Shown here piece after piece: positions 1 through 63,305 of a DNA stretch of 63,305 bases. The position numbers and the translations under genes were made by a program. Each line of letters begins with the position of its first letter. The first letter of the stretch is position 1. The stretch covers positions 1 through 63,305 of the IMG/VR virus record IMGVR_UViG_3300048592_001022, one strand, 5' to 3'. The notes under the pieces are model-generated. The model had not been told where the DNA came from, did not search any database, and saw nothing but the letters and a program-made list of their open reading frames with translations. The DNA comes from a virus.

Positions 1-1234
1 CGTCCAGCCTCGCCACGTTTTTACTGCTCTCAGAGCCTGGAATGCGGGCTCCATAGGCTGCGATTATGCGCCGCGCGACCTGGGCATCGATGCCGGACCA
101 TTTGAGCTTGATGGCAACAAGACCAAGAACATTGTTGCGATCCCCATCGGAAACGTCCTCTGGGAGTGGCGTTGGTCGAAATACCATGATCGTGGACGAC
201 GCGCGTCCGGACTTTTTCTTCGCGGGCTTCCGCTGTGCGCGGATCGCAAGGACCTTCTCTGCCAGGTGCTTAACCCGCCAGAACTCAGCATCTGCCGATA
301 CTTTATAGGAACCGAAGACTTCGACATCTTTGGTGATGACTATTCCCCGCAGTTCGGCATTTTTCGGACCTACGACTGAGGAAAGCAGGCCGGGTAGCGT
401 TGTCTTGGAAACAGGCATGGCCGTCAGCAGCTGCGACCTGGTGAGCACAATCTCGCCACCAGACGAAAGAGTGTCCAGGTGATCTGCAACAAGGTCCGCG
501 ACCTTCTCTGAAACCCTGCTGTCTGGGTAGAATCGGGTTAGGGGCTTGACGAAATGCTCAACGGTGGCGGCATTGGCTTTTAGGGCGGCGCATAGCGTGG
601 ACAGCACGGGGACCTTCCCTTTGCTATTCTGCTTTCTGTGTTCGGCAATTTCGGGATCCAGCCAGATGCTATCGTTGCGCCAATTCGAGGCCCAGCGATC
701 AAGACCCGCGGCACCCTTGTCCGCTCCGAACGGCGCAAGCAATTCGATGAGGGCTGCCTGGATTTTGGAGGCGAGCTCGTGCGCACCTCGAGCTTTACCG
801 TTCATTGGAAAGGGCGGAAAAAAGACCCAGATATGGATGCCGCGTTTGTTGCGCGAGCGGACGAGCTTGCAATACTGAGCGGCTTCTTCGCCGAGCTGAT
901 CGACAAGAAACTTGCGCACATGATTGGGGCAGATCTTTTCAAATACCTTGAATTCCTTCCTGCATCGATGGACGTCGAGGTCGATGGCGAAGCCATAGCA
1001 GAGCAGGTGGTTTATTCGCGGGCAGAACATGGTCGTTCTGATAAAGTCGGCGCTAGCATGTTCCCGCTCTGCGACACATGGCCGCATTACGATACGGCCA
1101 TGCTTGTTCTTATAGAATCTCGCGAAGGCGAAGTGAGCTTTGCCATTGCCGGGTAGAGTCACGACGATTTTGTTTTTTTCTTTTCCATCCGATAGAAGAA
1201 TCGCGGGCTTTTCGACTTTCTCCGCTGCAGCCAT
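1..1234 (-). CDS. AEP-type primase-like replication protein, N-terminal part (runs off left edge)
   Basis: I translated this strand by hand: the frame is open for 411 codons from an ATG at 1234, preceded by GGGAGG at six-base spacing, to the window edge. Around residues 90-150 it has an IDLD motif and then RGIHIWVFF, matching motifs I (DxD) and II (sxH) of archaeo-eukaryotic primases. Residues about 250-340 look like a winged helix (LTRSQLLTAMPVSKTTLPGLL). The likely role is primer synthesis for replication of this element. The C-terminal part is probably the frame at the right edge, but joining the edges leaves the frame off by one base. A third metal-site motif is not clear, so primase activity is inferred. 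Confidence 0.6.
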   Translation of the reverse strand, partial: MAAAEKVEKPAILLSDGKEKNKIVVTLPGNGKAHFAFARFYKNKHGRIVMRPCVAEREHASADFIRTTMFCPRINHLLCYGFAIDLDVHRCRKEFKVFEKICPNHVRKFLVDQLGEEAAQYCKLVRSRNKRGIHIWVFFPPFPMNGKARGAHELASKIQAALIELLAPFGADKGAAGLDRWASNWRNDSIWLDPEIAEHRKQNSKGKVPVLSTLCAALKANAATVEHFVKPLTRFYPDSRVSEKVADLVADHLDTLSSGGEIVLTRSQLLTAMPVSKTTLPGLLSSVVGPKNAELRGIVITKDVEVFGSYKVSADAEFWRVKHLAEKVLAIRAQRKPAKKKSGRASSTIMVFRPTPLPEDVSDGDRNNVLGLVAIKLKWSGIDAQVARRIIAAYGARIPGSESSKNVARLD

Positions 1235-1474
1235 CCATGGCCTCCCAAGACGCAATAAGGTCCTAGCCCGTTCGCAGTGGCCGAAAAATGGCGCAAAAAA
1301 GCTGCGAATGGGTAAATTTAGTCAAAGTTATTTCCAAGGGGTTGCGCGAGGACTCTGGGTGGGATATCTTCTGAGGTGCGACGTCAGAAGATTTTGTCTT
1401 TCCAGAGTGCCTTTTCAGGCGCTTCCCCTTCCTGGGGTCAATCGCTTCTTTTTGAGTCCGGTACCTTTTACTCC

Positions 1475-2485
1475 TTAACGAATAAAGTTAACTTGCAGTT
1501 TCATTTTGCTTCGTCGCAGACGCATTGAGTTGAAGGCTCGCGCAAAGCCAGCCAATATGTTGGGCAATGTTTGTAAAAATCCATGCAGACAAAGAATGTT
1601 CAAAGGCTCTAGCATTAGACGACGCAGCATCTCAATGGATGACAGATCCTTTGATAGCCCCTGCTTTGCCGATGCTTTAGCTGAGATCTGCGCACTTTCA
1701 AGATTCAATCTCGCCTCTTCTAGCTTTGCCTCAAGGGGTTTCGACTCTTCAATTAGCTGAGTAAATCTCGTTCGATAGAGTATGGGATCTGTAGACTTAA
1801 TTTTTTCTCTGAATGGCTGAACCCTACTTAACAGATCATCAACATTGTTCTGTAGTCTTATGACTTTTGGATCAGCTGTAACTCGGCCAACCAACTCCCT
1901 ATCCTCTTGAGTTTTTATCGCTGTGTGCATTGTCCAATAGCCGAGAAGCAGCACCAGAATTCCAATCACTTTTTTTAGCAATGAATTCGCTGATCCTTTT
2001 TTATAGGGCAAGCTCAGCAGAATTGTGCTCGAAATGACAATCGTTAATGCCCAAAAATAACCTGTAAAGCCACCACCTCCCGCCTCAGCTCCAATGACAA
2101 CCAGCGCCGCAGTGAAGCACAAAGCGCCAATCCCACAAGTTATCGCTTTGAGAAGGTGTAATTCTTGCGCAGGCTGAGTGGTATGCCATCGGTGGGTTTC
2201 GGTCATCGGTCTGAAGGTTACAAGAGCGCGTGGTTCTTCATTAAATAAGTTAGGGGGTAAAGTCATCGGCGTAACCGGACATAGAATGTTCGGTTGTCTA
2301 AAAATTACCCCACTATCATTTCTTGAGCTTAAGACCTTGGTCTTAGGGATTGGTTTTACCAGCCTTGGTCTTTGACGAGACACATGCTGATGTTCCGGCC
2401 CTTGTATCCAGTCATAATGCTCAATTTGTGCACTGTTATTTTCTCTGCTTTGACCAAAACAGTATTTTGTGGAAGAATCTTCCAT
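1475..2485 (-). CDS. Membrane protein with C-terminal coiled coil, unknown function
   Basis: This 336-residue protein has a soluble, proline-rich N-terminal third and then three hydrophobic segments (about residues 110-135, 143-160 and 170-188). A charged helical region with coiled-coil character follows (about 205-285), then a hydrophobic stretch near residue 300. It lies 70 bases downstream of parB on the same strand and could be the third gene of the partition operon. I recognise no family; a membrane-associated maintenance or exclusion role is only a guess from position. Confidence 0.6.
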   Translation of the reverse strand: MEDSSTKYCFGQSRENNSAQIEHYDWIQGPEHQHVSRQRPRLVKPIPKTKVLSSRNDSGVIFRQPNILCPVTPMTLPPNLFNEEPRALVTFRPMTETHRWHTTQPAQELHLLKAITCGIGALCFTAALVVIGAEAGGGGFTGYFWALTIVISSTILLSLPYKKGSANSLLKKVIGILVLLLGYWTMHTAIKTQEDRELVGRVTADPKVIRLQNNVDDLLSRVQPFREKIKSTDPILYRTRFTQLIEESKPLEAKLEEARLNLESAQISAKASAKQGLSKDLSSIEMLRRLMLEPLNILCLHGFLQTLPNILAGFARAFNSMRLRRSKMKLQVNFIR

Positions 2486-2555
2486 GAGTCATTCTTTCGT
2501 TAAGGTGTAGAGTGGCTCAGTCGCTGTCAAGGTTCGAGCTTGGCAGCGACATTCT

Positions 2556-3407
2556 TCAGATCAGCTTCAAATACTCCAAAGCTTCTTCGAGAATTTTTCG
2601 CATATCATCGTTTATTTCCGGCCTTTGCTTATAAAACTCCGTGAGTTTTGTTCTCATGACATACTTTCGAGGGCTCGGTTTTGCAGAAGCGCCTTTTCGC
2701 TCTACCAATCTATTCTTGATAGCTGCAAAAATCTCTTCATCTGAATCGAATGACTTCTGAACAAACTCGTGAAGTACGATTCGTAATGATAGTTTGTCTG
2801 AATTTTCGCGAATGAGAGACTTAATTTCATCACCCCATTCAGCCATTTTCAGGTAACGCTTCACAGTCTTTTCATTTCGCTCAAAATGACTACTAATTGC
2901 GTCAACGCTCCAGCCTTGCTTGGCAAGTTCACCATAGCCATCGGCAACATCGAGAAAGTGAAGTTCATCGCGGTTTAAGTTTTCGGCAAGTGCTGCACTT
3001 GTACTTTGAGATGAATTTCTATTTTGAAGGAGAAGACATGGGATTTTTTCAATCCCGAGAAGCTTTAATGCTCTAATTCTGCGATGGCCTGCTAAGCAAA
3101 CAAGCTGGTAAGACTTTTCAGTCAGGCGAAGCTCTACAACGGCATTCTGTAGAAGTCCATTCTTTCTAATAGACTCAACCAAAGCCTTAAATTTCGCTGA
3201 ATCTTCATCAATTGGATCTTTTCTAATGTTCTGGCTAATGTCGATATCTGTAATATTTAGGACAACTATCTTGCCTATAAGTCCCAGAAGTTTTTCAAGC
3301 TTCGAGTCGTCATCATTAGTCTGCGCATCTGACATCTGTTGACCGATACTCTTGAAAGAATTCTCAATTCTCTGATCCACTTTTCTCTTTTGATTTGCTA
3401 CTGCCAT
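2556..3407 (-). CDS. parB: ParB-type partition protein
   Basis: This is a 283-residue centromere-binding CTPase-type ParB. The ParB/Srx fold spans about residues 50-150 with the arginine-rich box LAGHRRIRALKLLG (105-118) and the AENLNRDEL segment (141-149). A helix-turn-helix follows at about 166-188 (SVDAISSHFERNEKTVKRYL). It should load on a parS-like site and stimulate ParA to segregate plasmid copies. It sits 64 bases downstream of parA, and the gap holds a perfect 16-base palindrome (3426-3441), a plausible binding site. Family assignment is secure; the specific centromere is inferred. Confidence 0.9.
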   Translation of the reverse strand: MAVANQKRKVDQRIENSFKSIGQQMSDAQTNDDDSKLEKLLGLIGKIVVLNITDIDISQNIRKDPIDEDSAKFKALVESIRKNGLLQNAVVELRLTEKSYQLVCLAGHRRIRALKLLGIEKIPCLLLQNRNSSQSTSAALAENLNRDELHFLDVADGYGELAKQGWSVDAISSHFERNEKTVKRYLKMAEWGDEIKSLIRENSDKLSLRIVLHEFVQKSFDSDEEIFAAIKNRLVERKGASAKPSPRKYVMRTKLTEFYKQRPEINDDMRKILEEALEYLKLI

Positions 3408-3425
3408 GCTTCTTCTTCTCCGATT

Positions 3426-3441
3426 GGGATACGCGTATCCC
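3426..3441. promoter_or_regulatory. 16-bp perfect palindrome, candidate parS or partition operator
   Basis: GGGATACGCGTATCCC reads the same on both strands and lies in the short gap between the parA stop and the parB start. A 16-base palindrome with a central CG step has the size and symmetry of ParB sites, although the sequence is not the chromosomal parS consensus. It could also be an operator for the partition genes. Confidence 0.5.
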
Positions 3442-3471
3442 GGCTTAAGTATTCAAATCCAAAGGATATTT

Positions 3472-4359
3472 TCAAAGCTCGACTTGCACTTCAATGTCTG
3501 GCGCTGGCTTGGCACTTCTCAAGGCATCGATATCGACTGGCTTTGCCGTCCGGCCTTGTCTACGTCCCCGCAACGCAGGTAACATCTCGCCAGCTAATGC
3601 TGAATACGCAACAGCAACAGGCGAGTCCTTGCGATAGAGATGCAAGCTCATGCTCCTCGAAGAGGCACTCGACACTTGCCTGCTCCTCGGTATAGTTGTT
3701 TTAAAAACATGGAAGTTTGCTTCTTTGGCGATCTCTCTCAATTTCCTCTCGTATACTTCGTGGGTCGCCATCTGCTTATCGATATTCGTCACAAGACAGC
3801 CAAGGAAGGTAAGCGTCGGGTTATGCCTCTTCTTCATGGCCTGGACAGCCGCAAAAACATTCGCCAGACCATCTACTGGATCCTTTTCAGGAAATAATGG
3901 AACAATGTAGTAGTGCGCCCCCACAATTGCCGACTGAAAGAAGACATGTCTTTTTCCTGGCCCAAGATCCACTATGACGGCAAAGTATTCTTTGACCTCT
4001 GGACAGTCCATAAGGATCTTCAACAAGAAAAATTGGTTTGGATGTCCAACCATGGATTGGTTGTACTCATCCATTCTATCGTCAGCGCAAAGCAGATCGA
4101 CGCCAGGAACATTCGTTGACACCCTGATCTTAGTTAGAGGCCACTCGTTTGCAATCGCAGCAAAAAGTGTTCTGTCTTCTTTAGCAAGAGCTGGAATGTC
4201 AGCACCCAACAATCTGGATGCATTCGCTTGCGAATCAAAGTCAACAACCAGCACACGTCTTCCAAGTAAAGAAAGAGCCGATGCTAAATTAACGGCTGTC
4301 GTAGTTTTTCCAACCCCGCCCTTATCATTCGGAAGCGCGATTATGTTTGGTCCAGACAT
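3472..4359 (-). CDS. parA: ParA-type partition ATPase
   Basis: This 295-residue P-loop ATPase has the deviant Walker A motif KGGVGKTT at residues 13-20 with the signature lysine at 13. The switch sequence VVDFDSQAN follows near residue 40, and VIVDLGPG near 130 is the Walker B region. It lacks an N-terminal helix-turn-helix, as in short type Ib/chromosomal-like ParAs. With ParB encoded just downstream it should drive segregation of a low-copy replicon. The start is the first ATG, followed immediately by the P-loop strand. Confidence 0.92.
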   Translation of the reverse strand: MSGPNIIALPNDKGGVGKTTTAVNLASALSLLGRRVLVVDFDSQANASRLLGADIPALAKEDRTLFAAIANEWPLTKIRVSTNVPGVDLLCADDRMDEYNQSMVGHPNQFFLLKILMDCPEVKEYFAVIVDLGPGKRHVFFQSAIVGAHYYIVPLFPEKDPVDGLANVFAAVQAMKKRHNPTLTFLGCLVTNIDKQMATHEVYERKLREIAKEANFHVFKTTIPRSRQVSSASSRSMSLHLYRKDSPVAVAYSALAGEMLPALRGRRQGRTAKPVDIDALRSAKPAPDIEVQVEL

Positions 4360-4752
4360 AAGAATCTCTCAACTCGGAGTTATTGATAACTTACAAATAG
4401 TACAATCACTTTTCGACGGTGCCTAGCTCTTTCTTAACCACAACTCCCAAGCCTTGCTATACATACCTTTCAAAACTCATAAGTGCTGAATGTCTTATTT
4501 ATAAGGACATACGAACAATACTAACGCCAAAACCTTTTCCCCAAAGGTCCTGCACAATCATTTCAACTAAATTGAATCATCAAGTTTTTTCAGCAATCGA
4601 ATCTCTTTCATTGACAAGCGAAGGAAAATGTCGGCCAATTGTGGCACCCGTAACCTTGAAGAAACAGCGTGGTGATCACAATTTAAGCATATTAAATCTC
4701 CTCTCCAGAGGCTAACGCGAATGAAACATTCAAACAGAGGCCAATCAAAGCA
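4360..4752. promoter_or_regulatory. Non-coding region upstream of parA with an inverted repeat
   Basis: No convincing gene lies in these 390 AT-rich bases between divergent parA and the plus-strand gene at 4753. An imperfect inverted repeat, TGTCTTATTTATAAGGACA, occupies 4491-4509 and is a candidate operator for the partition promoter. No iterons were seen. Confidence 0.4.
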
Positions 4753-5271
4753 ATGGCGAAGGCTAAGAAAAAAGACGCAAGATCCCCAAAATTCTTAGAG
4801 AGTTCCCCATCAAACCGCGGCGGCTACGGCAGGCCGCCAGCAGCATGGCTTGTCGATAAGAAGCTGCTCAAAGCAGAGAAGGACGGCAACCAGGCAATGA
4901 CCTATCGGGACATTGCTGCTGCTACAGGTAGGCCACAGACAGCAGTCAAGCGCCTCTGCAGAAAATATGCGCATTTCCTGATCGTCGGCCATCGACCGTC
5001 CGAGGAGACTTACGACCAAATCGCGTACGTACGTCCCAAGCGGCTGCGCCTACTTCATCAGGTCCTGGCCACGGAATTTTCGCTGAAGATGGAGATGCGT
5101 CGCGCTGAGGATGGGCGCGAGAACAGCCTCCCCAGCGCCTATGCCCATTTTCAGAGCGCCGCGCGATCGGCAGGGTTTAAAGGGGAGGGGACTGAAGGGA
5201 AATCACTGGAGCGGGATCCGCTTATGATCACCCATTACTGGGCCAGCATTTGCGGAGAACTTGGGCTTTAA
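4753..5271 (+). CDS. Putative helix-turn-helix protein
   Basis: This 172-residue basic protein is on the opposite strand to its neighbours, divergent from parA and convergent with tail gene D. Residues 55-75 (TYRDIAAATGRPQTAVKRLC) have the spacing of a helix-turn-helix, and the N-terminus is rich in lysine and arginine. The first ATG is used; the upstream GAGG is rather distant. It could be a transcription regulator of the late genes, but no family was recognised. Confidence 0.5.
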   Translation: MAKAKKKDARSPKFLESSPSNRGGYGRPPAAWLVDKKLLKAEKDGNQAMTYRDIAAATGRPQTAVKRLCRKYAHFLIVGHRPSEETYDQIAYVRPKRLRLLHQVLATEFSLKMEMRRAEDGRENSLPSAYAHFQSAARSAGFKGEGTEGKSLERDPLMITHYWASICGELGL

Positions 5272-5286
5272 TTCACGGCCCTGCCT

Positions 5287-6294
5287 TTAAGTTTCCTCTC
5301 TGTCAGTGCCATCATCAGCCGGATCCGGCTTTGTCTCCTTGTAGCCGTCCACCGTACATTCGACCGTACTTTGAAAAGTCGAGCCATCGATCACATGCTC
5401 GACTGACTTGATCACCCACTCGCCGTCGACCCCGTCCCGCACGCCTGAGAGCGAGCATTTCCTCTCGGCAGCAAGCGCACAGTCGCCTGGTACAGTGAAG
5501 GTCAAGGTCTTGCCCTTGCGCGATACCTCGCGGAATTTGGCCTCTGCCGCCCGCCGCGCCGAGTCCTCGGTGACTTTATTGAACTCAAGCTCGAGCACGA
5601 CGCCTTGCTTCCCGACCAGGACATAGTTCTTTTTCGCCGCGTCATTGTCATACCAATACGCACGCACCCCAGTGTATCGCTTGGTCTGTTCGCCCGAGTA
5701 TTCATATCTGATAGGGTTTGTGACGCTGATCTTCGGAAGCGTCCCGCCGCTCGCCTTCTGGCTCTTGTCCGCGGGCGATACCATGAGAAAGCGGTCACTG
5801 ATCTTCACGATCATATCGTAGCGGCGAGCCAGTCGGTTCAGAAATTGAATATCGCTCTCTGTCTGGGTTTCATATTCGATCGCGATGTTTTGCAGCTCAT
5901 CGATTACGGCCGGTTTTAGGCCATTCCGCCGCGCTATCTCACCCACAACGCTCCCGAGAGTCGTTGAGCTCCATGATTGCTCCCGCTGGGATTTTATTGA
6001 CGAACTTTGGTCGAGAGCCGATGCTTCGATCTTGAGGACCCGTGGGGCGCCCGAGATCGCGACGTGCTTCGTAGCATAGCTGCCGATGTCGACCAGGACA
6101 TCCTCATAGCCAAGGGCAACCTCAAAGACCTGGCCTTCCTCTGGCAACGCAATCGGTGGATCGTCGGCCAGCTCAATGCACAGCTTGTCAGACTTGAGGC
6201 AAGCTTCATCTTTCACGGTGAGCTTCACTAGCCTTGAGCGAATGGCTTCTGTAAGATCCTTATCCTTTGATTTGATCCTAAAATTAGGCTTCAT
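5287..6294 (-). CDS. D: P2 gpD-like late tail protein (baseplate hub/tail tip)
   Basis: This 335-residue protein belongs to the phage late control gene D family, structurally the gp27-like hub of contractile tails. Family hallmarks visible are SQREQSWSSTTLGSVVGEIA near residue 105 and the ESDIQFLNRLARRYDM segment near 145. Its position as the last gene after U and X matches the P2 order. The gene abuts X (stop and start within a few bases), so it is translated as part of the long tail operon. Confidence 0.88.
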   Translation of the reverse strand: MKPNFRIKSKDKDLTEAIRSRLVKLTVKDEACLKSDKLCIELADDPPIALPEEGQVFEVALGYEDVLVDIGSYATKHVAISGAPRVLKIEASALDQSSSIKSQREQSWSSTTLGSVVGEIARRNGLKPAVIDELQNIAIEYETQTESDIQFLNRLARRYDMIVKISDRFLMVSPADKSQKASGGTLPKISVTNPIRYEYSGEQTKRYTGVRAYWYDNDAAKKNYVLVGKQGVVLELEFNKVTEDSARRAAEAKFREVSRKGKTLTFTVPGDCALAAERKCSLSGVRDGVDGEWVIKSVEHVIDGSTFQSTVECTVDGYKETKPDPADDGTDREET

Positions 6295-6522
6295 TTAGTC
6301 GAATATCCTCACTGTTTTTGTTGTTTCCGTCGGTCTTGCAAGATCAGGCAGCACAATGGTTTCCGGCTTATTAAGCGGAAGGACAATCCCAAGATTGTCA
6401 AAGAGATCGAGCTTATCCCAGTTGGCTCGCAGCACGGCCTCAAGGGCACCTGGCAGCTCTCCGTATTCATTCCAGCAGATCAGATCCAGCTCATCCCCCT
6501 CGGTCAGCTGATAATCACGCAT
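6295..6522 (-). CDS. X: P2 gpX-like tail protein (LysM-like)
   Basis: The frame extends further upstream, but the family start is the ATG at 6522 (MRDYQLTEGDELDLICWNEY), which overlaps the end of U. That gives about 75 residues, close to P2 gpX. The YQLTEGDELD opening and a terminal proline-rich IVLP segment are typical of the small LysM-like tail protein that sits between U and D. Confidence 0.8.
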   Translation of the reverse strand: MRDYQLTEGDELDLICWNEYGELPGALEAVLRANWDKLDLFDNLGIVLPLNKPETIVLPDLARPTETTKTVRIFD

Positions 6523-6961
6523 AGTGAAACTCCAGCTCCAAGGTGAACTCGACCCGTCTTGGGACGCCGTCACCCCAAAATATGGATCGCGATTCCTTCA
6601 GAGACTTAATTGCCCAGAAGCCCATATTCTGCCCAAGCTGTGTATCTGCATAGATCAGGCGCTGAGGCTTCCCACTCGCTGCGATGTCCCGAAGCTTTTT
6701 CAAATGATCAAGCTGCCCGGAGTATTCCGGGTACAGGACGCCAGTGAGAGTCAGCTTGTCCTCATGTGGACCAATCGGGCTTTTTCCAGTTGCTCCAAGG
6801 TATTGGTGGACCGGGATTGCACCGATTGGCTCCAGCTTTGCCCACCTATAGGATGTCTCGCGGTCCATCTTATCAGGCACCAAAGTCTTCAGTTCAAACG
6901 TAAAATCGCCGAGCTGCGCAAAGGTTTCTTTCTTGATTATGCCGGTGGTATCGAGAAGCAT
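6515..6961 (-). CDS. U: P2 gpU-like tail protein
   Basis: This 148-residue protein has the gpU pattern: a hydrophobic beta-rich N-terminus, a central WAKLEPIG and PHEDKLTLTGVLYP, then a conserved MGFWAIKSLKESRSIF near residue 115. Its start shares one base with the tape-measure stop, and its 3' end overlaps X. In P2-like phages U is needed for tail completion next to the baseplate. Confidence 0.87.
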   Translation of the reverse strand: MLLDTTGIIKKETFAQLGDFTFELKTLVPDKMDRETSYRWAKLEPIGAIPVHQYLGATGKSPIGPHEDKLTLTGVLYPEYSGQLDHLKKLRDIAASGKPQRLIYADTQLGQNMGFWAIKSLKESRSIFWGDGVPRRVEFTLELEFHYA

Positions 6962-9900
6962 TAGCTCACCTCAACCGGGTCGAAAAGGTTGAAGGACGGG
7001 ACTTTCTGGAATGCATAGCGCACTTCGTTTGCAATCTTATTGGCAACCTGCCGAGGCTCCTGCACGCCGGTCATCGTGAATGTGTTAGTCACGGTGATGA
7101 TATTCTTTTGGTTCAAGCTCCCGCCCGATGCGGCCTTTTCTGTGTTTGGCAGATCCGGCTGACTCATCATCCCGCTGATTTTTTTCAAAGGATTATCGAG
7201 CATCGACGGCCCGCCTTCATCTGCACCACCAAAGAGGCGAGTAAGAAATCCCGGCTCCTCAGGCTTTTCGCCGGACACCTTGATTTCCGTGTCATCGGTG
7301 GGGAAGATCTTGCTGATATAGGGCTTGATCTTCTCGTACACAGTTTTGAACATCCCAATGAGCTTTTCCCAGTTTTTCGCGATGTAAACCACGGGATGCC
7401 AGCTCATGTGTTCTTTGATCCATCCCCAGGCCGTGCTGACCACTCCGGCTACTCGCACCCAAAGATCGACGAAGTAGGCTTTGATACTTTCCCAGGTCTT
7501 GAGCAGCCACGGCTTGATCGTGGCCCAGTTTTTATAGATGAGATACCCGCCGACCCCGATCGCCGTGATTACAGCCGTGATCGCCCAGCCCGCAGGCCCC
7601 ATGGCGAGAAGTGCCCCACCAGCAGCCCGGGCCATCGACATGAGTGACCCAAGGCCGGAAGCAGCGGCGCCGGCACCAGCTTTGATGCCCTGAAGGCCCA
7701 TCTTTCCGAGATTCTTTGCGAGGCCCCATCCGCCTCTCAATCCTTTGCCAGCAAAGCCCAGACCTGACTTCAAAGCGCTGCCCATCCTTCTTTTCACCGA
7801 TTTCATTCCGAGCGACATATTTCTGCCGACGCCTTTCCAGTCGGTGTCCTTAAGCACATCCCAGGCTTTACCAGCGGCTTTGCGCCCGAGCCTATCCTTG
7901 CCAAATCCAAAGTCCCATGCTCTCTTAAGATTCATAAAACCAGCGCCAAGGGTAAAGAACCCGGACAGAGCCAGTTTCCCAATTGCCATGGCTGCGCTAA
8001 ATGCAAATAGGGCACCAACGGTCTGCATGATGACCTTTGCCACGCCCTGATTGGCTTTCAGCCATTCTCCGAAGCCGTTCAAAATGGGTTTCAGCCAAAC
8101 CATCATCTCTCTGAGTACGGGGATGAAAGCTTCACCGAAGGTGATCATGATGTCATTGAAGCCTCCAGAAATCTCTCCAAGCTCCTTCGCTGTCGAAGCA
8201 CTCAGCTCCTTTTTGATCTTTTCCATATTCTGGGTTTCGTTCAGCGCTTGAATGAGCTGATCGACATTCTTTCCGCTCTTGGAAAATTCCTTCATAAGAT
8301 CGGAAATGCCAAGACGAGTCTTTGAAAAGAACAGCTCCACGTACTTAAGCTTCTCTTCGAGAGGAAGTGTCTGGATCTGTGTTTTGATTTCGGATGTCAA
8401 TTCATCAGCTGATTTGGTTCCACCAAGAGCCTTGGTGCGACTGATATTTAGGCGCTTTAAAGCTGCATCAACTCCCTTGCCATTGCCGACAAATTCCTCA
8501 GCTTTCATATCTTCAAGTTTGGGGGCCAGCTTGAGGCTACCGAATATTTTCTGCATCTGCGCTTCTGCAGCTGATCCCTTTAGACCCTTGAGAGAGCCTG
8601 CGATTGCCGCAGCTATACCACCGCCACTCATCGCGCGATTGAATTTGACCCCTAGACTGTCAGCAGCTGCCCGCAGATCAGCGTCCGGCATTTTAAGCAG
8701 GGACTTCGCGGTTGCATTGTAGGCTGGAGCAAGCTCCAGCGTTCTCTGGCTGAGCTTGAGTGAACCATCAGCCTGTGATCGGAATAGAATGGAAGCGGAT
8801 GGCGCGTGCTCCTCACCGGCCAGGGCTTTCGATACAGCCGATCGTTTGGCCGATCCCACTCCCTTCATTGCCCGATTCATGTCGCCGATGATGTCCATCC
8901 AATCGCGCATGTTCCCAGCCGCATCTTTCGTGCTGATATGCATCTCTTCGAGGACCCGCCGTAGCTCCTTCGGCGGCTTTGCGAGACGCAGGAATATCGC
9001 ACGCATTGCAGTACCAGCCATCGAGCCTTTGACGCCGCTATTGTGAAGGACTGATGATGCCGCGAGCGTCTGCTCAAGACTGGAACCCACGTCCACTGCA
9101 GAAGCCGCGACGTATTTGAGCATTTCACCGAGAGACTCAAGGCTGGATGCCGATCCGGTATAAGCTGCAGTCAAGGCATCGCCGACTCTGGCCATTTGCG
9201 AGACGTCGATATTAAAACCCTGGAGCACTTCGCTCGTGATCTCAGCTGTGCGGGCGAGTGAGGTCATCGAGCTTTCCGCGAGAGCAAGCATGCTCGGCAT
9301 GACAGCGATGATATCGTTTGTCCTGTAACCAGCCGTGGCCAACTCATTCTGGGCGTCAGCCACCTCTCTGGCCGTATAAATTGTCGAGGCTCCAAGGTCT
9401 CGGGCCTGCTCTTTGAGTCGCTTGAATTCCTGAGCATTCGCACCAGACATGGCTTTGACGCGGACCATCGCTTTTTCAAATTCAATCGCTTCGCGAAGAG
9501 GGGCTGTAAAAATGTAGCCGTATCCCAGCGTAAAAGCGCTATGGCCAAGGGCTTCGGATCGAAGCTCGCTTGCACGATCGGACATCCTTCGGGCCGACTT
9601 TGCTGTGGATAGGGACGTCGATTGCCGCGCTATCGTGGAGTTGAGCTTTTCCTCAGCTGCTGTGACATTCTTGACATCGACGCCGGCTTTTTCGAGGGCA
9701 GTCTCGTACTGCTTCACACTCGCCGTAGCCTTGGTGATCTGGCTGTTCGTCGCTTCCACGGTGCTACTTAGATTTTTCTGCTCGCGGGCCAGGATCGAGG
9801 CTGTTCCCCCTGATTTCTCGGCGGCAGCCTGGTAGGTTTTCTGCGTTGCGACTGCTGCGGTCTGCTCCGCGCGAGCAGCAGCAATAGCCTTTTCCGCTGC

Positions 9901-10863
9901 CGCAACCCGCTGCTGCTGCGCCGCCAGCTCAGCTTTCTGGGAATCGCTCAGCTCGCCGGACATGGACCTGCGCATGCGTGAGAGCTCGCCCGTGAGTTTT
10001 CTATGCTCGGCTGTGGCGGTCTGGACCGCCGCAGTTGCTGATCGGGACCGGGCCTCATAGACGCTAAGGCCATTGGCGGCATCCAGGGCCCTCTGCTTTT
10101 CCAGATCGAGCGAGCGGGTTAGGCGTTCAACTTCGCGATGAGTCGTAGCTTTTGCTGCTGCCGCCAGTTTTGCCTCATCACGAAGCCTTGCCAGTGCTGC
10201 CCGCTGCTCGGCGGTCGGTGCCGCCAGCTTTTCCATGGCGATCCGCTCGCGGTCGTACTCAGCACGCAGCTGCGAATGTCTTTCCGTGGCTGACTTTGCC
10301 ACATCCTGGGCTCTGGTTAGGGAAGCCTCCTGCTCACGGATCCGCGCATTCAATTTTTCAACGGACTGCCGCTTTTTCTCCAGAGCCCGCGCTGCCATGG
10401 AGGCTTCCTGGCCTGCCGCACGTAGTGCATTCCTGGAGCCGTCCGCAGCTGCCTTGAGCTTCTGCAGCGCTTCCACCTGTGCTGCCGTAGGCTGGGCAGC
10501 CTGCTGCAGAGTAGCCTGAAGCCTGCGAAGATTTTCATTGAGAAGCTGATGCTCCTGCCGTGCGGCAGCAACCTTCTGCCTCGCTTGGTCGATGGCAGCT
10601 GTATGGGCCGCCTCAGCAGCAACAGCAGCCTTCAGCTTCGCATTGACCTCGTCCAGCTCCTTGCCTTTTTTGCCAAGCTCCGCGTTCAAAGCACTTACAT
10701 TGTCCCGTGCCTTCTTCAGACCCTCAAGGTTTGCAGCTGAATTTTTGAGGTTACGAAGCGATTTGTTCAGATCCTTGATCTTCTCGTCAGCCGATGCAAA
10801 CGTCGAATTGAACGCAGTATCGAAAGCTGCGCGGATCTTAACGCTGACCTGTCCCTTGCTCAC
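6961..10863 (-). CDS. T: Tail tape-measure protein
   Basis: The 1300-residue product is the longest in the window. Residues about 15-440 are an alanine-, lysine- and glutamate-rich coiled coil. Residues about 445-640 match the TP901-type tape-measure core (FEKAMVRVKAMSG, LGASTIYTAREVADAQNELA). Hydrophobic segments occur near 950-990 and 1085-1120, as expected for a protein delivered to the host membrane during DNA entry. It follows the E/E' chaperone cistrons directly. Its length should set the tail length. Confidence 0.95.
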   Translation of the reverse strand: MSKGQVSVKIRAAFDTAFNSTFASADEKIKDLNKSLRNLKNSAANLEGLKKARDNVSALNAELGKKGKELDEVNAKLKAAVAAEAAHTAAIDQARQKVAAARQEHQLLNENLRRLQATLQQAAQPTAAQVEALQKLKAAADGSRNALRAAGQEASMAARALEKKRQSVEKLNARIREQEASLTRAQDVAKSATERHSQLRAEYDRERIAMEKLAAPTAEQRAALARLRDEAKLAAAAKATTHREVERLTRSLDLEKQRALDAANGLSVYEARSRSATAAVQTATAEHRKLTGELSRMRRSMSGELSDSQKAELAAQQQRVAAAEKAIAAARAEQTAAVATQKTYQAAAEKSGGTASILAREQKNLSSTVEATNSQITKATASVKQYETALEKAGVDVKNVTAAEEKLNSTIARQSTSLSTAKSARRMSDRASELRSEALGHSAFTLGYGYIFTAPLREAIEFEKAMVRVKAMSGANAQEFKRLKEQARDLGASTIYTAREVADAQNELATAGYRTNDIIAVMPSMLALAESSMTSLARTAEITSEVLQGFNIDVSQMARVGDALTAAYTGSASSLESLGEMLKYVAASAVDVGSSLEQTLAASSVLHNSGVKGSMAGTAMRAIFLRLAKPPKELRRVLEEMHISTKDAAGNMRDWMDIIGDMNRAMKGVGSAKRSAVSKALAGEEHAPSASILFRSQADGSLKLSQRTLELAPAYNATAKSLLKMPDADLRAAADSLGVKFNRAMSGGGIAAAIAGSLKGLKGSAAEAQMQKIFGSLKLAPKLEDMKAEEFVGNGKGVDAALKRLNISRTKALGGTKSADELTSEIKTQIQTLPLEEKLKYVELFFSKTRLGISDLMKEFSKSGKNVDQLIQALNETQNMEKIKKELSASTAKELGEISGGFNDIMITFGEAFIPVLREMMVWLKPILNGFGEWLKANQGVAKVIMQTVGALFAFSAAMAIGKLALSGFFTLGAGFMNLKRAWDFGFGKDRLGRKAAGKAWDVLKDTDWKGVGRNMSLGMKSVKRRMGSALKSGLGFAGKGLRGGWGLAKNLGKMGLQGIKAGAGAAASGLGSLMSMARAAGGALLAMGPAGWAITAVITAIGVGGYLIYKNWATIKPWLLKTWESIKAYFVDLWVRVAGVVSTAWGWIKEHMSWHPVVYIAKNWEKLIGMFKTVYEKIKPYISKIFPTDDTEIKVSGEKPEEPGFLTRLFGGADEGGPSMLDNPLKKISGMMSQPDLPNTEKAASGGSLNQKNIITVTNTFTMTGVQEPRQVANKIANEVRYAFQKVPSFNLFDPVEVS

Positions 10864-11401
10864 ACTGCCTCCCAGGAATCATCCTGCACAAAAGTCTGAC
10901 CATCGCTCGTTCTTTGGACCGGAGCCTTGGAACCGGAACCGCTACCATTTTCATCTTCCGCCAGGGCTTCCAGCCACGTATCGAATTCCTCGTAAGCCAT
11001 GTCCAGTGACTCGTAAGCGGTAAATCCATACCGCTCACGCATCACCGCAATGGCCCGCCTTAGAATCCGTGCACTTTCCTGACCGGACTGATGATCATCT
11101 TTTGCTGCCGCCTGGGCTTTTTTCCCTCGGTATCGATCCCCTTGCTTCGGGCATATGCGAGCATGATCTGCGCAACATGGTCTGCAATGAAGTCCATGTC
11201 ATCAGCAGGAATCTCGCCGAAAGCCTCCTTTGGAAAGTCCTCACAAAAAGACATGAGAAAGGCCAGCTGCTGCTCCTCCTCGGTCTTCTTCGAGTTTTCA
11301 GCCATTGCGAGCTTGTGCTTTGTCTTGAAGTAGTCCGACAGCAACACTGTCTCGTATTTTTTTCCTCTGAACTCTACTGGTCTTGAAAGCCTATATTCCA
11401 C
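10860..11401 (-). CDS. E': E+E' tail assembly chaperone fusion made by -1 frameshift
   Basis: The E reading frame (11060-11401) overlaps a second frame that stops at 10860, next to the tape-measure start. A -1 slip on A AAA AAG at 11123-11117 joins the frames, giving about 180 residues. The extension carries MRERYGFTAYESLDMAYEEF and an acidic, glycine/serine-rich tail. P2-like phages make E+E' in this position by the same mechanism to chaperone the tape measure. The frameshift is inferred from sequence. Confidence 0.75.
11060..11401 (-). CDS. E: P2 gpE-like tail assembly chaperone, short form
   Basis: This 113-residue protein (MEYRLSRPVEFRGKKYETV) has the sequence style of phage tail assembly chaperones, with an acidic helical middle and a basic C-terminus (GKKPRRQQK) exactly over the slippery site. 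It lies between tube gene FII and the tape measure, as in P2. Without frameshifting translation ends at 11060. Confidence 0.8.
   Translation of the reverse strand: MEYRLSRPVEFRGKKYETVLLSDYFKTKHKLAMAENSKKTEEEQQLAFLMSFCEDFPKEAFGEIPADDMDFIADHVAQIMLAYARSKGIDTEGKKPRRQQKMIISPVRKVHGF
11117..11126 (-). promoter_or_regulatory. Programmed -1 ribosomal frameshift site
   Basis: On the coding strand the sequence is GGGAAAAAAG, with codons GGA AAA AAG. It contains both G GGA AAA and A AAA AAG slippery heptamers in the correct phase. The second is among the most efficient bacterial -1 signals. Slipping here continues into the E' frame. Confidence 0.75.
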
Positions 11402-11433
11402 GGGAGACTCCGGTTAAATTCACTGGGGTTATC

Positions 11434-11949
11434 TTAAGCTATCTTCAGGTTTGCTCTTGCTGCGGCATGTTGATCAAAGCCACCGATCAGCGAGATGCCA
11501 GACATCACGTCGATCGTGACCAGGGGAACAACGCCGCGCGTGAGAACCCAGCTGAGGACCGACATTTCAACAGTTTGCGTGGCCGCTTTCGGGTCTCCAG
11601 CTTTCCAGGTGCCCGCGTCGACGCCTTTCACCCAGCCCCGTAGAACGCAGGTCATGGATTCGTTGCCGCCATCGGCTGCTGCCATGTGACCGAAGATCGT
11701 GGCTGTGACAAAACCGGACAGGTTGATGCCTGCAGACACAAAGCCCTCGATTGTCTGCTCGCCGAATTTGAAAGTTGCCTCGAGCTTTTCCATGCCCGTT
11801 TCGATCTCAATCGGAGCAGCCATACCGGCTCCACGCCACTCCTCGGTCTTGAATTTAATCTTTGGCAGCATGACTTCCTCGCAGATTGCTGAGAAGTCAG
11901 ACACGCCGAAAGTGATATTGAAGTTCTTTAGGTGCTTAGGAAGTTTCAT
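11434..11949 (-). CDS. FII: P2 gpFII-like tail tube protein
   Basis: This 171-residue protein opens with MKLPKHLKNFNITFGVSDF and has EEVMLPKIKFKTEEWRGAGM near residue 25, both signatures of the contractile-tail tube family. It stacks as hexamers inside the sheath. In P2 the tube gene follows the sheath directly; here two collagen-like genes lie between them. Confidence 0.92.
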   Translation of the reverse strand: MKLPKHLKNFNITFGVSDFSAICEEVMLPKIKFKTEEWRGAGMAAPIEIETGMEKLEATFKFGEQTIEGFVSAGINLSGFVTATIFGHMAAADGGNESMTCVLRGWVKGVDAGTWKAGDPKAATQTVEMSVLSWVLTRGVVPLVTIDVMSGISLIGGFDQHAAARANLKIA

Positions 11950-11964
11950 TCTATGCGTCCCTCT

Positions 11965-13158
11965 TTATTTAACGCAGCACATCGCGACAGCGACGACTTT
12001 TGTTGTGGCATCCACATTCGGACCTGACCGCCAGGAGCAGAAGTGGGATTGAAAACCAACGGTGCCTTGCGGATAGGACTGCTTGAGCACAACGTCGTTC
12101 TTTCCTTCGACCTTGCAGCCACCCGACACGAAAAGAAAATTTGCTGGGCATGGCACGAAAAATCCAAAGGTCGAATTGGCTGAAATCGAAGCGCTGGACT
12201 GTGCAGTGCCGCAAACGCTGACAGGCGGCTTTCCGATCGGCCCGGCATCGCCCGTGGGGCCTTTCAGTCCGATCGCACCCGCATTGCCAGTTGCGCCTTT
12301 GGGACCAGTGGGACCGCTTACTCCACCGTCGCCGGTTGGACCCTTCAGACCTGTTGGTCCGGCAAGCCCGGTATCACCGACGATGCCCTTTCCACCAGCA
12401 TCGCCTGTGGCTCCCTTCGCACCAACTGGACCCTGTGCTCCGGCATCACCTGCGAGTCCCTTTGCACCAGCGTTTCCGCTTGGTCCCGTGAGTCCATTGG
12501 GGCCTTGCGGACCTGTATCACCTCGCGGCCCCTGTGCCCCAGCATCGCCGCTTGCTCCTTGCAGACCTGTTGGTCCCTGCGGCCCAGTGTCGCCTGCAAC
12601 ACCTTTGGCTCCCGAGTCACCGGATTGACCTTTCGCACCGACTGGACCTGCCGGGCCAGTGTCTCCTTTGGGACCCTGAAGACCAGTGTCTCCCGTGGGT
12701 CCTGTTAAGCCGATGGGTCCCGAAACTCCAGCATTTCCCTGTGGACCCTTCGGTCCAGGATCGCCAGTTGCTCCTTTGAGTCCCACCGGACCCTGTGGTC
12801 CGACATCACCTTGCGGTCCTTTCGCACCTACGGGGACGCCCATCCAGTTGCCACTTTTATCAATGAGTTGCTTTTTTCCAACGTGAAGAGAATTCACGTT
12901 TACATCGACCGGCATATTCACTGAGCCATTGGCATTGCTCACAATCACCGACGGAGGACAATCCACTTTTGACAAGCAGTTGAGTACTGTCGGCTTTTTA
13001 ATTCGCAGTGTCACGTCCTTGCCGCGATCACTGTTCATTATCTGCTCACTCGGCAAAGTGCTGGGGAGCAGTGGATTGGGGTTGTCCGAAAACACCTGGG
13101 CCACCGATGGCTCAGACGCTAAAAGCAGAAAAGCAGCTATGAAAATGATTCGACGCAT
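11965..13158 (-). CDS. Collagen-like secreted protein 1
   Basis: I chose the ATG at 13158 ([17 protein letters not shown]), preceded by GAGAGG, giving 397 residues. An N-terminal signal peptide ends at SVAQ. A non-collagen domain of about 90 residues with a CPPSVIVSN motif follows, then about 65 Gly-X-Y triplets ([13 protein letters not shown] style). The C-terminal domain of about 75 residues contains several cysteines and ends CCVK. It is a paralogue of the next gene. It lies inside the tail operon yet carries an export signal, so it may be a lysogen surface or secreted trimer, or a fibre folded in the envelope; neither is proven. Confidence 0.85.
12230..12835 (-). repeat. Gly-X-Y coding repeat of collagen-like protein 1
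   Basis: A nine-base-periodic block encodes uninterrupted Gly-X-Y triplets with frequent GP, GAKG and GDTG units. The DNA repeats are diverged, so copies differ by many silent and replacement changes. Confidence 0.8.
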
Positions 13159-13175
13159 AGTCAAAGACCTCTCAA

Positions 13176-14381
13176 TCAATTGCAGCAGATTACGTTTACG
13201 GTTCCGCGTGATACGGATGTTCCCGCTGATTTCCAGCTGCAGGTATAGAGCATCTGGTTATTCACGAGTTGCGGAAAGCCTTGAACCAGCTGAACTGCAG
13301 CAACGTTTGTACTATCCAAACTGCAGCCACCGCTGATCAGTTTTTGACCCGCTGGACAAAATCCGTTGACGATCTTCTCGCCGACCGCAGGAATGTTGTC
13401 TGAGATATTGCTCACGGAGCACGAGAACGCTCCATCAGCACCCTGCGGCCCGGTGTCGCCCTTCGGACCCGTCAAGCCTTGGGGACCTGTATCTCCTTTC
13501 GGACCTGCGAGGCCTTGTGGGCCAGCGGGACCTGTGTCGCCCTTCGGACCAGTGAGACCTTGAGGACCAGCAGGACCGGTGTCACCCTTGGGACCGGCAG
13601 GCCCTGTATCACCCTTGGGACCAGTCAAACCTTGAGAACCGGCGGGGCCGGTGTCACCTTTGGGGCCAGTTGGTCCAGTATCGCCTTTCGCACCAGTCAA
13701 GCCTTGGGGACCAGTTGCACCGATTTCTCCTTTAGGACCGGCAGGACCTGTGTCGCCCTTCGGACCAGTGAGACCTTGAGGACCAGCAGGACCCGTGTCG
13801 CCCTTCGGACCTGTCGGCCCGGTGTCGCCTTTCGCGCCTGTGAGACCCTGCGGGCCGGTTGCACCAACATCACCTTTCGGTCCAGTTGGTCCAGTGTCAC
13901 CCTTCGGTCCAGTAAAACCCTGTGGACCTGCAGGGCCTGTATCTCCCTTGAGGCCCTGAGGACCCGCATCGCCTTTCGCGCCCGTCAGACCTTGAGGACC
14001 TGTCGGTCCGATGTCTCCCTTGGGACCAACAAGATTTGCCTTGGGGCCGACCCATGCGCCTGTTGAATCAATCACGAGATTTTTTCCGACATATAAGGTC
14101 TTCACGTTTACGTCGACGGGCATGTTCACAGATCCCGTGGCGTTACTGACAATCACTGAGGCCGGACAGTTCTCCGGCTTTGTGCAATCGAGCGGCGCAA
14201 CCCTATTGATACGCAGCGTCACATCACCCGTTCGCGAGTTATTCGCGATGTTATCTATGAGATATGAATTCTCAAAGACTGGGCTTTCGTTGTCTGAAAA
14301 GATAGGCGTGGTCTGCTGCGCGAGCAGTACCGGCGTCAAAATCAATGCAATTAGGCTCATAGTCCAAAAGGTCTTTCTCAT
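13176..14381 (-). CDS. Collagen-like secreted protein 2
   Basis: This 401-residue protein has a signal peptide ([21 protein letters not shown]), then a domain closely resembling its paralogue ([31 protein letters not shown]). About 70 Gly-X-Y triplets dominated by [19 protein letters not shown] follow, then a cysteine-containing C-terminal domain ending VICCN. Its ATG lies two bases after the sheath stop, with GGAG inside the sheath 3' end, so it is co-translated with the tail genes. Its repeats are far more uniform than in protein 1, suggesting recent expansion. Confidence 0.87.
13440..14035 (-). repeat. Gly-X-Y coding repeat of collagen-like protein 2
   Basis: Tandem DNA units of 18 to 36 bases encode repeated [15 protein letters not shown] modules. 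The units are nearly identical, so this tract is likely to change length by slippage or recombination. Confidence 0.85.
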
Positions 14382-14383
14382 GC

Positions 14384-15127
14384 TTAAGCTCCAATTTTCG
14401 TCAAATATTTATCTGTGATCGTTTCAGTAAAAAAGAGGGTCTCTGCGACTGGCGTCGGCGTGATCTCGTAGGCCCAGGACGCCTTGCCCGAGTTGATGTT
14501 TGCTGGGGTATTGGCTTCCTTGTCCGGATAGCATTTTCCGCCAGCAATTGCGCCTTCCCTCTTGAGGTTCTCGAGGAATGTATTCACCGACTCCGCGACG
14601 GTCTCGAAGTATGCGCCAGTGATTCCCTTGGCCACGGCCCAGCGATGGTTCGCCAGAATCGCTTCACGCACAGCGTCTCGAATCCTGACCTTCTGGATTT
14701 GATTCGTCTTAAGGTCGCTCGAATCACCAGAACCCCTCGCGCCCCAGAGCCGGAAACCGTCCTGGCGGACGATAGTCGCAATCTGCTTTCCATTGAGCAC
14801 CTGACCTTTGGAAGTCCCGTCGCTCAGAGAAAACGAGATCGGCACCGAGGTCCCGAGGATATTGAACGCCTCCTGGTTTGAAGGGCTCTCCCAGAACCTG
14901 ATTCGTGCCAGGATGCCTGCCGCGACTGAACTCATGGGGACCAGAACGGACGTGCTATTCGCCGAAATCTTCACTTCGGGGTAGAGAATGAGAACATTGG
15001 GGCCGCCGTTCGCCTTGACGAAATCGTCCAGGGCATTCTCTGCGCTGGGTCCATCAATAACAACAGTGGCTCCAAGCTTCCTGGAAACTTCCTTCAACTT
15101 TGCTGCGACTGGATTTGCGTCAGCCAT
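14384..15127 (-). CDS. FI: Tail sheath protein, C-terminal half (split FI)
   Basis: The 247-residue product matches the second part of P2-type sheath proteins: [20 protein letters not shown] at the start, [12 protein letters not shown] near residue 120, and [16 protein letters not shown] at the end. It starts with its own ATG, preceded by GAGGTGA, eight bases after the stop of the N-terminal half and in a different frame. An in-frame TGA two codons upstream of the ATG excludes a simple frameshift fusion. The two halves together have about the length of an intact sheath. Confidence 0.87.
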
Positions 15128-15135
15128 AAATCACC

Positions 15136-15627
15136 TCAAGCTGTTTTTCTGTTTGTTGAATTCGTCACCGTGCCGTTGACCACTGGAGGGTTCGGGGCAA
15201 CTGGCTGAGTAGATTCTTCGACCAACTTGGGAGCATCGGCCACCGTTTTGCCCAGCCCTGGCGCAAGAATGATCTTGGGCTTAAACCCGGTAATCGACTC
15301 GGCGTTCAAAAGAGCCTCGATAGCTGACTGGACATCAGCATCCGAGGAAGTTTTTGCTCGGGAAATGACAACAATGGCATCACCCTGGTCATAGATGACC
15401 TGCGTATTCAGATAGAGCGTCCCCTTCTCACCTGCCGCGCCGTCCGGTGCAATCGCTGCCAGCGCCTCCTTTTTCGTCAGAAAAACTGCAGGAGTTTCTG
15501 CCACCAGCGTCGACTGCGTGTGGGCAGTCCCAACGATTCCAATCGTCGATTGATTCGGCGAGCGAAACGCCCTTAGCTCGCCAGTACCTTCGACCACGAC
15601 AATGCCGTGAACATAAAGATCAGCCAT
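15136..15627 (-). CDS. FI: Tail sheath protein, N-terminal half (split FI)
   Basis: This 163-residue protein begins like sheath proteins (MADLYVHGIVVVEGTGEL). It carries KGTLYLNTQVIYDQGDAIVVI and then SITGFKPKIILAPGL, the motif that in intact sheaths leads directly into the part encoded by the next cistron. After APGL comes about 35 residues of proline/threonine/asparagine-rich tail and a TGA. The unusual tail and separate ribosome-binding site suggest a stable split, not a sequencing error. Confidence 0.85.
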   Translation of the reverse strand: MADLYVHGIVVVEGTGELRAFRSPNQSTIGIVGTAHTQSTLVAETPAVFLTKKEALAAIAPDGAAGEKGTLYLNTQVIYDQGDAIVVISRAKTSSDADVQSAIEALLNAESITGFKPKIILAPGLGKTVADAPKLVEESTQPVAPNPPVVNGTVTNSTNRKTA

Positions 15628-16024
15628 ATCTCACCTCGAAATTTCCGTTATAGATTCGCTTAAGGATTCCCCGCGCCTGCACTGAAACAGCCAGCGCCGC
15701 GTGAATTGCTTTGATTTCCAGTTCTGTTGGGACGCGTCCTGGATCCACTTCAAAGGTGTTTTTTGTAAGCCGCTTGAAGGTGATCGAAGGAAATCCGACC
15801 CAGGCCAAAGCCATACGAATTGACTTTAGGGTGCCGCGCAGCCTGATAAAATCATTGGCCTGCCTGTCGATAAGCAGCGGATCGGTAGCAAACGGCAAAA
15901 GCGGCAGTATCCCGTACTCCCACAGGATCGCGCCTCGGACCACAGGATCGGGCGACGTCCGAATGCTTGAAATTGGCGACGTATCGAACGTCGGATACTG
16001 CTTCCTGATGGTTTCTTCGATCAT
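15620..16024 (-). CDS. I: P2 gpI-like baseplate protein
   Basis: This 134-residue protein occupies the gpI slot directly after J, overlapping it by four bases and overlapping the sheath start by eight. The sequence ATDPLLIDRQANDFIRLRGTLKSIRMALAWVGF resembles the conserved core of the phage tail protein I family. It is shorter than typical gpI, and no fibre gene follows, unlike in P2. Confidence 0.72.
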   Translation of the reverse strand: MIEETIRKQYPTFDTSPISSIRTSPDPVVRGAILWEYGILPLLPFATDPLLIDRQANDFIRLRGTLKSIRMALAWVGFPSITFKRLTKNTFEVDPGRVPTELEIKAIHAALAVSVQARGILKRIYNGNFEVRYG

Positions 16025-16851
16025 ACGGCCTCCGTCACAGTCAGCTCGATTTTCTGAATGATCGCGTACCGTTCGGGCGCAGGCGGGTTGATCGTAACCG
16101 GCGAAATCAGCTCAACACTGAGCACCCCCGGTTGGTGCAGTTCCTTGATTATCCAGCTGATCGAAGGCAGCCACCCGAGACGCCTTTGCGCCTCAAATGA
16201 TTTGCGAAAGCTTTCCTCGATCGAAGCCTTATATGTGGCCTTGTAACCCGGCTGAAGCTTGATGGTCGCAGCAATCGAAAACGGCGTGTTCAGGGCCTGA
16301 ATAAAGGCCACTTCGTCCAGCGCCGGCTTTACGGTTTCCTTCTGAAAGGCCGTGGTCAAAGCCTTGATGACAGGATCGTTCTGGGTCCTGTCGTCTGAAT
16401 TGGTCATGACGTATATAAAAAGGCTGCCATCGACGTTTTTCACGTAGGCGTCCTTCACCTGGATGGTTTTTCCACCAACCAAGGCTTCGCCGTAAAGGAA
16501 TGTGAGCGCCTTATACATGGCCTCGGTCCCGGCTGGGGACGCAAGATCCTTGGTCCCTCGCATCCTGTCGCGATAGGCTTCGTAGCTCTCGCCTTCACGA
16601 ATTTTTCCCTTGAAAATGAAATCTATTTCATTGGAAAGCTTGACCAGCTGGGAATATGCGGCGAAGTTGATACGCTCGTTGCCCAGCACTTCGACCAAGG
16701 TCAGTTCGACAAATATGTGATAGAGCGGATCCGCTGCCGTTGGCGTCTCGAAATCTGAGTAAATTTTCTGGTAGGCTTCCGTGAAGCGGTCGAGCTTATT
16801 TTTGAGTTTTGCCTGAAAATCAGGCGTTTCAACTATTTTTGGCAGATCCAA
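16021..16851 (-). CDS. J: P2 gpJ-like baseplate wedge protein
   Basis: The 276-residue protein has the family opening LPKIVETPDFQ and the ERINFAAYSQLVKLS core near residue 80. A typical central block links to an LSVELISP segment near the C-terminus. It lies between W and I and overlaps I by ATGA-type coupling. It forms the baseplate wedge contacting the tail tube end. Confidence 0.87.
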   Translation of the reverse strand: MDLPKIVETPDFQAKLKNKLDRFTEAYQKIYSDFETPTAADPLYHIFVELTLVEVLGNERINFAAYSQLVKLSNEIDFIFKGKIREGESYEAYRDRMRGTKDLASPAGTEAMYKALTFLYGEALVGGKTIQVKDAYVKNVDGSLFIYVMTNSDDRTQNDPVIKALTTAFQKETVKPALDEVAFIQALNTPFSIAATIKLQPGYKATYKASIEESFRKSFEAQRRLGWLPSISWIIKELHQPGVLSVELISPVTINPPAPERYAIIQKIELTVTEAV

Positions 16852-16853
16852 TT

Positions 16854-17165
16854 CTAAACTCCAACAGTCGTTCGCGTTGATCCAAGGGAAAGAGAAACCA
16901 GTAGCTCCTGGCCGTTGCGCTGATCAAACACAGCCTCCAGCCTGGAATCAGGGATCGTCTTTTCAATGCTGTCAGCCAGGTCACTCGTAAGCTCCAGGAC
17001 CGACGCCTGGGTGATGGACCGATCCAAATATTTCAGGTGATTGGTCCCGTACCAGCGAAGCATGCGCTTCGTCCGCTTCGATGTAACCACAGCCCGTCTC
17101 ACAGCCTGCTTCACGAAGGCATCGCCTTCGATAAACTTTCCGGTGCGCTCGTCCATGCCTCTCAT
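16854..17165 (-). CDS. W: P2 gpW-like baseplate protein (gp25 family)
   Basis: The frame extends upstream, but the ATG at 17165 overlaps the preceding stop as ATGA and fits the family: MRGMDERTGKFIEGDAFVKQ, then TKRMLRWYGTNHLKYLDR. The product is 103 residues, near P2 gpW. It is the gp25/lysozyme-like wedge component that starts sheath assembly. Confidence 0.82.
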   Translation of the reverse strand: MRGMDERTGKFIEGDAFVKQAVRRAVVTSKRTKRMLRWYGTNHLKYLDRSITQASVLELTSDLADSIEKTIPDSRLEAVFDQRNGQELLVSLSLGSTRTTVGV

Positions 17166-17350
17166 GTGACTTTTCCACCTGTCACAGGACCACCGCTTGG
17201 CGTGCCTCCCGTGACGACAGCATTGGTCGTGATATGACTTATGATGACCTTTGCGACTTCCTCCCAAGCCTTCTTGGGGTCGCCGCTCGAGCCTGTGGCA
17301 GCTGCATATAAGGCATTTCCAAGCGCAGATTCAGTTCCAGCCAATGGCAT
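17162..17350 (-). CDS. Small conserved-position baseplate-region protein
   Basis: This 62-residue protein (MPLAGTESALGNALYAAATG, WEEVAKVIISHITTNAV) is followed by a glycine/threonine-rich tail. It sits between V and W, coupled to W by ATGA. It has no recognised domain; its position suggests a minor baseplate or tail component. Confidence 0.65.
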   Translation of the reverse strand: MPLAGTESALGNALYAAATGSSGDPKKAWEEVAKVIISHITTNAVVTGGTPSGGPVTGGKVT

Positions 17351-17352
17351 GG

Positions 17353-17982
17353 TCAGCCTCCAAATGAATCGAGTTTTTGTGTTATTTGCGGCATATTCGT
17401 TGCTGCCGGCAGAAGCTTTTGAGGCCCCATCATGGTGACAGTTGTTGATGTTTCAACCTCTTTAAGGCCCTTTGAAACGAGGCCGATGACCTCATCGCCT
17501 GCAGCGTTCTTGATTGCAACCTTCTCAGCGTTGAATTCAATCCGCTTGCCTTTTGTCTGAATGATCAGCATGTCACCGCCGTCAATCGACAGCGTGTTCG
17601 TCTCCGAGTCGTAGGATACGGCCGTACCGTCTGGATACTTCCGAAGCCTTGTGGCTGGCTTATTTGATGGCGCTGGATTGTCGGTAGAATAGAGAGCAAA
17701 TCCCACATACCCGCCCGTCAGCTCACCGCCTGGCGCAAAGACCATGACCTGCTCCCCCACTGCGGGAAAATCCCATTCGATGCTCTTCGCTGCGCGCTGC
17801 TGAAATACTGGAAGCCAGCCGCTGTCGAATGGCGGAATCCCTGCATCAGGGTCGCCTTCGCTGAACCTCACCTGGACCAGGGCCTTATCGGCTTTGACCG
17901 CAATGATCCGTCCGGGCCTGATCATGTTATTGACCCTCCGAATGAGATCCTTGACAGCAATTTCCAGGTTCTCGATCGACAT
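17353..17982 (-). CDS. V: P2 gpV-like baseplate spike protein
   Basis: The 209-residue protein shows the gpV/gp45 OB-fold region (IRPGRIIAVKADKALVQVRF, GWLPVFQQRA, VGEQVMVFAPGGELTGGYVG). A beta-helical C-terminal half follows with DGTAVSYDSETNTLSIDGGD. This is the membrane-piercing spike assembly protein and the first gene of the baseplate group. Confidence 0.88.
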   Translation of the reverse strand: MSIENLEIAVKDLIRRVNNMIRPGRIIAVKADKALVQVRFSEGDPDAGIPPFDSGWLPVFQQRAAKSIEWDFPAVGEQVMVFAPGGELTGGYVGFALYSTDNPAPSNKPATRLRKYPDGTAVSYDSETNTLSIDGGDMLIIQTKGKRIEFNAEKVAIKNAAGDEVIGLVSKGLKEVETSTTVTMMGPQKLLPAATNMPQITQKLDSFGG

Positions 17983-17986
17983 TCGC

Positions 17987-18433
17987 TTATTCCTTCACTT
18001 CCACTTCGTTTGGGGAAAACTCTGGCGGCATGACCATGGGCTTTTGGTAGAAAACGCAGTAGGTCATCGACAATGCTCCTATGCGCTGCTCGCCAATCAT
18101 TTCGTGCCCAAAGTCGATATATTCAAGCCGCCACTCATCGACGAGATTCTCCAGCGTTTCACTCGACTCGATGGATCGCTCGACGGCACTTCGTATCTTT
18201 TGAAGGTCTGCCTCTGCATCCTCTCCCACATACATGACTGCATCGACTTCAAAGCGAACCTCGCGATTTTCGTGATATCGAAGCTTTTCAACCAGGTGAT
18301 CCCTATGAAAATAGAGGTTCACAAATGGCAGCTCGTCCTTATTGACTTTCGTTACCCTGGCAAAGAACCGATTGAAGCCCGGCATGGCTTCGCTCAGGCA
18401 TTTCGCAAACGCTGCGCGGATTTCAAGGAGCAC
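17987..18433 (-). CDS. Putative tail terminator/tail completion protein
   Basis: The 148-residue protein (MLLEIRAAFAKCLSEAMPGF) lies between the head-completion gene and baseplate V. Its size and alternating strand pattern, and its position at the head-tail boundary, fit a tail terminator such as lambda gpU or P2 gpR. Sequence identity to those families is not obvious, so the call rests on context. Confidence 0.5.
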   Translation of the reverse strand: MLLEIRAAFAKCLSEAMPGFNRFFARVTKVNKDELPFVNLYFHRDHLVEKLRYHENREVRFEVDAVMYVGEDAEADLQKIRSAVERSIESSETLENLVDEWRLEYIDFGHEMIGEQRIGALSMTYCVFYQKPMVMPPEFSPNEVEVKE

Positions 18434-18739
18434 CTAGAATCTCCTCTCGAAACCAGTGCCCTTGGCAAGATGCAGATCCAGCTCAGTGATACCGACCCCA
18501 GAAAGACGCGGGTTTTTCACTTCATAAGAGTCGCCCGTGGCGAGCCTAACGAGCTTTCTTTGTGTTAAATTCACGGCCATAAATTTAACATAGTCAACTG
18601 AGCCGCTATCGATCAGGAGGCGCGCTACCCTTGAGATCACGCCGGGCTCTCCGGCCTTCTCATCGAAATCGAACTCTGTAAAAATTCCTGATAGCGTGCC
18701 CCCCGGGTACGAAAAAACTTCTTCAAATTCCTCGATCAT
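18434..18739 (-). CDS. Putative head-tail joining protein
   Basis: I prefer the ATG at 18739 because GGAG precedes it by six bases; an upstream ATG lies at 18751. The product is about 101 acidic residues (MIEEFEEVFSYPGGTLSGIF) rich in beta strands. It follows the capsid gene, as lambda FII or a head-tail adaptor would. No clear family match was seen. Confidence 0.5.
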   Translation of the reverse strand: MIEEFEEVFSYPGGTLSGIFTEFDFDEKAGEPGVISRVARLLIDSGSVDYVKFMAVNLTQRKLVRLATGDSYEVKNPRLSGVGITELDLHLAKGTGFERRF

Positions 18740-18753
18740 CGGGGGCTCCATGA

Positions 18754-19782
18754 TTAGGCAACGGTTACAAGACACGCCGTGTTTGGATCGAACGTCGCCA
18801 GGATCGGTGCCGATTGCAAGAGTACCAGGCGCTGTGATGGCTCCTCGACTTCCCAGGACTTCAGGAAAACCCGCTGTGCTCTAAGACCCGCACTCAGGTC
18901 TCTGATTGCTCCGTAGAACTGAACGCCTTGGATGTCGCGGCAGAAAAAGAGCGCCTGGTTGGTGTCGATATAGTATCTGCCATCGTCCGACTTACCTTCG
19001 TAGGTCCAAAGGCGCATGTTCCCGAACCGGCCTTTATAGACCAGATTGTCGAAGGAAATCGTACCAGGAGTGACGTTGAGTTCCATATCCACGCCGCGCA
19101 GCTGCGTGCTCAGGTACTTCTGCACCTGCTCATTGTCCTCATAGAGGTCATAGGCGCTTGGATGCATGATGACATCGGTTGGGCGTTGCTGCGTTAGGTT
19201 GAGATCAGCCATTTCCCGGGCAATGCCTTCAAAGAACTGGCGCATGTTGAGGGTCTTGTTCGTCCAGGCTTTGTCGCCTGTCAGGCGTTTGGTAAGTGAA
19301 GCAGCCCGCTCATAGTTTACAATGGCATCGATGCCCTCGCCCTTGATCGTGAGCTTGCCTGTTTTCACTACTTCGGCGGCCATCAATTCCAGCCGGTTCC
19401 GCCAGCGTTGCTGAAGCCTTGTCGTATCGCGGGCCAGCAGCAGCTGGGATCTTTGGATTGGGGTGAGCTCGCCACCGAAGTCTTCCCCGGCCATCCTGAC
19501 AAAGCCGCGATCGGGAGTGATCCCGGCCTTTTCCTTGATGTAGGCTGGTTTTAACGAATTGGTCCGATAGCCTTGCTCGCGGAACATCGGCGCTTCGACC
19601 AGGGGATGGACGAACGGCGCGATGCCGACCTTCTGCCCAGGAACTTCGTCAAAATAGATTTCCTCTTTTTCCGATTCGACCACTGTCGGGAAAAAGGTAT
19701 CGAGAAAGAACTGAGGCCGCGGCACGATTCTTCGGATCAGCCGGTTGAGGTAGTATATGCCATAGATCGGTAAATCAGCCAT
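18754..19782 (-). CDS. E: Major capsid protein (lambda gpE family)
   Basis: The 342-residue protein has nearly the length of lambda gpE and its landmarks: FFPTVVESEKEEIYFDEVPG near residue 30, an FREQGYRTNSLKPAYIK segment, and IMHPSAYDLYED near 205. It forms the icosahedral shell with the decoration protein encoded just upstream. Confidence 0.93.
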   Translation of the reverse strand: MADLPIYGIYYLNRLIRRIVPRPQFFLDTFFPTVVESEKEEIYFDEVPGQKVGIAPFVHPLVEAPMFREQGYRTNSLKPAYIKEKAGITPDRGFVRMAGEDFGGELTPIQRSQLLLARDTTRLQQRWRNRLELMAAEVVKTGKLTIKGEGIDAIVNYERAASLTKRLTGDKAWTNKTLNMRQFFEGIAREMADLNLTQQRPTDVIMHPSAYDLYEDNEQVQKYLSTQLRGVDMELNVTPGTISFDNLVYKGRFGNMRLWTYEGKSDDGRYYIDTNQALFFCRDIQGVQFYGAIRDLSAGLRAQRVFLKSWEVEEPSQRLVLLQSAPILATFDPNTACLVTVA

Positions 19783-19784
19783 TT

Positions 19785-20177
19785 TCAGTCCTCGCCTTTC
19801 TCAACAAAAATCATGCGCTGGGCGAGGTCCTCATAAAGACCGTCGACCGTATATCCCTTGCCGACCTTCAGCGCGATGCCAAGGAAGGCACCTGTACGGA
19901 AAACCGGCGCAAATTTATCGCTGTCCGTTGCATCCACATCAATCTGCAGGACACAGACAGGCTTTTCGCTGCCATCAGCGACTGCCGTGGTACCGTCAGC
20001 TACAGTCTTCGAGCAAAGAACGAATTTTCCATTGGCAGTCTTACGACCCAGGATGGAGCCACGTTTCAGATTTTGACCGGATTCGAGCACCACGGATCCA
20101 CGATAAACGGGGAAACCGCCACGAGGCAGAAAATCCGGCTCATAGGTGGCGACATTGCGATAGGATGGATCAATCAT
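19785..20177 (-). CDS. D: Capsid decoration protein (lambda gpD family)
   Basis: This 130-residue protein, with LPRGGFPVYRGSVVLESGQNL at its start and a VCVLQIDVDATDSDK segment, belongs to the head decoration family that caps the capsid three-fold axes. It lies between the protease/scaffold and capsid genes and overlaps the protease stop by four bases. Confidence 0.88.
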   Translation of the reverse strand: MIDPSYRNVATYEPDFLPRGGFPVYRGSVVLESGQNLKRGSILGRKTANGKFVLCSKTVADGTTAVADGSEKPVCVLQIDVDATDSDKFAPVFRTGAFLGIALKVGKGYTVDGLYEDLAQRMIFVEKGED

Positions 20178-21400
20178 GCTGTCCTCCGAACCTTGATGCC
20201 GTCGACTTTTTCCGCGATAGCGAGGATTGCATCCTGCTCGGCATCGAGACCCTTCGCATCCTCCTTTGGAGGAACATCGAGGCCAGCGAATGTCTTATCA
20301 AACGCCTTTCTCGGATCTTCCTTGGTCTTGGGTGGATTGGTCTTTTCCTCGATAAGGATTTGAAGAGCCGCTTCCTTGATATCTGCCCCAGACTCGATGA
20401 GCTGAGTGCAGAATTCCTCCGACACTTTGCCTTCTGCGAGCTTTCGGATCGATTCCACTCGCTTTTTTTCGACAAGTGCAGACTTTTGAGCCTGCTCTGC
20501 ACCCAGTTTCATGAAATGTGCGGCCACATCCGGGTATTTCCCGGCAATAAGCTCCGCTGTAATTGCTTCGTTCTCCACTTTCATGGCTCCATATTTTGAA
20601 ATTACGTTTTCAAGCGTCGATACTTCGTCGATTATGCCCCGCTCCTGGGCAGCCTTGCCCACAAACACCGCGCCCTGTCCAAATTTCGCAAGTACTTCAG
20701 CTGGGCTGATTCCCCGATTCCGTGCGACTTTCGAGACAAAGACCTCGGCCAGCCCGTCGATCACGGATTGAATCTCTTTTTTTCCTTCGTCGGAGTCTGG
20801 TGCCGGGTTCTTGTTCGGTGATTGGCTGGAACGGAAAGTGATCACACCCGGCTCTTTATCCGTGCGGACAGCGGACTGCACCCCAATGCTTCCAAGGATC
20901 GCTGAGTCGGAGGCATAGATGCGATCCGAGGCGCTTGCGATCCAATATGCTGCAGACGCACCCGTGCCGCCCACATAGGAAACGATTGGCTTTTGGCCGC
21001 GCGCTTCATGGATGGCGTCCGAAAGCTCCGAGCAGCCGTTGGCATCGCCACCCGGGCTGTCGACATCGAGCACGATCGCTTTTACGTCGGGCGATGAGAC
21101 CATCTCGTGGAGATCACGTCGGAGCATTTCATAGGAAGTAGCGCCACAAATCTCGGTCATGAGATTTGCGCGTTTGAATAGAGGACCACGGACCGGGATG
21201 ATTCCCACCCCGCCCCGGATTGTAGCTCGCTCGGCTGATTTCATCCTGGTTCCTCGGATCTTCTCCAAGGCTGAGATGTCGTCCATGGATTGCCGTTCGA
21301 CGATTTGAATCATCTCGCGCAGGGCCTCTTCAGTGATGGCCCATTGAGTATTCAGGATGGCATTTAAGGCGAATGACACGATTAACCCCGCAGTTAACAC
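20174..21400 (-). CDS. C: Head maturation protease with C-terminal scaffold (lambda gpC family, peptidase S49)
   Basis: The 408-residue protein has an SppA-like serine protease domain: ILNTQWAITEEAL near residue 15, AIVLDVDSPGGDANGCSEL near 110, and SYVGGTGASAAYWIASASD near 140 with the expected catalytic serine. Residues about 270-400 are charged and helical, like the Nu3 scaffold. The start is a GTG at 21400 or 21379. The 5' coding sequence contains one copy of a 24-base motif repeated inversely at 27134. Confidence 0.9.
   Translation of the reverse strand: MLTAGLIVSFALNAILNTQWAITEEALREMIQIVERQSMDDISALEKIRGTRMKSAERATIRGGVGIIPVRGPLFKRANLMTEICGATSYEMLRRDLHEMVSSPDVKAIVLDVDSPGGDANGCSELSDAIHEARGQKPIVSYVGGTGASAAYWIASASDRIYASDSAILGSIGVQSAVRTDKEPGVITFRSSQSPNKNPAPDSDEGKKEIQSVIDGLAEVFVSKVARNRGISPAEVLAKFGQGAVFVGKAAQERGIIDEVSTLENVISKYGAMKVENEAITAELIAGKYPDVAAHFMKLGAEQAQKSALVEKKRVESIRKLAEGKVSEEFCTQLIESGADIKEAALQILIEEKTNPPKTKEDPRKAFDKTFAGLDVPPKEDAKGLDAEQDAILAIAEKVDGIKVRRTA
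21369..21392 (-). repeat. 24-bp inverted repeat, copy 1
   Basis: The minus strand here is identical over 24 bases to the plus strand at 27134-27157 (core GGGGTTAATCGTGTCATTC). This copy lies in the first codons of the protease gene. The two copies face each other across the portal, terminase and regulator genes. Confidence 0.8.
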
Positions 21401-21641
21401 GAGGCAATCGTAGCTACGAATTTTTCAATAGTGAAGCTTTCCGCTGTTTCTGGCCAGAAACAAGGTCAATGTCGGAATTTTCTTGCGGTTTAAAAATTGT
21501 TGTATATTATTCGCAAAATCAAACGAAAAAATGACGTGCGATCTAAAAAAACCAAAGCCTTCAAAGATACATCGAGAGCATGGGCTAGATTTTAATAGAC
21601 TCGCAGACAAGTCCAATCACTGCCCCACAGTTTAGTATGAC

Positions 21642-21998
21642 TCAGGCGGCTTTTACTTTGGTCCTGAGGGTTCTGATATGCGTGACTATCTGATTCGAAT
21701 ATTCAGCAAACTTACTTTTAGCTCCCAAAGAAATTTCATCAGTTACCTTTTCTCCTTTTTTTGCCCTACGAATGATGTCCGCAGCTTCTTTATGGAACGA
21801 GGCATGAGCAGCTTTAAGCATTCCATACTCGTTGTTTGCTGAGTATGATGCACCTTCTCCATGGATCCATTTTCCCAGTACACATTGATCGTCTTTGCAT
21901 ACCACATCGGGATCTAATGAGTTGTCTGGATTTCTGATGTAACTTGAGAGCTTCATTTTCCAGGCAGCGTGAGCATTGATCGCATCATCAAAATTCAT
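21642..21998 (-). CDS. CZB zinc-sensing domain protein
   Basis: This stand-alone 118-residue chemoreceptor zinc-binding domain has likely ligands His10 (AHAAWK), Cys39 in QCVLGKWI, His65 and His69 (HASFH). The LDPDVVCKDDQC and LGKWIHGEG segments are signatures of CZB domains that modulate chemoreceptors and diguanylate cyclases through zinc. The start has a strong GGAGG. It lies with the divergent response regulator between portal and protease genes, where lambda has none, so both look like an acquired cargo pair. Confidence 0.88.
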   Translation of the reverse strand: MNFDDAINAHAAWKMKLSSYIRNPDNSLDPDVVCKDDQCVLGKWIHGEGASYSANNEYGMLKAAHASFHKEAADIIRRAKKGEKVTDEISLGAKSKFAEYSNQIVTHIRTLRTKVKAA

Positions 21999-22353
21999 GT
22001 ATTTCCTCCAGATAGGCCTTTCTGTATCAGGCAGTCGGAAAAAAAAGCCTTCGCCTTGAATTGTTTTTGTAAACCTACAGTATCATTAATTTATTGTTCT
22101 GACAAAGGGTTGAGATTGTATCAGTGGCGATTCGAGCAGGGACTAACACTTGGCAATATTTCAGTTGGATGGACTGGCAAGTGAGATCGCCCGCGAAAGA
22201 AATCCGCACTGCTTCGTCATAAGCAGAAAAAACAAGCTATATATTCCTATTTTGCAAAAGTGAAATCTGGTATGTTCAATGAACAAATCTGCTGAAAATA
22301 GTTATTGCTGACTATTGATTGAAAAAAATTTCACATTTTTGGAGAAGATTTTT
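21999..22353. other. AT-rich divergent region between CZB and response regulator genes
   Basis: These 355 bases hold the leaders of both divergent cargo genes, with GGAGG before the CZB start and GGAG before the regulator start. I saw no clear gene, operator palindrome or sigma-70 consensus pair. Confidence 0.4.
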
Positions 22354-22773
22354 ATGACTAGTCACAAAATTCTATTCGTAGACGATGATATTCACATACT
22401 GGAAACCATTGGAGAACTACTGGCATCTTTTGGATTCGACACCATGAAAGTATGTAATGCTGAATCGGCCATTGAAATCTTGAAAGGTATAAAAGTCGAT
22501 GCTGTGCTGACAGACCTCATAATGCCAGGAATGAGCGGACTAAGTTTCGCAAATAGCGTCGCTGAAAGCCAACCCGGCATCCCGATTGTGATTTACACTG
22601 GGGCGGATATCGGCAATTTCCAAGTTTCCCTCTCAAACATACATTCTGTACTAAAAAAGCCGGTTTCTCCACCGATCCTCATCCAAACATTGCAAAGAGC
22701 GATCTCTGAATCGAGATCATCCAGCAATAAATACAAATTGGAGACATCAAAACCAATATCAGGCAAATCTTAA
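22354..22773 (+). CDS. Single-domain response regulator (CheY-like)
   Basis: I chose the ATG at 22354 after GGAGAAG; the product is 139 residues. It has the acidic pocket FVDDD (residues 8-12), the phospho-acceptor Asp54 in LTDLIMPGMSG, a VIYTGAD switch threonine and the LKKPVSPP lysine near 105. There is no output domain, only a short serine-rich tail, so it probably acts by protein contact on motility or signalling. It is divergent from the CZB gene and lower in GC than the head genes. Confidence 0.9.
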   Translation: MTSHKILFVDDDIHILETIGELLASFGFDTMKVCNAESAIEILKGIKVDAVLTDLIMPGMSGLSFANSVAESQPGIPIVIYTGADIGNFQVSLSNIHSVLKKPVSPPILIQTLQRAISESRSSSNKYKLETSKPISGKS

Positions 22774-22883
22774 CCGCGTTTTTGCCTCAGATATTATTTT
22801 TTTGACGTTCCTTAAAGACGTCATTCACCACACCTGTTTCAACCCGTAGAAATATTGATTTCAAGACATAGAGGACTCTCACT

Positions 22884-22970
22884 ATGAAATCCAAGCTGAA
22901 CGATCGCTCTACAAATGGAACCGGCCCTTCGTTCACAACTGTCTGCGAGTACAAAAGAGCCAGCGAATGA
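22884..22970 (+). CDS. Possible 28-residue peptide
   Basis: A short frame (MKSKLNDRSTNGTGPSFTTV start) follows GAGGAC with suitable spacing between the response regulator and the portal end. There is no homology or coupling to support it. Confidence 0.2.
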   Translation: MKSKLNDRSTNGTGPSFTTVCEYKRASE

Positions 22971-22984
22971 TTCGGTCTTCTTTC

Positions 22985-24490
22985 CTAATTTTCTCGACTT
23001 TTATCGCCAGGGTTTATATTGTTTGCGAAGAATGTTTCTTCCTCTTCATACTCCCTTTTGTGCTTGTCATAGTCCCGGCCCTGGCTCTCGATAATCGAGC
23101 GCCGGGTACGCAGGCCCGCTTCCACTTCCACCTGGTTCGCCTTGGCTTCTTTGAGCGGATCAATCGATTCCATTTCAGTTCCTGTCCATGATGTTTGAAG
23201 ATATGCCTGCCGCTTAAGGGGATCGTCGAAGAATCCCGGCGCTTCCAGCAGCCCGTCCCGAATCGCGTCGGTGATAACCCATTCCCACACCGGCTGGCAG
23301 AAACCACTGCTGAACCAAGCGCGCTTGATTTTGAAAGCCTTCCACGCTTCGAGCAAGGCACCACGAGCAGCCGAATAGGACGACTGAAATCTCTGCGCCA
23401 GTACTTCCGGTGGCAGCCCAACGCCTATGCCGATTTGATTGGCAATAGCTGTGAAGAAAGCCTCAAAATTGCTGTTTGGACGCCCGGGAGCAGGCGACGA
23501 TATCTTTTCCCCTGGCAGAAGTGGAACGAGCATTCCAGGCCCAAATTTGACCGTCTCACGCCTCTGTTCTGGGCGCATGCTTTCCGGCAGCGCCTGGTTC
23601 TGCCGTCCGATGATATCGCCGGTCTCAGATGTGATGAATGTGGCGTAGAATGCACTGATAACCGCGGCCATGATCTCGGCCTCAGTGTAGCGGCTGATCT
23701 GCTTGAATTTCGCCACCACGGGCGCAAGCAGCGGCTCACCTCTGGTCTGCCCGGGCAGCCTCTGAATGAACACATGCAGGACCGCCTGAACGCCTTCTTC
23801 ATCGAAACGGGGCGCCCGCACCGTATCTGTGCCCAGCAAAAAGCTGCTGTCAGCTTTCGCCAGATGATAAGCGACCGGCATCCCGGTACTGTCGAGTTCC
23901 ACCCCTTGGCGTATATCGGTGCTTAGATCTGTCATGATGGTTGGATCCATGAGCCGCGAGCCGTCCACCACCTGCAGGCTGGTCGGAAGGATTCCCAGCG
24001 GACGGTCACGATATCGCCGAACGACCACGCAGTCGCCATCCAGCAGCACCGAGCGGAAGACCTGCGCCTGTAGGGCCGCGAAAGAACATCTCCCATGAAA
24101 ATCCGCGTGATCGCGCTGCATGTGAAGCTCGAAAATTTTCTCAGCCCGTCGCTCGAAATCCCTGGCAGTCGCCTCCGGGATGCCGATCAGCTCGTGATCG
24201 ATCCGCGCCTGCGGACGTAATCCGTCCGCGACGACGTTTGTCACGAAGTTTTCGATGGCACCCCTGGCCAGACTCTCGTTGCGGTCGAGATCCCTCGATT
24301 GATCGCGCAGAGTTCCAAGCGATGATAGCAGCGCGTCATCGGCTGAAGTCGAAGACGGGAACCACTCCTGGGTCGCACGGTTCTCTGGAGAAGTCGATCG
24401 ATAGGGTGAGTCCACGCGCATCGTCCCTGTGAAAACAGCCTTAAACCTTGACCAGACCGACTGTTCCTTGAGATCAAGTTGGAATCGCAT
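22985..24490 (-). CDS. B: Portal protein (lambda gpB family)
   Basis: The 501-residue lambda-family portal shows SRDLDRNESLARGAIENFV near residue 65, an MQRDHADFHGRCSFAALQ block and VFRSVLLDGDCVVVRRY, then an IGVGLPPEVLAQRFQSSYSA segment near 370. It overlaps W by 17 bases at the start. It forms the dodecameric DNA channel and docks terminase. Confidence 0.94.
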   Translation of the reverse strand: MRFQLDLKEQSVWSRFKAVFTGTMRVDSPYRSTSPENRATQEWFPSSTSADDALLSSLGTLRDQSRDLDRNESLARGAIENFVTNVVADGLRPQARIDHELIGIPEATARDFERRAEKIFELHMQRDHADFHGRCSFAALQAQVFRSVLLDGDCVVVRRYRDRPLGILPTSLQVVDGSRLMDPTIMTDLSTDIRQGVELDSTGMPVAYHLAKADSSFLLGTDTVRAPRFDEEGVQAVLHVFIQRLPGQTRGEPLLAPVVAKFKQISRYTEAEIMAAVISAFYATFITSETGDIIGRQNQALPESMRPEQRRETVKFGPGMLVPLLPGEKISSPAPGRPNSNFEAFFTAIANQIGIGVGLPPEVLAQRFQSSYSAARGALLEAWKAFKIKRAWFSSGFCQPVWEWVITDAIRDGLLEAPGFFDDPLKRQAYLQTSWTGTEMESIDPLKEAKANQVEVEAGLRTRRSIIESQGRDYDKHKREYEEEETFFANNINPGDKSREN

Positions 24491-24683
24491 GAATTATCCC
24501 TCCCCCATTCTGGCGACGAATCGCAGTTTTCAGCTGATTTTCACGGCGATACAGCTCCCGCAGATCCGCCCGCGTCACGCGACGACGGTTCTGGTTCACC
24601 TCAATATCGACCTCCTGGCCGCCAGACTCGATTGCCATAATGGCCCGTTGTACTGATTCAAGCTGCTGCTCAAGCGTTGGCAC
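24474..24683 (-). CDS. W: gpW-like head-tail joining protein
   Basis: The family-length product (69 residues) starts at a GTG at 24683, inside the terminase 3' end: PTLEQQLESVQRAIMAIESG and then VTRADLRELYRRENQLKTAI. Lambda gpW is 68 residues with the same two-helix plan and the same place between A and B. It plugs the portal after packaging. Confidence 0.85.
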   Translation of the reverse strand: MPTLEQQLESVQRAIMAIESGGQEVDIEVNQNRRRVTRADLRELYRRENQLKTAIRRQNGGGIIHAIPT

Positions 24684-26529
24684 GTCTCGACTCCTTTTCC
24701 AAATAGTCTGCAAGTTGATCGATGTCTGTTCCGAGCCAGTAGAATGCGGCAAGCGCGTAGCGGTAGCAGTCGAACGCGTGATCGGGCGTACCCTGCGTGG
24801 TCTCGTAGACTGTCCTCCACTCCCCGTTGACGGCCTTGTGACGAGCCTTCGGCGCGATGAGCTGATAGAAGAAATGCCGGGTTTCCTTGTCATCCCAAAG
24901 CCATTTGGGAAAGTGACAGAACCCAGGCCCATACGGGGATTCCACCTTTCCATCCTCGAACTGTTTCACGAGAGCCACACTCTGAGCGAGCCCCGAGAAT
25001 GTCCGGGACTTGGTGGTGTTGGAGCCGACCGGGAACACCTTCACGCCAAATTCGTTATTGAGAGTCTGGCGCCCGATGACCGGCGTGGCATCGCCAGGCA
25101 TGCCCTTGATACAGATGAAATTCCGATGAAAGAGCGGGCCGACGTAGTCATGGACGGCCTGCGTGTTATGCCCGCCAGTGTCAAATGCAGCTGCTACGAC
25201 TTCAAGCTCAAAGCCCAGCGGATGATGCCAGCGTCGATTGAGACGTTGCATGACGCGGTCCCAGGTCGATCGCTGGTTCGCGTCACCACTGACAACTCCA
25301 TAGTCGAGTACCCAGTTTTCCTGGCCGCGGCCCCACCCACGAATGACAAAGTCGATGTGGGCAGGGTGGACATCGATGCCAGCAGTAATCAGGAAAATGC
25401 CAGGATTCAGAGCGTCTGCGGGGGAATCATCCAGAAGCTTTTCGACCCCCTTGATGTCGATCGTATCAGCAGGATCCTCCCAGGCTTCGGCCAGGACGTT
25501 GTTCATGAAAGCCTTTTTCTTCTGAATATCCTTCTGTGACTCTTCCCACTGGTTCCAGGCATCGTCCCAGGAAAAGAACTGCGGCGCCGCGTACAGCGCG
25601 CTCAGAATATAGCCTTTGACACGTCCGCCCGATTTATCCTCTGCGGTCGCAATCCACTTCCCGTTGCGAATCAGCCATACCTTGTCCACGTTTCGGTGCG
25701 AGTGCCCACAGCAAGGCGCGTGCCATTCACATTCACCGCTCTCAGTTTCTTTGGGGCCACGCATATGCTCCCACTCAATGAGTACGAATTCCCCGCAGCC
25801 TCTGCAGGGGACGTGATACTTCAGCTGCTGGGTATCTTCGACGTCCCGCGTAATGGGGCAGACACCCTTGATTGTGGGCGTGCTCAGGCGCAGAATTTTT
25901 CGGTTTTTCTGAAAGGTGCTGGTACATCCGAGAGCGATGGCCGAGGGATCGCCCTCGCCCTGGCAATCGGTGTCATATGCGGACTGCTCATCCAGCACCA
26001 GCCGGCGAACGGACTGCGAACGCAGCTCGGAGCTGGACTTCGCGGAGGCGATATTGATAAACCCTCCGGGAAAAGTCTTGATGTCCAGAGTGTCCTTTTC
26101 CTTCTGCCTGGCTTCTCCGATCTTGCCGAGCAAATCCTTGCAGCGCCGCAGGATTGGGGCTAGCTTCTGCTTACTGAACTTTTGCTTCGAGTCACGCGTT
26201 GGGAAAACGACCATGGCTGGCCCAGGCGATACCGCAGCACCCCATAGCATCCAGGCCGTTGAAAGCACAGTTAGACCCAGCTGTCGGCCTTTCCGAATGC
26301 GGACTTCCTCGACTCCGCTGTCGTCCTCGAGGTCGCGCAGGATATCGACCATGTACCACGTATCTTCAAAACTGATGGGACCCGGACGCGGTGTATCCTC
26401 GGGCAAAATGAGATTTTTTTCGCAGTATTCCTTGATTCCGACTCGCGGCGTTGGTTTGAGCCCTGCCTGCAGGAAAGGCATAATTCTACCAAGCGCCTTG
26501 TCGAGCGGGATTTTTTTATGCTTCAGCAT
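24670..26529 (-). CDS. A: Terminase large subunit (lambda gpA family)
   Basis: I start at the ATG at 26529 (MLKHKKIPLDKALGRIMPFL), overlapping Nu1 by 14 bases, for about 619 residues; lambda gpA has 641. Visible are the ATPase region IRKGRQLGLTVLSTAWMLWG, the VFPTRDSKQKFSKQKL block, an acidic nuclease region (AGIDVHPAHIDFVIRGWGRG) and FDTGGHNTQAVHDYV. It cuts cos and pumps DNA into the prohead. Confidence 0.94.
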   Translation of the reverse strand: MLKHKKIPLDKALGRIMPFLQAGLKPTPRVGIKEYCEKNLILPEDTPRPGPISFEDTWYMVDILRDLEDDSGVEEVRIRKGRQLGLTVLSTAWMLWGAAVSPGPAMVVFPTRDSKQKFSKQKLAPILRRCKDLLGKIGEARQKEKDTLDIKTFPGGFINIASAKSSSELRSQSVRRLVLDEQSAYDTDCQGEGDPSAIALGCTSTFQKNRKILRLSTPTIKGVCPITRDVEDTQQLKYHVPCRGCGEFVLIEWEHMRGPKETESGECEWHAPCCGHSHRNVDKVWLIRNGKWIATAEDKSGGRVKGYILSALYAAPQFFSWDDAWNQWEESQKDIQKKKAFMNNVLAEAWEDPADTIDIKGVEKLLDDSPADALNPGIFLITAGIDVHPAHIDFVIRGWGRGQENWVLDYGVVSGDANQRSTWDRVMQRLNRRWHHPLGFELEVVAAAFDTGGHNTQAVHDYVGPLFHRNFICIKGMPGDATPVIGRQTLNNEFGVKVFPVGSNTTKSRTFSGLAQSVALVKQFEDGKVESPYGPGFCHFPKWLWDDKETRHFFYQLIAPKARHKAVNGEWRTVYETTQGTPDHAFDCYRYALAAFYWLGTDIDQLADYLEKESRRANA

Positions 26530-27103
26530 CGTCCACTCCAGGCAAATCATCGGCAATCAGCTGCACAGCGTCCGACAGATTCTCTTTGATCCCGCTTATG
26601 TCCATTTCCGAAAGCGTCAACAGCAGCTGGGTATGCTGCTCCTGGAGGAGCTTAATGATGGCAGTGACATCGGCCTCGTCGAGACCGAAAGAGAGGAAAG
26701 TGAAGCGCATTTTCTCGGGGAGTTCCATGAGCCGATCGCGGAAAATTCGGGCAGCCATGAAAACTTCACTCTGCGCGAGCCCAATATCGACAACCTTTCC
26801 CGCACCCCGCAGTGCAGCCAGCTGTTCGTTGATCGCCTGGTAGTATTCAAAGGTCTGGCGACTTTCCGCGACCGATGGAAACGCACTCACGCCGATGGGA
26901 TTGGCTGCTCCCGTGCGAACTTGTGAGTTGTCACGCCCGTTTTCCCATTCAAGGATTGCGCCATGAATTTCAAACAATCTGTGTTTCGGATTTTTTCGGA
27001 CAACGGACTTGGAAAGCCGTCCGGAAGTAACGGCCTGACTGATTGCAGACCGTGTAACGCCGAGTATTTCGGCGAGTTCGGAGACAGTCGCGGTTTTTTT
27101 CAC
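26516..27103 (-). CDS. Nu1: Terminase small subunit (lambda Nu1 family)
   Basis: The 195-residue protein opens with a winged helix (ATVSELAEILGVTRSAISQA, then KSVVRKNPKHRLFEIH), which in Nu1 binds cosB. Helical oligomerisation and gpA-contact regions follow. It is the first gene of the packaging operon, with about 600 non-coding bases in front where cos should lie. Confidence 0.88.
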   Translation of the reverse strand: MKKTATVSELAEILGVTRSAISQAVTSGRLSKSVVRKNPKHRLFEIHGAILEWENGRDNSQVRTGAANPIGVSAFPSVAESRQTFEYYQAINEQLAALRGAGKVVDIGLAQSEVFMAARIFRDRLMELPEKMRFTFLSFGLDEADVTAIIKLLQEQHTQLLLTLSEMDISGIKENLSDAVQLIADDLPGVDDAEA

Positions 27104-27133
27104 AATCGACCCTACGGTTGAACGATGACTGAT

Positions 27134-27157
27134 TGCGGGGTTAATCGTGTCATTCGC
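27134..27157 (+). repeat. 24-bp inverted repeat, copy 2
   Basis: This perfect counterpart of 21369-21392 lies 31 bases upstream of the Nu1 start. The pair bounds the packaging genes plus the CZB/regulator cargo. Confidence 0.8.
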
Positions 27158-27611
27158 TCAGGCTGTAGAAGTCCAGGGGTGCCAGTTAAGGCCAAATTCG
27201 CGCTATTCGCGTCGTTGGTGGCAATTCGTCAAGTTAGGTTAGGCCATACGCCATTATTGCAAAAAAGAGGGCGGTTGATCGTCAACCATCGGCCCCATGC
27301 GGCTTTGAAGGACCCAAAACGCTACACATCTTGCTGTATAAGGCTTTTCAGTCTTACGGTCCCTAAAACGCTTAAGAGCCAAAGGATTCAACTAACACAC
27401 TCCACACAAAAACGAACAAGCAAGCTTTAAGCGGCAACATGCCTGCTAACGCTTACACTATCAACGACTGCACGCTTTCGCCTTACTTCGTTAAAACAAA
27501 CTAAAGCCGCCAAAACATCGCTTTATGCGACTCGCAGCGGTGCGATTAATATTAGAGCATCGAACTTTTGATCTGGCAAGAGCTTGCTTACAGCATCCCC
27601 TCAGCACCACC

Positions 27612-27637
27612 ATCACGCTGTATATATACAGCGTGAT
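27612..27637. repeat. 26-bp perfect palindrome A
   Basis: A self-complementary sequence with arms ATCACGCTGTATA meets at a TATA centre. It could form a cruciform or hairpin, or bind a dimeric protein. It lies just past the end of the minus-strand accessory operon. Confidence 0.8.
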
Positions 27638-27658
27638 TTGCGGCTTATTAGCCCGTAG

Positions 27659-27684
27659 GCAAAGCAGTATATATACTGCTTTGC
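27659..27684. repeat. 26-bp perfect palindrome B
   Basis: A second self-complementary sequence with arms GCAAAGCAGTATA has its centre 47 bases from palindrome A. Both share a GTATATATAC core with different flanks, so they are related sites. Neither strand has a convincing T-run for a standard terminator. Confidence 0.8.
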
Positions 27685-27699
27685 AACCACCTACCGACC

Positions 27700-27924
27700 C
27701 TACCTTGGCTCATCCCAGTATTCGATGACGTTCGACATGCCGTAGGCTGGCGGCCATGACCTGACAAGACCCTTGTCTTTCGGAAGATAATCGCGTGCCT
27801 CATCAGCTGTCGCGAATGTCTTCGTGCCAGTCTCCATCCATCCTTGCTCGGGGTCTCTCTCGGTCACACGACTCAGCTGAAAGGTCCCATCCCTGTTCAT
27901 TTCAAGTCTGTATGAGTGCCTCAT
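27700..27924 (-). CDS. Small hypothetical protein
   Basis: The 74-residue product (MRHSYRLEMNRDGTFQLSRV) is the last gene of a five-gene minus-strand set and overlaps the preceding stop by four bases, so it is translationally coupled. It has a beta-rich N-terminus and a tryptophan-rich end. No family was recognised. Confidence 0.65.
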   Translation of the reverse strand: MRHSYRLEMNRDGTFQLSRVTERDPEQGWMETGTKTFATADEARDYLPKDKGLVRSWPPAYGMSNVIEYWDEPR

Positions 27925-28100
27925 TGATATCCCGAAAGCTCCAGCTGCATAAGCTTTTTGTGCTCAAGATCCGATATAACGCTTTTGAGTCTTGAACGCT
28001 CAAACTCGATTCTTTCCAGCTCAAGTTCACAGCGGACTATTTCTCCATCAATCGCTGAAATGCTTGATGCTTCCAAAGTCACATGCACAAGCTCAACCAT
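27921..28100 (-). CDS. Small coiled-coil protein
   Basis: I use the ATG at 28100 (MVELVHVTLEASSIS) because GGAAGGG precedes it at good spacing, giving 59 residues. The body is one amphipathic charged helix (CELELERIEFERSRLKSVIS). It is coupled to the next gene. Confidence 0.6.
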   Translation of the reverse strand: MVELVHVTLEASSISAIDGEIVRCELELERIEFERSRLKSVISDLEHKKLMQLELSGYQ

Positions 28101-28111
28101 GACGTCCCTTC

Positions 28112-28531
28112 CTATTCGCTTTTGTCGTTCCAATGCTCGGTCAGAAACTCGGCGATCTCCAGCGGAACTGGCTTGAATTGGACGCCTGTATTCATGTTTG
28201 GTCTGGCAAGCTGGGCATATCGAGGCATCGTCTCATTGCTGGATACCTGACCCAAGTACGATCGGCTATCGTACCGCTCTGTAACCAAAATGCGATCAGA
28301 TGCGGCGAATCTTGAGCAAACAGCATCGAGAACCTGCTCGGCTGCATTTGTTATCGACATCCCTGGGTTATCAGATCTCTCAGTTACCACGCACATTATT
28401 TCGCTGGCGTTCCTCGAAATTGGCTTGGTCCGATAGCAAAGATCTGCAAGCGAACGTGTACCGTTCGAGTTGATCCATGTAATCTGAGTTTTCTTAAGAT
28501 CGCTGTACTCAGCAATCACGCTTTGTTTCAC
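28112..28531 (-). CDS. Hypothetical accessory protein
   Basis: This 139-residue protein (MKQSVIAEYSDLKKTQITWI) has DNPGMSITNAAEQVLDAVCS and ILVTERYDSRSYLGQ motifs typical of plasmid accessory regions carrying antirestriction genes. Its start overlaps the preceding gene. Function is unknown. Confidence 0.65.
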   Translation of the reverse strand: MKQSVIAEYSDLKKTQITWINSNGTRSLADLCYRTKPISRNASEIMCVVTERSDNPGMSITNAAEQVLDAVCSRFAASDRILVTERYDSRSYLGQVSSNETMPRYAQLARPNMNTGVQFKPVPLEIAEFLTEHWNDKSE

Positions 28532-29105
28532 GCTCTACCTCCTGGCGATAAAGCCTCTCAAAACACCGTAACGCGGCAAGCTGCCAATACGTCTGCATCG
28601 TGAAGTCGTCAAGACTTGGTGGATCATCCACCCAATAATCTCTGGTCGACTCCAGAAGACTGTCATACTCGGCTTCCGAGAGTCTGTCAGCGTCGGACAC
28701 CAGAAGCTCCTTCTTGGCATCTGTCAGAAGACGCACCATGCTGGGCCTGGATTTCAGACCATACTTGGGCCTTTCCTTCTCTGACTTGATCGATTCTTCC
28801 AGCCACTTGCAAGCTTCACGTCGGGATCGCTCCTTGACCTCAAACTGCTGAGGCACGGACTGCATGAGGTAGCCCAGCGAGTCGATACTCTCAAGAAGCC
28901 ATTTTAGATTTCTGTGATAGAACATCAGACAGCCAACATCACCTGATAGAGTCACAACACCTGGGGCGTAGGAAACCTGGAACCAATAAAACGATTCGTC
29001 CGGGTGCCGGACTTTGAAATATCCAGTGAGCGTGCCACGCTCGCTTTCCACGATTTTATGCTTCGATAGCCTCTCGTCCATGTGCGGATATGGGAACTCA
29101 GCCAC
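28509..29105 (-). CDS. Hypothetical accessory protein
   Basis: The 198-residue protein contains GTLTGYFKVRHPDESFYWFQ followed by a beta-rich VVTLSGDVGCLMFY segment and a helical, charged C-terminal half. This layout recurs in small plasmid and phage proteins of unknown role. It lies 12 bases downstream of the HTH gene and overlaps the next gene. Confidence 0.65.
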   Translation of the reverse strand: MAEFPYPHMDERLSKHKIVESERGTLTGYFKVRHPDESFYWFQVSYAPGVVTLSGDVGCLMFYHRNLKWLLESIDSLGYLMQSVPQQFEVKERSRREACKWLEESIKSEKERPKYGLKSRPSMVRLLTDAKKELLVSDADRLSEAEYDSLLESTRDYWVDDPPSLDDFTMQTYWQLAALRCFERLYRQEVERETKRDC

Positions 29106-29117
29106 TTAAAAATCCTT

Positions 29118-29411
29118 TCATTCTTCAAAGTAAATCATCCCTGCATTCCACCAACGCCCCACTGTGTTCAGCTCTTTTGTGGGATAGAAACTCTCATAGT
29201 TGCGACCAACTTTTCGCCTTTCTGGCTCAATCAGGCGATTGAGAGCCTTGCTAACAGCCACTTTGCTCAGGCCCGTTTTCTCGGCAATTTCAGTCAGGGA
29301 CCAGCCACCTTGCTTGTATGCGTAGCTTTCCAGATCCCCAACCCATTCCCCGTAGGGACGACCACCGCTGCCCTCTCTGGGCCGATCTTTCGACAATCTT
29401 CCAATCAGCAT
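29118..29411 (-). CDS. Winged/helix-turn-helix DNA-binding protein
   Basis: The 97-residue protein carries a clear helix-turn-helix at about residues 37-60 (WSLTEIAEKTGLSKVAVSKA). It is first in the 29411-27700 gene set and so is a candidate regulator of this accessory region. The operon is probably read from the minus-strand operator promoter centred near 29805. Confidence 0.7.
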   Translation of the reverse strand: MLIGRLSKDRPREGSGGRPYGEWVGDLESYAYKQGGWSLTEIAEKTGLSKVAVSKALNRLIEPERRKVGRNYESFYPTKELNTVGRWWNAGMIYFEE

Positions 29412-29412
29412 C

Positions 29413-29488
29413 TTGACCTCAACAATCCCTTAAGATAGGCTTTCCCCACATTTTGTTATGTGGGGCCGCTTTATGAGCGGCCTTTTTT
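29413..29488 (+). ncRNA. Possible short RNA with terminator
   Basis: TTGACC (29413-29418) and TAGGCT (29436-29441) at 17-base spacing precede two adjacent hairpins: CCCCACAT/ATGTGGGG (29444-29465) and GGCCGCT/AGCGGCC (29464-29482). The second ends in TTTTTTA. The RNA would be only about 45 bases. Confidence 0.35.
29464..29488 (+). terminator. Rho-independent terminator
   Basis: A seven-base-pair GC stem with a five-base loop is followed by six T residues on the plus strand. It faces away from the accessory operon start. Confidence 0.7.
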
Positions 29489-29531
29489 ATTTCTCACGCC
29501 TCGAAAATATCGTCACTTCAATCTTAATCAC

Positions 29532-29560
29532 TTTACAAAGTTAACGCGTTAACTTAGAAA
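29532..29560 (+). promoter_or_regulatory. Operator-containing promoter 1 (sRNA copy 1)
   Basis: TTTACA, a 17-base spacer and TAGAAA read on the plus strand. The spacer contains GTTAACGCGTTAAC (29540-29553), so a bound repressor would occlude polymerase. It drives the small RNA that follows. Confidence 0.65.
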
Positions 29561-29647
29561 TGTATTTGTGTTCAGGAAATACCTGGACGGGCATGTGAGT
29601 AGCAAGCCTCACGCGGACCCTGATGGGCGGGGGAATCCGTTCTTTTT
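29532..29647 (+). repeat. 116-bp inverted repeat, left copy
   Basis: This is identical to the minus strand at 31674-31559 except for two substitutions (29607 and 29622). The unit spans promoter, operator, structured transcript and T-run. Confidence 0.9.
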
Positions 29648-29648
29648 T
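29567..29648 (+). ncRNA. Structured small RNA, copy 1
   Basis: The predicted RNA of about 82 bases starts just after promoter 1. It folds as CAGG/CCTG (29573-29585), GTGAG/CTCAC (29595-29612) and a terminator-like stem CGGA..TCCG enclosing CCC/GGG (29614-29639), then a T-run. Both differences from copy 2 fall in hairpin loops, which supports selection on RNA structure. It has no open frame of note. Confidence 0.6.
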
Positions 29649-29789
29649 ATGCCCTGCTCTTGGACTCCCACGGTTTGCCCTGAAATTTGAGACTTCAGCC
29701 CGTTTGGCCTTCACTCAGATTGTGACTTGCCGCTTCGATGCGACATATGTACTCAAAATTTCCGGCTTTTCCCTCCCTTCCTAAGAATA

Positions 29790-29818
29790 GTTCTAAATTA
29801 ACGCGTTAACTTTGTAAA
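29790..29818 (-). promoter_or_regulatory. Operator-containing promoter 2
   Basis: On the minus strand TTTACA, 17 bases and TAGAAC flank a one-base variant of the operator (29797-29810). It points toward the 29411-27700 gene set. Confidence 0.6.
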
Positions 29819-29845
29819 GGGGAATTGCTTCCCCTTCCCTTTATT

Positions 29846-30103
29846 TTAGTTGATGGTTTTCCGTGCTTCTCTGACCACTACCTCGCGCAAGCGAGACCGG
29901 AGATGGTCCCGCAGGTCAACCACGTCCATGAATGGCTCTTCGCATTCATCCAGGGAATCGTCGGTTATGATGTCTTGCCGCTCCAAACATATCTGCAGAA
30001 CTTCACGCACGGACAGCCTGCTACAAATCGAATTGCAAACTTCCCACCGTTTGGACATAGGCACGCGCTTGCAATAGCTAAGCAGAGTTTCATAGGTCAG
30101 CAT
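29846..30103 (-). CDS. Small hypothetical protein, antirestriction operon
   Basis: I chose the ATG at 30103 after GGAGGAG, giving 85 residues (MLTYETLLSYCKRVPMSKRW). The C-terminal half is acidic (DDSLDECEEPFMDVVDL). It overlaps the preceding gene and ends the ArdA operon. No family was recognised. Confidence 0.65.
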   Translation of the reverse strand: MLTYETLLSYCKRVPMSKRWEVCNSICSRLSVREVLQICLERQDIITDDSLDECEEPFMDVVDLRDHLRSRLREVVVREARKTIN

Positions 30104-30503
30104 AGGCGTGCTCCTCCATTTTAACGAAACCCTGAGCAGCAATGTTCTGCAGCCAAGTTGTAAGGAAAGCATTCTGCTCTTTCTGCCTGCGTGGCCAGAA
30201 GCTTTTGCGGTCTTCTGTGTATACCGGAATCGCGTGCATGCCTGCGTGCTGAATGGAAAGCGCTTCAATCGTCCCGTCTTTTACTTCCAAAATCATTTCC
30301 GGGTCTACCATCAGATCCCCGTTGCAACTGTACCAATGAGCCATTGCAACAAGAATTCGACCGTTTCCTCGTTCGATGGCTTCGACGCTCAAAGGCATAT
30401 AGCCAGAAGATTCCAGACGCGTGTATGACTTGATCTGTTCATAATTCCGAATACCAAGAATATTGGCAAATCGTTTGAAATTTCTCTCGTATACTGTCGT
30501 CAT
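30090..30503 (-). CDS. DUF6908-like protein
   Basis: The start is the ATG at 30503 (MTTVYERNFKRFANILG) with GAGG six bases upstream; an alternative ATG at 30515 overlaps the ardA stop. Residues ESSGYMPLSVEAIE and AHWYSCNGDLMVDPEMILEV resemble the DUF6908 family, common beside antirestriction genes on plasmids. The exact role is unknown. Confidence 0.65.
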   Translation of the reverse strand: MTTVYERNFKRFANILGIRNYEQIKSYTRLESSGYMPLSVEAIERGNGRILVAMAHWYSCNGDLMVDPEMILEVKDGTIEALSIQHAGMHAIPVYTEDRKSFWPRRQKEQNAFLTTWLQNIAAQGFVKMEEHAYADL

Positions 30504-30511
30504 GATTGACC

Positions 30512-31003
30512 TCATGGGTAGTAGAAAACACCATCATCTGTTTCAAGATATCCAAGACTTTTCAGGTAGAATCCATAGGCGTCGGCATCAATGTAATCAG
30601 CCAAGTACGCGTTAAACTCTCCCATAACCCCGCTCGCAAGGTAAAGAATCGCCACTTCCGTGAGACCCATTCCCTCGTAGTAGACCACGCTATCAAACAG
30701 TTCCAGAGCCGAGGATAGCGTGCATTTTTTGTGCTGTATCAGGTAGAAAAGTCTTGCTGTATCAAAGTCCGAGAAGCCCTTCAGAATGCGGACCTGTTCA
30801 TTCAAAGTGAAAATATCGCAATCTTCGTGGACCAGTCCCGTATCGTCATCGTCCCACATGCTTAGCACAACTTCGCCCGTGCTTTTGGCTCGAATCTCTT
30901 TCATTGCTCGGGCCAACTCTGTGCTGGTTGTGGGCAAAACAATCCATCTATCGAGCATAAAGCCAAGGTTTGCGGCTTCCCGGTTTGCTATACAGACCCG
31001 CAT
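30512..31003 (-). CDS. ardA: ArdA-type antirestriction protein
   Basis: This acidic 163-residue protein has an ArdA-like pattern: RWIVLPTTSTELARAMKEI, then FTLNEQVRILKGFSDFDTAR, ALELFDSVVYYEGMG, and a YLADYIDADAYGFYLKSLG end. ArdA proteins mimic bent B-DNA and block type I restriction enzymes. GGAGGAATT precedes the ATG. It sits in a four-gene operon behind operator promoter 3, between the two small-RNA copies. Assignment is by pattern, not alignment. Confidence 0.75.
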   Translation of the reverse strand: MRVCIANREAANLGFMLDRWIVLPTTSTELARAMKEIRAKSTGEVVLSMWDDDDTGLVHEDCDIFTLNEQVRILKGFSDFDTARLFYLIQHKKCTLSSALELFDSVVYYEGMGLTEVAILYLASGVMGEFNAYLADYIDADAYGFYLKSLGYLETDDGVFYYP

Positions 31004-31014
31004 AATTCCTCCGT

Positions 31015-31260
31015 TTAGTGCAAAGCTACAGCGAAGAGATCGCCGTCCTGCTCAAGACGCCATCTGACACCATTCTTGTCAATATACACTGCGTGCTGCA
31101 TCACTTCGTCCCAGGCTTCCCAATAGTCGGGCGTATCTGCATCTCGAAGCGCCAAGTAATCATTCGTATCAAGGCCCCAGCTGGGCAGGTCGAAAATATC
31201 AAAGAATGTTGCTGGTAAGTTGGTACCCCAGAATCCATCAATCAAAAGTACGCGGTCCAT
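31015..31260 (-). CDS. Small acidic protein, first gene of ardA operon
   Basis: The 81-residue product (MDRVLLIDGFWGTNLPATFF) is rich in aspartate and tryptophan (DADTPDYWEAWDEVMQ). TGGAG precedes the ATG. Its composition would fit another nucleic-acid mimic, but this is a guess. Confidence 0.65.
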   Translation of the reverse strand: MDRVLLIDGFWGTNLPATFFDIFDLPSWGLDTNDYLALRDADTPDYWEAWDEVMQHAVYIDKNGVRWRLEQDGDLFAVALH

Positions 31261-31311
31261 AAAAAAACTCCATTTTGTTAGTGGGTAGGGCTTGCTTGCC
31301 CGACATCAACA

Positions 31312-31340
31312 TTTATAAGTTAACGCGTTAACTTTGTAAA
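31312..31340 (-). promoter_or_regulatory. Operator-containing promoter 3 (ardA operon)
   Basis: TTTACA, 17 bases and TATAAA lie on the minus strand about 50 bases upstream of the first operon gene. The perfect operator GTTAACGCGTTAAC occupies 31319-31332. This is the best -10 match of the five promoters. Confidence 0.75.
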
Positions 31341-31386
31341 TTGGTTTAAACCTGTTTTTGTTGAGATAATGTTAACTAATTTAATC

Positions 31387-31415
31387 TTTTCAAAGTTAAC
31401 GCGTTAGGTTAGAAT
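31387..31415 (+). promoter_or_regulatory. Operator-containing promoter 4
   Basis: TTTTCA, 17 bases and TAGAAT lie on the plus strand with a variant operator ending GG (31395-31408). It is divergent from promoter 3 and reads into a region with three mini reading frames. Confidence 0.55.
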
Positions 31416-31421
31416 TATATC

Positions 31422-31552
31422 AGTAATTGAGAGGAGGGACCTGACCATGAGCTACTAATCTATGCCGCTGAGACGGCATCAGCCATCTGAGTAAAGACCC
31501 GATGCGGTTGAATGCTCAAAAATAAGGGAAAACCGTGGCGGTCCGAGCGCCA
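31422..31552 (+). ncRNA. Leader-like transcript with mini-ORFs
   Basis: Downstream of promoter 4, GAGGAGGGA precedes ATG AGC TAC TAA (31447-31458). Ten-codon (31462-31494) and seven-codon (31502-31525) frames follow, then a GTGGCG/CGCCAC hairpin (31534-31552). There is no larger gene. It may be a regulatory transcript; no terminator T-run was seen on this strand. Confidence 0.35.
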
Positions 31553-31558
31553 CAAAAG

Positions 31559-31639
31559 AAAAAGAACGGATTCCCCCGCCCATTAGGGTCCGCGTGAGAC
31601 TTGCTACTCACATGCCCGTCCAGGTATTTCCTGAACACA
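31559..31639 (-). ncRNA. Structured small RNA, copy 2
   Basis: This inverted duplicate of the RNA at 29567 has the same three stems and a longer T-rich 3' end. Its two base differences lie in loops. It is read toward the ardA operon from promoter 5, so the two RNAs are convergent with the operon between them. Confidence 0.6.
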
Positions 31640-31645
31640 AATACA

Positions 31646-31674
31646 TTTCTAAGTTAACGCGTTAACTTTGTAAA
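31646..31674 (-). promoter_or_regulatory. Operator-containing promoter 5 (sRNA copy 2)
   Basis: TTTACA, 17 bases and TAGAAA lie on the minus strand with the perfect operator at 31653-31666. It is identical to promoter 1. Confidence 0.65.
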
Positions 31675-31730
31675 GGTGAATTTTATAGGAAAATAGCGAG
31701 GAATAGCGGCGAATAGCGCCGCTATATTGA

Positions 31731-32540
31731 TCAGACTTTTTCGCCCCACATCAGGCTGCGGAACGCCTCGCGGACCTGGGCCGGTACCACGCCGTTGCCC
31801 AAGGCTTTAAAGCGGTCCATCCGGTGGGCACACCCATGAGCCACTCGACGAATTCCACATTCAGAAGCCCACCCACCGAATCGCTCAAAGGCGGTGTGTT
31901 GCGATTCTGACCCGAGTGGCCAGGCTTCCGATAGTCCCGTGTAACCGGCGTCGGCCAGAGGTTGTGCCTCGCCATCTGGTGTAGCGATGGACGCCGCGTT
32001 GCCGACTGCCCGGACGATCGGTTGCTCCCTGAATGCGCGGCCATTGGCGTGGGCAGCAAGCAGGAACCATCGGTTTCGGATGTGCGGCGCACCGACTTCT
32101 TGAGCCGATAGCATACGCCACCTGCAATCATACCCTCGGCTGGCAAGTTCTGTGAGAACGCGGTCCAGGCCTCGGGTTCTGATAGCTGGCACATTCTCGA
32201 AGAAGAGGAAGCTCGGCTCGATTTCGTCGGCGAGACGCATGATCTCGAAAAAAAGACCGGAGCGCTTTCCCGCCAGGCCCGCGCCAGCTCCTGCGCAGCT
32301 GATGTCCTGACATGGAAAGCCGCCGTATATAATGTCGACAACTCCCCGCCAGGGCCGGCCATCGAGGGATCGGACATCGTCCCAGATGGGAGCATAGGGA
32401 ATATCGCTATCTGCCATTCGCGATAATAGGACGGACTGAGGATATCGCTCGATCTCACAATAGAGCACTGGTCTGACCCAGGGAGCGAGAGCGATTGAGA
32501 TGCCTCCGTAACCGCTAAAGAGATCCAGGCCATTGATCAT
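31731..32540 (-). CDS. C5-cytosine DNA methyltransferase
   Basis: The 269-residue enzyme has the SAM motif LDLFSGYGGISIAL (residues 5-18), the catalytic GGFPCQDISCAG loop near 75, an FFENV motif near 112, and RNRWFLLAAH (QxRxR-like) near 155. A shortened target-recognition region and the GNGVVPAQVREA motif follow. It probably protects the element's DNA from host restriction. Its start overlaps the preceding methylase gene as ATGA. No endonuclease is adjacent. Confidence 0.92.
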   Translation of the reverse strand: MINGLDLFSGYGGISIALAPWVRPVLYCEIERYPQSVLLSRMADSDIPYAPIWDDVRSLDGRPWRGVVDIIYGGFPCQDISCAGAGAGLAGKRSGLFFEIMRLADEIEPSFLFFENVPAIRTRGLDRVLTELASRGYDCRWRMLSAQEVGAPHIRNRWFLLAAHANGRAFREQPIVRAVGNAASIATPDGEAQPLADAGYTGLSEAWPLGSESQHTAFERFGGWASECGIRRVAHGCAHRMDRFKALGNGVVPAQVREAFRSLMWGEKV

Positions 32541-33307
32541 TCCCCCACTCCGATAGCGAAAACATTCCCGAGAACCTTGGCTTTAAGCCGATATTTTTCA
32601 GCAATGCGCTCCACAATCTTCCCGCAGAAATGGGGCTCGATCTCGACACCAAGCGCCACCCGTCCGGTCTCCTGTGCGGCCGCGAAGATCACCCCAGACC
32701 CTGCAAAGGGGTCGTAAACGACGTCGCCGGCATCGGTATGATTGAGAATCGGACGCGTATAAAGGTCGATCGGCTTCTGCGTGGGATGGATCCTTTCGGA
32801 AGGCTTGGGGACCTCGGCCTGCCAGACAGTGGTCTGCCTCCGGTCTCCCTTCCAGTTTGCGGTTTCACCGAAGCGAACGCCGTAGATACAGCTTTCGTGC
32901 TGCCAGTGATAGGCAGAGCGGGAAAGCGCTGCGCGGTTCTTTGCCCAGATGATGAGCTGCCGCGGCTCGTAGTCGCCGTCGCGTGCCGCCTGGAGAGCCA
33001 CATCAGTGGCAGTCGCGGCGTGCCAGATATAGGCGATCTTGGCTTGTGAGAGATAGAATGCCCGGGACCATGATGCCCGGTGGTCATTTCGGATCCTAAG
33101 ATCCTCCAGGGTGTTCCCCTTGGCAATCGTGGTCGACGGTTCCTTGCGGTCCCTGACCTTGAAATTCACGCCGTAAGGCGGATCCGTAATCATGAGGGTG
33201 GGCAGCTGCTCGCCGAAGAGCGGCGCGAGCATCGCCCGTTCTGAGCTGTCGCCGCACAAGAGCCTATGCTGGCCAATTTGAATGAGATCCCCAAAAACAA
33301 TTTTCAT
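32537..33307 (-). CDS. DNA adenine-N6/cytosine-N4 methyltransferase
   Basis: I use the ATG at 33307, seven bases after AGGAGG. The 256-residue enzyme has the catalytic motif TDPPYGVNF near residue 42 before the SAM motif DPFAGSGVIFAAAQETGRVA near 210, the beta-class order. It starts like ParB-linked methylases (FGDLIQIGQHRLLCGDS). Together with the next gene it forms a two-methylase operon. Confidence 0.9.
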   Translation of the reverse strand: MKIVFGDLIQIGQHRLLCGDSSERAMLAPLFGEQLPTLMITDPPYGVNFKVRDRKEPSTTIAKGNTLEDLRIRNDHRASWSRAFYLSQAKIAYIWHAATATDVALQAARDGDYEPRQLIIWAKNRAALSRSAYHWQHESCIYGVRFGETANWKGDRRQTTVWQAEVPKPSERIHPTQKPIDLYTRPILNHTDAGDVVYDPFAGSGVIFAAAQETGRVALGVEIEPHFCGKIVERIAEKYRLKAKVLGNVFAIGVGE

Positions 33308-33359
33308 CAAGCAGCCTCCTGAAAAAGCTCAGGACACTAACCGGAACCAACTAATGTCA

Positions 33360-33449
33360 TTGACACTAGCTTGATCGCACTGGAGAATGTCCTAAGCAGC
33401 TTGGGAGAGGCTGCGAGTCAAGGGATCGCCGCGAGGCGGTCCCTTTTTG
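33360..33449 (+). ncRNA. Possible small RNA with promoter and terminator
   Basis: TTGACA (33360-33365), 17 bases and GAGAAT (33383-33388) are followed by a GCAGC/GCTGC hairpin and a terminator at 33421. The RNA would be about 55 bases, divergent from the methylase operon. No reading frame is evident. Confidence 0.4.
33421..33449 (+). terminator. Rho-independent terminator
   Basis: A stem AGGGATCGCC/GGCGGTCCCT with one mismatch and loop GCGA is followed by TTTTTGA. Confidence 0.65.
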
Positions 33450-33457
33450 ATTTTCAT

Positions 33458-33568
33458 CTACGGTCGGAGCCTGACAATATACCTGACAGCTTCAACCAGG
33501 ATGATCAAAAGCCAGACTAAGATAAGGGTGCGCACAACTTCAAAATCAAGCAAAGTCCAATTCCCCAT
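33458..33568 (-). CDS. 36-residue single-span membrane peptide
   Basis: The frame starts directly after the preceding TGA and ends at 33458. Its middle, RTLILVWLLIILVEAVRYIV, is one transmembrane segment with positive residues after it. Size and coupling suggest a small membrane effector near the lysis region; the function is unknown. Confidence 0.5.
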   Translation of the reverse strand: MGNWTLLDFEVVRTLILVWLLIILVEAVRYIVRLRP

Positions 33569-34024
33569 TCAAAAATCAGACAGCACCTGACGCCAGTCAT
33601 CCTCCAAGTGCTCGCTGTGAAGCTTAACAGAAGCGCCGTACCAGCCGTTGCTCTGGTTGCGATAATCCATGATGAAGTCGCCAATATCAGTCACAAGCCT
33701 TAAGCCGTACTTTTTCTCGACCTTATAATCGCTCAAGGCATTGGGAGGAAAATCCAGCTCTTCCAGGGATAGGATCTTCCGCCCCAGGAGATTATTCACT
33801 CCTTCCATGTGCTCAACCCAGCTCGTGCTGCAGCATCCAGCTTCGATTTCAGCGAAAACTTCCCCGCTATCGAGAACGAACTTCAGGAGATTCTTTTCCG
33901 CATTGACATAGACCTCCTCACAGAGAGCACCCACAAATATATGCTCCAGCAACTCTGTGCCCCAGAAAAAGTCCTCAGTCCAGGCTTTGGCGAGAACGTC
34001 GACATATCTCTTCTTCTCTAGCAT
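33569..34024 (-). CDS. DUF7448-like acidic protein
   Basis: The 151-residue protein contains EAGCCSTSWVEHMEGVNNLL near residue 65, resembling DUF7448, a family found in phages and plasmids. It is strongly acidic. It lies between the small membrane peptide and a larger unknown gene on the same strand. Confidence 0.6.
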   Translation of the reverse strand: MLEKKRYVDVLAKAWTEDFFWGTELLEHIFVGALCEEVYVNAEKNLLKFVLDSGEVFAEIEAGCCSTSWVEHMEGVNNLLGRKILSLEELDFPPNALSDYKVEKKYGLRLVTDIGDFIMDYRNQSNGWYGASVKLHSEHLEDDWRQVLSDF

Positions 34025-34030
34025 CTCGGC

Positions 34031-34660
34031 TCAACTCCTGAAATAGGATCCGGGCTTTTCCCGCACATAGTCGTCGGGATCGTCCTCGTTGAAGTAAATG
34101 TCGAAGTAATCGTCCACCGTATCGTCGATCTTCTCTGAAAAATGCCAGAGCGGTTTGGTGTTCTTGATGTCTCTCAGCAGATAGAGGACACGGAAGAACT
34201 TGCCATTATTGGTCCGCTGGAAGATACCCACCAACGGATAAGGCTTATAGGAAGCCTTCTTCGAGAAATCGAACTTGAACACATCGCTTCGACCGCGCAG
34301 GGCATTCGGCAGTAGGTTTCGCGGTATCCTGGCCTTCGGCGATGGCCTGGCCGCCGAAGGAATTGCAACATGGCCGTCCGGCTTATACGTCTCACCCTCT
34401 TCCTGCTTGACCATCCAACGGTCCAGCGAGTAAACGCGGGCTTCCATGGAATCCCGATCGGCACTGTCGAACCGAATCCCCTTGCCCACCCAGCCGCCGC
34501 GCAGGGTGAACTTTTCGGGAAGGTCGGCTTTCACCTGTTCAACAGCTTTCCGCGCAGTCTTGTTCAGGGCAAACACAGTTTTCGAGATCACCTCGCGCTG
34601 CAGCTGCAGGCCCCAGTGTCCCTTAAGATCCGGGCTTTCCTCGATCTCGATAGTCAGCAT
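34031..34660 (-). CDS. Hypothetical phage protein
   Basis: The 209-residue protein (SKTVFALNKTARKAVEQVKA) resembles the N-terminal style of phage minor tail Z-like proteins, but it lies far from the tail genes. It has a basic middle and a very acidic end (DDTVDDYFDIYFNEDDPDDY). It overlaps the HTH gene by seven bases. The function is uncertain. Confidence 0.6.
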   Translation of the reverse strand: MLTIEIEESPDLKGHWGLQLQREVISKTVFALNKTARKAVEQVKADLPEKFTLRGGWVGKGIRFDSADRDSMEARVYSLDRWMVKQEEGETYKPDGHVAIPSAARPSPKARIPRNLLPNALRGRSDVFKFDFSKKASYKPYPLVGIFQRTNNGKFFRVLYLLRDIKNTKPLWHFSEKIDDTVDDYFDIYFNEDDPDDYVREKPGSYFRS

Positions 34661-34899
34661 GCAACGAGCGTCCTGATCTGCTTCTCAGCTCTCTCCTGTA
34701 CAAACGATTCCAGAATTTCGTCCCAATTGGAGACGCCGAGGCTCTGGAGCAGGACCCGAAGCGCAAAGGGGACAGGCTCGCGCCGGCCTGCTTCGATGTT
34801 GGCAATATAGGTCCTCGAATACCCGGACCACTTAGCCAGATCTTCCCGCGAAGCTCCGTTCATTATCCGAAAGAGTTTCAAACGCTCGCCGACGTGCAT
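34654..34899 (-). CDS. XRE-family DNA-binding protein
   Basis: I chose the ATG at 34899 (MHVGERLKLFRIMNGASRED), giving 81 residues. The helix-turn-helix REDLAKWSGYSRTYIANIEA is typical of Cro/CI-type regulators, followed by a short helical tail. It is a candidate controller of phage genes and is coupled to its neighbour. Confidence 0.75.
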   Translation of the reverse strand: MHVGERLKLFRIMNGASREDLAKWSGYSRTYIANIEAGRREPVPFALRVLLQSLGVSNWDEILESFVQERAEKQIRTLVAC

Positions 34900-34907
34900 G
34901 AAATACC

Positions 34908-35090
34908 TCAAAAAATAGCTCTAATCTTCTCAAAGCTCAGAAGTACCAACCCGCAGAATGCTAAAACCGATACCAAGGCCCAAATGAATCGCCCAATTTG
35001 GTCCCTGGCAGCACCAGCCATGGAAATGGCTTCCGGCTTGGTACTGATAAGGACATTGGAAAGCAATTTTGTCTTGAGATCACTGTTCAA
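34908..35090 (-). CDS. Small membrane protein, candidate holin
   Basis: The 60-residue product from a TTG at 35090 has one strong membrane segment near its C-terminus (FIWALVSVLAFCGLVLLSF). It lies 12 bases downstream of the endolysin gene, where holins or spanin parts often occur. An internal ATG would give a shorter form. The role is inferred from position. Confidence 0.5.
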   Translation of the reverse strand: MNSDLKTKLLSNVLISTKPEAISMAGAARDQIGRFIWALVSVLAFCGLVLLSFEKIRAIF

Positions 35091-35102
35091 GCGACAAACC
35101 TT

Positions 35103-35594
35103 TCACGCACATATTGCAACATCGATCAGTCTGGTTTCCCAGCCAAGACCAAATATACCATATGTTTCCTGCTTTTTGTAAAGCTTTAATCTCTCTACAA
35201 GAAACGCTTTGAGAACGCGACGCGGCGAGTATTTCTTGGATGCTGCGATTGTATTCGGACCAACAATTCCGTCAACATCAAGTCCTGCACCGAGAGTATT
35301 CAACGCTCGCTGCAGCAGCTCCACCGCCTTCTTCGGGCCGTGATTGACCGATGCGTCGAACATCGGGAGAGCCAGCCTTGGAGTGAAGCGACTCAGCTTC
35401 ATGGGCTTCCAATACTTTACCCGGTAGATCTCGATCGCCTGCTCGCGAGTCAGATTGCGGATTCCAGCTTCTCCAAGCTCCGGGTGGGAGCGGAGGGAAA
35501 TCCCGTATTTTGTAAGACCGCCTGGATCAGCCGGGTGGCTGGAAAAGCCACCCTCCTGGTCAAGGACGAACTCCACAGCGTCCTTGAAGATCAT
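35103..35594 (-). CDS. Endolysin, glycoside hydrolase 108 family
   Basis: The 163-residue protein starts with the GH108 pattern: Glu14 in LDQEGGFSSHPADPGGLTKY is the expected catalytic residue. NLTREQAIEIYRVKYWKPMK and a peptidoglycan-binding-like GLDVDGIVGPNTIAA segment follow. It lacks a signal peptide, so a holin is needed. It anchors the lysis cassette. Confidence 0.9.
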   Translation of the reverse strand: MIFKDAVEFVLDQEGGFSSHPADPGGLTKYGISLRSHPELGEAGIRNLTREQAIEIYRVKYWKPMKLSRFTPRLALPMFDASVNHGPKKAVELLQRALNTLGAGLDVDGIVGPNTIAASKKYSPRRVLKAFLVERLKLYKKQETYGIFGLGWETRLIDVAICA

Positions 35595-35595
35595 G

Positions 35596-35892
35596 TCACG
35601 CTGCCTTTCTCATGACCTGGACAACTTCTTCGGCACCGCTCAGAAGCCTCTTCGCGACCGTGAATGCCTCGACCGTAGAAAGGTCCTGGAATTCGTCGGG
35701 CACCTGTGAAATGCCTGCAATCGCCGAGGCCAGCTTCACCTGGAACTCAGAATTGAGGACAATCTTCGCAGCATCGCTCAGCTGCAGGCCGTCTCCCTGA
35801 ATCTCCTTATAGATCAACTTCGCCACTTCCACTACTAAATCAATCACTTCCAATGTCTCCTTGATGTCTTTGCGAACCTGTACTTCAGTCAT
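35596..35892 (-). CDS. Hypothetical lysis-region protein
   Basis: The 98-residue helical protein (MTEVQVRKDIKETLEVIDLV) abuts the endolysin start. It has no membrane span or known motif. Similar small helical proteins precede GH108 endolysins in other phages, but no function can be given. Confidence 0.6.
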   Translation of the reverse strand: MTEVQVRKDIKETLEVIDLVVEVAKLIYKEIQGDGLQLSDAAKIVLNSEFQVKLASAIAGISQVPDEFQDLSTVEAFTVAKRLLSGAEEVVQVMRKAA

Positions 35893-35919
35893 TTCAAAAA
35901 ACCTTATTGAACAACCAGC

Positions 35920-36228
35920 CTATGCCGACAAACCACTGTCCAGCTTTGGTTGGCTTGTTTCCACTGTAATTCCTTCCCAGGCGCTCTCGCTTCCCGAGCG
36001 GTCCCGGATGGCCCGATTGATCGCTCGAATGTCAGCCTTGATTTTCTTAATCAAAGTCCCATATGCGCTCGCCATCAGGCGCTTGTTATCCTCATTCCGT
36101 TCCAATTGATTTAGGAGCCGCGAAAGCCGCTCGTGCAGCTCCTCAGTTTCTGCTTCGGAAAGCTCATCCATTGTCAAATTCGTGTAGGCTCTGGATTCAT
36201 CCTGAATTTCGTCCATCAAGCTTTTCAT
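35920..36228 (-). CDS. Hypothetical charged helical protein
   Basis: This 102-residue protein (MKSLMDEIQDESRAYTNLTM) is rich in charged residues with a long predicted helix (ELHERLSRLLNQLERNEDNK). Its start overlaps the previous stop as ATGA. Confidence 0.6.
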   Translation of the reverse strand: MKSLMDEIQDESRAYTNLTMDELSEAETEELHERLSRLLNQLERNEDNKRLMASAYGTLIKKIKADIRAINRAIRDRSGSESAWEGITVETSQPKLDSGLSA

Positions 36229-36521
36229 AACGTCCTTTCAAATATTGCTTTTTCCAGGCGACCCAGGCGTTCCTGCATCCCCTTGATTTCCTTTTGGTGC
36301 GTGACTTCGAGCACAACCTCGACCTTTTGCAGCCGCTCGGACATCTTCTCCAGGCGGTCCTTGAAGGCATCGAATCCTTCGCGCAGCTTGTCATAGCTGC
36401 TCTGCAATTTGTCGAAGCTTTCCTTCATATTCTTTATCGTGTGGAGAAGGAGCATCGTAAGAGGAACACCCCCCGACGCTCCGATCGCCATGCTTTGGAT
36501 AGTGTCCATGTTCAAGTCCAT
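36225..36521 (-). CDS. Membrane-anchored coiled-coil protein, lysis region
   Basis: The 98-residue protein has an N-terminal hydrophobic segment (IGASGGVPLTMLLLHTI) followed by an extended coiled coil (MKESFDKLQSSYDKLREGF). The layout resembles inner-membrane spanin or antiholin components. It overlaps both neighbours. Confidence 0.55.
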   Translation of the reverse strand: MDLNMDTIQSMAIGASGGVPLTMLLLHTIKNMKESFDKLQSSYDKLREGFDAFKDRLEKMSERLQKVEVVLEVTHQKEIKGMQERLGRLEKAIFERTL

Positions 36522-36844
36522 TCCCTGCTTTCCTTTCGCTGCTGTATTGAAGATCCAGCCTCCATGGCCGGAATTTTGGGAGAATATAGTGCAATTCTTT
36601 CCTTGATCGTCGAACCTATGGCGCCGCTTATCAGCTTCATTTTCTCGACTAACCTAGCATCGTCGGACATGCCCAGAAGAAGTTCGATTGATTGGGCAAG
36701 TTCGAGAGCATCTCGGGAAAGAGAGTTGTTTTTGCATTCAAGTTCTTCAATACGCGCGTTCTTTTCCGCCAGAACCTGCATGTAGTCTCGTACAGTGTCA
36801 GCGCATATCGGGTTTGTGCAGGTTTGGTCGTGCATGGAGGACAT
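36512..36844 (-). CDS. Hypothetical protein, first gene of lysis set
   Basis: The 110-residue protein (MSSMHDQTCTNPICADTVRD) has two N-terminal cysteines and a coiled coil near residues 25-55. It overlaps the next gene by ten bases. No function is recognised. Confidence 0.55.
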   Translation of the reverse strand: MSSMHDQTCTNPICADTVRDYMQVLAEKNARIEELECKNNSLSRDALELAQSIELLLGMSDDARLVEKMKLISGAIGSTIKERIALYSPKIPAMEAGSSIQQRKESREWT

Positions 36845-36848
36845 TCCT

Positions 36849-37691
36849 TTAATTCAATAGAGAGCGTGGCGTGATATCGCTGTTAAGAGCCTTGGCCATG
36901 GCGCAAAGCTGCTCAGCCCGCTCGGTGATTTCAAGGTTCGTTACACGGGATTCCGCCAGATCTTTCACCATCTTCGCGGACAGACCAACCATAGTTTTGC
37001 TGCAGTGATAGAGACGAAATTTGCCACGTTCGGCCTTGCTCATCTGAGAAATGGGCTTTTTGACCACTTCGATCGAATAGACCGGATTATGAAAGATATC
37101 GTTAGGCTCCCGACGATAGATCGGCACCGAAAACTCTGGCACCTTTTTGTTGCGTCCAAGGCTGATGTGATGTGTGGCGACATTCAGTTTGGCCTGGAGT
37201 TCACCAATTTCCGAGACTAGAGCCTCGTTCTGTTTTTGAACGGCTTCGGCCAATGCAAGTAACTCTGCGTTTTTCAGCTTTTCTGATTGCAATTCTGGAA
37301 TAATTTTTTGAAGCTGTTCCGAATCGTTCCATAGCTGATAGTAAGCTGCTTTCGCCGAGTCAGTACCAATTACCCACATCAGATCCTTTAGAGCCGACTT
37401 GGACAGGAATCGAACGTTGCGATTAGTCCGCAACGGAATAACTCCCAATGATTTCAGATCATTGGTGATGCTCTCAACCAGTGGTTGAGAGCATATGGCG
37501 TACTTTGCCATGTGCTTATAGATGTTCTGATAGCTAACACCGAATAGGTCTGCAGCTTGCTGAACCGTGACTCCTTCTGTGTCGCCGATCAGCAGGATTC
37601 CAATTTTGATGCGCTCTCCTGCGCGTTCAATCTCTACTGAGCGAAAATTCAAATGGTGTTGAATCTGCGAATTGCTCTTATCAGTTATCAT
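36849..37691 (-). CDS. Putative HTH regulator with coiled coil
   Basis: The 280-residue protein has a helix-turn-helix at about residues 38-62 (TVQQAADLFGVSYQNIYKHM), a second short basic region, and a coiled coil at about 130-175. The C-terminus may bind a ligand or protein. It lies upstream of the lysis genes and may control them. Its coding sequence contains a 27-base inverted repeat just after the recognition helix. Confidence 0.65.
   Translation of the reverse strand: MITDKSNSQIQHHLNFRSVEIERAGERIKIGILLIGDTEGVTVQQAADLFGVSYQNIYKHMAKYAICSQPLVESITNDLKSLGVIPLRTNRNVRFLSKSALKDLMWVIGTDSAKAAYYQLWNDSEQLQKIIPELQSEKLKNAELLALAEAVQKQNEALVSEIGELQAKLNVATHHISLGRNKKVPEFSVPIYRREPNDIFHNPVYSIEVVKKPISQMSKAERGKFRLYHCSKTMVGLSAKMVKDLAESRVTNLEITERAEQLCAMAKALNSDITPRSLLN
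37445..37494. repeat. Two adjacent inverted repeats inside the HTH gene
   Basis: CCAATGAT/ATCATTGG (37445-37465, loop five bases) is followed by arms ATGCTCTCAACCA and TGGTTGAGAGCAT around one G (37468-37494). Thirteen perfect pairs are unexpected in coding DNA; they may be an operator or mRNA hairpin. Confidence 0.7.
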
Positions 37692-37888
37692 TCAATTCAT
37701 CTCCAAGGCTTACGGCTTGTCAACCGTTTGCTGACCATATACAACGCAATTCTGATCGACTTTTCACTATTGCCAAGCTTCTTATTTTTATCTTTTAAGG
37801 TGCGCACTATGTGCAGGAACATTGCTCCCGCACATAAGACATATCTGCGAATGGGCTTCTGTACAGCGTTCCGTACCAAAAGCAACAC

Positions 37889-38329
37889 TCATCCAACCAT
37901 CTCCAAGGAATCGCTGACCTCGATCTCAATCCAGCCAGGTGTACCCTCGGGCGCAAACTTCTTCATACACCTCGTGTCCACGATCCGGCTGTCGTTCACC
38001 CAAAGAACCCCTTCCAGGGCATCGGTGATCAGCTTGTGAATGTTGTCAGCGTCGGGCTTGGTGTCGGCCCACTCGTCGCGCGGCCTGCTTTTGGGTCTCG
38101 TCCGGTAAGCTCGGATGAGAAGGCTCAGCGGGCAGTCCAGGGGAGGACCATCGTACTGCTCGCGCACCGATGCGGCGATCAGCAGCATGTCTGCACGAGT
38201 CTCGGGATGCTTGTGCACACCAAAACGCGTGCGCCTCGCTTCCTTCTTTCCTCTAGGTTCCATCGGTATGGTAAACTTAAGCAGCACGTTAACACCTGTC
38301 GCAACCTGTGAAGCTTGATCCGCCTGCAC
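37889..38329 (-). CDS. rusA: RusA-type Holliday junction resolvase
   Basis: From a GTG at 38329 the 146-residue protein has the RusA core: KPDADNIHKLITDALEGVLW with the acidic metal ligands and VNDSRIVDTRCMKK. It resolves recombination intermediates and debranches DNA before packaging. It lies next to SSB and the Bet/exonuclease pair, a phage recombination module. Confidence 0.88.
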   Translation of the reverse strand: MQADQASQVATGVNVLLKFTIPMEPRGKKEARRTRFGVHKHPETRADMLLIAASVREQYDGPPLDCPLSLLIRAYRTRPKSRPRDEWADTKPDADNIHKLITDALEGVLWVNDSRIVDTRCMKKFAPEGTPGWIEIEVSDSLEMVG

Positions 38330-38350
38330 CTATACAGGCGGATTTTTCTT

Positions 38351-38788
38351 TCAAAACGGAATATCGCTCGGCATTTCCTGGTCACCCATTTGATCCGGGA
38401 CGCTCAGGGGTTTGCCAGTCTTCGGCCTGGATTCCGGTGGCGGGCTTTCATCCCGCGGCTGGCTCAGAAAGCGGACGGCGTCGGCCACAACCTCAGTACT
38501 GTAGCGTTTCTGCCCGGTCTGCTGATCATCCCAGGAGCGGGTCTGCAAGCGGCCTTCGACGTAAAGCATTGCCCCCTTTCCGCTATATTTCGCGGTGTTT
38601 TCGGCCTGCTTTTGCCAGATGACGACATTGTGCCATTCGGTCTTTTCCTGCTTCTGCCCCTGCTGATCAGTCCAGTGGTCGGACGTGGCCAAAGACAGAC
38701 GTGCATAGGCAGTCCCGCTCGGGGAATACTTCAGCTCAATCGCTTTGCCGACCCTGCCGACCAGGATCACCTTGTTCACGCTGCTCAT
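38351..38788 (-). CDS. ssb: Single-stranded DNA-binding protein
   Basis: The 145-residue protein has an OB fold (MSSVNKVILVGRVGKAIELK, EWHNVVIWQKQAENTAKYSG, GAMLYVEGRLQTRSW), a proline-rich linker and the acidic tip DIPF that recruits repair and replication proteins. It supports replication and Bet-mediated annealing. Confidence 0.95.
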   Translation of the reverse strand: MSSVNKVILVGRVGKAIELKYSPSGTAYARLSLATSDHWTDQQGQKQEKTEWHNVVIWQKQAENTAKYSGKGAMLYVEGRLQTRSWDDQQTGQKRYSTEVVADAVRFLSQPRDESPPPESRPKTGKPLSVPDQMGDQEMPSDIPF

Positions 38789-38798
38789 GGCTTGCCTC

Positions 38799-39314
38799 TT
38801 ATTTCAGGATTTCCCAGTCATCGTTGTCAATCAATGTAAAAAGCTCTGTGCCCATGACGCTGACGTTTCTGTTATGATCGACGAAAACAATCACAGGATA
38901 ATTTGTATCAGTGCATAAACGGCGAACTACTGAATCAGATACATTCAGTTTATGCGACGAATAGAGCGATGTTGGATTGCTTGTACTGATCGCAAAACAT
39001 CCCGTAGGCCACCAGTCACGGCGAACCTTTTCACCTTTTTTCAGTTTGGCAATCGCCCACTCCAGTGTCCCTGGATGCAGCTCACTCTTCGCATCGACCG
39101 GAACCGAGATTGGCGGATTCAGCGTCGTCACCCCTGTGACCTTGTCCGGGCAGCTGCTCTCAAAGGTTGGCTCACACGGCACGTGGCCGAGGAACAGCCG
39201 GGAAAGTCTTAGACGGACCTCCGCACTCAGCTCCTCGTGAGTCCAGCTGCCAGCGGGAGCTACAGTAAATTCAAGCTTGTTAATATGGAGGTCCAACTTT
39301 TTCGCGGCTGTCAT
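38799..39314 (-). CDS. Tad2/DUF2829-domain protein, possible anti-Thoeris factor
   Basis: The 171-residue protein has an N-terminal region of about 80 residues unrelated to the family. A DUF2829-like domain follows: LEWAIAKLKKGEKVRRDWWP near residue 85, and FTLIDNDDWEIL at the end. Stand-alone DUF2829 proteins are the Tad2 sponges that bind the Thoeris cyclic-ADP-ribose signal. The N-terminal extension is unusual. The domain match is by eye; signal binding is inference. Confidence 0.65.
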   Translation of the reverse strand: MTAAKKLDLHINKLEFTVAPAGSWTHEELSAEVRLRLSRLFLGHVPCEPTFESSCPDKVTGVTTLNPPISVPVDAKSELHPGTLEWAIAKLKKGEKVRRDWWPTGCFAISTSNPTSLYSSHKLNVSDSVVRRLCTDTNYPVIVFVDHNRNVSVMGTELFTLIDNDDWEILK

Positions 39315-39317
39315 GAT

Positions 39318-39479
39318 TCAGGTCCTTGTAACTTGAAGTTCTTCGTTTACTGGTGGCTGCGCTTCAGCCAGAGACTTTTTTAGAGCAGCGATCGTCTTCT
39401 CGTACTCCTTCTGCTCATCAGCCAACAGCCTGCATTCAGCCACCAGCTGCTTGCGTGTCATCTTTGCAAAGTCTTTCAT
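39318..39479 (-). CDS. Small coiled-coil protein (53 residues)
   Basis: A complete frame (MKDFAKMTRKQLVAECRLLA) lies between SSB-side and Bet-side genes, with GAGAGG upstream and its stop just before the next start. It is mostly one charged helix. It is too short for most gene finders, but spacing supports it. Confidence 0.5.
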   Translation of the reverse strand: MKDFAKMTRKQLVAECRLLADEQKEYEKTIAALKKSLAEAQPPVNEELQVTRT

Positions 39480-39486
39480 AACCCTC

Positions 39487-39588
39487 TCACTTTCCGAAAT
39501 TTTTCCTGGTGTGCGTGCTGCCGATATAGAAACCGGCTGTAAAAAACAGGAGCGGAATACTGAGAAAGATCGCCATGGCTATAAGCAT
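39487..39588 (-). CDS. 33-residue membrane peptide
   Basis: The ATG overlaps the Bet gene stop as TAATG, a coupling signal. The product is a single membrane span (IAMAIFLSIPLLFFTAGFYI) with a basic C-terminus. The function is unknown. Confidence 0.5.
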   Translation of the reverse strand: MLIAMAIFLSIPLLFFTAGFYIGSTHTRKNFGK

Positions 39589-40313
39589 TAAGCAGCTCCG
39601 CTTTCAGCGATTCGCTTCACTGCAGCCAGAAGCTCAGGCTTAGTGAGACCTTTGAGCGAATGAATAATCCGGTCCCAGTCCGATTCGGGAACACCAGCCT
39701 CCGCGAGCTTGCCCTTAATCCACTCGGCAACCTTCGGGCGATCAGTCTGGACGATCGGGCTAGTCTCCACGACTTTGACATCATCAGAACCCTCCATTTC
39801 GTCGCGGGTGTAGTAGCCAGCCAATTCCTCGGGAAAGGCTTTGCGCAGGGCTTTTGCCTCCGCACACTTCTCCAGCATCGTCGCCGGCATCGTGTCCCAG
39901 AGGGTCTTCTTGTTTGGATCCTTCGATGGTCGATTATGCTCCGAATAGAGCGCGGTCCCGCTGAATTCGCAGATATGCCCGTGGACGATCTTCTTGACCG
40001 TGATCGTTGCGCTAATAGGCTTGCCGCTCGCTTCATCCATCAGATACTGGACCGGGCTGATCCCGGCATAGAGGCCCGTGCGCTGTGCAATCAGGCGATA
40101 GGCGTCGATCGAGAGGACAACCGATGCTTTGCCGCCAAGCTTAATAAAATAGATCTGCTTGGCATCGGGACGCAGGCCGCGCGACTTCGCCACTTCGACG
40201 AAATGCTCGAATTCCTGCGGGGTCGCTTCGGGAGCGTAGTGCTTGCGTAAAAAATCAATCTTCTCGGGCGTCCAATACGCCAGATCATTCTTAACCAGCT
40301 GCAATTGCGTCAT
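39588..40313 (-). CDS. bet: Bet/RecT-type single-strand annealing protein
   Basis: The 241-residue protein has the Red-beta/RecT pattern: GLRPDAKQIYFIKLGGKASV, SIDAYRLIAQRTGLYAG, then LWDTMPATMLEKCAEAKALR and KAFPEELAGYYTRDEM. A helical C-terminal domain follows. It pairs with the exonuclease overlapping its start and with SSB for recombination-dependent replication. Confidence 0.92.
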   Translation of the reverse strand: MTQLQLVKNDLAYWTPEKIDFLRKHYAPEATPQEFEHFVEVAKSRGLRPDAKQIYFIKLGGKASVVLSIDAYRLIAQRTGLYAGISPVQYLMDEASGKPISATITVKKIVHGHICEFSGTALYSEHNRPSKDPNKKTLWDTMPATMLEKCAEAKALRKAFPEELAGYYTRDEMEGSDDVKVVETSPIVQTDRPKVAEWIKGKLAEAGVPESDWDRIIHSLKGLTKPELLAAVKRIAESGAA

Positions 40314-41223
40314 TGAAGTCGTTCTCCAGTTCTTCGATCAGGTCATCATCATCGGATCCCACATGCGAGAGCTCGCCCCGCTTCACAAACCGGGGAAGGC
40401 CCAGTGGCCGGATCTCTTCAGGCAGTCCGGGCCACTGGTCTGTTTCCAGGCAGGTCTTCAGAAGGCTCAGGTTTGAGCGCACGAAATCGCGGCCTAGCTC
40501 GATTTCTTCGGCAGTCGCGACGTAGGCGGCGACAAGGTGAGGAGCTTTGGTGTGGACACAGATAAAGATGTACCGATCGGGTTTAATTCCGGTCGTTTGA
40601 TAGATGCCATCGAGCGTAAGCGCAGCCGATACGAAATAGTGCAGATCGTAAGCCGACTTTTGAAACTTCTCATGCGAAACGGCCTTCGCTGTCTTGAAAT
40701 CCACCACGGTTTTAAGGTCGGCGGATATCCAGTCGGGCCTGCACTTCAGGAGAAGGCCCGTGACCAGGTCTTCCCAGTAGAAAGACACTTCATAGCGGCC
40801 CGGTTGATCTAGGATCTCCTGGGCAGGCGCGTAGGCGCGGATCGCATCCCGCATGGCGAGCACCGGCTCAGCTTCATCGGGCTTCAGGCAGATCCTGCTC
40901 CTGTTCTGCGCTTCAAATTCCTTCCAGGGCTTGGTGTTTCGGGCCGCGGCAGGACCGACCGCGTAGATCTGCTCGAAAGTACCTTCCATGGCCGCGTGTA
41001 GAGCATTGCCAAGGCGCAGTGATCGGTTCGGATTCGTCGGCGCAGCATCAGCCTCTTCCTTGCCTGCGGTTAAATTCACCGCAGCCACTTTATACTTACG
41101 CTCTGCCATCGCGTGACGATAGGTTCGCGGTGATTCCGCGAGCAAAGTGAGGCTCGTCTTGGAATCGCCTGGCGAGCCGTGGTACGCGGCAATGCTCAGA
41201 TCCGGGTAAATGCCTGGACGCAT
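40291..41223 (-). CDS. PD-(D/E)XK exonuclease (RecE/DUF3799-like)
   Basis: The 310-residue protein starts YHGSPGDSKTSLTLLAESPR. It has RLGNALHAAMEG near residue 72 and a nuclease core KCRPDWISADLKTVVDFKTA near 160-180, with the Asp and Asp-x-Lys catalytic pattern. A metal-helix region follows. It makes 3' overhangs for the annealing protein, and the genes overlap by 23 bases. Confidence 0.9.
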   Translation of the reverse strand: MRPGIYPDLSIAAYHGSPGDSKTSLTLLAESPRTYRHAMAERKYKVAAVNLTAGKEEADAAPTNPNRSLRLGNALHAAMEGTFEQIYAVGPAAARNTKPWKEFEAQNRSRICLKPDEAEPVLAMRDAIRAYAPAQEILDQPGRYEVSFYWEDLVTGLLLKCRPDWISADLKTVVDFKTAKAVSHEKFQKSAYDLHYFVSAALTLDGIYQTTGIKPDRYIFICVHTKAPHLVAAYVATAEEIELGRDFVRSNLSLLKTCLETDQWPGLPEEIRPLGLPRFVKRGELSHVGSDDDDLIEELENDFNDAIAAG

Positions 41224-41224
41224 G

Positions 41225-41449
41225 TCAGCCCACCTTGCTCAAACGGAATTTGAACAACGGCTCAAGCGATACCTCGAATACGGACTTCATTCCGCAATCG
41301 TCATGCACCACTATTTCGAGCGTTTCATGCCCGACGAGTTCTTTTGGATCCAGTTCCTGGAGCCGGGTTTTAACGGCAGCTTTGTGGCTTGAAGATGCGA
41401 CACTGGTGATGTCGTCGATCTCAGAGATGGTGACTTCAAATTCGCGCAT
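41225..41449 (-). CDS. Small hypothetical protein, first gene of recombination operon
   Basis: The 74-residue acidic product (MREFEVTISEIDDITSVASS) abuts the exonuclease start. No known domain was seen. Confidence 0.6.
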   Translation of the reverse strand: MREFEVTISEIDDITSVASSSHKAAVKTRLQELDPKELVGHETLEIVVHDDCGMKSVFEVSLEPLFKFRLSKVG

Positions 41450-41530
41450 GATGCTGTCCTCACTCTGAGGAAAGCGATGCGGCTACTGGCGGATACCGTG
41501 GTAGGCAGCATAAATCCTCAGATGAAATTG

Positions 41531-41676
41531 CATCCCCGACCGGAATCGGGGATGCGTATCACTACATATTTTATTCGAGAGGTCTCGTTTCCTGCTTTCA
41601 ATCGTTTCATGTTCATTACCCTTATGTAGTGATTTGAGGACCTCCAGGAAACAATCCAAAAACCCTGGAGGTCCTT
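41531..41676. other. Highly structured non-coding region
   Basis: Three strong hairpins follow each other: GCATCCCCGA/TCGGGGATGC (41531-41556), ATCACTACATA/TATGTAGTGAT (41559-41634, long loop) and AGGACCTCCAGG/CCTGGAGGTCCT (41638-41676). There is no T-run after any of them and no reading frame. It may be the recombination operon leader, an origin element or a structured RNA. Confidence 0.6.
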
Positions 41677-41775
41677 CTGCAGCGGGACACGGTTTGGGGA
41701 CCAGCTGCTACGAAGGAGAATATACTATCATTTATTCTTATGAATCAAAAGAATTCGACGAACACTTTCATTTTT

Positions 41776-41817
41776 AGTGCACAGACGGAACTCCTGAAAA
41801 AGTGCACAGACGGAACT
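41776..41817. repeat. Two 17-bp direct repeats, 25-bp period
   Basis: AGTGCACAGACGGAACT occurs at 41776-41792 and 41801-41817. The complementary strand contains CCGTCTGTG, close to the ACCCTCTGT core of the iterons in the rep gene, so these may be additional initiator sites. Confidence 0.6.
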
Positions 41818-41841
41818 GGATTTACCGGCATTTAATAGAAA

Positions 41842-41871
41842 AAGAGAGAAAGCGGTTAAGCCTTCTCTCTT
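41842..41871 (-). terminator. Terminator of the outer-membrane protein gene
   Basis: On the minus strand AAGAGAGAA/TTCTCTCTT form a stem whose 3' arm runs into TTTTTC. It lies 40 bases after the stop at 41912. Confidence 0.65.
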
Positions 41872-41911
41872 CACTAGGAGTTGATATCAGTTACTTCCCT
41901 TAAGGAGAATC

Positions 41912-42499
41912 TTAGAACTTATAGGCAACAAAGAGCGAGTAGTCGCTGCGTTCCTGCGTCACGTCACGAACCTTGTAAGCACTGTCTTCCTTGGCTGCCA
42001 TGTCTCCGGATACCAGTGTTTTACTGAAAAGATACTCAGCACCCAGATCAACATTGCTTGCCACTGCAAACGATGCACCAGCACCCAGGTCAGCATTTAC
42101 GAGCAATGCTGGCTTGAAGGTTTCCTGGCCGTATTGGTGAAGACTTACGCCGCCTTTCCCGTAAAGCGAGAAGTTGTCCTGCTTCATAAGATCGAATGCC
42201 GCATACGCGCCAAGCGCCGTGTCGAAAGCCTTGGTATTGTAGCGCTCGAACTCAGCATAGGAGAGGCCCACACCAAGGCGCGAGCGGTCGCTCAACGCGA
42301 ACTCGAGGTCCACACCTGCACCCTTGCCAGGAACAGTCAGCTTGTTGCCGTCGACGTCATCAGCATCCTCTTCATATCCAACATTCTTGGCATCCAGCTT
42401 CAGCTGGCTTTGAGTAAGCTTGGGCTTGATCACCAGCCCCTCAGCCATGGCGGAAGTTGCGGCGAATGCAAGAGTGAGGGCGAGAGTGTTGCGAACCAT
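41912..42499 (-). CDS. Outer-membrane beta-barrel protein
   Basis: The 195-residue protein has a signal peptide (MVRNTLALTLAFAATSAMA). Alternating amphipathic strands follow (SRLGVGLSYAEFERY, DNFSLYGKGGVSLHQYGQ, NVDLGAEYLFSKTLV), then a terminal phenylalanine in FVAYKF, the outer-membrane assembly signal. It has its own terminator and stands apart from the operons. A phage-borne barrel of this size could alter lysogen surface or block superinfection. Confidence 0.85.
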   Translation of the reverse strand: MVRNTLALTLAFAATSAMAEGLVIKPKLTQSQLKLDAKNVGYEEDADDVDGNKLTVPGKGAGVDLEFALSDRSRLGVGLSYAEFERYNTKAFDTALGAYAAFDLMKQDNFSLYGKGGVSLHQYGQETFKPALLVNADLGAGASFAVASNVDLGAEYLFSKTLVSGDMAAKEDSAYKVRDVTQERSDYSLFVAYKF

Positions 42500-42665
42500 G
42501 AAAATCTCCTAAAACTTAGTGTGCGCGGCTGTTGCCGCTGATATCGGTTAAGCAAATAACGAGCCACATGTCTTGTGGCGCAATTTGCCAAAAGCCTTCT
42601 TTTCCAAACCGTTTTTGATTATTTTGTCCGTGCTCGGCTGAGCACAGGAGCGCCTTGGAGGACGC

Positions 42666-42908
42666 TCAAGAGGCCGGTGTGTATCCTATCAGGATTTCCA
42701 TCTCGGGCTGCTCGCGCAGAATCAATGGAACCACTTGATCGCGTGGAAGCACCTTACCTAGTCTGGCGGCTACTTCCACGCCTGGCCTTCGCCCCAGCAG
42801 TATCGCGGAGATGGTGTTCTTTGGAACTCCCGTCAGCCGCGAAAGCTCTGCTGCAGAGCGATTCGTGGACCCATTTAACCATTGCTGGATCAGATCTGCA
42901 AGAGACAT
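42666..42908 (-). CDS. HTH DNA-binding protein
   Basis: The start is taken at the ATG at 42908 (MSLADLIQQWLNGSTNRSAA), for 80 residues. RSAAELSRLTGVPKNTISAI is a helix-turn-helix of XRE type. It is the last gene of the 45301-42666 set and may regulate it. Confidence 0.7.
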   Translation of the reverse strand: MSLADLIQQWLNGSTNRSAAELSRLTGVPKNTISAILLGRRPGVEVAARLGKVLPRDQVVPLILREQPEMEILIGYTPAS

Positions 42909-42922
42909 CGTCAAGCCTCCAA

Positions 42923-43522
42923 TCAAGATTTTTTCCGCAGAATAACCGTCCTCTTTGTCTTCGCCCGATTCACTGATCTATCATTGTCGGTCTTCAGTTT
43001 CGACGAGATCGAAATGCATCGCTGCGCTTTCATCTTGCACTTTTTCTCGGCTTTTGCTTCCAGTAATGCCCGTGCCAGCTCATAGTCCGCGCGAACGGCC
43101 CGCTTCTCAAAGTCGGTCGAAAATTTTGCCGAAGGGTCCTTGGCCTTCTGCCAGATTCTCCCAAAATAGACTCGCTGAAACTCCCGCAGTGCCGACCGGC
43201 GATCGCGGAACGCTGGATGCCGGGTGACCTGGCGGTAAAGGGTCTCAGGGTTTCGCAGCTGCTCACGGGGAATCTTCGCAGCAGCGTGACAGAACGCTAT
43301 GGCCCATTCCCGGTGGATCCGCTTGGGGTCTCTCAGGAGAATCAGAAGCTCGTCGAACACCCAGCGTCCGTGAATCTCGCGGAGCGTGAGAACGTCCATG
43401 GGCGAAAGCCGGACAAAGGGGAGATAACCCATGGCTTTCGCTTCCTGCGTGTATTCGTCACGCTCACGAGCGGGTGCCTTGTAGCTGCGTATTGCACGAG
43501 CGGATTGCATTGCCAATTTCAT
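42923..43522 (-). CDS. Hypothetical basic protein
   Basis: The 199-residue protein, preceded by GGGAGGG, is helical and rich in arginine, with a lysine-rich C-terminus that looks nucleic-acid binding. HRRW-like and REFQRVYFGRIWQK segments are distinctive but unassigned. It is coupled to the HTH gene. Confidence 0.6.
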   Translation of the reverse strand: MKLAMQSARAIRSYKAPARERDEYTQEAKAMGYLPFVRLSPMDVLTLREIHGRWVFDELLILLRDPKRIHREWAIAFCHAAAKIPREQLRNPETLYRQVTRHPAFRDRRSALREFQRVYFGRIWQKAKDPSAKFSTDFEKRAVRADYELARALLEAKAEKKCKMKAQRCISISSKLKTDNDRSVNRAKTKRTVILRKKS

Positions 43523-43532
43523 CCCTCCCAGA

Positions 43533-43631
43533 TCATTCAGTTGCTTTTTTCATCCAGCTGCGGATATTTCGATGTGCCAGGGGATCTAACCCGAGCGACT
43601 GATAACCGGCTTTCCGAGCCGCTCTTAGCAT
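43533..43631 (-). CDS. Possible small basic protein, start uncertain
   Basis: From the ATG at 43631 the frame encodes 32 residues (MLRAARKAGYQSLGLDPLAH). The frame stays open upstream to about 43736 with protein-like composition but no standard start codon. It may be a remnant or may use an unusual start. Confidence 0.3.
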   Translation of the reverse strand: MLRAARKAGYQSLGLDPLAHRNIRSWMKKATE

Positions 43632-43740
43632 AAGTCTTGGATTCGTTTTGCTTATCAGAAGCGCCTGAAGGTTATGGCTGCGAATGCGCGGTCGGTGAAA
43701 CTGGCTCCAACCCTTCCCCTTCAGGACAACTTCCAGTCAA

Positions 43741-43977
43741 TCAGTAAAGCTCAGTTTTGGAAGATGGTCCGCCACCACCCACAGTACCGAGAGAAAATGG
43801 GGCTCCACCACCGCCACTACCCCCCATTGGTCCACCGCCAACAACAGTACCAAGCGCTTGTTGGCCACTACCGCTCCGACTTACCGGCCCGCCGCCGCCT
43901 ATAATTCCAAGGGAGGGAGGCGACCCACTTGAGCCAATACCACCATCTTTAGCCGCCGTCATACACTCACGAACCAT
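43741..43977 (-). CDS. Glycine-rich repeat protein (78 residues)
   Basis: After a short N-terminus (MVRECMTAAKDGGIGSSGSP), three imperfect repeats of the SLGxxGGGGP type follow. The opposite strand shows a proline-rich frame, which I regard as a shadow. The GGIGSSGSPP start resembles the mature end of the secreted protein at 52230. Confidence 0.5.
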   Translation of the reverse strand: MVRECMTAAKDGGIGSSGSPPSLGIIGGGGPVSRSGSGQQALGTVVGGGPMGGSGGGGAPFSLGTVGGGGPSSKTELY

Positions 43978-44006
43978 CTGTTTCTCCTCTTATTGTGATC
44001 GCCTGG

Positions 44007-44303
44007 TCATGCCAGACGTTCGATCATATAGGTCACCTGAAAGTCGAGCGCGATCGAGTATAGCGTGATTTCCTCCGAATCCGAGCGCCGCACCTCGATC
44101 ACGCGATCCATGAACCGCGAGCGGGGAGTAGCATCGAGGATGCCTGCATATGCAATCGCAGCGTCTTCGGCTGTCGAAGCCTGCGACGGACTGATCCGAT
44201 ACCAATCCACCCGGCCTTCCTCGCGACAAAGGTAGTGAGGCGGGCAGGTGTGCTGTGCCGCCAGCAGCCAGCTTCCGCATTTTTTGCAAACATCCCGATG
44301 CAT
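44007..44303 (-). CDS. Zinc-ribbon-like small protein
   Basis: The 98-residue protein begins MHRDVCKKCGSWLLAAQHTC and has a further Cys near residue 26, giving CxxC...C...C spacing for one zinc. An RVDWYRISPSQA segment and a beta-rich C-terminus follow. The function is unknown. Confidence 0.6.
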   Translation of the reverse strand: MHRDVCKKCGSWLLAAQHTCPPHYLCREEGRVDWYRISPSQASTAEDAAIAYAGILDATPRSRFMDRVIEVRRSDSEEITLYSIALDFQVTYMIERLA

Positions 44304-44318
44304 ACTTAGTTCCTCTCG

Positions 44319-44489
44319 TTATTCTTCGTCTTCTTCAGCTTCGTCATCGTCGCCCGTTGGGGGTCCACCACCGGAGCCACCGATTCCAGTAGGAACCGTC
44401 TTGGACGGTGGGCTTCCGCCAGATCCTCCCATTCCGCCGAAGTCATCGTCGCAAGGAGGCCCACCACCTGTTCCGCTGATTCCACTCAT
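44319..44489 (-). CDS. Glycine-rich protein with acidic tail (56 residues)
   Basis: The start overlaps the preceding stop as ATGA. The sequence is MSGISGTGGGPPCDDD, then GGMGGSGGSPPSK and GGSGGGPPTGDDDEAEEDEE. It is low complexity and related in style to the 43741 and 45101 products. Confidence 0.5.
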   Translation of the reverse strand: MSGISGTGGGPPCDDDFGGMGGSGGSPPSKTVPTGIGGSGGGPPTGDDDEAEEDEE

Positions 44490-45079
44490 TTCAGGTATTC
44501 CTCCCAGATGCTGATGATTTGGTGAACCTTGGCATACAGAGGTTTCACATCCGCACCAGCCATTTCAAGTTCGGCGATGTAGCAGCATTGTTCTGCCAGT
44601 TCTACCCAGTGAAATCTTCTGATCTGAAATAACTTCTCCACACGAAAAAGAGAGTGCCAAATTGCGCTTTGCGACTGTTCAATGCTTATGGTTCTGCCTT
44701 TCAATCGCTCTGCTCTCGGTTGGGTCCAGCACCTGAAAGCGTCCGACAGACTCAAGCAACCGCTGAATTCTTTCCGAATCCGCTCGCGGGCCGCTTCATC
44801 AAAATCGTAAGTGACCTCTACTTCGGGTAGGTCGATCGTTGTCATGGATGTCTGACCATCAGCGTCGAAAACGTATTCCATCGTTTTCGCTGACCATTGC
44901 TCCACATCAAGCAACTTGGCAACTTCAAGAACCGATGACATCCCTTCGCCGTTGGCGCTGATATTAAACAGCACTTTTCCGTCACTTGAACTGATCGTGG
45001 TAGGATAACGGAAAGGCTTCTCTAATTTTTTGACCACAGTATCCGAAGGAGGCCCTGTGTCAACGCCAAAATAACCCAT
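44486..45079 (-). CDS. Hypothetical protein
   Basis: The 197-residue protein (MGYFGVDTGPPSDTVVKKLE) has a beta-rich N-terminal half and a helical half with a conserved-looking ARERIRKEFSGCLSLSDAF. It lies between two glycine-rich small genes. No family was recognised. Confidence 0.6.
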   Translation of the reverse strand: MGYFGVDTGPPSDTVVKKLEKPFRYPTTISSSDGKVLFNISANGEGMSSVLEVAKLLDVEQWSAKTMEYVFDADGQTSMTTIDLPEVEVTYDFDEAARERIRKEFSGCLSLSDAFRCWTQPRAERLKGRTISIEQSQSAIWHSLFRVEKLFQIRRFHWVELAEQCCYIAELEMAGADVKPLYAKVHQIISIWEEYLK

Positions 45080-45100
45080 ACATCAACTCCTGATTAAAGA

Positions 45101-45301
45101 TTAAGAATTGCCGCCAACCAGGTCGTTCACCTGGCTTGTGAAATCTGCCGCCATCTCCTTCGCTCTTTCCACGACTCCTTCGTCCACTGAATACAGCGGC
45201 GTTGGGTCATGCTTCTCAACGGATTCAGCGACATGGCTAGCCAACGCCTGAACGTCTTCCGTAGAAAATCCTCCTCCAATGTGGCCAGAACTTCCCATCA
45301 A
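45101..45301 (-). CDS. Small glycine-start protein (66 residues)
   Basis: MMGSSGHIGGGFSTEDVQAL is followed by a helical acidic body. The glycine-rich opening links it to the other small genes of this cluster. It lies 13 bases downstream of the helicase gene. Confidence 0.5.
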   Translation of the reverse strand: MMGSSGHIGGGFSTEDVQALASHVAESVEKHDPTPLYSVDEGVVERAKEMAADFTSQVNDLVGGNS

Positions 45302-45314
45302 CCAATCTCCTCAG

Positions 45315-47375
45315 TTAAAATTTTTCCAGAATATCGGCCAAAGCCGGAGGCAACGACACGGTGTTCATTGCCCGGGTAACTGCAACATATAGCAGGTTGA
45401 TCTCCTGCTCGGGGACTTCCTTACGAAGGCGCCCGTCCTTCTCCACAAGGCGCGATGCGAAGTCATCGCTCAGCTTCACGCTCGCCCACTCCAGGCCCTT
45501 TGCCTTATGGGCTGTCAGAATATGGATGGCTGCCGTCTTCCGCGCTTCCTTCGCGATCTCCATGAGGGCTTCCACAGCATCGCGGAATTTCTCGGCACCC
45601 ATCTTCTCAAGAAGCGAAATGGCCCGCATCGTATCCACGTCGCCGCGCAGGTCAGCCTCGTGCTTGAGGTCCCCGATCGAATCGAACCCGAAATACTGGG
45701 ATTCGCGATTGGTTATGGGCTGTTCCATCTTAAGGCGGTAAATGTCGAGCATCGATGCAAGGTATGTGTACGGCAGGCAGTCCGCGAAATAGATGTCCGC
45801 ACGTATATTGGCCAGGGCTTCCTGAAGAACACCGACATTCGAGCGGCAGAGAATGGCACGAGGACCCTCGGCCTTGCCGCCACCGATGCCAGTAAGCAGC
45901 GGGATGGAGCCGGACTTGAATTTCCATTTCTGGTAGCGGTATTTCAGAGCCAGTACGCGGTTCGCGAGGTCGGCCACATTCTGGCCAAAACGGAAACTTT
46001 GGGTCAAAGGCAGGAGCGGGATGCCCTGCTCGATCAGGGTCTCGATCGTATTGACCGCGCCCGTGAACTCATAGATGGATTGATGCTGGTCGCCGACGTA
46101 CACCTTCCGCATCTTCTGGCGCTGCACGATATCGAGAATCACGGGATTCGCATCTTGCGCTTCATCGAAGAGTATGGCGTCGAAGCCGCGAATCTCAGGG
46201 TGCGACAGCTGATACATCTTCAGATAGGTCGAATGCTCGAACGGCACCGTGCTGTCAAGATCAGCCTGCAGGCCAAAGAAGGCATCGGCATGCTCCTGCA
46301 GCTGGAGCAGGAATCGTCCAAGTTTTTCAGAAAGAAGCTCCGACTGATAGTAGGCGACCAGGACCTTGAGCGCAGTGGGATCAACCGAGCGGATCGTGGA
46401 AAGGACATTCCGACGGCGATCGCGTTCGATGGTCTCCAGGGTTGCCAGCATCTCGGGGTATCGGTCCTTGATCGACGGGTGCTTTTCCTCATAGAGAGCG
46501 ACCACCTTTTCAGCGTCCGCCTTGAGTCCATCCACGCCCTTCTGCGAAAGGATGAACGCCGCGGCCACGAGTTTTGCGATCCGGCCATCAGGCTTCACCG
46601 CGACCTTTTCATCCATCGATGACTCGAAATACTTCACAGCCTCCCGGAGAAGATCGACGTATTGCTTGTCGCTCACACCAGGGACCATCAAAGGGTCACC
46701 CGTAGTGTCGAAGATCTGCTTGAATAGTCGGCTGAAATCGTACTTGCCCATGTTCAGCTTGTGCTGATGGCGGCTGAGTCCGAGGTAGCGGAATGCCATC
46801 GAATGCGCCGTCATCACCTGGACGTTCGGCGGGAATTTCCCCTTCGCTTCGTCGGCGTTCTTCCGGTTGAAGCAGAGGTATAGAAAACGCTCCGAGGGAT
46901 AGGCCAGCGCCACAAGTATCAGCTCGGTGGTCTTTCCCGATCCAGCCGCGGCGCCCGAGATCAAATCACCCTGAGTTTCGCCGTAAGCTTTGATCAGCGC
47001 CATTTGCTCGTCGGTCGGTTTGAATGGCAGACGATCGAACTGCGGGATCAGCTTTTTCAGCTTCGCTTCCGCGCCGGCACGGGCCGAAGCAGCTGGCGGC
47101 ATCGATGCCATCAGCGAAAACCCCTCATCCTCATCTCTGTCGTCGATAGGGATGAACAGTGGCTCAGGCTCTGCAAGGATGGCAGCTGGCGCTCTCGAGG
47201 CTGGCTTCGGGCCAATGCTGCGATCGTTGATGATCCGCATCGCCTCGGGAACATTCTCCTCGGGCAGGATCCATTGTCCAAGAGCTGCATCGTATTGTCC
47301 GCCAAGATCTCTCAGCCAGTCCCGCACTTGATAGTGGCGCGTCCCGCCACCGACCTGAACCATTCCCATCAGCAC
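45315..47375 (-). CDS. UvrD/Rep-like SF1 DNA helicase
   Basis: The 686-residue protein has an N-terminal extension of about 110 residues (VQVGGGTRHYQVRDWLRDLG), then Walker A GAAAGSGKT (141-149). Motif II ILFDEAQD, motif III GDQHQSIYEF, motif V TAHKAKGLEW and motif VI LLYVAVTRAMN follow. It should unwind DNA 3' to 5' in replication or recombination of this element. The extension is not part of UvrD and may target it to a partner. Confidence 0.9.
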   Translation of the reverse strand: MLMGMVQVGGGTRHYQVRDWLRDLGGQYDAALGQWILPEENVPEAMRIINDRSIGPKPASRAPAAILAEPEPLFIPIDDRDEDEGFSLMASMPPAASARAGAEAKLKKLIPQFDRLPFKPTDEQMALIKAYGETQGDLISGAAAGSGKTTELILVALAYPSERFLYLCFNRKNADEAKGKFPPNVQVMTAHSMAFRYLGLSRHQHKLNMGKYDFSRLFKQIFDTTGDPLMVPGVSDKQYVDLLREAVKYFESSMDEKVAVKPDGRIAKLVAAAFILSQKGVDGLKADAEKVVALYEEKHPSIKDRYPEMLATLETIERDRRRNVLSTIRSVDPTALKVLVAYYQSELLSEKLGRFLLQLQEHADAFFGLQADLDSTVPFEHSTYLKMYQLSHPEIRGFDAILFDEAQDANPVILDIVQRQKMRKVYVGDQHQSIYEFTGAVNTIETLIEQGIPLLPLTQSFRFGQNVADLANRVLALKYRYQKWKFKSGSIPLLTGIGGGKAEGPRAILCRSNVGVLQEALANIRADIYFADCLPYTYLASMLDIYRLKMEQPITNRESQYFGFDSIGDLKHEADLRGDVDTMRAISLLEKMGAEKFRDAVEALMEIAKEARKTAAIHILTAHKAKGLEWASVKLSDDFASRLVEKDGRLRKEVPEQEINLLYVAVTRAMNTVSLPPALADILEKF

Positions 47376-47395
47376 TACGCTCCCATTATTTGGGG

Positions 47396-47620
47396 TTAAA
47401 CAACTTCTGCCTGTGCATTATCGTTGAATGCTCGCACGAACTCGCCGCCGTGGAGTCCATACAGCATGTAAGCACGCTGTATTTTCGATCTGCTGTATCC
47501 GGTGGCCTTGTGATCGCCGTCATGCAGGACCCAGGCTCGCTGAACAGTCATGTGACAGACGACTCCGCGCCGACCGTTAATCTCAATTATGTCGCCTTTT
47601 TTGATGGTGCTATTCAGCAA
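47396..47620 (-). CDS. Small SH3-like hypothetical protein
   Basis: A TTG at 47620 after GGGGAGG gives 74 residues starting LLNSTIKKGDIIEINGRRGV. The KGDIIEINGRRGVVCHMTVQ pattern is that of a small beta-barrel. The start lies within the end of the Fis-like gene. Confidence 0.55.
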   Translation of the reverse strand: MLNSTIKKGDIIEINGRRGVVCHMTVQRAWVLHDGDHKATGYSRSKIQRAYMLYGLHGGEFVRAFNDNAQAEVV

Positions 47621-47927
47621 CTTCGGCCTCCCCAATTGGATCAGCAGATACGATGCGAAACTTTGAGGCACGCCTCTTGGGTTTGATGCCGAGACGGTCG
47701 AGATGCTTATAAATACAGGCTCGATTCATGTTCATTCTCCGGCTTGCCTCGGAAATATTCCCGTTTACCTGTGCAAGAACCTGCTCAAGGTAAGCAGCCA
47801 GCAGCTTTTCTCGCTGCTCCTTCCACGGCAGGAGTGGTCCTTCAAAGCGAAAGGGTTTCATTTCCAAAGTGGCTTCCTGCATTACGTCCGAATTCTCATA
47901 TACTGACAAGGTTTGCTGGTCTTTCAT
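47610..47927 (-). CDS. Fis-type HTH regulator
   Basis: The 105-residue protein carries a C-terminal Fis-like helix-turn-helix (VNGNISEASRRMNMNRACIYKHLDRLG split over residues 60-86). The N-terminus is unassigned. Its ATG overlaps the preceding stop. It may be a small activator or nucleoid-type regulator. Confidence 0.72.
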   Translation of the reverse strand: MKDQQTLSVYENSDVMQEATLEMKPFRFEGPLLPWKEQREKLLAAYLEQVLAQVNGNISEASRRMNMNRACIYKHLDRLGIKPKRRASKFRIVSADPIGEAEVAE

Positions 47928-48250
47928 TTCGTGTTTTTCTCCGCAAGGGATAATGGATCAAATGTTTGATGCTGGATCACATACAGCAACTCGCGCGAAA
48001 CAAGGTATGCCTGGGCCTTGCCGCGATTCGCTATCGACACCACTTCGCCTTTGCCACGCTCGAATGTAGTGGCCGCCCGTGGGTCGCGATACCGGGAAAA
48101 TTGCTCAGTTTCCACGAAAAGCGTTCCACGGTATTCCGTGTGGTCGATCAGATCCCGCTCCGTTGCCGTCAGGAACTCTGGGTCCGCCTTGCCGGTCGTT
48201 CCGATCAGGAGCACCAGTAGCAGCACAAAAAGCACGCAGCTTCGGAACAT
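47924..48250 (-). CDS. Secreted hypothetical protein
   Basis: From the ATG at 48250 the protein has a signal peptide (MFRSCVLFVLLLVLLIGTTG) and about 85 mature residues (DHTEYRGTLFVETEQFSRYR). It is probably periplasmic. It is coupled to the Fis-like gene. Confidence 0.6.
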   Translation of the reverse strand: MFRSCVLFVLLLVLLIGTTGKADPEFLTATERDLIDHTEYRGTLFVETEQFSRYRDPRAATTFERGKGEVVSIANRGKAQAYLVSRELLYVIQHQTFDPLSLAEKNTK

Positions 48251-48272
48251 GATAGCGCTGAAACTTTCCTCT

Positions 48273-48530
48273 TCAAATTGCACCTTTGACTCCTCTCCGC
48301 GATGCGCGGCGCATAAACATCCGCTCGTAATTCATGATCGCCCTGCGGCAATGCTTCTGGGCGTCTTCCACAGTTTCGTGCTTCATGGCTTCGATGTGCT
48401 CCAAGGCAGCCCAAAGACTCGGGCTTTCTTTCTGCATGAGAGGCCATTCTTCGTCGGCGATCTGGTAGTACTGGATCAGGCGTTTGACGTGCTTTATGGT
48501 CGCTTCGATCGTGGTTTCAATGGTTGCCAT
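48273..48530 (-). CDS. Hypothetical helical protein
   Basis: The 85-residue helical protein (MATIETTIEATIKHVKRLIQ) overlaps the rep stop by 14 bases, so it is expressed with rep. Confidence 0.6.
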   Translation of the reverse strand: MATIETTIEATIKHVKRLIQYYQIADEEWPLMQKESPSLWAALEHIEAMKHETVEDAQKHCRRAIMNYERMFMRRASRRGVKGAI

Positions 48531-50808
48531 TGATCACTCCTTCGACAGCTTCGCGGCCAAATTTATTGCACATTTCTGCATGAAACAGGCTGTCATCGGC
48601 GATCGCCATGAACCTTGCGTCGATTTCAAAACGAAGGTGGAAGTTAGGCTCGTGCTTCGCCAAAAGTCGCCGCAGCGCACGTTTGAGCAGATCACGGTTG
48701 AGTGGCAGCGTGCCGTCGCCGGCAGCAGGCTCTTTCGGACTAGGTGCAGGTGCGACTACCACCGGGGCGAGCTCACCGGAGTCGAGCCAGGGAAGAGCGG
48801 GAATGTCCGCTTTTCTAAGAATTCCGAGGGCGTCCAGCTCCGCTTGTGCGGAATCGACCAGGGACTGGTTGCAGTATTCCTTTTTCGAGAAGTAGCGCAG
48901 CATCGGCAGCATTCGGCCTGGCGCTTTCTTCCACAGGGCATCCAGAGTTTCGCGCTGCGACTTCCGCGCTTTGGCGTAGACCCGGGCCACCAGCCATTGC
49001 TGACGGTCAGGATCGGTGGGCAGGTGATCCTCCGGCTTTTTCTCTTCGGTCGGGACACGCGCCTCAGGCAGCGACTCGAAGCCCAAAATCGCGGCCTGGC
49101 TCACGGGTTCGGCTTCGACTGGTACCGAAGGGAGGATTTCAAGAACCGGCGGTTGTGAGGCCGTTTCCGTTGAATAGGAGTGGCGCGCCGTTTTTTCGCA
49201 CTCAAGAGCCGGATTTTGGCTTTCGGATTCCTTGGTGGAAGCAATAGCGACTTCGTCGTGAGACCGTTCCGAGGTAACGGATAGTTTTTCCTTCTCCCAG
49301 GCTGCTTCGAGTGCATTGAACGATTCTTGCCTAACCGAGATTCGATAGCCTGAGAATCTCTGGTCTATGAATTTGCAGAATGCGTCAGTTTCATCAAACG
49401 CTTTCTCAACACAGCCAAAGGCTGCCGCCTTTCTTTCCGTAAAATCGGAAATCCACACCACCAGCCGATATACGTACACATTGCCTTTTCGATCCCTGAA
49501 AGCCTCTTGGACGTAGTCATTGACGAGATGGGTGATGTCCGTCGAGTACCCCCCGTTCGGCTTGTAGATCCGCCTCGCCTTCGACAACCGAGGCACCATC
49601 ATCAGCTCGGCTTTTTGATTCAAATCAGGAATGTTGTTGTTAGGGATGTTCTCGTTATGAATGTTCTCAGAGTCGGGAACCTCTTGAAAGCCGCACACGG
49701 TTTGAGATCCGGGAAAAGTTCCCGCTACCAAACTTGACCCTGTGCAGTTCCAAACTTTACCCTGTGTGCTACCATTTTTGACCGTCTGTGGCTTCCGATT
49801 TTTACCCTCTGTCGTTACCAATTTTAACCCTGTGTCGTTACCATTTTTTACCCTCTGTCGCTTCCAAACTTGACCCTCTGTAGCACTGCCGGTCTTTTTG
49901 CTGCGGCGAATATAGTTAATATTTTCAGGGTTGTGCAGAATTGATGCCGGCGGCGCTGGAAGGTCTGAGCAGTTATCGAAAGCCCATAATGCCGGATCAA
50001 CGATGTGGTAAGACCGTTCAAGTCGTGGACTGAACTTTGTATGACGGTAGTCTTTGAAAACCACCATCGAGCATTCCTCCAAAAGACGAAGGCTACTCAG
50101 AACTGTCGGCTTCGACAGATCCAACGCCTTCCCGATATGCTCTGCGGTTGGGTGCCATGTCTGACGCAATGACGCGAGGTACATCCAAACGCGGCGCGCG
50201 CTGCAACACAGTTCGATCTTGCTGACGTAGCGTGGCACTTTGAAGTAGCTGCCAGAGAATGACTTCGCGTACTCGTCGATACGCCCATCCTCGGGAGGAG
50301 TGGCGAGCCGGCGGGGCACCCAGGTACTCGGATCAGTAGCCCCGGGCTTATATGATTGGTTTCGGAATCCCTCGATCTTCCAGAAGCTCGGGCTGGCGAT
50401 ATGCCAAATCTCCTTTGATCGGCCACCTGAGATCTCCAGGAGGTCGAAGAAAAGAATATGGCGGCGAACAAGTGATTCCAGGGCGGCTTTCATATCCTTG
50501 AAGGACACTCGTGCGCGTGCGCGAAGCTGTTTCCGGTTTAAATGTTCGTCCGGACAAAGCATCAGCATCGTGAGCAGCACGTTCATTTCCCGGGCAGGAA
50601 GCTTCGCGGTAATGATCTCATTGATAATCGGCGCCCAGTTCTTGCGAAGCCGTGTGTGCTCGCGAACCCTTAATATGGAGAGAACCCGGTTATTTGCTTT
50701 TGGTAAAATACGGCTTTTCGGTGACCATCTCTGAAGATCGGTATTCGACACCTGGCTGAACAACATTTCAAATGGCTGGCCAGACAATAACTTCGTTGCA
50801 GCACTCAC
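48517..50808 (-). CDS. Replication initiator with intragenic iterons
   Basis: I start at a GTG at 50808 preceded by AGGAG at seven-base spacing, for about 763 residues. Two winged-helix-like regions occur at about 61-120 (LNRKQLRARARVSFKDMKAA) and 195-250 (TAEHIGKALDLSKPTVLSSL), as in plasmid Rep initiators. A repetitive linker at about 307-360 is encoded by seven iterons. A region at about 430-500 and a long C-terminal helical part follow. The origin is probably within the gene, as in lambda O and N15-type replicons. Family assignment is by architecture. Confidence 0.72.
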   Translation of the reverse strand: MSAATKLLSGQPFEMLFSQVSNTDLQRWSPKSRILPKANNRVLSILRVREHTRLRKNWAPIINEIITAKLPAREMNVLLTMLMLCPDEHLNRKQLRARARVSFKDMKAALESLVRRHILFFDLLEISGGRSKEIWHIASPSFWKIEGFRNQSYKPGATDPSTWVPRRLATPPEDGRIDEYAKSFSGSYFKVPRYVSKIELCCSARRVWMYLASLRQTWHPTAEHIGKALDLSKPTVLSSLRLLEECSMVVFKDYRHTKFSPRLERSYHIVDPALWAFDNCSDLPAPPASILHNPENINYIRRSKKTGSATEGQVWKRQRVKNGNDTGLKLVTTEGKNRKPQTVKNGSTQGKVWNCTGSSLVAGTFPGSQTVCGFQEVPDSENIHNENIPNNNIPDLNQKAELMMVPRLSKARRIYKPNGGYSTDITHLVNDYVQEAFRDRKGNVYVYRLVVWISDFTERKAAAFGCVEKAFDETDAFCKFIDQRFSGYRISVRQESFNALEAAWEKEKLSVTSERSHDEVAIASTKESESQNPALECEKTARHSYSTETASQPPVLEILPSVPVEAEPVSQAAILGFESLPEARVPTEEKKPEDHLPTDPDRQQWLVARVYAKARKSQRETLDALWKKAPGRMLPMLRYFSKKEYCNQSLVDSAQAELDALGILRKADIPALPWLDSGELAPVVVAPAPSPKEPAAGDGTLPLNRDLLKRALRRLLAKHEPNFHLRFEIDARFMAIADDSLFHAEMCNKFGREAVEGVINGNH
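49730..49888. repeat. Seven iterons, candidate replication origin
   Basis: Units of 22-23 bases begin at 49730, 49752, 49774, 49797, 49820, 49843 and 49866. The consensus is ATTTTTACCCTCTGTCGTTACC with variations. They are direct, contiguous and spaced at about two helical turns, and they lie inside the initiator gene, encoding a repetitive linker. Confidence 0.85.
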
Positions 50809-51107
50809 GCACACACTCCTGCGAAGCCTTGGGTACCAAGACTCACGCGATTTTATTTTTTTTAGATTCAGAAAAGTGTGAGGGCCAGGCGACACCAGGA
50901 GCACTTTGTTAACCAAGATGGATAACAGTAATCTCTTGGCGCACCCAATCGGAGTATCACTGTGAAGGTGAGGTCAAGAGGCTGAAAACGATAAATTTCG
51001 GGGTAATGGGAAAAGAATGTTGGGGGATGTGTATCATGAAGTACTCCGATCCTGTTCGTCGCGAAGAAACCAGCACGAATAATCAAGTTCTTTCGCGAAG
51101 TTCGCAG

Positions 51108-51250
51108 TTGACCGGCGTGGGTGTGGTGCTATAAATTCAAAACAAAGCACAAAACCATGCCGGTTTGGGACTAAGTCCCTTATTGGTAGCCAGCCCCTCA
51201 GAACCGTAGTCGACCAAAACAAGGGTTCTGTTGGGTGTGCTTCTTTTTTA
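51108..51250 (+). ncRNA. Candidate counter-transcribed RNA controlling rep
   Basis: TTGACC (51108) and TATAAA (51130) at 16-base spacing start a plus-strand RNA of about 105 bases. It has a GGGACTAAGTCCC hairpin (51167-51179), a CAGAACC/GGTTCTG stem (51199-51230) and TTCTTTTTT at 51241-51249. It is antisense to the predicted first 100 bases of rep mRNA. This matches the layout of plasmid copy-number RNAs. Confidence 0.55.
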
Positions 51251-51276
51251 TAGCCGCAACCTCACCAAAAATGCAA
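51247..51276 (-). promoter_or_regulatory. Candidate rep promoter
   Basis: TTGCAT and TATAAA on the minus strand are separated by 18 bases, predicting a start near 51240 and a leader of about 430 bases. The antisense RNA ends exactly here. Confidence 0.5.
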
Positions 51277-51506
51277 GCGCAACCTCCGCTTTTTTCCTCA
51301 ATTTTTCAGCCAATTTAAGGCGCTCCTGAAGACCGAGAGAACGTCGAGGCATCTCTGTTTATGCACGTAAAATGCATGTAAAATGCTCATACCGTTCATA
51401 ACGACCGATCTTCGGAAGCGGTTTGGTATTGCGGTTGCTAAATCCATTGACTAGTCTGAGCTTGGAAAGCCGAAAACCTATTTCACATCTACTCAAGGCC
51501 GGTGGA

Positions 51507-52217
51507 ATGATAAATAAAGACATCGATTACGGTCAGTTATGCGCAAAATTTATTCAGATGTGGCTGGACGAGGCTCCAGAAAACACCATAGTGGAACTAA
51601 GCAGACGCACAAAAATCGTAGAATCTTGGTTGAGGAAACTCCAAAAAGGCAATCGCCAGTCCACTCTCGACACTCTGTACCGAATCATATCAGTTTGGCC
51701 TGTTAATCGCGTCAAAGAAATCCTCTTAATGAATACTCCTAACGGAGCATCGGTGATCACCGAGCTAGAAAAAGTGGGGGTCGTTTTTACTGATCTGGAG
51801 ATCACCGACTTCAGAGAAGCTGCTTTGGTGGCTAGAATTGTTGCCAAAGAACGACTGACTAGATCAGAGATTGATCTAATTCTAGGGACTGAACATAGCG
51901 CGAGGGCGATAGAAAAATTCCAAGAGTTCGACCTCCTCACAAAAGACGGGGATGAACATTACTGTTTGAGCCATAAATTTCAGGAAATTCGGTCGCACCA
52001 AGCTCTGAAAATGCTAGCTAGATTGATTGTTGAATGCCATAGTGCAGTAGTCGGAAATCTTTGGGAGACTCGAATCCAAGGTTTGAACGATGAAGGAGTT
52101 GATGCGGTTTACCAACTGATCGGCCACTTTCAACTCGAACTCTCGAAAATCCTTACCAACCCTAAGTTTCACGGCCAACGAGTTTTTGGTGTCACACTGA
52201 ACTCGGCTTTTATCTGA
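51507..52217 (+). CDS. TIGR02147-like regulator
   Basis: The ATG at 51507 follows GGTGGA; the product is about 236 residues. The N-terminal helix-turn-helix region (NTIVELSRRTKIVESWLRKL), the helical middle and the C-terminal strand-rich end (GQRVFGVTLNSAFI) resemble TIGR02147/DUF4423 proteins. The gene is followed closely by a small secreted protein, so it may control or be tuned by it. GC is lower than in phage genes. Confidence 0.65.
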   Translation: MINKDIDYGQLCAKFIQMWLDEAPENTIVELSRRTKIVESWLRKLQKGNRQSTLDTLYRIISVWPVNRVKEILLMNTPNGASVITELEKVGVVFTDLEITDFREAALVARIVAKERLTRSEIDLILGTEHSARAIEKFQEFDLLTKDGDEHYCLSHKFQEIRSHQALKMLARLIVECHSAVVGNLWETRIQGLNDEGVDAVYQLIGHFQLELSKILTNPKFHGQRVFGVTLNSAFI

Positions 52218-52229
52218 ACAGGAGCTTCT

Positions 52230-52682
52230 ATGAAGATTTGGACTATATTATCAGCAATTCTATTATCGTCTATAGCTGTCGCAGGTGGAATCGGCGGTGG
52301 AAGTCCTCCCCCAATGCTCGACTTGTCTCAAGCTGAACTCATGACACTGAAGACCGGAGCGTTAAACGGTGATGTTTTCCGCGTCACTCCAGAGCTGGGC
52401 GCAGACCCACTGTATATGATCCCCCAGCAAGCGACCATCAAATCAAACTCGCTGAGAGCGGCATCGTTGAATTCAGAAAGTTCTACTTTGTTCTATACGC
52501 CTTCGACGGTTGAAACAATGCAGAGCAAACTTAGTCTTTCAATCGCTCGCTCAATGGCTTTGCCTGGCATTCTTCCGGTCACAAGCGATGACTTAACTCC
52601 GAAATTCAGACCGAAGGTCGAGGTGGTTCCAGCTTCTACAATGGAAGAGGAACTTCAAGCACTGAAGACCACCGAAGAGTGA
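52230..52682 (+). CDS. Small secreted protein with GGIGGGSPPP mature end
   Basis: The 150-residue protein has a signal peptide (MKIWTILSAILLSSIAVA) followed by GGIGGGSPPPMLDLSQ. No domain is recognised. It lies 12 bases after the regulator and ends at a bidirectional terminator, so the two form an operon. The glycine-rich start recalls the 43741 product. Confidence 0.65.
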   Translation: MKIWTILSAILLSSIAVAGGIGGGSPPPMLDLSQAELMTLKTGALNGDVFRVTPELGADPLYMIPQQATIKSNSLRAASLNSESSTLFYTPSTVETMQSKLSLSIARSMALPGILPVTSDDLTPKFRPKVEVVPASTMEEELQALKTTEE

Positions 52683-52692
52683 AGTAAAAACT

Positions 52693-52716
52693 AACCCGCT
52701 GAAAGGCGGGTTTTTT
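52693..52716. terminator. Bidirectional rho-independent terminator
   Basis: AACCCGC/GCGGGTT form the stem with TTTTTT on the plus side and TTAGTTTTTA on the minus side. It serves the convergent secreted-protein and regulator genes. Confidence 0.85.
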
Positions 52717-53440
52717 ATTTTCTATTGAGGGAAGTCATCATTGCCATTGTAATGCTCTGCTCACCCTTATTTTTTGGATCAGATATCAACTCATTCATCG
52801 CTCTTTCTGTATCGCCAAACAATTTTTCAAGCTTTGCTATAGCCTGCTTATTCAATCCTTCAATCCTCAAGCAAGTAAAATTCCCCTGCTGATCCGCATT
52901 TTTGTGATCAAATAACTCCGATGCCCAGCCAATCCACCGAGTCACCCGATAAGGATCTGGAGAAAAATAATAGTCAGCTGCAAGCTTCACTATTCCTTCA
53001 GGATTCATCCAAAGTATGTTTGCATCAAAGAGATCATCCAGGGCATCAGAATCTCGGTTTCCAAGAGCATTTTTAAGCTCATCAATGTGTATTCCTGGAT
53101 CTGGACATGCCAAGGCCACTGCTAAAAACGCTTTTTTTGATCGTATAGGATCATGCTGAATAGCATCTGGCAGAAACTGAAAGGACCTCTCTATACTACG
53201 TCTTGTCTCTGGAAAAAATTCGTACAATCGCTTTTTAGCTTCATCCGGGTGCAAAAGTATCGCTGCCAACTGCAGAAAAGTCTGCATGTTTGCACCTTCT
53301 CCAGTTGCGATTCTTCGGACGGTGCTGTAACCGATTTTCGTGCGATTTGAGAGAACTAAAAGAGTATTCTTATGGCCTTTAGATTGCCACTCGGAAATTT
53401 TTTCTTTGAGGTAGACCCCGAGTTCCACTTTTTCGCCCAT
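52715..53440 (-). CDS. Second TIGR02147-like regulator
   Basis: The 241-residue protein has NRTKIGYSTVRRIATGEGAN as its helix-turn-helix, a helical middle (ALGNRDSDALDDLFDANILW) and a C-terminal GEQSITMAMMTSLNRK like the other family member. It is convergent to the first copy. Confidence 0.65.
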   Translation of the reverse strand: MGEKVELGVYLKEKISEWQSKGHKNTLLVLSNRTKIGYSTVRRIATGEGANMQTFLQLAAILLHPDEAKKRLYEFFPETRRSIERSFQFLPDAIQHDPIRSKKAFLAVALACPDPGIHIDELKNALGNRDSDALDDLFDANILWMNPEGIVKLAADYYFSPDPYRVTRWIGWASELFDHKNADQQGNFTCLRIEGLNKQAIAKLEKLFGDTERAMNELISDPKNKGEQSITMAMMTSLNRK

Positions 53441-53644
53441 CTATGTAGCCTTACAAATATCATTCTTTCTGCCAAAAGTGACACTACTCTCAACAATTGG
53501 CTAACTCATAGCTACATTACCTGGAATCTTTTCGTTTAGTTTCATCGCTCTTGCAATCCGCCTCTAGCTTTCGCACTCAATACCGGACCTGCTTTAATTC
53601 AGTGTCTGCAATTGCTGCCCCAACATTCGTCAAGGCAGCTGCAG

Positions 53645-54052
53645 TCAAATATTTTTCTGAGAAAGGGGATTTAAAACCCTACCCCAACACTCAAAATCCT
53701 TGACGTTATCAGTAACTATAGTCAAATCGTTGCAAGCCGCTGAAGCACCAATCAAAAGGTCCTGAGCATGAAATGTCTTTCCAATTCGCAGCATTTCAGC
53801 ACGCTTTAAGGCTGCTTTGGATGATATTTCTCGCGTAACATCCAGCACTTTTATTGGCGCAACGGTGATGAACTTTTCCAGAGATGCCAGTGCTTTAGAC
53901 ATTCCAGCATGAATAAGACCACTTTCTATCTCGTAAAGCACAATAACGGAAGTACAAACATCCGGATTGTCTTTGAGCCACTGCTGACAAATTCGACCCT
54001 TTTCACCACGATTGAAGAGTCCAGAAAGAATGCATGAATCAACTAGATACAT
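53645..54052 (-). CDS. vapC: PIN-domain toxin (VapC family)
   Basis: From the ATG at 54052 (MYLVDSCILSGLFNRGEKGR) the 135-residue protein has the PIN acidic residues: Asp5, Glu near 41 (VLYEIESG), Asp near 95 (AQDLLIGASA) and Asp near 113 (VTDNVKDF). PIN toxins cleave RNA. It lies directly after its antitoxin and probably stabilises the plasmid. Confidence 0.87.
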   Translation of the reverse strand: MYLVDSCILSGLFNRGEKGRICQQWLKDNPDVCTSVIVLYEIESGLIHAGMSKALASLEKFITVAPIKVLDVTREISSKAALKRAEMLRIGKTFHAQDLLIGASAACNDLTIVTDNVKDFECWGRVLNPLSQKNI

Positions 54053-54060
54053 TTTCCACC

Positions 54061-54375
54061 TCACTCAACGTCATCGAATTCCATAATTGGCTTCGGTTGT
54101 CCGCGAGGTAGTAAAATCTCCCTCTCGCCGTCATGGCCATCCTCTTTTGCTGCTTCCTGCATTTCCAGAAAGAGTTCATCAAGTCGCGAATTGCGGGATT
54201 GGAATGCCATAGCTTGAAGTTGTTCGAGCATCGCAACCGGAATAACTGCGACTTCCCTTGGCTCTCGCGTTTTTCGATCGACAATTATTTGTGGTTCGTC
54301 AAACGCATCACTGATCAAATCGGAAATCCGATTTCGCGCCTCACTCACTGACCACTCTTTACGACCGGGCTTCAT
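54061..54375 (-). CDS. Phd/YefM-type antitoxin
   Basis: I start at the ATG at 54375 (MKPGRKEWSVSEARNRISDL) for 104 residues. The N-terminal SEARNRISDLISDAFDEPQI and IVDRKTREPREVAVI pattern is that of Phd/YefM DNA-binding antitoxins. The acidic C-terminus should bind VapC. The pairing of a Phd antitoxin with a PIN toxin is common. Confidence 0.82.
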   Translation of the reverse strand: MKPGRKEWSVSEARNRISDLISDAFDEPQIIVDRKTREPREVAVIPVAMLEQLQAMAFQSRNSRLDELFLEMQEAAKEDGHDGEREILLPRGQPKPIMEFDDVE

Positions 54376-54752
54376 GCCTGTCCCCCACAAAAGTACATAA
54401 GTACATCGGAACAAATGTACCAAAACATAAGTACATAATCTACTAAAAACAGGTGATGCGCCGCCCAAAACTCAGCGAACCCTGAGCTTTTTCGATCAAA
54501 AAAATAGATATCAATGATTTCATTTGGTTATATCAGCGTACAGTAGCAGGAAAAATTCGTCCAAAAAACTAGTGATTTAAGATCGCTATTTGTAAGGCAA
54601 ATTTGGCTATTCCACAAATTCTTCAGATTTATCGCTCAAGTTTTATTAAATACAGCCGAAGAGGCTGATATGTGTTGAACACATCAACATGGTGTTGACA
54701 CACGGACTAGGGTAACATATAGGAGAGTCAGGTTTTGGGGGACGTTTTGATA
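54376..54752. promoter_or_regulatory. Divergent control region of two toxin-antitoxin operons
   Basis: There is no gene in these 375 AT-rich bases. Near the Phd start are repeats ATAAGTACAT at 54397 and 54427 and ATGTAC at 54415, a likely Phd operator. The other end holds the promoter for the second pair. Confidence 0.6.
54670..54723 (+). promoter_or_regulatory. Autoregulated promoter of the MqsA-like operon
   Basis: TTGACA (54695-54700) and TATAGG (54718-54723) are 17 bases apart. Palindromes ATGTGTTGAACACAT (54670-54684) and GTGTTGACAC (54693-54702) overlap the -35 region, so an antitoxin could repress it. Confidence 0.65.
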
Positions 54753-55187
54753 ATGGCAGACTTTACCACCATGCGTTATCGCAGATTCCACCAGACCATA
54801 GCTGGCCTATGTGTTGACCGCAAAACGTTTGAAGCTGCCATAAAAGTCGATTGGCTGCATATCGACGAGAAAGCTGACAAAGAACAGATCCGGGCCAACC
54901 TCGGAAGCGAACAACTGGCATCAGTTCTAAAGAATGGCAGCTTAAATGTCGCTCAATGCCGTAATATCAGTGGATCGAGAGTTGAAATTGCAGTCGAGGG
55001 GTGCTTCAAAGCATTCCCATGGCTGGATTGGACAACAATGGAAGTCAACAGCTCCAATGATGTTTATGTGCGAGTTGTTATCAGGGAAAAGCGGGGAGCA
55101 GGTCTACATATTATCGTTACTGCATACGATCTTTGGACCCATAAAATCAACGCTGCAGTGAATGAGGTGCCCTATGAAATATGGTGA
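54753..55187 (+). CDS. Candidate toxin of unknown family
   Basis: The 144-residue protein (MADFTTMRYRRFHQTIAGLC) is first in a two-gene operon. It ends with beta strands (VYVRVVIREKRGAGLHIIVT). It is not MqsR by sequence. Its overlap with an MqsA-like second gene suggests a toxin with a new fold or a diverged RNase. Confidence 0.6.
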   Translation: MADFTTMRYRRFHQTIAGLCVDRKTFEAAIKVDWLHIDEKADKEQIRANLGSEQLASVLKNGSLNVAQCRNISGSRVEIAVEGCFKAFPWLDWTTMEVNSSNDVYVRVVIREKRGAGLHIIVTAYDLWTHKINAAVNEVPYEIW

Positions 55188-55725
55188 ATTTGATCAAATG
55201 CGATTGAATCGAAGCCTAAGCGATTTCCACAGCGATGATAACTGCCAAGGCAATTGGGAAATTAGCTTGCAGGAAAATGTTCCCTATCGTCTGGACTCAC
55301 ACATTGTACTTACAATTAAAAACGCACCATTCGTAAAATGCGACAGCTGTGGATCCACTTTTTTTGTTCCTGGCTTTGAGAATTGGCTAAAGCACCAAGT
55401 GGCTCTGGATATTTTAAAGCAGCAAGGTATGATGCCAAAGCCTGCAATTCGCTTTCTTCGAGTCTTGACAGGGAAGACTCAAAAGGAAATTGCTGATATT
55501 TTGGAGGTTCCGACTGATGAGTATAACAAGTTTGAATCAGTATCCAATACGACTCGACAGTTGAACCCTGATCGTCAGTCACGTTTGAAGGGAATTTTTG
55601 CTGATCTTCTCAACATTCAGGATGCTGAAGTTTACAGACGGGCGGTCTATATCCATGATGATGAAGTCGTAGCATTGCCCAAGACAATCCAAGCTGAATC
55701 GTTTCAACACATAATGGAAGCCTGA
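55174..55725 (+). CDS. MqsA-like antitoxin with zinc site and XRE domain
   Basis: The ATG at 55174 follows GAGGTG; the product is 183 residues. A CDSCGSTFFVPG knuckle near residue 52 is followed by an XRE helix-turn-helix (LTGKTQKEIADILEVPTDEY). This is the arrangement of MqsA/YgiT antitoxins, although the usual N-terminal second CxxC is missing. It overlaps the first gene by 14 bases. Confidence 0.65.
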   Translation: MKYGEFDQMRLNRSLSDFHSDDNCQGNWEISLQENVPYRLDSHIVLTIKNAPFVKCDSCGSTFFVPGFENWLKHQVALDILKQQGMMPKPAIRFLRVLTGKTQKEIADILEVPTDEYNKFESVSNTTRQLNPDRQSRLKGIFADLLNIQDAEVYRRAVYIHDDEVVALPKTIQAESFQHIMEA

Positions 55726-55733
55726 AGATAGAA

Positions 55734-55757
55734 GCCGAGAGGTAGTAGTCTCTCGGC
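55734..55757 (+). terminator. Hairpin after the MqsA-like operon
   Basis: GCCGAGAG/CTCTCGGC with an eight-base loop lies nine bases after the stop. It lacks a T-run, so termination is uncertain. Confidence 0.35.
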
Positions 55758-55862
55758 TCCGCCGTCCACTGCACAATTTATAGACAATTCAGCAAAATGG
55801 CGCAACTTCGCCTTTTCAACCAATCACACATCCACTTATCCACCAGCAACCTGTTGATAACT

Positions 55863-56777
55863 TCAGCACCGAAGATCATAGTCATCAAGAATCTCCTGCA
55901 TGCATCGAAACTGTTCCTGCTCGACGCGTTCATTCCAAAATCGCCCGAAAGCCTCTTCCGGTGTCACGATCTCAGCTTGCTTCATTTCCATGAGCCTATT
56001 CCAGGCTGCTCTGCAATCAGATAGCGCAGAGTGCCCGCCGTTCAGCTTTTGCCAGCGGTAGCCTCGCCTCCGGCCTTGCCAGTCACCGACAAAAACCGAG
56101 TACAAGTCCATGAGACAGCTGCGCTTCTGCTCATCCAGCGGATTTATGTTCGGCATTTCGATTCCTGCTAAACGATAGGCGTACCAAAGGATGCGATAGT
56201 CGAACTGGTAGTTGTAGACCAGAACTCTTGACGACGTGAGTATTTCAGAAAGTTCTGGTGCCACTGTTAAGAAGGATGGGGCGTACTTGACATCGATGTC
56301 CTGAATTCCATGTATGTCCGTGGCGTCACGAGGGATTGGGATGCTGGGTTTGATTCTGGTATTCATGAGGGTCTGGAAATTATGGTCGATGACTGCTATC
56401 TCAACCGGCTCAGCATGGTCGTCGAGGCCGGTGGTTTCAGTGTCCAGAATCACGAAGGGCTTGACGCATATGCGCTGCACTTCCATCAATGCATCATAGC
56501 GGTCCTGTGCAAATCGGCCATCGTTGCGACTCTGCCATCGGTGATGCTCCTTCTCTCGTTCGTAGGTCTCCCAGGCTCTCCACTCATCCGGTGTCTGCGG
56601 AATGAACTCGCCCGCCGACTCGGGATTGTCGAGATCATAGAGAAGGATTTTTCCATGAGTCCCGCGAATGAATGCAACGGGCCGCAGGGGGCGCAGAAAT
56701 TTCTCGCGCAAGAGCTTCGTTGTCACATACCGTGATGGTGGTGGGTTTGTTGTGCCCCACCAGGTGTACTCTTCCAT
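55863..56777 (-). CDS. DEDDh 3'-5' exonuclease
   Basis: The 304-residue protein has an N-terminal region of about 110 residues, then exonuclease motifs: Exo I VILDTETTGL near 113, Exo II VYNYQFDYRIL near 195 and Exo III HSALSDCRAAWN near 265. It resembles the epsilon/RNase T proofreading family. The N-terminal part is unusual and may bind a partner. It may aid DNA synthesis or end processing. Confidence 0.87.
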   Translation of the reverse strand: MEEYTWWGTTNPPPSRYVTTKLLREKFLRPLRPVAFIRGTHGKILLYDLDNPESAGEFIPQTPDEWRAWETYEREKEHHRWQSRNDGRFAQDRYDALMEVQRICVKPFVILDTETTGLDDHAEPVEIAVIDHNFQTLMNTRIKPSIPIPRDATDIHGIQDIDVKYAPSFLTVAPELSEILTSSRVLVYNYQFDYRILWYAYRLAGIEMPNINPLDEQKRSCLMDLYSVFVGDWQGRRRGYRWQKLNGGHSALSDCRAAWNRLMEMKQAEIVTPEEAFGRFWNERVEQEQFRCMQEILDDYDLRC

Positions 56778-56798
56778 GAGTGCCCCCCAGAAACTTCG

Positions 56799-57902
56799 CT
56801 ATTTTTTGGTGTTTTCAAGCTGCTTTTCAAGCTGTTCGCGATGAGCCCGTTCCCGCTCCGCTTGCCCTGATTTTTCCCCAACCTGCTTTTGGAGATCGCC
56901 AATCTGCTCGCGAAGACGGTCGACTTCGACCTTCAACTCGGTACGCAGCCGCGAAACTTCGGACGCTCGCTCCTCGGCTTGAGCCTGTGCCCGGGCAGCA
57001 TTCGAGCTTTCCAATGCCAGCCGTTCGGACGATTCCTTGAGTTGTCCGGTAAGCTGCAGAAGTTGATCGCCTGTTGACCTGGCTCGCGCATCAGATTCTG
57101 CTCTGGCATCACGCAACTCCTCGATGCGTTTTTCTGCCTGAGCTTTGTGGTCTTTAAGCTGGGTACGAAGATCCTCGATGGCTGCATACCTTTCGCCCGC
57201 CAGAGTGTTCGCGGCCTGCAGATCCCTTTCAAGGGTCGTATTCCGGTCAGTCAGGGCCTGTGCATGCTGTTCAGAGGATTCGAGACGCCGTGCGAGCCCG
57301 GTCGCGCTTTCTTCCCACTTGGCGGCTTCGCCCGATAGGTGCTGCACTTCTCCATTCAAAAGATCGATGCGGCTTGTCAGTGTCTCGATTTGCTTTTGCT
57401 GCGCATCCACGGTTCCTCGCGCATTTGCCAGATCCCTGCCCTGGCGTTCGATCTGCTCATCCTGGGCGCTGCGCTCTTCCTGGAGCTTGGCTATTTCGAT
57501 ATCCTTCGCCTTAACCACTGCTTCAAGGCGCTGAATTTCTCTACGCTGCTCAATCTCATCGCCCTCAGCCTCAGTCAATCTCTCTTGAGCCATTTCTTCC
57601 ACTCTGCGGATCCGGTCATTTGCCATTTGCGTGGCGCGTCCCCACAGGATGCCAGCCGCTTGGTTCAGAGCATTGCGCATTTCCTCCGGCAGATCGGTCG
57701 GCATTGAACTGACTGCAGGCTTCTTCTGGCGGCGCCACCGATTAAGAGAGGGACCAATGTATGAGTAGCTTCCGCCTTTCGCCTGGCGGATCAGTTCCTG
57801 GGTCGGTTTCTTCCCTTCAGCATCAAGAGAATCGGCCACAGGCCAGTAGATGGCATCGTATTTCCGCTCGTCTTCGCTCCGGTCATCCACCAAATCAATC
57901 AT
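56799..57902 (-). CDS. kfrA: KfrA-like plasmid protein
   Basis: The 367-residue protein has an N-terminal DNA-binding domain (IYWPVADSLDAEGKKPTQEL, GSYSYIGPSLNRWRRQKKPA) followed by about 250 residues of uninterrupted coiled coil. KfrA proteins bind operators upstream of their own gene and aid plasmid maintenance. A 16-base inverted repeat lies 30 bases upstream. Confidence 0.88.
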   Translation of the reverse strand: MIDLVDDRSEDERKYDAIYWPVADSLDAEGKKPTQELIRQAKGGSYSYIGPSLNRWRRQKKPAVSSMPTDLPEEMRNALNQAAGILWGRATQMANDRIRRVEEMAQERLTEAEGDEIEQRREIQRLEAVVKAKDIEIAKLQEERSAQDEQIERQGRDLANARGTVDAQQKQIETLTSRIDLLNGEVQHLSGEAAKWEESATGLARRLESSEQHAQALTDRNTTLERDLQAANTLAGERYAAIEDLRTQLKDHKAQAEKRIEELRDARAESDARARSTGDQLLQLTGQLKESSERLALESSNAARAQAQAEERASEVSRLRTELKVEVDRLREQIGDLQKQVGEKSGQAERERAHREQLEKQLENTKK

Positions 57903-57931
57903 ATTGGCACCTTAGAAGATTGTATTTTGTA

Positions 57932-57977
57932 GTATTTGTATTTTGTATCATACAATCCTACTACAAAATACAAATAC
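57932..57977. promoter_or_regulatory. KfrA operator candidate
   Basis: Arms GTATTTGTATTTTGTA and TACAAAATACAAATAC flank 14 bases, and an extra TTGTATTTTGTA lies at 57920-57931. The site is between kfrA and the divergent small gene. Confidence 0.75.
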
Positions 57978-58108
57978 AACTTAAACGCGGCGCAGTCAAG
58001 TTTTGCCCTCGAACCGGGCCGGCTCTCAGTTGGTGCAACATTTCCCCTGGATCCTCTGTCTCTTTCCATGTGCGAGACGAATACCACCGATAGCGAATGG
58101 GGGTTATT

Positions 58109-58324
58109 ATGGCTTATAAAGAAATCACTGCTGATGAGTTTGAAGGCGATGACAGGTATGGTGGCGATGGTTCGCTCTATCTTGATAAAGATGCCGTGAA
58201 CCATCTCACGCACGAATTCAGTCTCGTTTTGGAGGATCACTATAAAAGCTATGTCGGCCCGAGACGTGAAAAAAAGATAATCGCGGAAGTACGTGCATTG
58301 CTGCGAAAGCATTTTAGACACTGA
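58109..58324 (+). CDS. Small hypothetical protein (71 residues)
   Basis: The ATG at 58109 follows GGGGGTT. The product (MAYKEITADEFEGDDRYGGD) ends in a basic helix (RREKKIIAEVRALLRKHFRH). No family was recognised. Confidence 0.55.
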   Translation: MAYKEITADEFEGDDRYGGDGSLYLDKDAVNHLTHEFSLVLEDHYKSYVGPRREKKIIAEVRALLRKHFRH

Positions 58325-58402
58325 GATAGCTTGGGCTGGCAGATCGTTGGCAGGGGAAGCGCGAGCACCTTCCTACCAGGAGCATGCGATGAGAGAAACA
58401 AC

Positions 58403-58930
58403 ATGAAGCACTTTGATATTGTTCTACCTAAAAGAGTACCCGACACACCGAGCGAACGATTGCAGGATCACTACAAAGAAGGTCTAATACTCGTCAACGG
58501 GAACTCGCGCAAGCCCCGCAAGACCCAGGTTCTCACCTTCGCCCGCTACTTTAAACGCGAGTTTGACTATGATTTTGTGCAGTTCAGCGAAACTGAAAAA
58601 GGCTTGGACTTCGAGGCTTGGCTCTTCTTCCAGCACCATATCCATGTGATGGAGTGGGAAAAGCCGGTTGGCGCTTGCTGTTTTCGCAAACGGCAACATG
58701 AAGACGGGCTCAAGGAACATTGGGCGCTATCATGGATCTGGATACACCCCTACTATCGCGGCAAAGGCATACTAAAGGAGTATTTCCCTTTCTTCCGCAA
58801 GAGATACGGGGAGTTTCATCCAGAACCCCCGCTGTCGCGCACGATGATCTCTTTCATAGAGAAGCATTATCCCGATGCCAAGGGGCAGTATTCTCCCGAT
58901 TATCGGAGAAGCGTTCAAAAGCCTTCTTGA
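58403..58930 (+). CDS. GNAT-type acetyltransferase-like protein
   Basis: The 175-residue protein from the ATG at 58403 (MKHFDIVLPKRVPDTPSERL) carries WIWIHPYYRGKGILKEYFPF near residue 115. This is the R/Q-x-x-G-x-G/A acetyl-CoA loop of GNAT enzymes in the form YYRGKGIL. The substrate is unknown. Confidence 0.6.
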   Translation: MKHFDIVLPKRVPDTPSERLQDHYKEGLILVNGNSRKPRKTQVLTFARYFKREFDYDFVQFSETEKGLDFEAWLFFQHHIHVMEWEKPVGACCFRKRQHEDGLKEHWALSWIWIHPYYRGKGILKEYFPFFRKRYGEFHPEPPLSRTMISFIEKHYPDAKGQYSPDYRRSVQKPS

Positions 58931-58970
58931 ATCGTGATCGCCCTCAAACCAGCATATCCATCCCCGATAT

Positions 58971-61163
58971 TCAAGCGATTGGTGTTACGGCCTGTCGGAT
59001 GGCTTTCATTTGATCCTGAACACTGAACCGCTTGCTGCGTTCGATGAGCTGTTGAAAGAGATCTGCAGCCGCAGCAGCCTGGGCTCCTTTTTTCGTATGA
59101 GATGAGCAGCGGCGACCCGAGATCCACCCGTGACCGCTCAAGACCTTTGCTGTGCAAAAGAAAACACGCTGATTATCCGGCCCTCTTTGGTCCTCCACAT
59201 ACTCAAAGCCTGAAAAAATTCCTTTCTGCACCATTTCATGAATCTTTTGGCGCGCATCCTGTTCCACTACGGACGTCCCGCGAACTTGAGCGGCAGGGAT
59301 TGGAGATATTTCCGCTTCGATACTGGGTGGTGAAGTTCGAGGATTCAGGACAAAGGCCCGGTGGGCTGTGGATTTAGACCGGGAGACAGCGAAGTTGAAA
59401 AGCTCTGCTGCCAGCGACTGCTCGGCATGTTTTTTCTTGGTTCTTGAGTGGTGGACCGCCGACCTTAGATAGGCATCAGCAAGTAAAACCTCCCCGCTTG
59501 CCTGAAAGCCAATGGATGCCTCCGCAACATTCATGTCCATACGTTTGACCAGCTTGATTTGCTCCAGCTCCAAGAGTCTGCCCTTTGGATTTTTCTCCTT
59601 GAGCCGCTCACCCTCTATCTCATCAATGTCCTGGCGGACCCGCTCCGTCTCCAAGGAAAGATCGAGAGGCCACCCCGTAGCGTTTTTGATGTGAAAGTCG
59701 AGAAACTCTGGTGGAGCCTTCCTTTTCCCGTGAAGCCTGGCACGGATCTGATGCTCATCGGCAATCAGACTCACAAGGTCATCTTTGAGACCGAACTTTT
59801 CGATGACATCCATCGCAGCGTGAAATGCCTCTGCTTTTGGCAGTCCTTCCGTCGCCGGCTTGTAGCGAACCAGTGGCTGCCCACCGATGCCGCCAAGCAC
59901 CTCGGCATCTGGAAGACTCATGAGAATCGACTGGGTTTCCGCCAGCGACAAAGCCTTTTTGATTCGGAGAAACGCTGCAGGATTTCGGACCCGTATGGCC
60001 GCAACTGCCATGGCCTCTCTGAGCGGATCCTTGCCGGTGGGCTTCCAGCCTGCTGGGAATCCTGCCGCCTCATACGCCGTATACTGAAGTCGATGGGCGC
60101 TTCTATCAATAATGTCGATGACTGAGCACAGCTTCTTTCCAGGATGACTCCGAAGGCCGCGGCCCAGGCACTGGTTATAAACGAGAGGAGACGTCGTTGG
60201 CCTGGCAAGGAGAACACACTCAATCGACGGATCATCGAAACCTTCCGTCAGGACGCCGAAATTTGTGATGACCTGGATCCCGCCACGACGGAACGATGCG
60301 AGAAGGTGATCCCGGTTTTTTGTAGTTCCGGTGATCAGCGCCGCCCGGACACCCTCTGCCTCAAAGTCCCGTCTCATCTGATCGGCGTGGGCAACGCTTG
60401 CACAGAACATGATGGTTTTAAGCCTGCTGGCCTTTTCCTTCCAGGCACGCATGGCAAGTCCTCTGGCCTCCGGAGTGTTCATGACCGCTGAAAGGCCACT
60501 TGCCTGAAAATCGCCGTTCCCTGCAATCCCAACAAGGTCAAGTCCAAGGGACGTTTCTATGGTGTGGTATTCCATCGGGACAAGATAGCCAAGATCCTGA
60601 AGGTGGCCGAGCGTGATCTCGAAGGCGACCTCTTCAAAGAATCGGTCAGCACTTCTGCCATCGGTTCTCTGCGGCGTTGCCGTAAGGCCGACCAGCAGTG
60701 TATCGGATCCTTTTTGAAAGTGAGCGACAGTCTCCAGCCAGCTTTTGGCAAAAATGTGGTGGCATTCGTCCACAATCACAGCTGAAAATTCAGAAGGCTT
60801 AAAGTCGTCAAGCCTCTGATGAATCGACTGTACGGAGGCCACTACCACCTGGCTTTTTCCGGCACTACGATCCGCCTGCTCAACCCCCACATGCTCAGCG
60901 CCGATCTGGGTGGCGATTTTCTCTGCAGTTTGATCGATGATTTCCTTGCGGTGGGCGAGAAAAAGGACACGCCCTGCGCCCGGAAGTCTCAGAAGCCGGT
61001 CTATCAGAAGAGCGGCAATCACGGTCTTTCCGGCTCCGGTAGGAAGATGAAGCAACAGCTTTCGTTTGCCGACCTGCCTGCGACTCAAGACTTCATCGAC
61101 TGCCTGCTGCTGGTATGGCCTGGGTACGAACACATGCACCTCCTGGAACCCCAATTTTGCCAT
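58971..61163 (-). CDS. SF2 helicase with C-terminal dsRNA-binding-like domain
   Basis: The 730-residue protein has RecA1 motifs RPYQQQAVDEVL, LPTGAGKT (near 40-47) and VDECHH, then SAT-type LTATP. The second domain has VLTEGFDDPSIECVLLARPT and NQCLGRGLRSHPGK. It resembles RadD/type I restriction helicases. Residues about 636-707 (QKIHEMVQKGIFSGFEYVED to SSHTKKGAQAAAAADLFQQL) look like a dsRNA-binding domain. A role in replication or nucleic-acid sensing is possible. Confidence 0.85.
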   Translation of the reverse strand: MAKLGFQEVHVFVPRPYQQQAVDEVLSRRQVGKRKLLLHLPTGAGKTVIAALLIDRLLRLPGAGRVLFLAHRKEIIDQTAEKIATQIGAEHVGVEQADRSAGKSQVVVASVQSIHQRLDDFKPSEFSAVIVDECHHIFAKSWLETVAHFQKGSDTLLVGLTATPQRTDGRSADRFFEEVAFEITLGHLQDLGYLVPMEYHTIETSLGLDLVGIAGNGDFQASGLSAVMNTPEARGLAMRAWKEKASRLKTIMFCASVAHADQMRRDFEAEGVRAALITGTTKNRDHLLASFRRGGIQVITNFGVLTEGFDDPSIECVLLARPTTSPLVYNQCLGRGLRSHPGKKLCSVIDIIDRSAHRLQYTAYEAAGFPAGWKPTGKDPLREAMAVAAIRVRNPAAFLRIKKALSLAETQSILMSLPDAEVLGGIGGQPLVRYKPATEGLPKAEAFHAAMDVIEKFGLKDDLVSLIADEHQIRARLHGKRKAPPEFLDFHIKNATGWPLDLSLETERVRQDIDEIEGERLKEKNPKGRLLELEQIKLVKRMDMNVAEASIGFQASGEVLLADAYLRSAVHHSRTKKKHAEQSLAAELFNFAVSRSKSTAHRAFVLNPRTSPPSIEAEISPIPAAQVRGTSVVEQDARQKIHEMVQKGIFSGFEYVEDQRGPDNQRVFFCTAKVLSGHGWISGRRCSSHTKKGAQAAAAADLFQQLIERSKRFSVQDQMKAIRQAVTPIA

Positions 61164-61216
61164 ACTTGCATGCGGGTATCAAAGCAGCCAAATTGTGAAA
61201 GTCGGCCAATCTTTCC

Positions 61217-61561
61217 CTAATGCCGGGGCTTCCGTTTCGATACGGCAAAGGAGCTTTCTCCTACCTCTGGCTCGACTTTAACCCACACAACATTCTCCGC
61301 ATCACGAATGGCCCGGACCTGCTCATGAAAATCAGCGATCATTTGCTGCTTCTCTGCCTCATGTGACTTTTTCAGCTTATCAATGACCGATAGCCATTGA
61401 TCGTTCACCTGCTCAAGATCATTGGCCGCCTTCACTATGAATTTTCTAAATGCGCGCTCACGCAAATGCAGAACCACGATAGTGACGGCGAATAACTGAA
61501 AATAGCTATTCAAGATCATTTGGCGCAGATGCTCACCTAAACCATGCAGAAAAGATTCCAC
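61217..61561 (-). CDS. Membrane-anchored coiled-coil protein
   Basis: The 114-residue protein has one N-terminal membrane segment (MILNSYFQLFAVTIVVLHLR) followed by a charged coiled coil. It is divergent from the XRE gene and may share its control region. Confidence 0.55.
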   Translation of the reverse strand: MESFLHGLGEHLRQMILNSYFQLFAVTIVVLHLRERAFRKFIVKAANDLEQVNDQWLSVIDKLKKSHEAEKQQMIADFHEQVRAIRDAENVVWVKVEPEVGESSFAVSKRKPRH

Positions 61562-61613
61562 TTTGCCATATCCTCTATTGGTATCGACACCGCCTTATTA
61601 TACACCGGCAACC

Positions 61614-61629
61614 CGAACTATTTAGTTCG
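61614..61629. promoter_or_regulatory. Operator candidate between divergent genes
   Basis: CGAACTA/TAGTTCG with a two-base centre lies 35 bases upstream of the XRE start and 53 bases from the divergent membrane gene. A dimeric regulator such as the XRE protein could bind here. Confidence 0.5.
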
Positions 61630-61663
61630 TGTTTTATATTTTCTGTATCGGGATAATCAGGGG

Positions 61664-61900
61664 ATGGACGTAGAAAATGCATACAACTCATTTCTGACCA
61701 GCCTTGCACAGAACGTGAAAGCGAGACGTGAAGCCCTGGGCATGACCCAGAAAGAACTCTCTCTCAAGTTTGGCTTCAACGAGCGTTACCTTCAGAAAAT
61801 AGAAAGCGGAACATACAGCCCCAACCTTTTCACTATATTCAAGCTCGCCAGGGCTCTGAAAACCACCCCATCTGCTCTTCTTGATAGCGAGACTAAGTAA
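61664..61900 (+). CDS. XRE-family repressor-like protein
   Basis: The ATG at 61664 (MDVENAYNSFLTSLAQNVKA) gives 78 residues. TQKELSLKFGFNERYLQKIE is a standard XRE helix-turn-helix, and the protein is little more than this domain. It is a candidate lysogeny or copy-control repressor. Confidence 0.8.
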   Translation: MDVENAYNSFLTSLAQNVKARREALGMTQKELSLKFGFNERYLQKIESGTYSPNLFTIFKLARALKTTPSALLDSETK

Positions 61901-61969
61901 AATCACTAGGCTTGCGAAACTTCATGAAGCGCGGTACCTGGTCGCAAGACATCTTGTATGGAGTTTAAG

Positions 61970-62731
61970 ATGATGTGGTTACTGTCCTGGGGTCTTTACG
62001 TGCTAGCTTGGCTGCTTTTTATTGTTGGGATAGTCTCGCTTTTCAAACCAAGCTTCTTATTGGATGACAAAGATAAGGCTGAAAGCAAAGCCCCTCCCAA
62101 ACGGTCACAAATAGTAGTTGGTTTTGGGATCATCTCGACGGTGCTCTGGGGATTATCACACTGGGCCGAACCGACAAAAACAAGCGCAGTGGCAAAAAAG
62201 AAAGAAGCCGGTGCAGAGATTTCTGCAAACAAAGCGGAGACTGGAAGCCATTTACTTCAAGAATCAATCGATTCATTGAGTTCAATGAGAGGATTCGTTT
62301 CTGCCAAAGAAGAGAATGAAGGCGGCAAGAAAACCCTGAAAATCAACCTTAAACCATCAGCAGGAAATGATGTATCCAATTTCTTTTTCATGGCCAGTAG
62401 ACAAGCAACCGACATGGTCAACGAACTACTGAAAGAACACCGAGACATACCTGTCGATAGAATTTCATTTTTCCTGATCGGAACACTTCAAGACAAGTAT
62501 AGAAACGAAACAGACGAACCAATAGTTAAGCTTTCGTTCCTGAAGTCGGAGCTACTCAAGATAAACACAAAAGACAGAGAAATTGCTTGGTTTAGTCTTC
62601 TGGAATTGGCTGAACCCATCAAATATCTAAGTCCGGTTGGTAGACAGGTAGTGGGCGCATACTGCGAGTCGGGAGAAAGCTACCTGAAATGGTCTGAAAC
62701 GTTCTGCTCACAATCTACGAATGCAGGATAA
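61970..62731 (+). CDS. Membrane protein, unknown function
   Basis: I use the ATG at 61970 (MMWLLSWGLYVLAWLLFIVG), six bases after GGAG. Two membrane spans lie at the N-terminus (to about residue 60), then a soluble domain of about 180 residues follows. It is downstream of the XRE gene. No family was recognised. Confidence 0.6.
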   Translation: MMWLLSWGLYVLAWLLFIVGIVSLFKPSFLLDDKDKAESKAPPKRSQIVVGFGIISTVLWGLSHWAEPTKTSAVAKKKEAGAEISANKAETGSHLLQESIDSLSSMRGFVSAKEENEGGKKTLKINLKPSAGNDVSNFFFMASRQATDMVNELLKEHRDIPVDRISFFLIGTLQDKYRNETDEPIVKLSFLKSELLKINTKDREIAWFSLLELAEPIKYLSPVGRQVVGAYCESGESYLKWSETFCSQSTNAG

Positions 62732-62788
62732 ACAACACTGATCGAATCCAGACGCCTGCGGAGTAGTTCGGCCAAGCGTGCAATCTGA

Positions 62789-63305
62789 TCAAAGCTTGAT
62801 GCCTGGCCAGAGCTGCTTCGCCATGCGGTGCAGCCCCACATCGTCTCCTGCCTCACGCAGCTGCAGAAGTTTTTCGAGGAGCAGCGCCTTTCGGTCGCTT
62901 GTAAAGCGGGGATCCGCGACCAGCCGGTCTGAGATCCGCTTCGACAACGGGATCTCGCGTTGGGGTTCTGCAGTAACCGACAGCTTTCTGGCCAAACCTT
63001 CGATTGCTCCTTTAGGCTTCTCTGGCTTGTCCAGTGAGAGGAGCGATGCCAGACTTTTCGTCAATACCTTGCCCGTTGCCTTTTGCAACCACCTTTCTTT
63101 CTCAGACTCTATACTGGAAGCGGTGTCTGCGGCCTGCGGCTGCTGTAGATCAGGTTTCGCGAAATCCTGTGTTAATTCTTCGGGGCGGGCAAGGGCGGGG
63201 CACTGAAGTTCTCCTTTAGGGGATTTGGTACAGTTACTTTTTGTCGCAGAAGACCTGGGTTTTTTTGCCAGATCCCGCAGCCAGGCTTCGGCGATTTCGG
63301 GACGG
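62789..63305 (-). CDS. C-terminal part of a protein, runs off right edge (possibly the primase)
   Basis: The frame is open from the right edge to the TGA at 62789, about 172 residues. It has a proline/glutamine-rich linker followed by a helical domain (LSKRISDRLVADPRFTSDRK, LLEKLLQLREAGDDVGLHRM). A TTG at 63088 is a possible internal start, but the frame continues. It may be the end of the gene at 1-1234 if the molecule is circular, with one base unaccounted for. Confidence 0.55.
   Translation of the reverse strand, partial: RPEIAEAWLRDLAKKPRSSATKSNCTKSPKGELQCPALARPEELTQDFAKPDLQQPQAADTASSIESEKERWLQKATGKVLTKSLASLLSLDKPEKPKGAIEGLARKLSVTAEPQREIPLSKRISDRLVADPRFTSDRKALLLEKLLQLREAGDDVGLHRMAKQLWPGIKL

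Follow-up and report, generated by a model that had tools for sequence, protein, structure and literature searches.

Five shared operators and an inverted pair of structured RNAs around a phage ardA operon: a candidate anti-defence establishment regulon

Introduction

In anti-CRISPR/Aca operons, an HTH protein is encoded downstream of the anti-defence gene and an inverted-repeat operator lies in the promoter. Antisense RNAs are also known from phages, including P1/P7 c4, P22 sar and lambda OOP. On plasmid p576, the autoregulated repressor Reg_p576 controls several strong promoters, that of an anti-restriction gene included, with a transient burst in a new host, and this regulon has been compared with the Aca repressors (PMC8708921). 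The RNA anti-CRISPRs (Racr) resemble CRISPR repeats (PMC10651486). Additionally, single-strand promoters near ardA have an inverted promoter layout and require entry as single-stranded DNA (PMC11541004; PMC8708921). A review of phage small RNAs (PMC12197685) contains no wording for inverted, two-copy, duplicated or restriction-linked RNAs.

Anti-restriction genes need to be switched on immediately and then off, and the cluster analyzed here is a possible solution with one repressor and five promoters. It lies in a stretch of viral DNA of 63,305 nt (hereafter, the window). A preliminary description of this DNA knew of no described counterpart for its duplicated RNA unit. At the level of the whole system that statement is too strong, because repressor-controlled anti-restriction establishment regulons have been described (p576, PMC8708921; anti-CRISPR/Aca).

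Results

Terminase, portal and tail genes identify the genome as that of a tailed phage, and no relaxase was noticed. ParB and ParA genes are found at 2556–4359, suggesting that the phage may persist as a plasmid; the ParB of the relative L022 is a different version (29% identical). Only two other viral records carrying the operator/RNA cluster were found, L049 (the same virus, 99.99%) and L022 (87–89%). The comparison set consists of two close lineages and one distant record, L088, a phage reached through a terminase search.

The ardA operon is on the minus strand and comprises orf81 (31015–31260; first gene, 99% identical in L022), the ArdA anti-restriction protein (30512–31003), a DUF6908 protein (30090–30515; PF21849, E=2.4e-25) and orf84 (29846–30100; last gene, no family match). 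The ArdA assignment (PF07275, E=2.3e-7) passed the gathering cut-off, with 32.0 bits against 27. A structure model of orf81 gave no significant PDB match. Beyond the operon on the same strand is wHTH97 (29118–29411), a 97-aa winged/helix-turn-helix protein with weak matches to MarR_2, IclR and HTH_3, which we propose as an autoregulated repressor; its structure model (pLDDT 46) was too poor for use. The 50-nt leader 5' of wHTH97 (29412–29461), containing a hairpin (CCCCACAT/ATGTGGGG) and the ribosome site, is 100% identical in L022, where neighboring genes are 78–95% identical; this suggests that wHTH97 may be controlled at the RNA level.

The unit at 29531–29647 recurs inverted at 31675–31559 with 98% identity over 117 nt (E=6e-55) and two substitutions in total, bearing out the duplication first noticed in the preliminary description. 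Each part assigned to it there is also present, namely a promoter with an internal operator, about 80 transcribed bases, three stems and a T-run. In the left copy these are a −35 TTTACA (29532–29537), a 17-nt spacer with the palindrome AGTTAACGCGTTAACT, a −10 TAGAAA (29555–29560), hairpins at 29570–29588, 29595–29612 and 29613–29640, and the run UUCUUUUUU; a separate terminator call also found the terminator. The predicted transcripts, RNA1A (29567–29647, plus strand) and its inverted copy RNA1B (31559–31639, minus strand), point inward with the ardA operon between them and are convergent as first described. They are the same at 79/81 positions. Both substitutions had been placed in hairpin loops, which is correct for 29607 (hairpin 2) and approximately so for 29622 (closing pair or loop of hairpin 3). 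The inverted arms around the cassette extend over 170 nt at 88% identity. Just outside RNA1, the two window copies agree at only 11/22 positions of the adjoining spacer and 21/65 of the 5' part of the next conserved segment (RNA2, below). Thus, the identity stops at the end of the functional unit.

Comparison with L022 showed that promoters are 93–100% conserved (P_A1, P_ardA, P_B1 and P_A2, 95–100%; P_ardA, 100%) and RNA1 is 89–94% conserved, with 76/81 positions identical for RNA1A, whereas other non-coding stretches fall to 60–76%. In hairpin 1, copy B of L022 has a compensatory change from G-C to A-U with both sides altered, and two further pairs show U-A/U-G swaps that retain pairing on the RNA1 strand only. 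The covariation count is small, as its one double change was reached by shuffles in 119/500 cases. Folding energy gave a modest gain over shuffled sequences (z −1.8 and −2.2). We also considered RNA1 as coding sequence and rejected this: a 40-codon GTG frame is open in 4/4 copies, with mostly non-synonymous changes and no Shine-Dalgarno sequence. Searches of RNA1 against Rfam returned no family at the gathering threshold or at E≤10, CRISPR repeats included; a tRNA search of the unit found none, and no relatives of the unit were found in public phages and plasmids. Judged from these comparisons, RNA1A and RNA1B are duplicated, structured, probably transcribed RNAs with an intrinsic terminator. 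Of the earlier phrase "duplicated regulatory RNA", the duplication, the structure and a non-coding nature stand (compensatory pair, strand-specific swaps, GTG frame); "regulatory" goes beyond what these data prove.

The elements might instead mark the two ends of a moron cassette that is mobile or recombining, the RNA being incidental. Indeed, homology to L022 stops exactly at operator B (31681), at the end of which L022 has 1.7 kb of other genes inserted (L022:5732–7410, compared with window 31681–31752), and there are TerL relatives that do not have the cassette. The inverted identity, however, is sharpest exactly from the −35 to the T-run, the structure-preserving changes argue for function, and the left flank is continuous with L022. 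We consider a mobile cassette very unlikely. The earlier statement that the unit is not a transposon end is supported in that we noticed neither a transposase nor a recombinase gene in the ORFs surrounding the cassette, and is qualified by the coincidence of the cassette boundary with the operator at 31681. The 1.7 kb in L022 contain a receiver-domain gene (plus strand) and a 280-aa gene; a related receiver gene is present in the window at 22315–22773.

Each unit described so far makes up one half of a longer element of ~290 nt, of which the window has two inverted copies (29531–29819 and 31386–31675), with orf81, ArdA, the DUF6908 protein and orf84 between the two. The other end of each element bears an additional promoter that opposes the first, along with a further conserved RNA segment, RNA2. 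The palindrome AGTTAACGCGTTAACT occurs in five copies within 2.1 kb (29538 to 31668) and nowhere else in the 63 kb (0.09 expected). All five copies sit in −35/−10 spacers. Two belong to the RNA1 promoters, P_A1 (29531–29560, plus strand) and P_B1 (31640–31675, minus strand), and three further operator-promoters, missing from the preliminary description, are P_A2 (29791–29819, minus strand), which converges on RNA1A and reads toward wHTH97; P_ardA (31313–31340, minus strand; TTTACA/operator/TATAAA), the predicted driver of the ardA operon; and P_B2 (31386–31415, plus strand), a divergent operator-promoter with TTTTCA, a half-site variant of the operator and TAGAAT. Restriction of the five operators to this region, each in a promoter spacer, indicates one regulon. 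As in regulons of the p576 and Aca kind, the same operator is found in several promoters, that of the anti-defence gene ardA among them.

Matches to AAGTTAACGCGTTAACTT in other genomes were in unrelated Bacteroidales/Lachnospiraceae contexts. One Prevotellaceae contig (L070) has three AAGTTAACGCGTTAACTT sites (1473, 3492 and 6230); the promoter regions around them are nearly identical and belong to genes for putative surface proteins. In addition, GTTAACGCGTTAAC palindromes number at least seven in an unrelated phage (L009, L026, L053), where most of them are close to a CTACACTACC motif; these apparently form an independent regulon that shares the core palindrome.

The RNA2 cores at 29660–29728 (RNA2A, minus strand) and 31478–31546 (RNA2B, plus strand) are structured segments of the P_A2 and P_B2 transcripts, respectively, defined from the alignment and pair counts; RNA2A is in the 5' leader of wHTH97. 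RNA2 is kept in both window copies and in L022, has one compensatory G-C/A-U pair, seen in RNA2B, and retains a G-U pair in 4/4 sequences on the RNA2 strand only. P_A2 reads into wHTH97 and P_B2 reads the opposite way. RNA1A and RNA1B are each complementary to both of these transcripts, in cis to one and in trans to the other. Two features of the P_B2 leader (31432–31460, plus strand) are also kept in L022, a run resembling a Shine-Dalgarno sequence and a frame of three codons, ATG AGC YAC TAA. An RNA2 model gave a weak match at 10716–10779 (minus strand) in the tape-measure gene (18.4 bits, E=0.04) that is probably due to chance.

P_B1 lies on the strand of the ardA operon and faces it, and its transcript ends in a terminator, so RNA1B could be an attenuated leader of the operon, expressed by read-through of a regulated terminator, with RNA1A as a copy. 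This is quite unlikely, given that ardA is served by an operator-promoter of its own, 300 nt downstream, that read-through would have to cross P_B2, and that RNA1A is equally conserved yet faces away from any plus-strand gene.

The more distant phage L088 encodes a 31% identical homologue of wHTH97 and has three copies of a different perfect 18-bp palindrome, AACGCGACGCGTCGCGTT (0 expected), all in promoter spacers; a promoter scan recovered one of the three operator-promoters (TTGACA-18-TATTAT). A divergent promoter pair heads a small-gene operon, the first gene of which encodes a DUF2786/DUF7168 protein, and the third operator-promoter separates this operon from the wHTH gene. An inverted repeat pair (58 nt, 79%) immediately follows the outward promoters. 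These RNA1-like units point outward, in contrast to the inward units of the window, and one of them forms the sense leader of the wHTH gene. L088 has three operators as opposed to five, and no T-run follows the RNA1-like unit. Thus, the two arrangements are not simply the same. No relatives of RNA2 were found in L088. In both systems, a plus-strand intrinsic terminator separates the wHTH gene from the RNA element, with no plus-strand gene nearby (29462–29490 in the window, between wHTH97 and element A; L088:434–456). The GGCCGC/GCGGCC stem of the window terminator is kept in L022, and its loop is changed there.

L088 also bears on a reading of the paired promoters of each element as single-strand promoters of the Frpo/ssi type. 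As single-stranded DNA, the element folds its two inverted promoters into one double-stranded promoter (z −5.5 and −6.4), and promoters of this type serve the ardA genes of F and ColIb-P9 (PMC8708921). Nevertheless, two promoters that converge and carry a palindromic operator will pair in this way automatically, and L088 does not have such a pair inside one element. The packaging and structural genes in the window are those of a tailed phage, a group that injects double-stranded DNA. This makes single-strand promoters highly unlikely here.

Given the ParA and ParB genes of the phage, the five palindromes could be taken as parS centromeres. The operators are identical in L022, however, where ParB is only 29% identical and wHTH97 is 94% identical; the site does not co-vary with ParB. 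Furthermore, no ParB was found in L088, which has palindromes of its own, and every site in the window is within a promoter spacer. We rejected a parS identity on the constancy of the operator against a diverged ParB, and regard it as extremely improbable. The same comparison makes wHTH97 a likely repressor. It lies directly downstream of the operator-promoter P_A2 and is the only checked regulator present in the window, L022 and L088; the three others checked were not found in L022, which is weak evidence as this record is a 32-kb fragment. In L088 the regulator and the palindrome have changed together under a constant layout, the best evidence for wHTH97 as repressor, resting on two systems. 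By these comparisons, wHTH97 is most likely the repressor of the five operators.

A covariance search had been proposed in the preliminary description. Built from RNA1 of the window and L022 only and run unfiltered over 2.7 kb of L088, the model ranked the two L088 units as its two best matches, at 11.0 bits (E=0.014) and 5.8 bits (E=0.47). Control sequence (14.6 kb) peaked at 6.7 and 7.6 bits, so only the 11.0-bit unit, covered mainly at hairpin 1, stands out, and the other is background. A hairpin with an RAAUA loop and at least six pairs is confined to RNA1 in the window and in L022; L088 has it at two places, one of which is the exact 5' end of an operator-driven RNA. A third RAAUA-loop hairpin, CCGGGAAATACCCGG with GGAAATACC, is found at 20530–20544 (minus strand) in the late gene region.

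These matches bear on another role for RNA1, that of an RNA-based anti-defence agent made with ArdA. Acting in trans on an RNA-binding defence protein of the host, as a decoy or an inhibitor, it would follow a logic like that of RNA anti-CRISPRs. RNA1 is co-regulated with ArdA, and two near-identical copies raise dosage. The restricted 5' hairpin recurs at the start of the operator-driven L088 RNA, the RNA1 model exceeds its control there, and the orientation to other genes varies between the systems, which suits a trans-acting RNA. Against this, Rfam gave no match, not even to CRISPR repeats, and the second L088 unit is inside the background. We consider such a role possible though rather unlikely. 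A broader form of the proposal is doubtful: that the paired RNAs are anti-defence effectors of a new kind, made from repressor-controlled promoters at entry, with the inverted two-copy layout and a private wHTH/operator recurring in phages as diverged as L088. For RNA1 targets, prediction of which had also been suggested, a crude duplex scan against ~48 translation starts of the phage did not exceed chance; as it joined long gapped duplexes, it is weak evidence.

Discussion

We favor, at roughly one chance in two, a reading of the cluster as an anti-defence "establishment" regulon of a parA/parB-bearing phage, in which wHTH97 is most likely the repressor and RNA1 damps opposing transcripts. 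From the operators, promoters, duplication, conserved stems and complementarity described above, we infer the identity of the repressor, transcription, the timing of a burst on entry and the action of RNA1. In this reading, a single repressor (wHTH97 being the most likely) would occupy the five palindromic operators between −35 and −10. Upon entry into a repressor-free cell, all five promoters would fire, yielding the ardA operon, two copies of the ~80-nt RNA1 and two RNA2 transcripts. Because the P_A2 transcript reads into wHTH97, wHTH97 would accumulate and shut the whole set. Meanwhile, RNA1A and RNA1B may damp the transcripts from P_A2 and P_B2, either through antisense pairing or through collision of polymerases, which would delay the build-up of repressor and lessen outward transcription during the ArdA burst.

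Damping is the most likely job for RNA1 since it converges on, and is complementary to, the P_A2 and P_B2 transcripts. The position of the complementary region, ~150–220 nt from the presumed transcription start and >150 nt upstream of the wHTH97 start, argues against the antisense step and excludes a simple hiding of the ribosome site. With outward units, three operators and no T-run, L088 does not conserve the geometry for an antisense role.

Several known systems share parts of this design. Like the phage antisense RNAs c4, sar and OOP, RNA1 is a short phage RNA opposing control-region transcripts; here there are two inverted copies, each from an operator-controlled promoter of the kind common to the anti-restriction operon. 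The Racr RNAs are likewise short phage RNAs directly behind their own promoter and linked to anti-defence, whereas RNA1 has no CRISPR-repeat similarity (Rfam, E≤10). The Frpo/ssi elements of F and ColIb-P9 are repeated, promoter-bearing inverted repeats beside ardA, and a hairpin duplex holding −35 and −10 can also form here. In contrast, this is a double-stranded DNA phage with spacer palindromes and without the entry of single-stranded DNA that those promoters require, and opposing double-stranded DNA promoters are the simpler reading.

The closest likeness is to the Aca and p576 regulons. With Aca operons the cluster shares an HTH protein gene and an inverted-repeat operator in the promoter of an anti-defence gene; it differs in its five promoters, its inverted RNA pair and an HTH gene behind its own operator-promoter. 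As on p576, one repressor, a role here proposed for wHTH97, would control several promoters including that of the anti-restriction gene. Unlike the phage protein, the p576 repressor is a ribbon-helix-helix protein that binds dual heptamers upstream of −35 on a plasmid, and no paired structured RNAs have been reported for p576. Thus, the kind of regulon is already known, and the paired structured RNA component is new as far as we have searched. The pairing and placement of two predicted, co-induced structured RNAs recur with different sequences in a distant relative, so that an RNA contribution to phage establishment can be tested directly.
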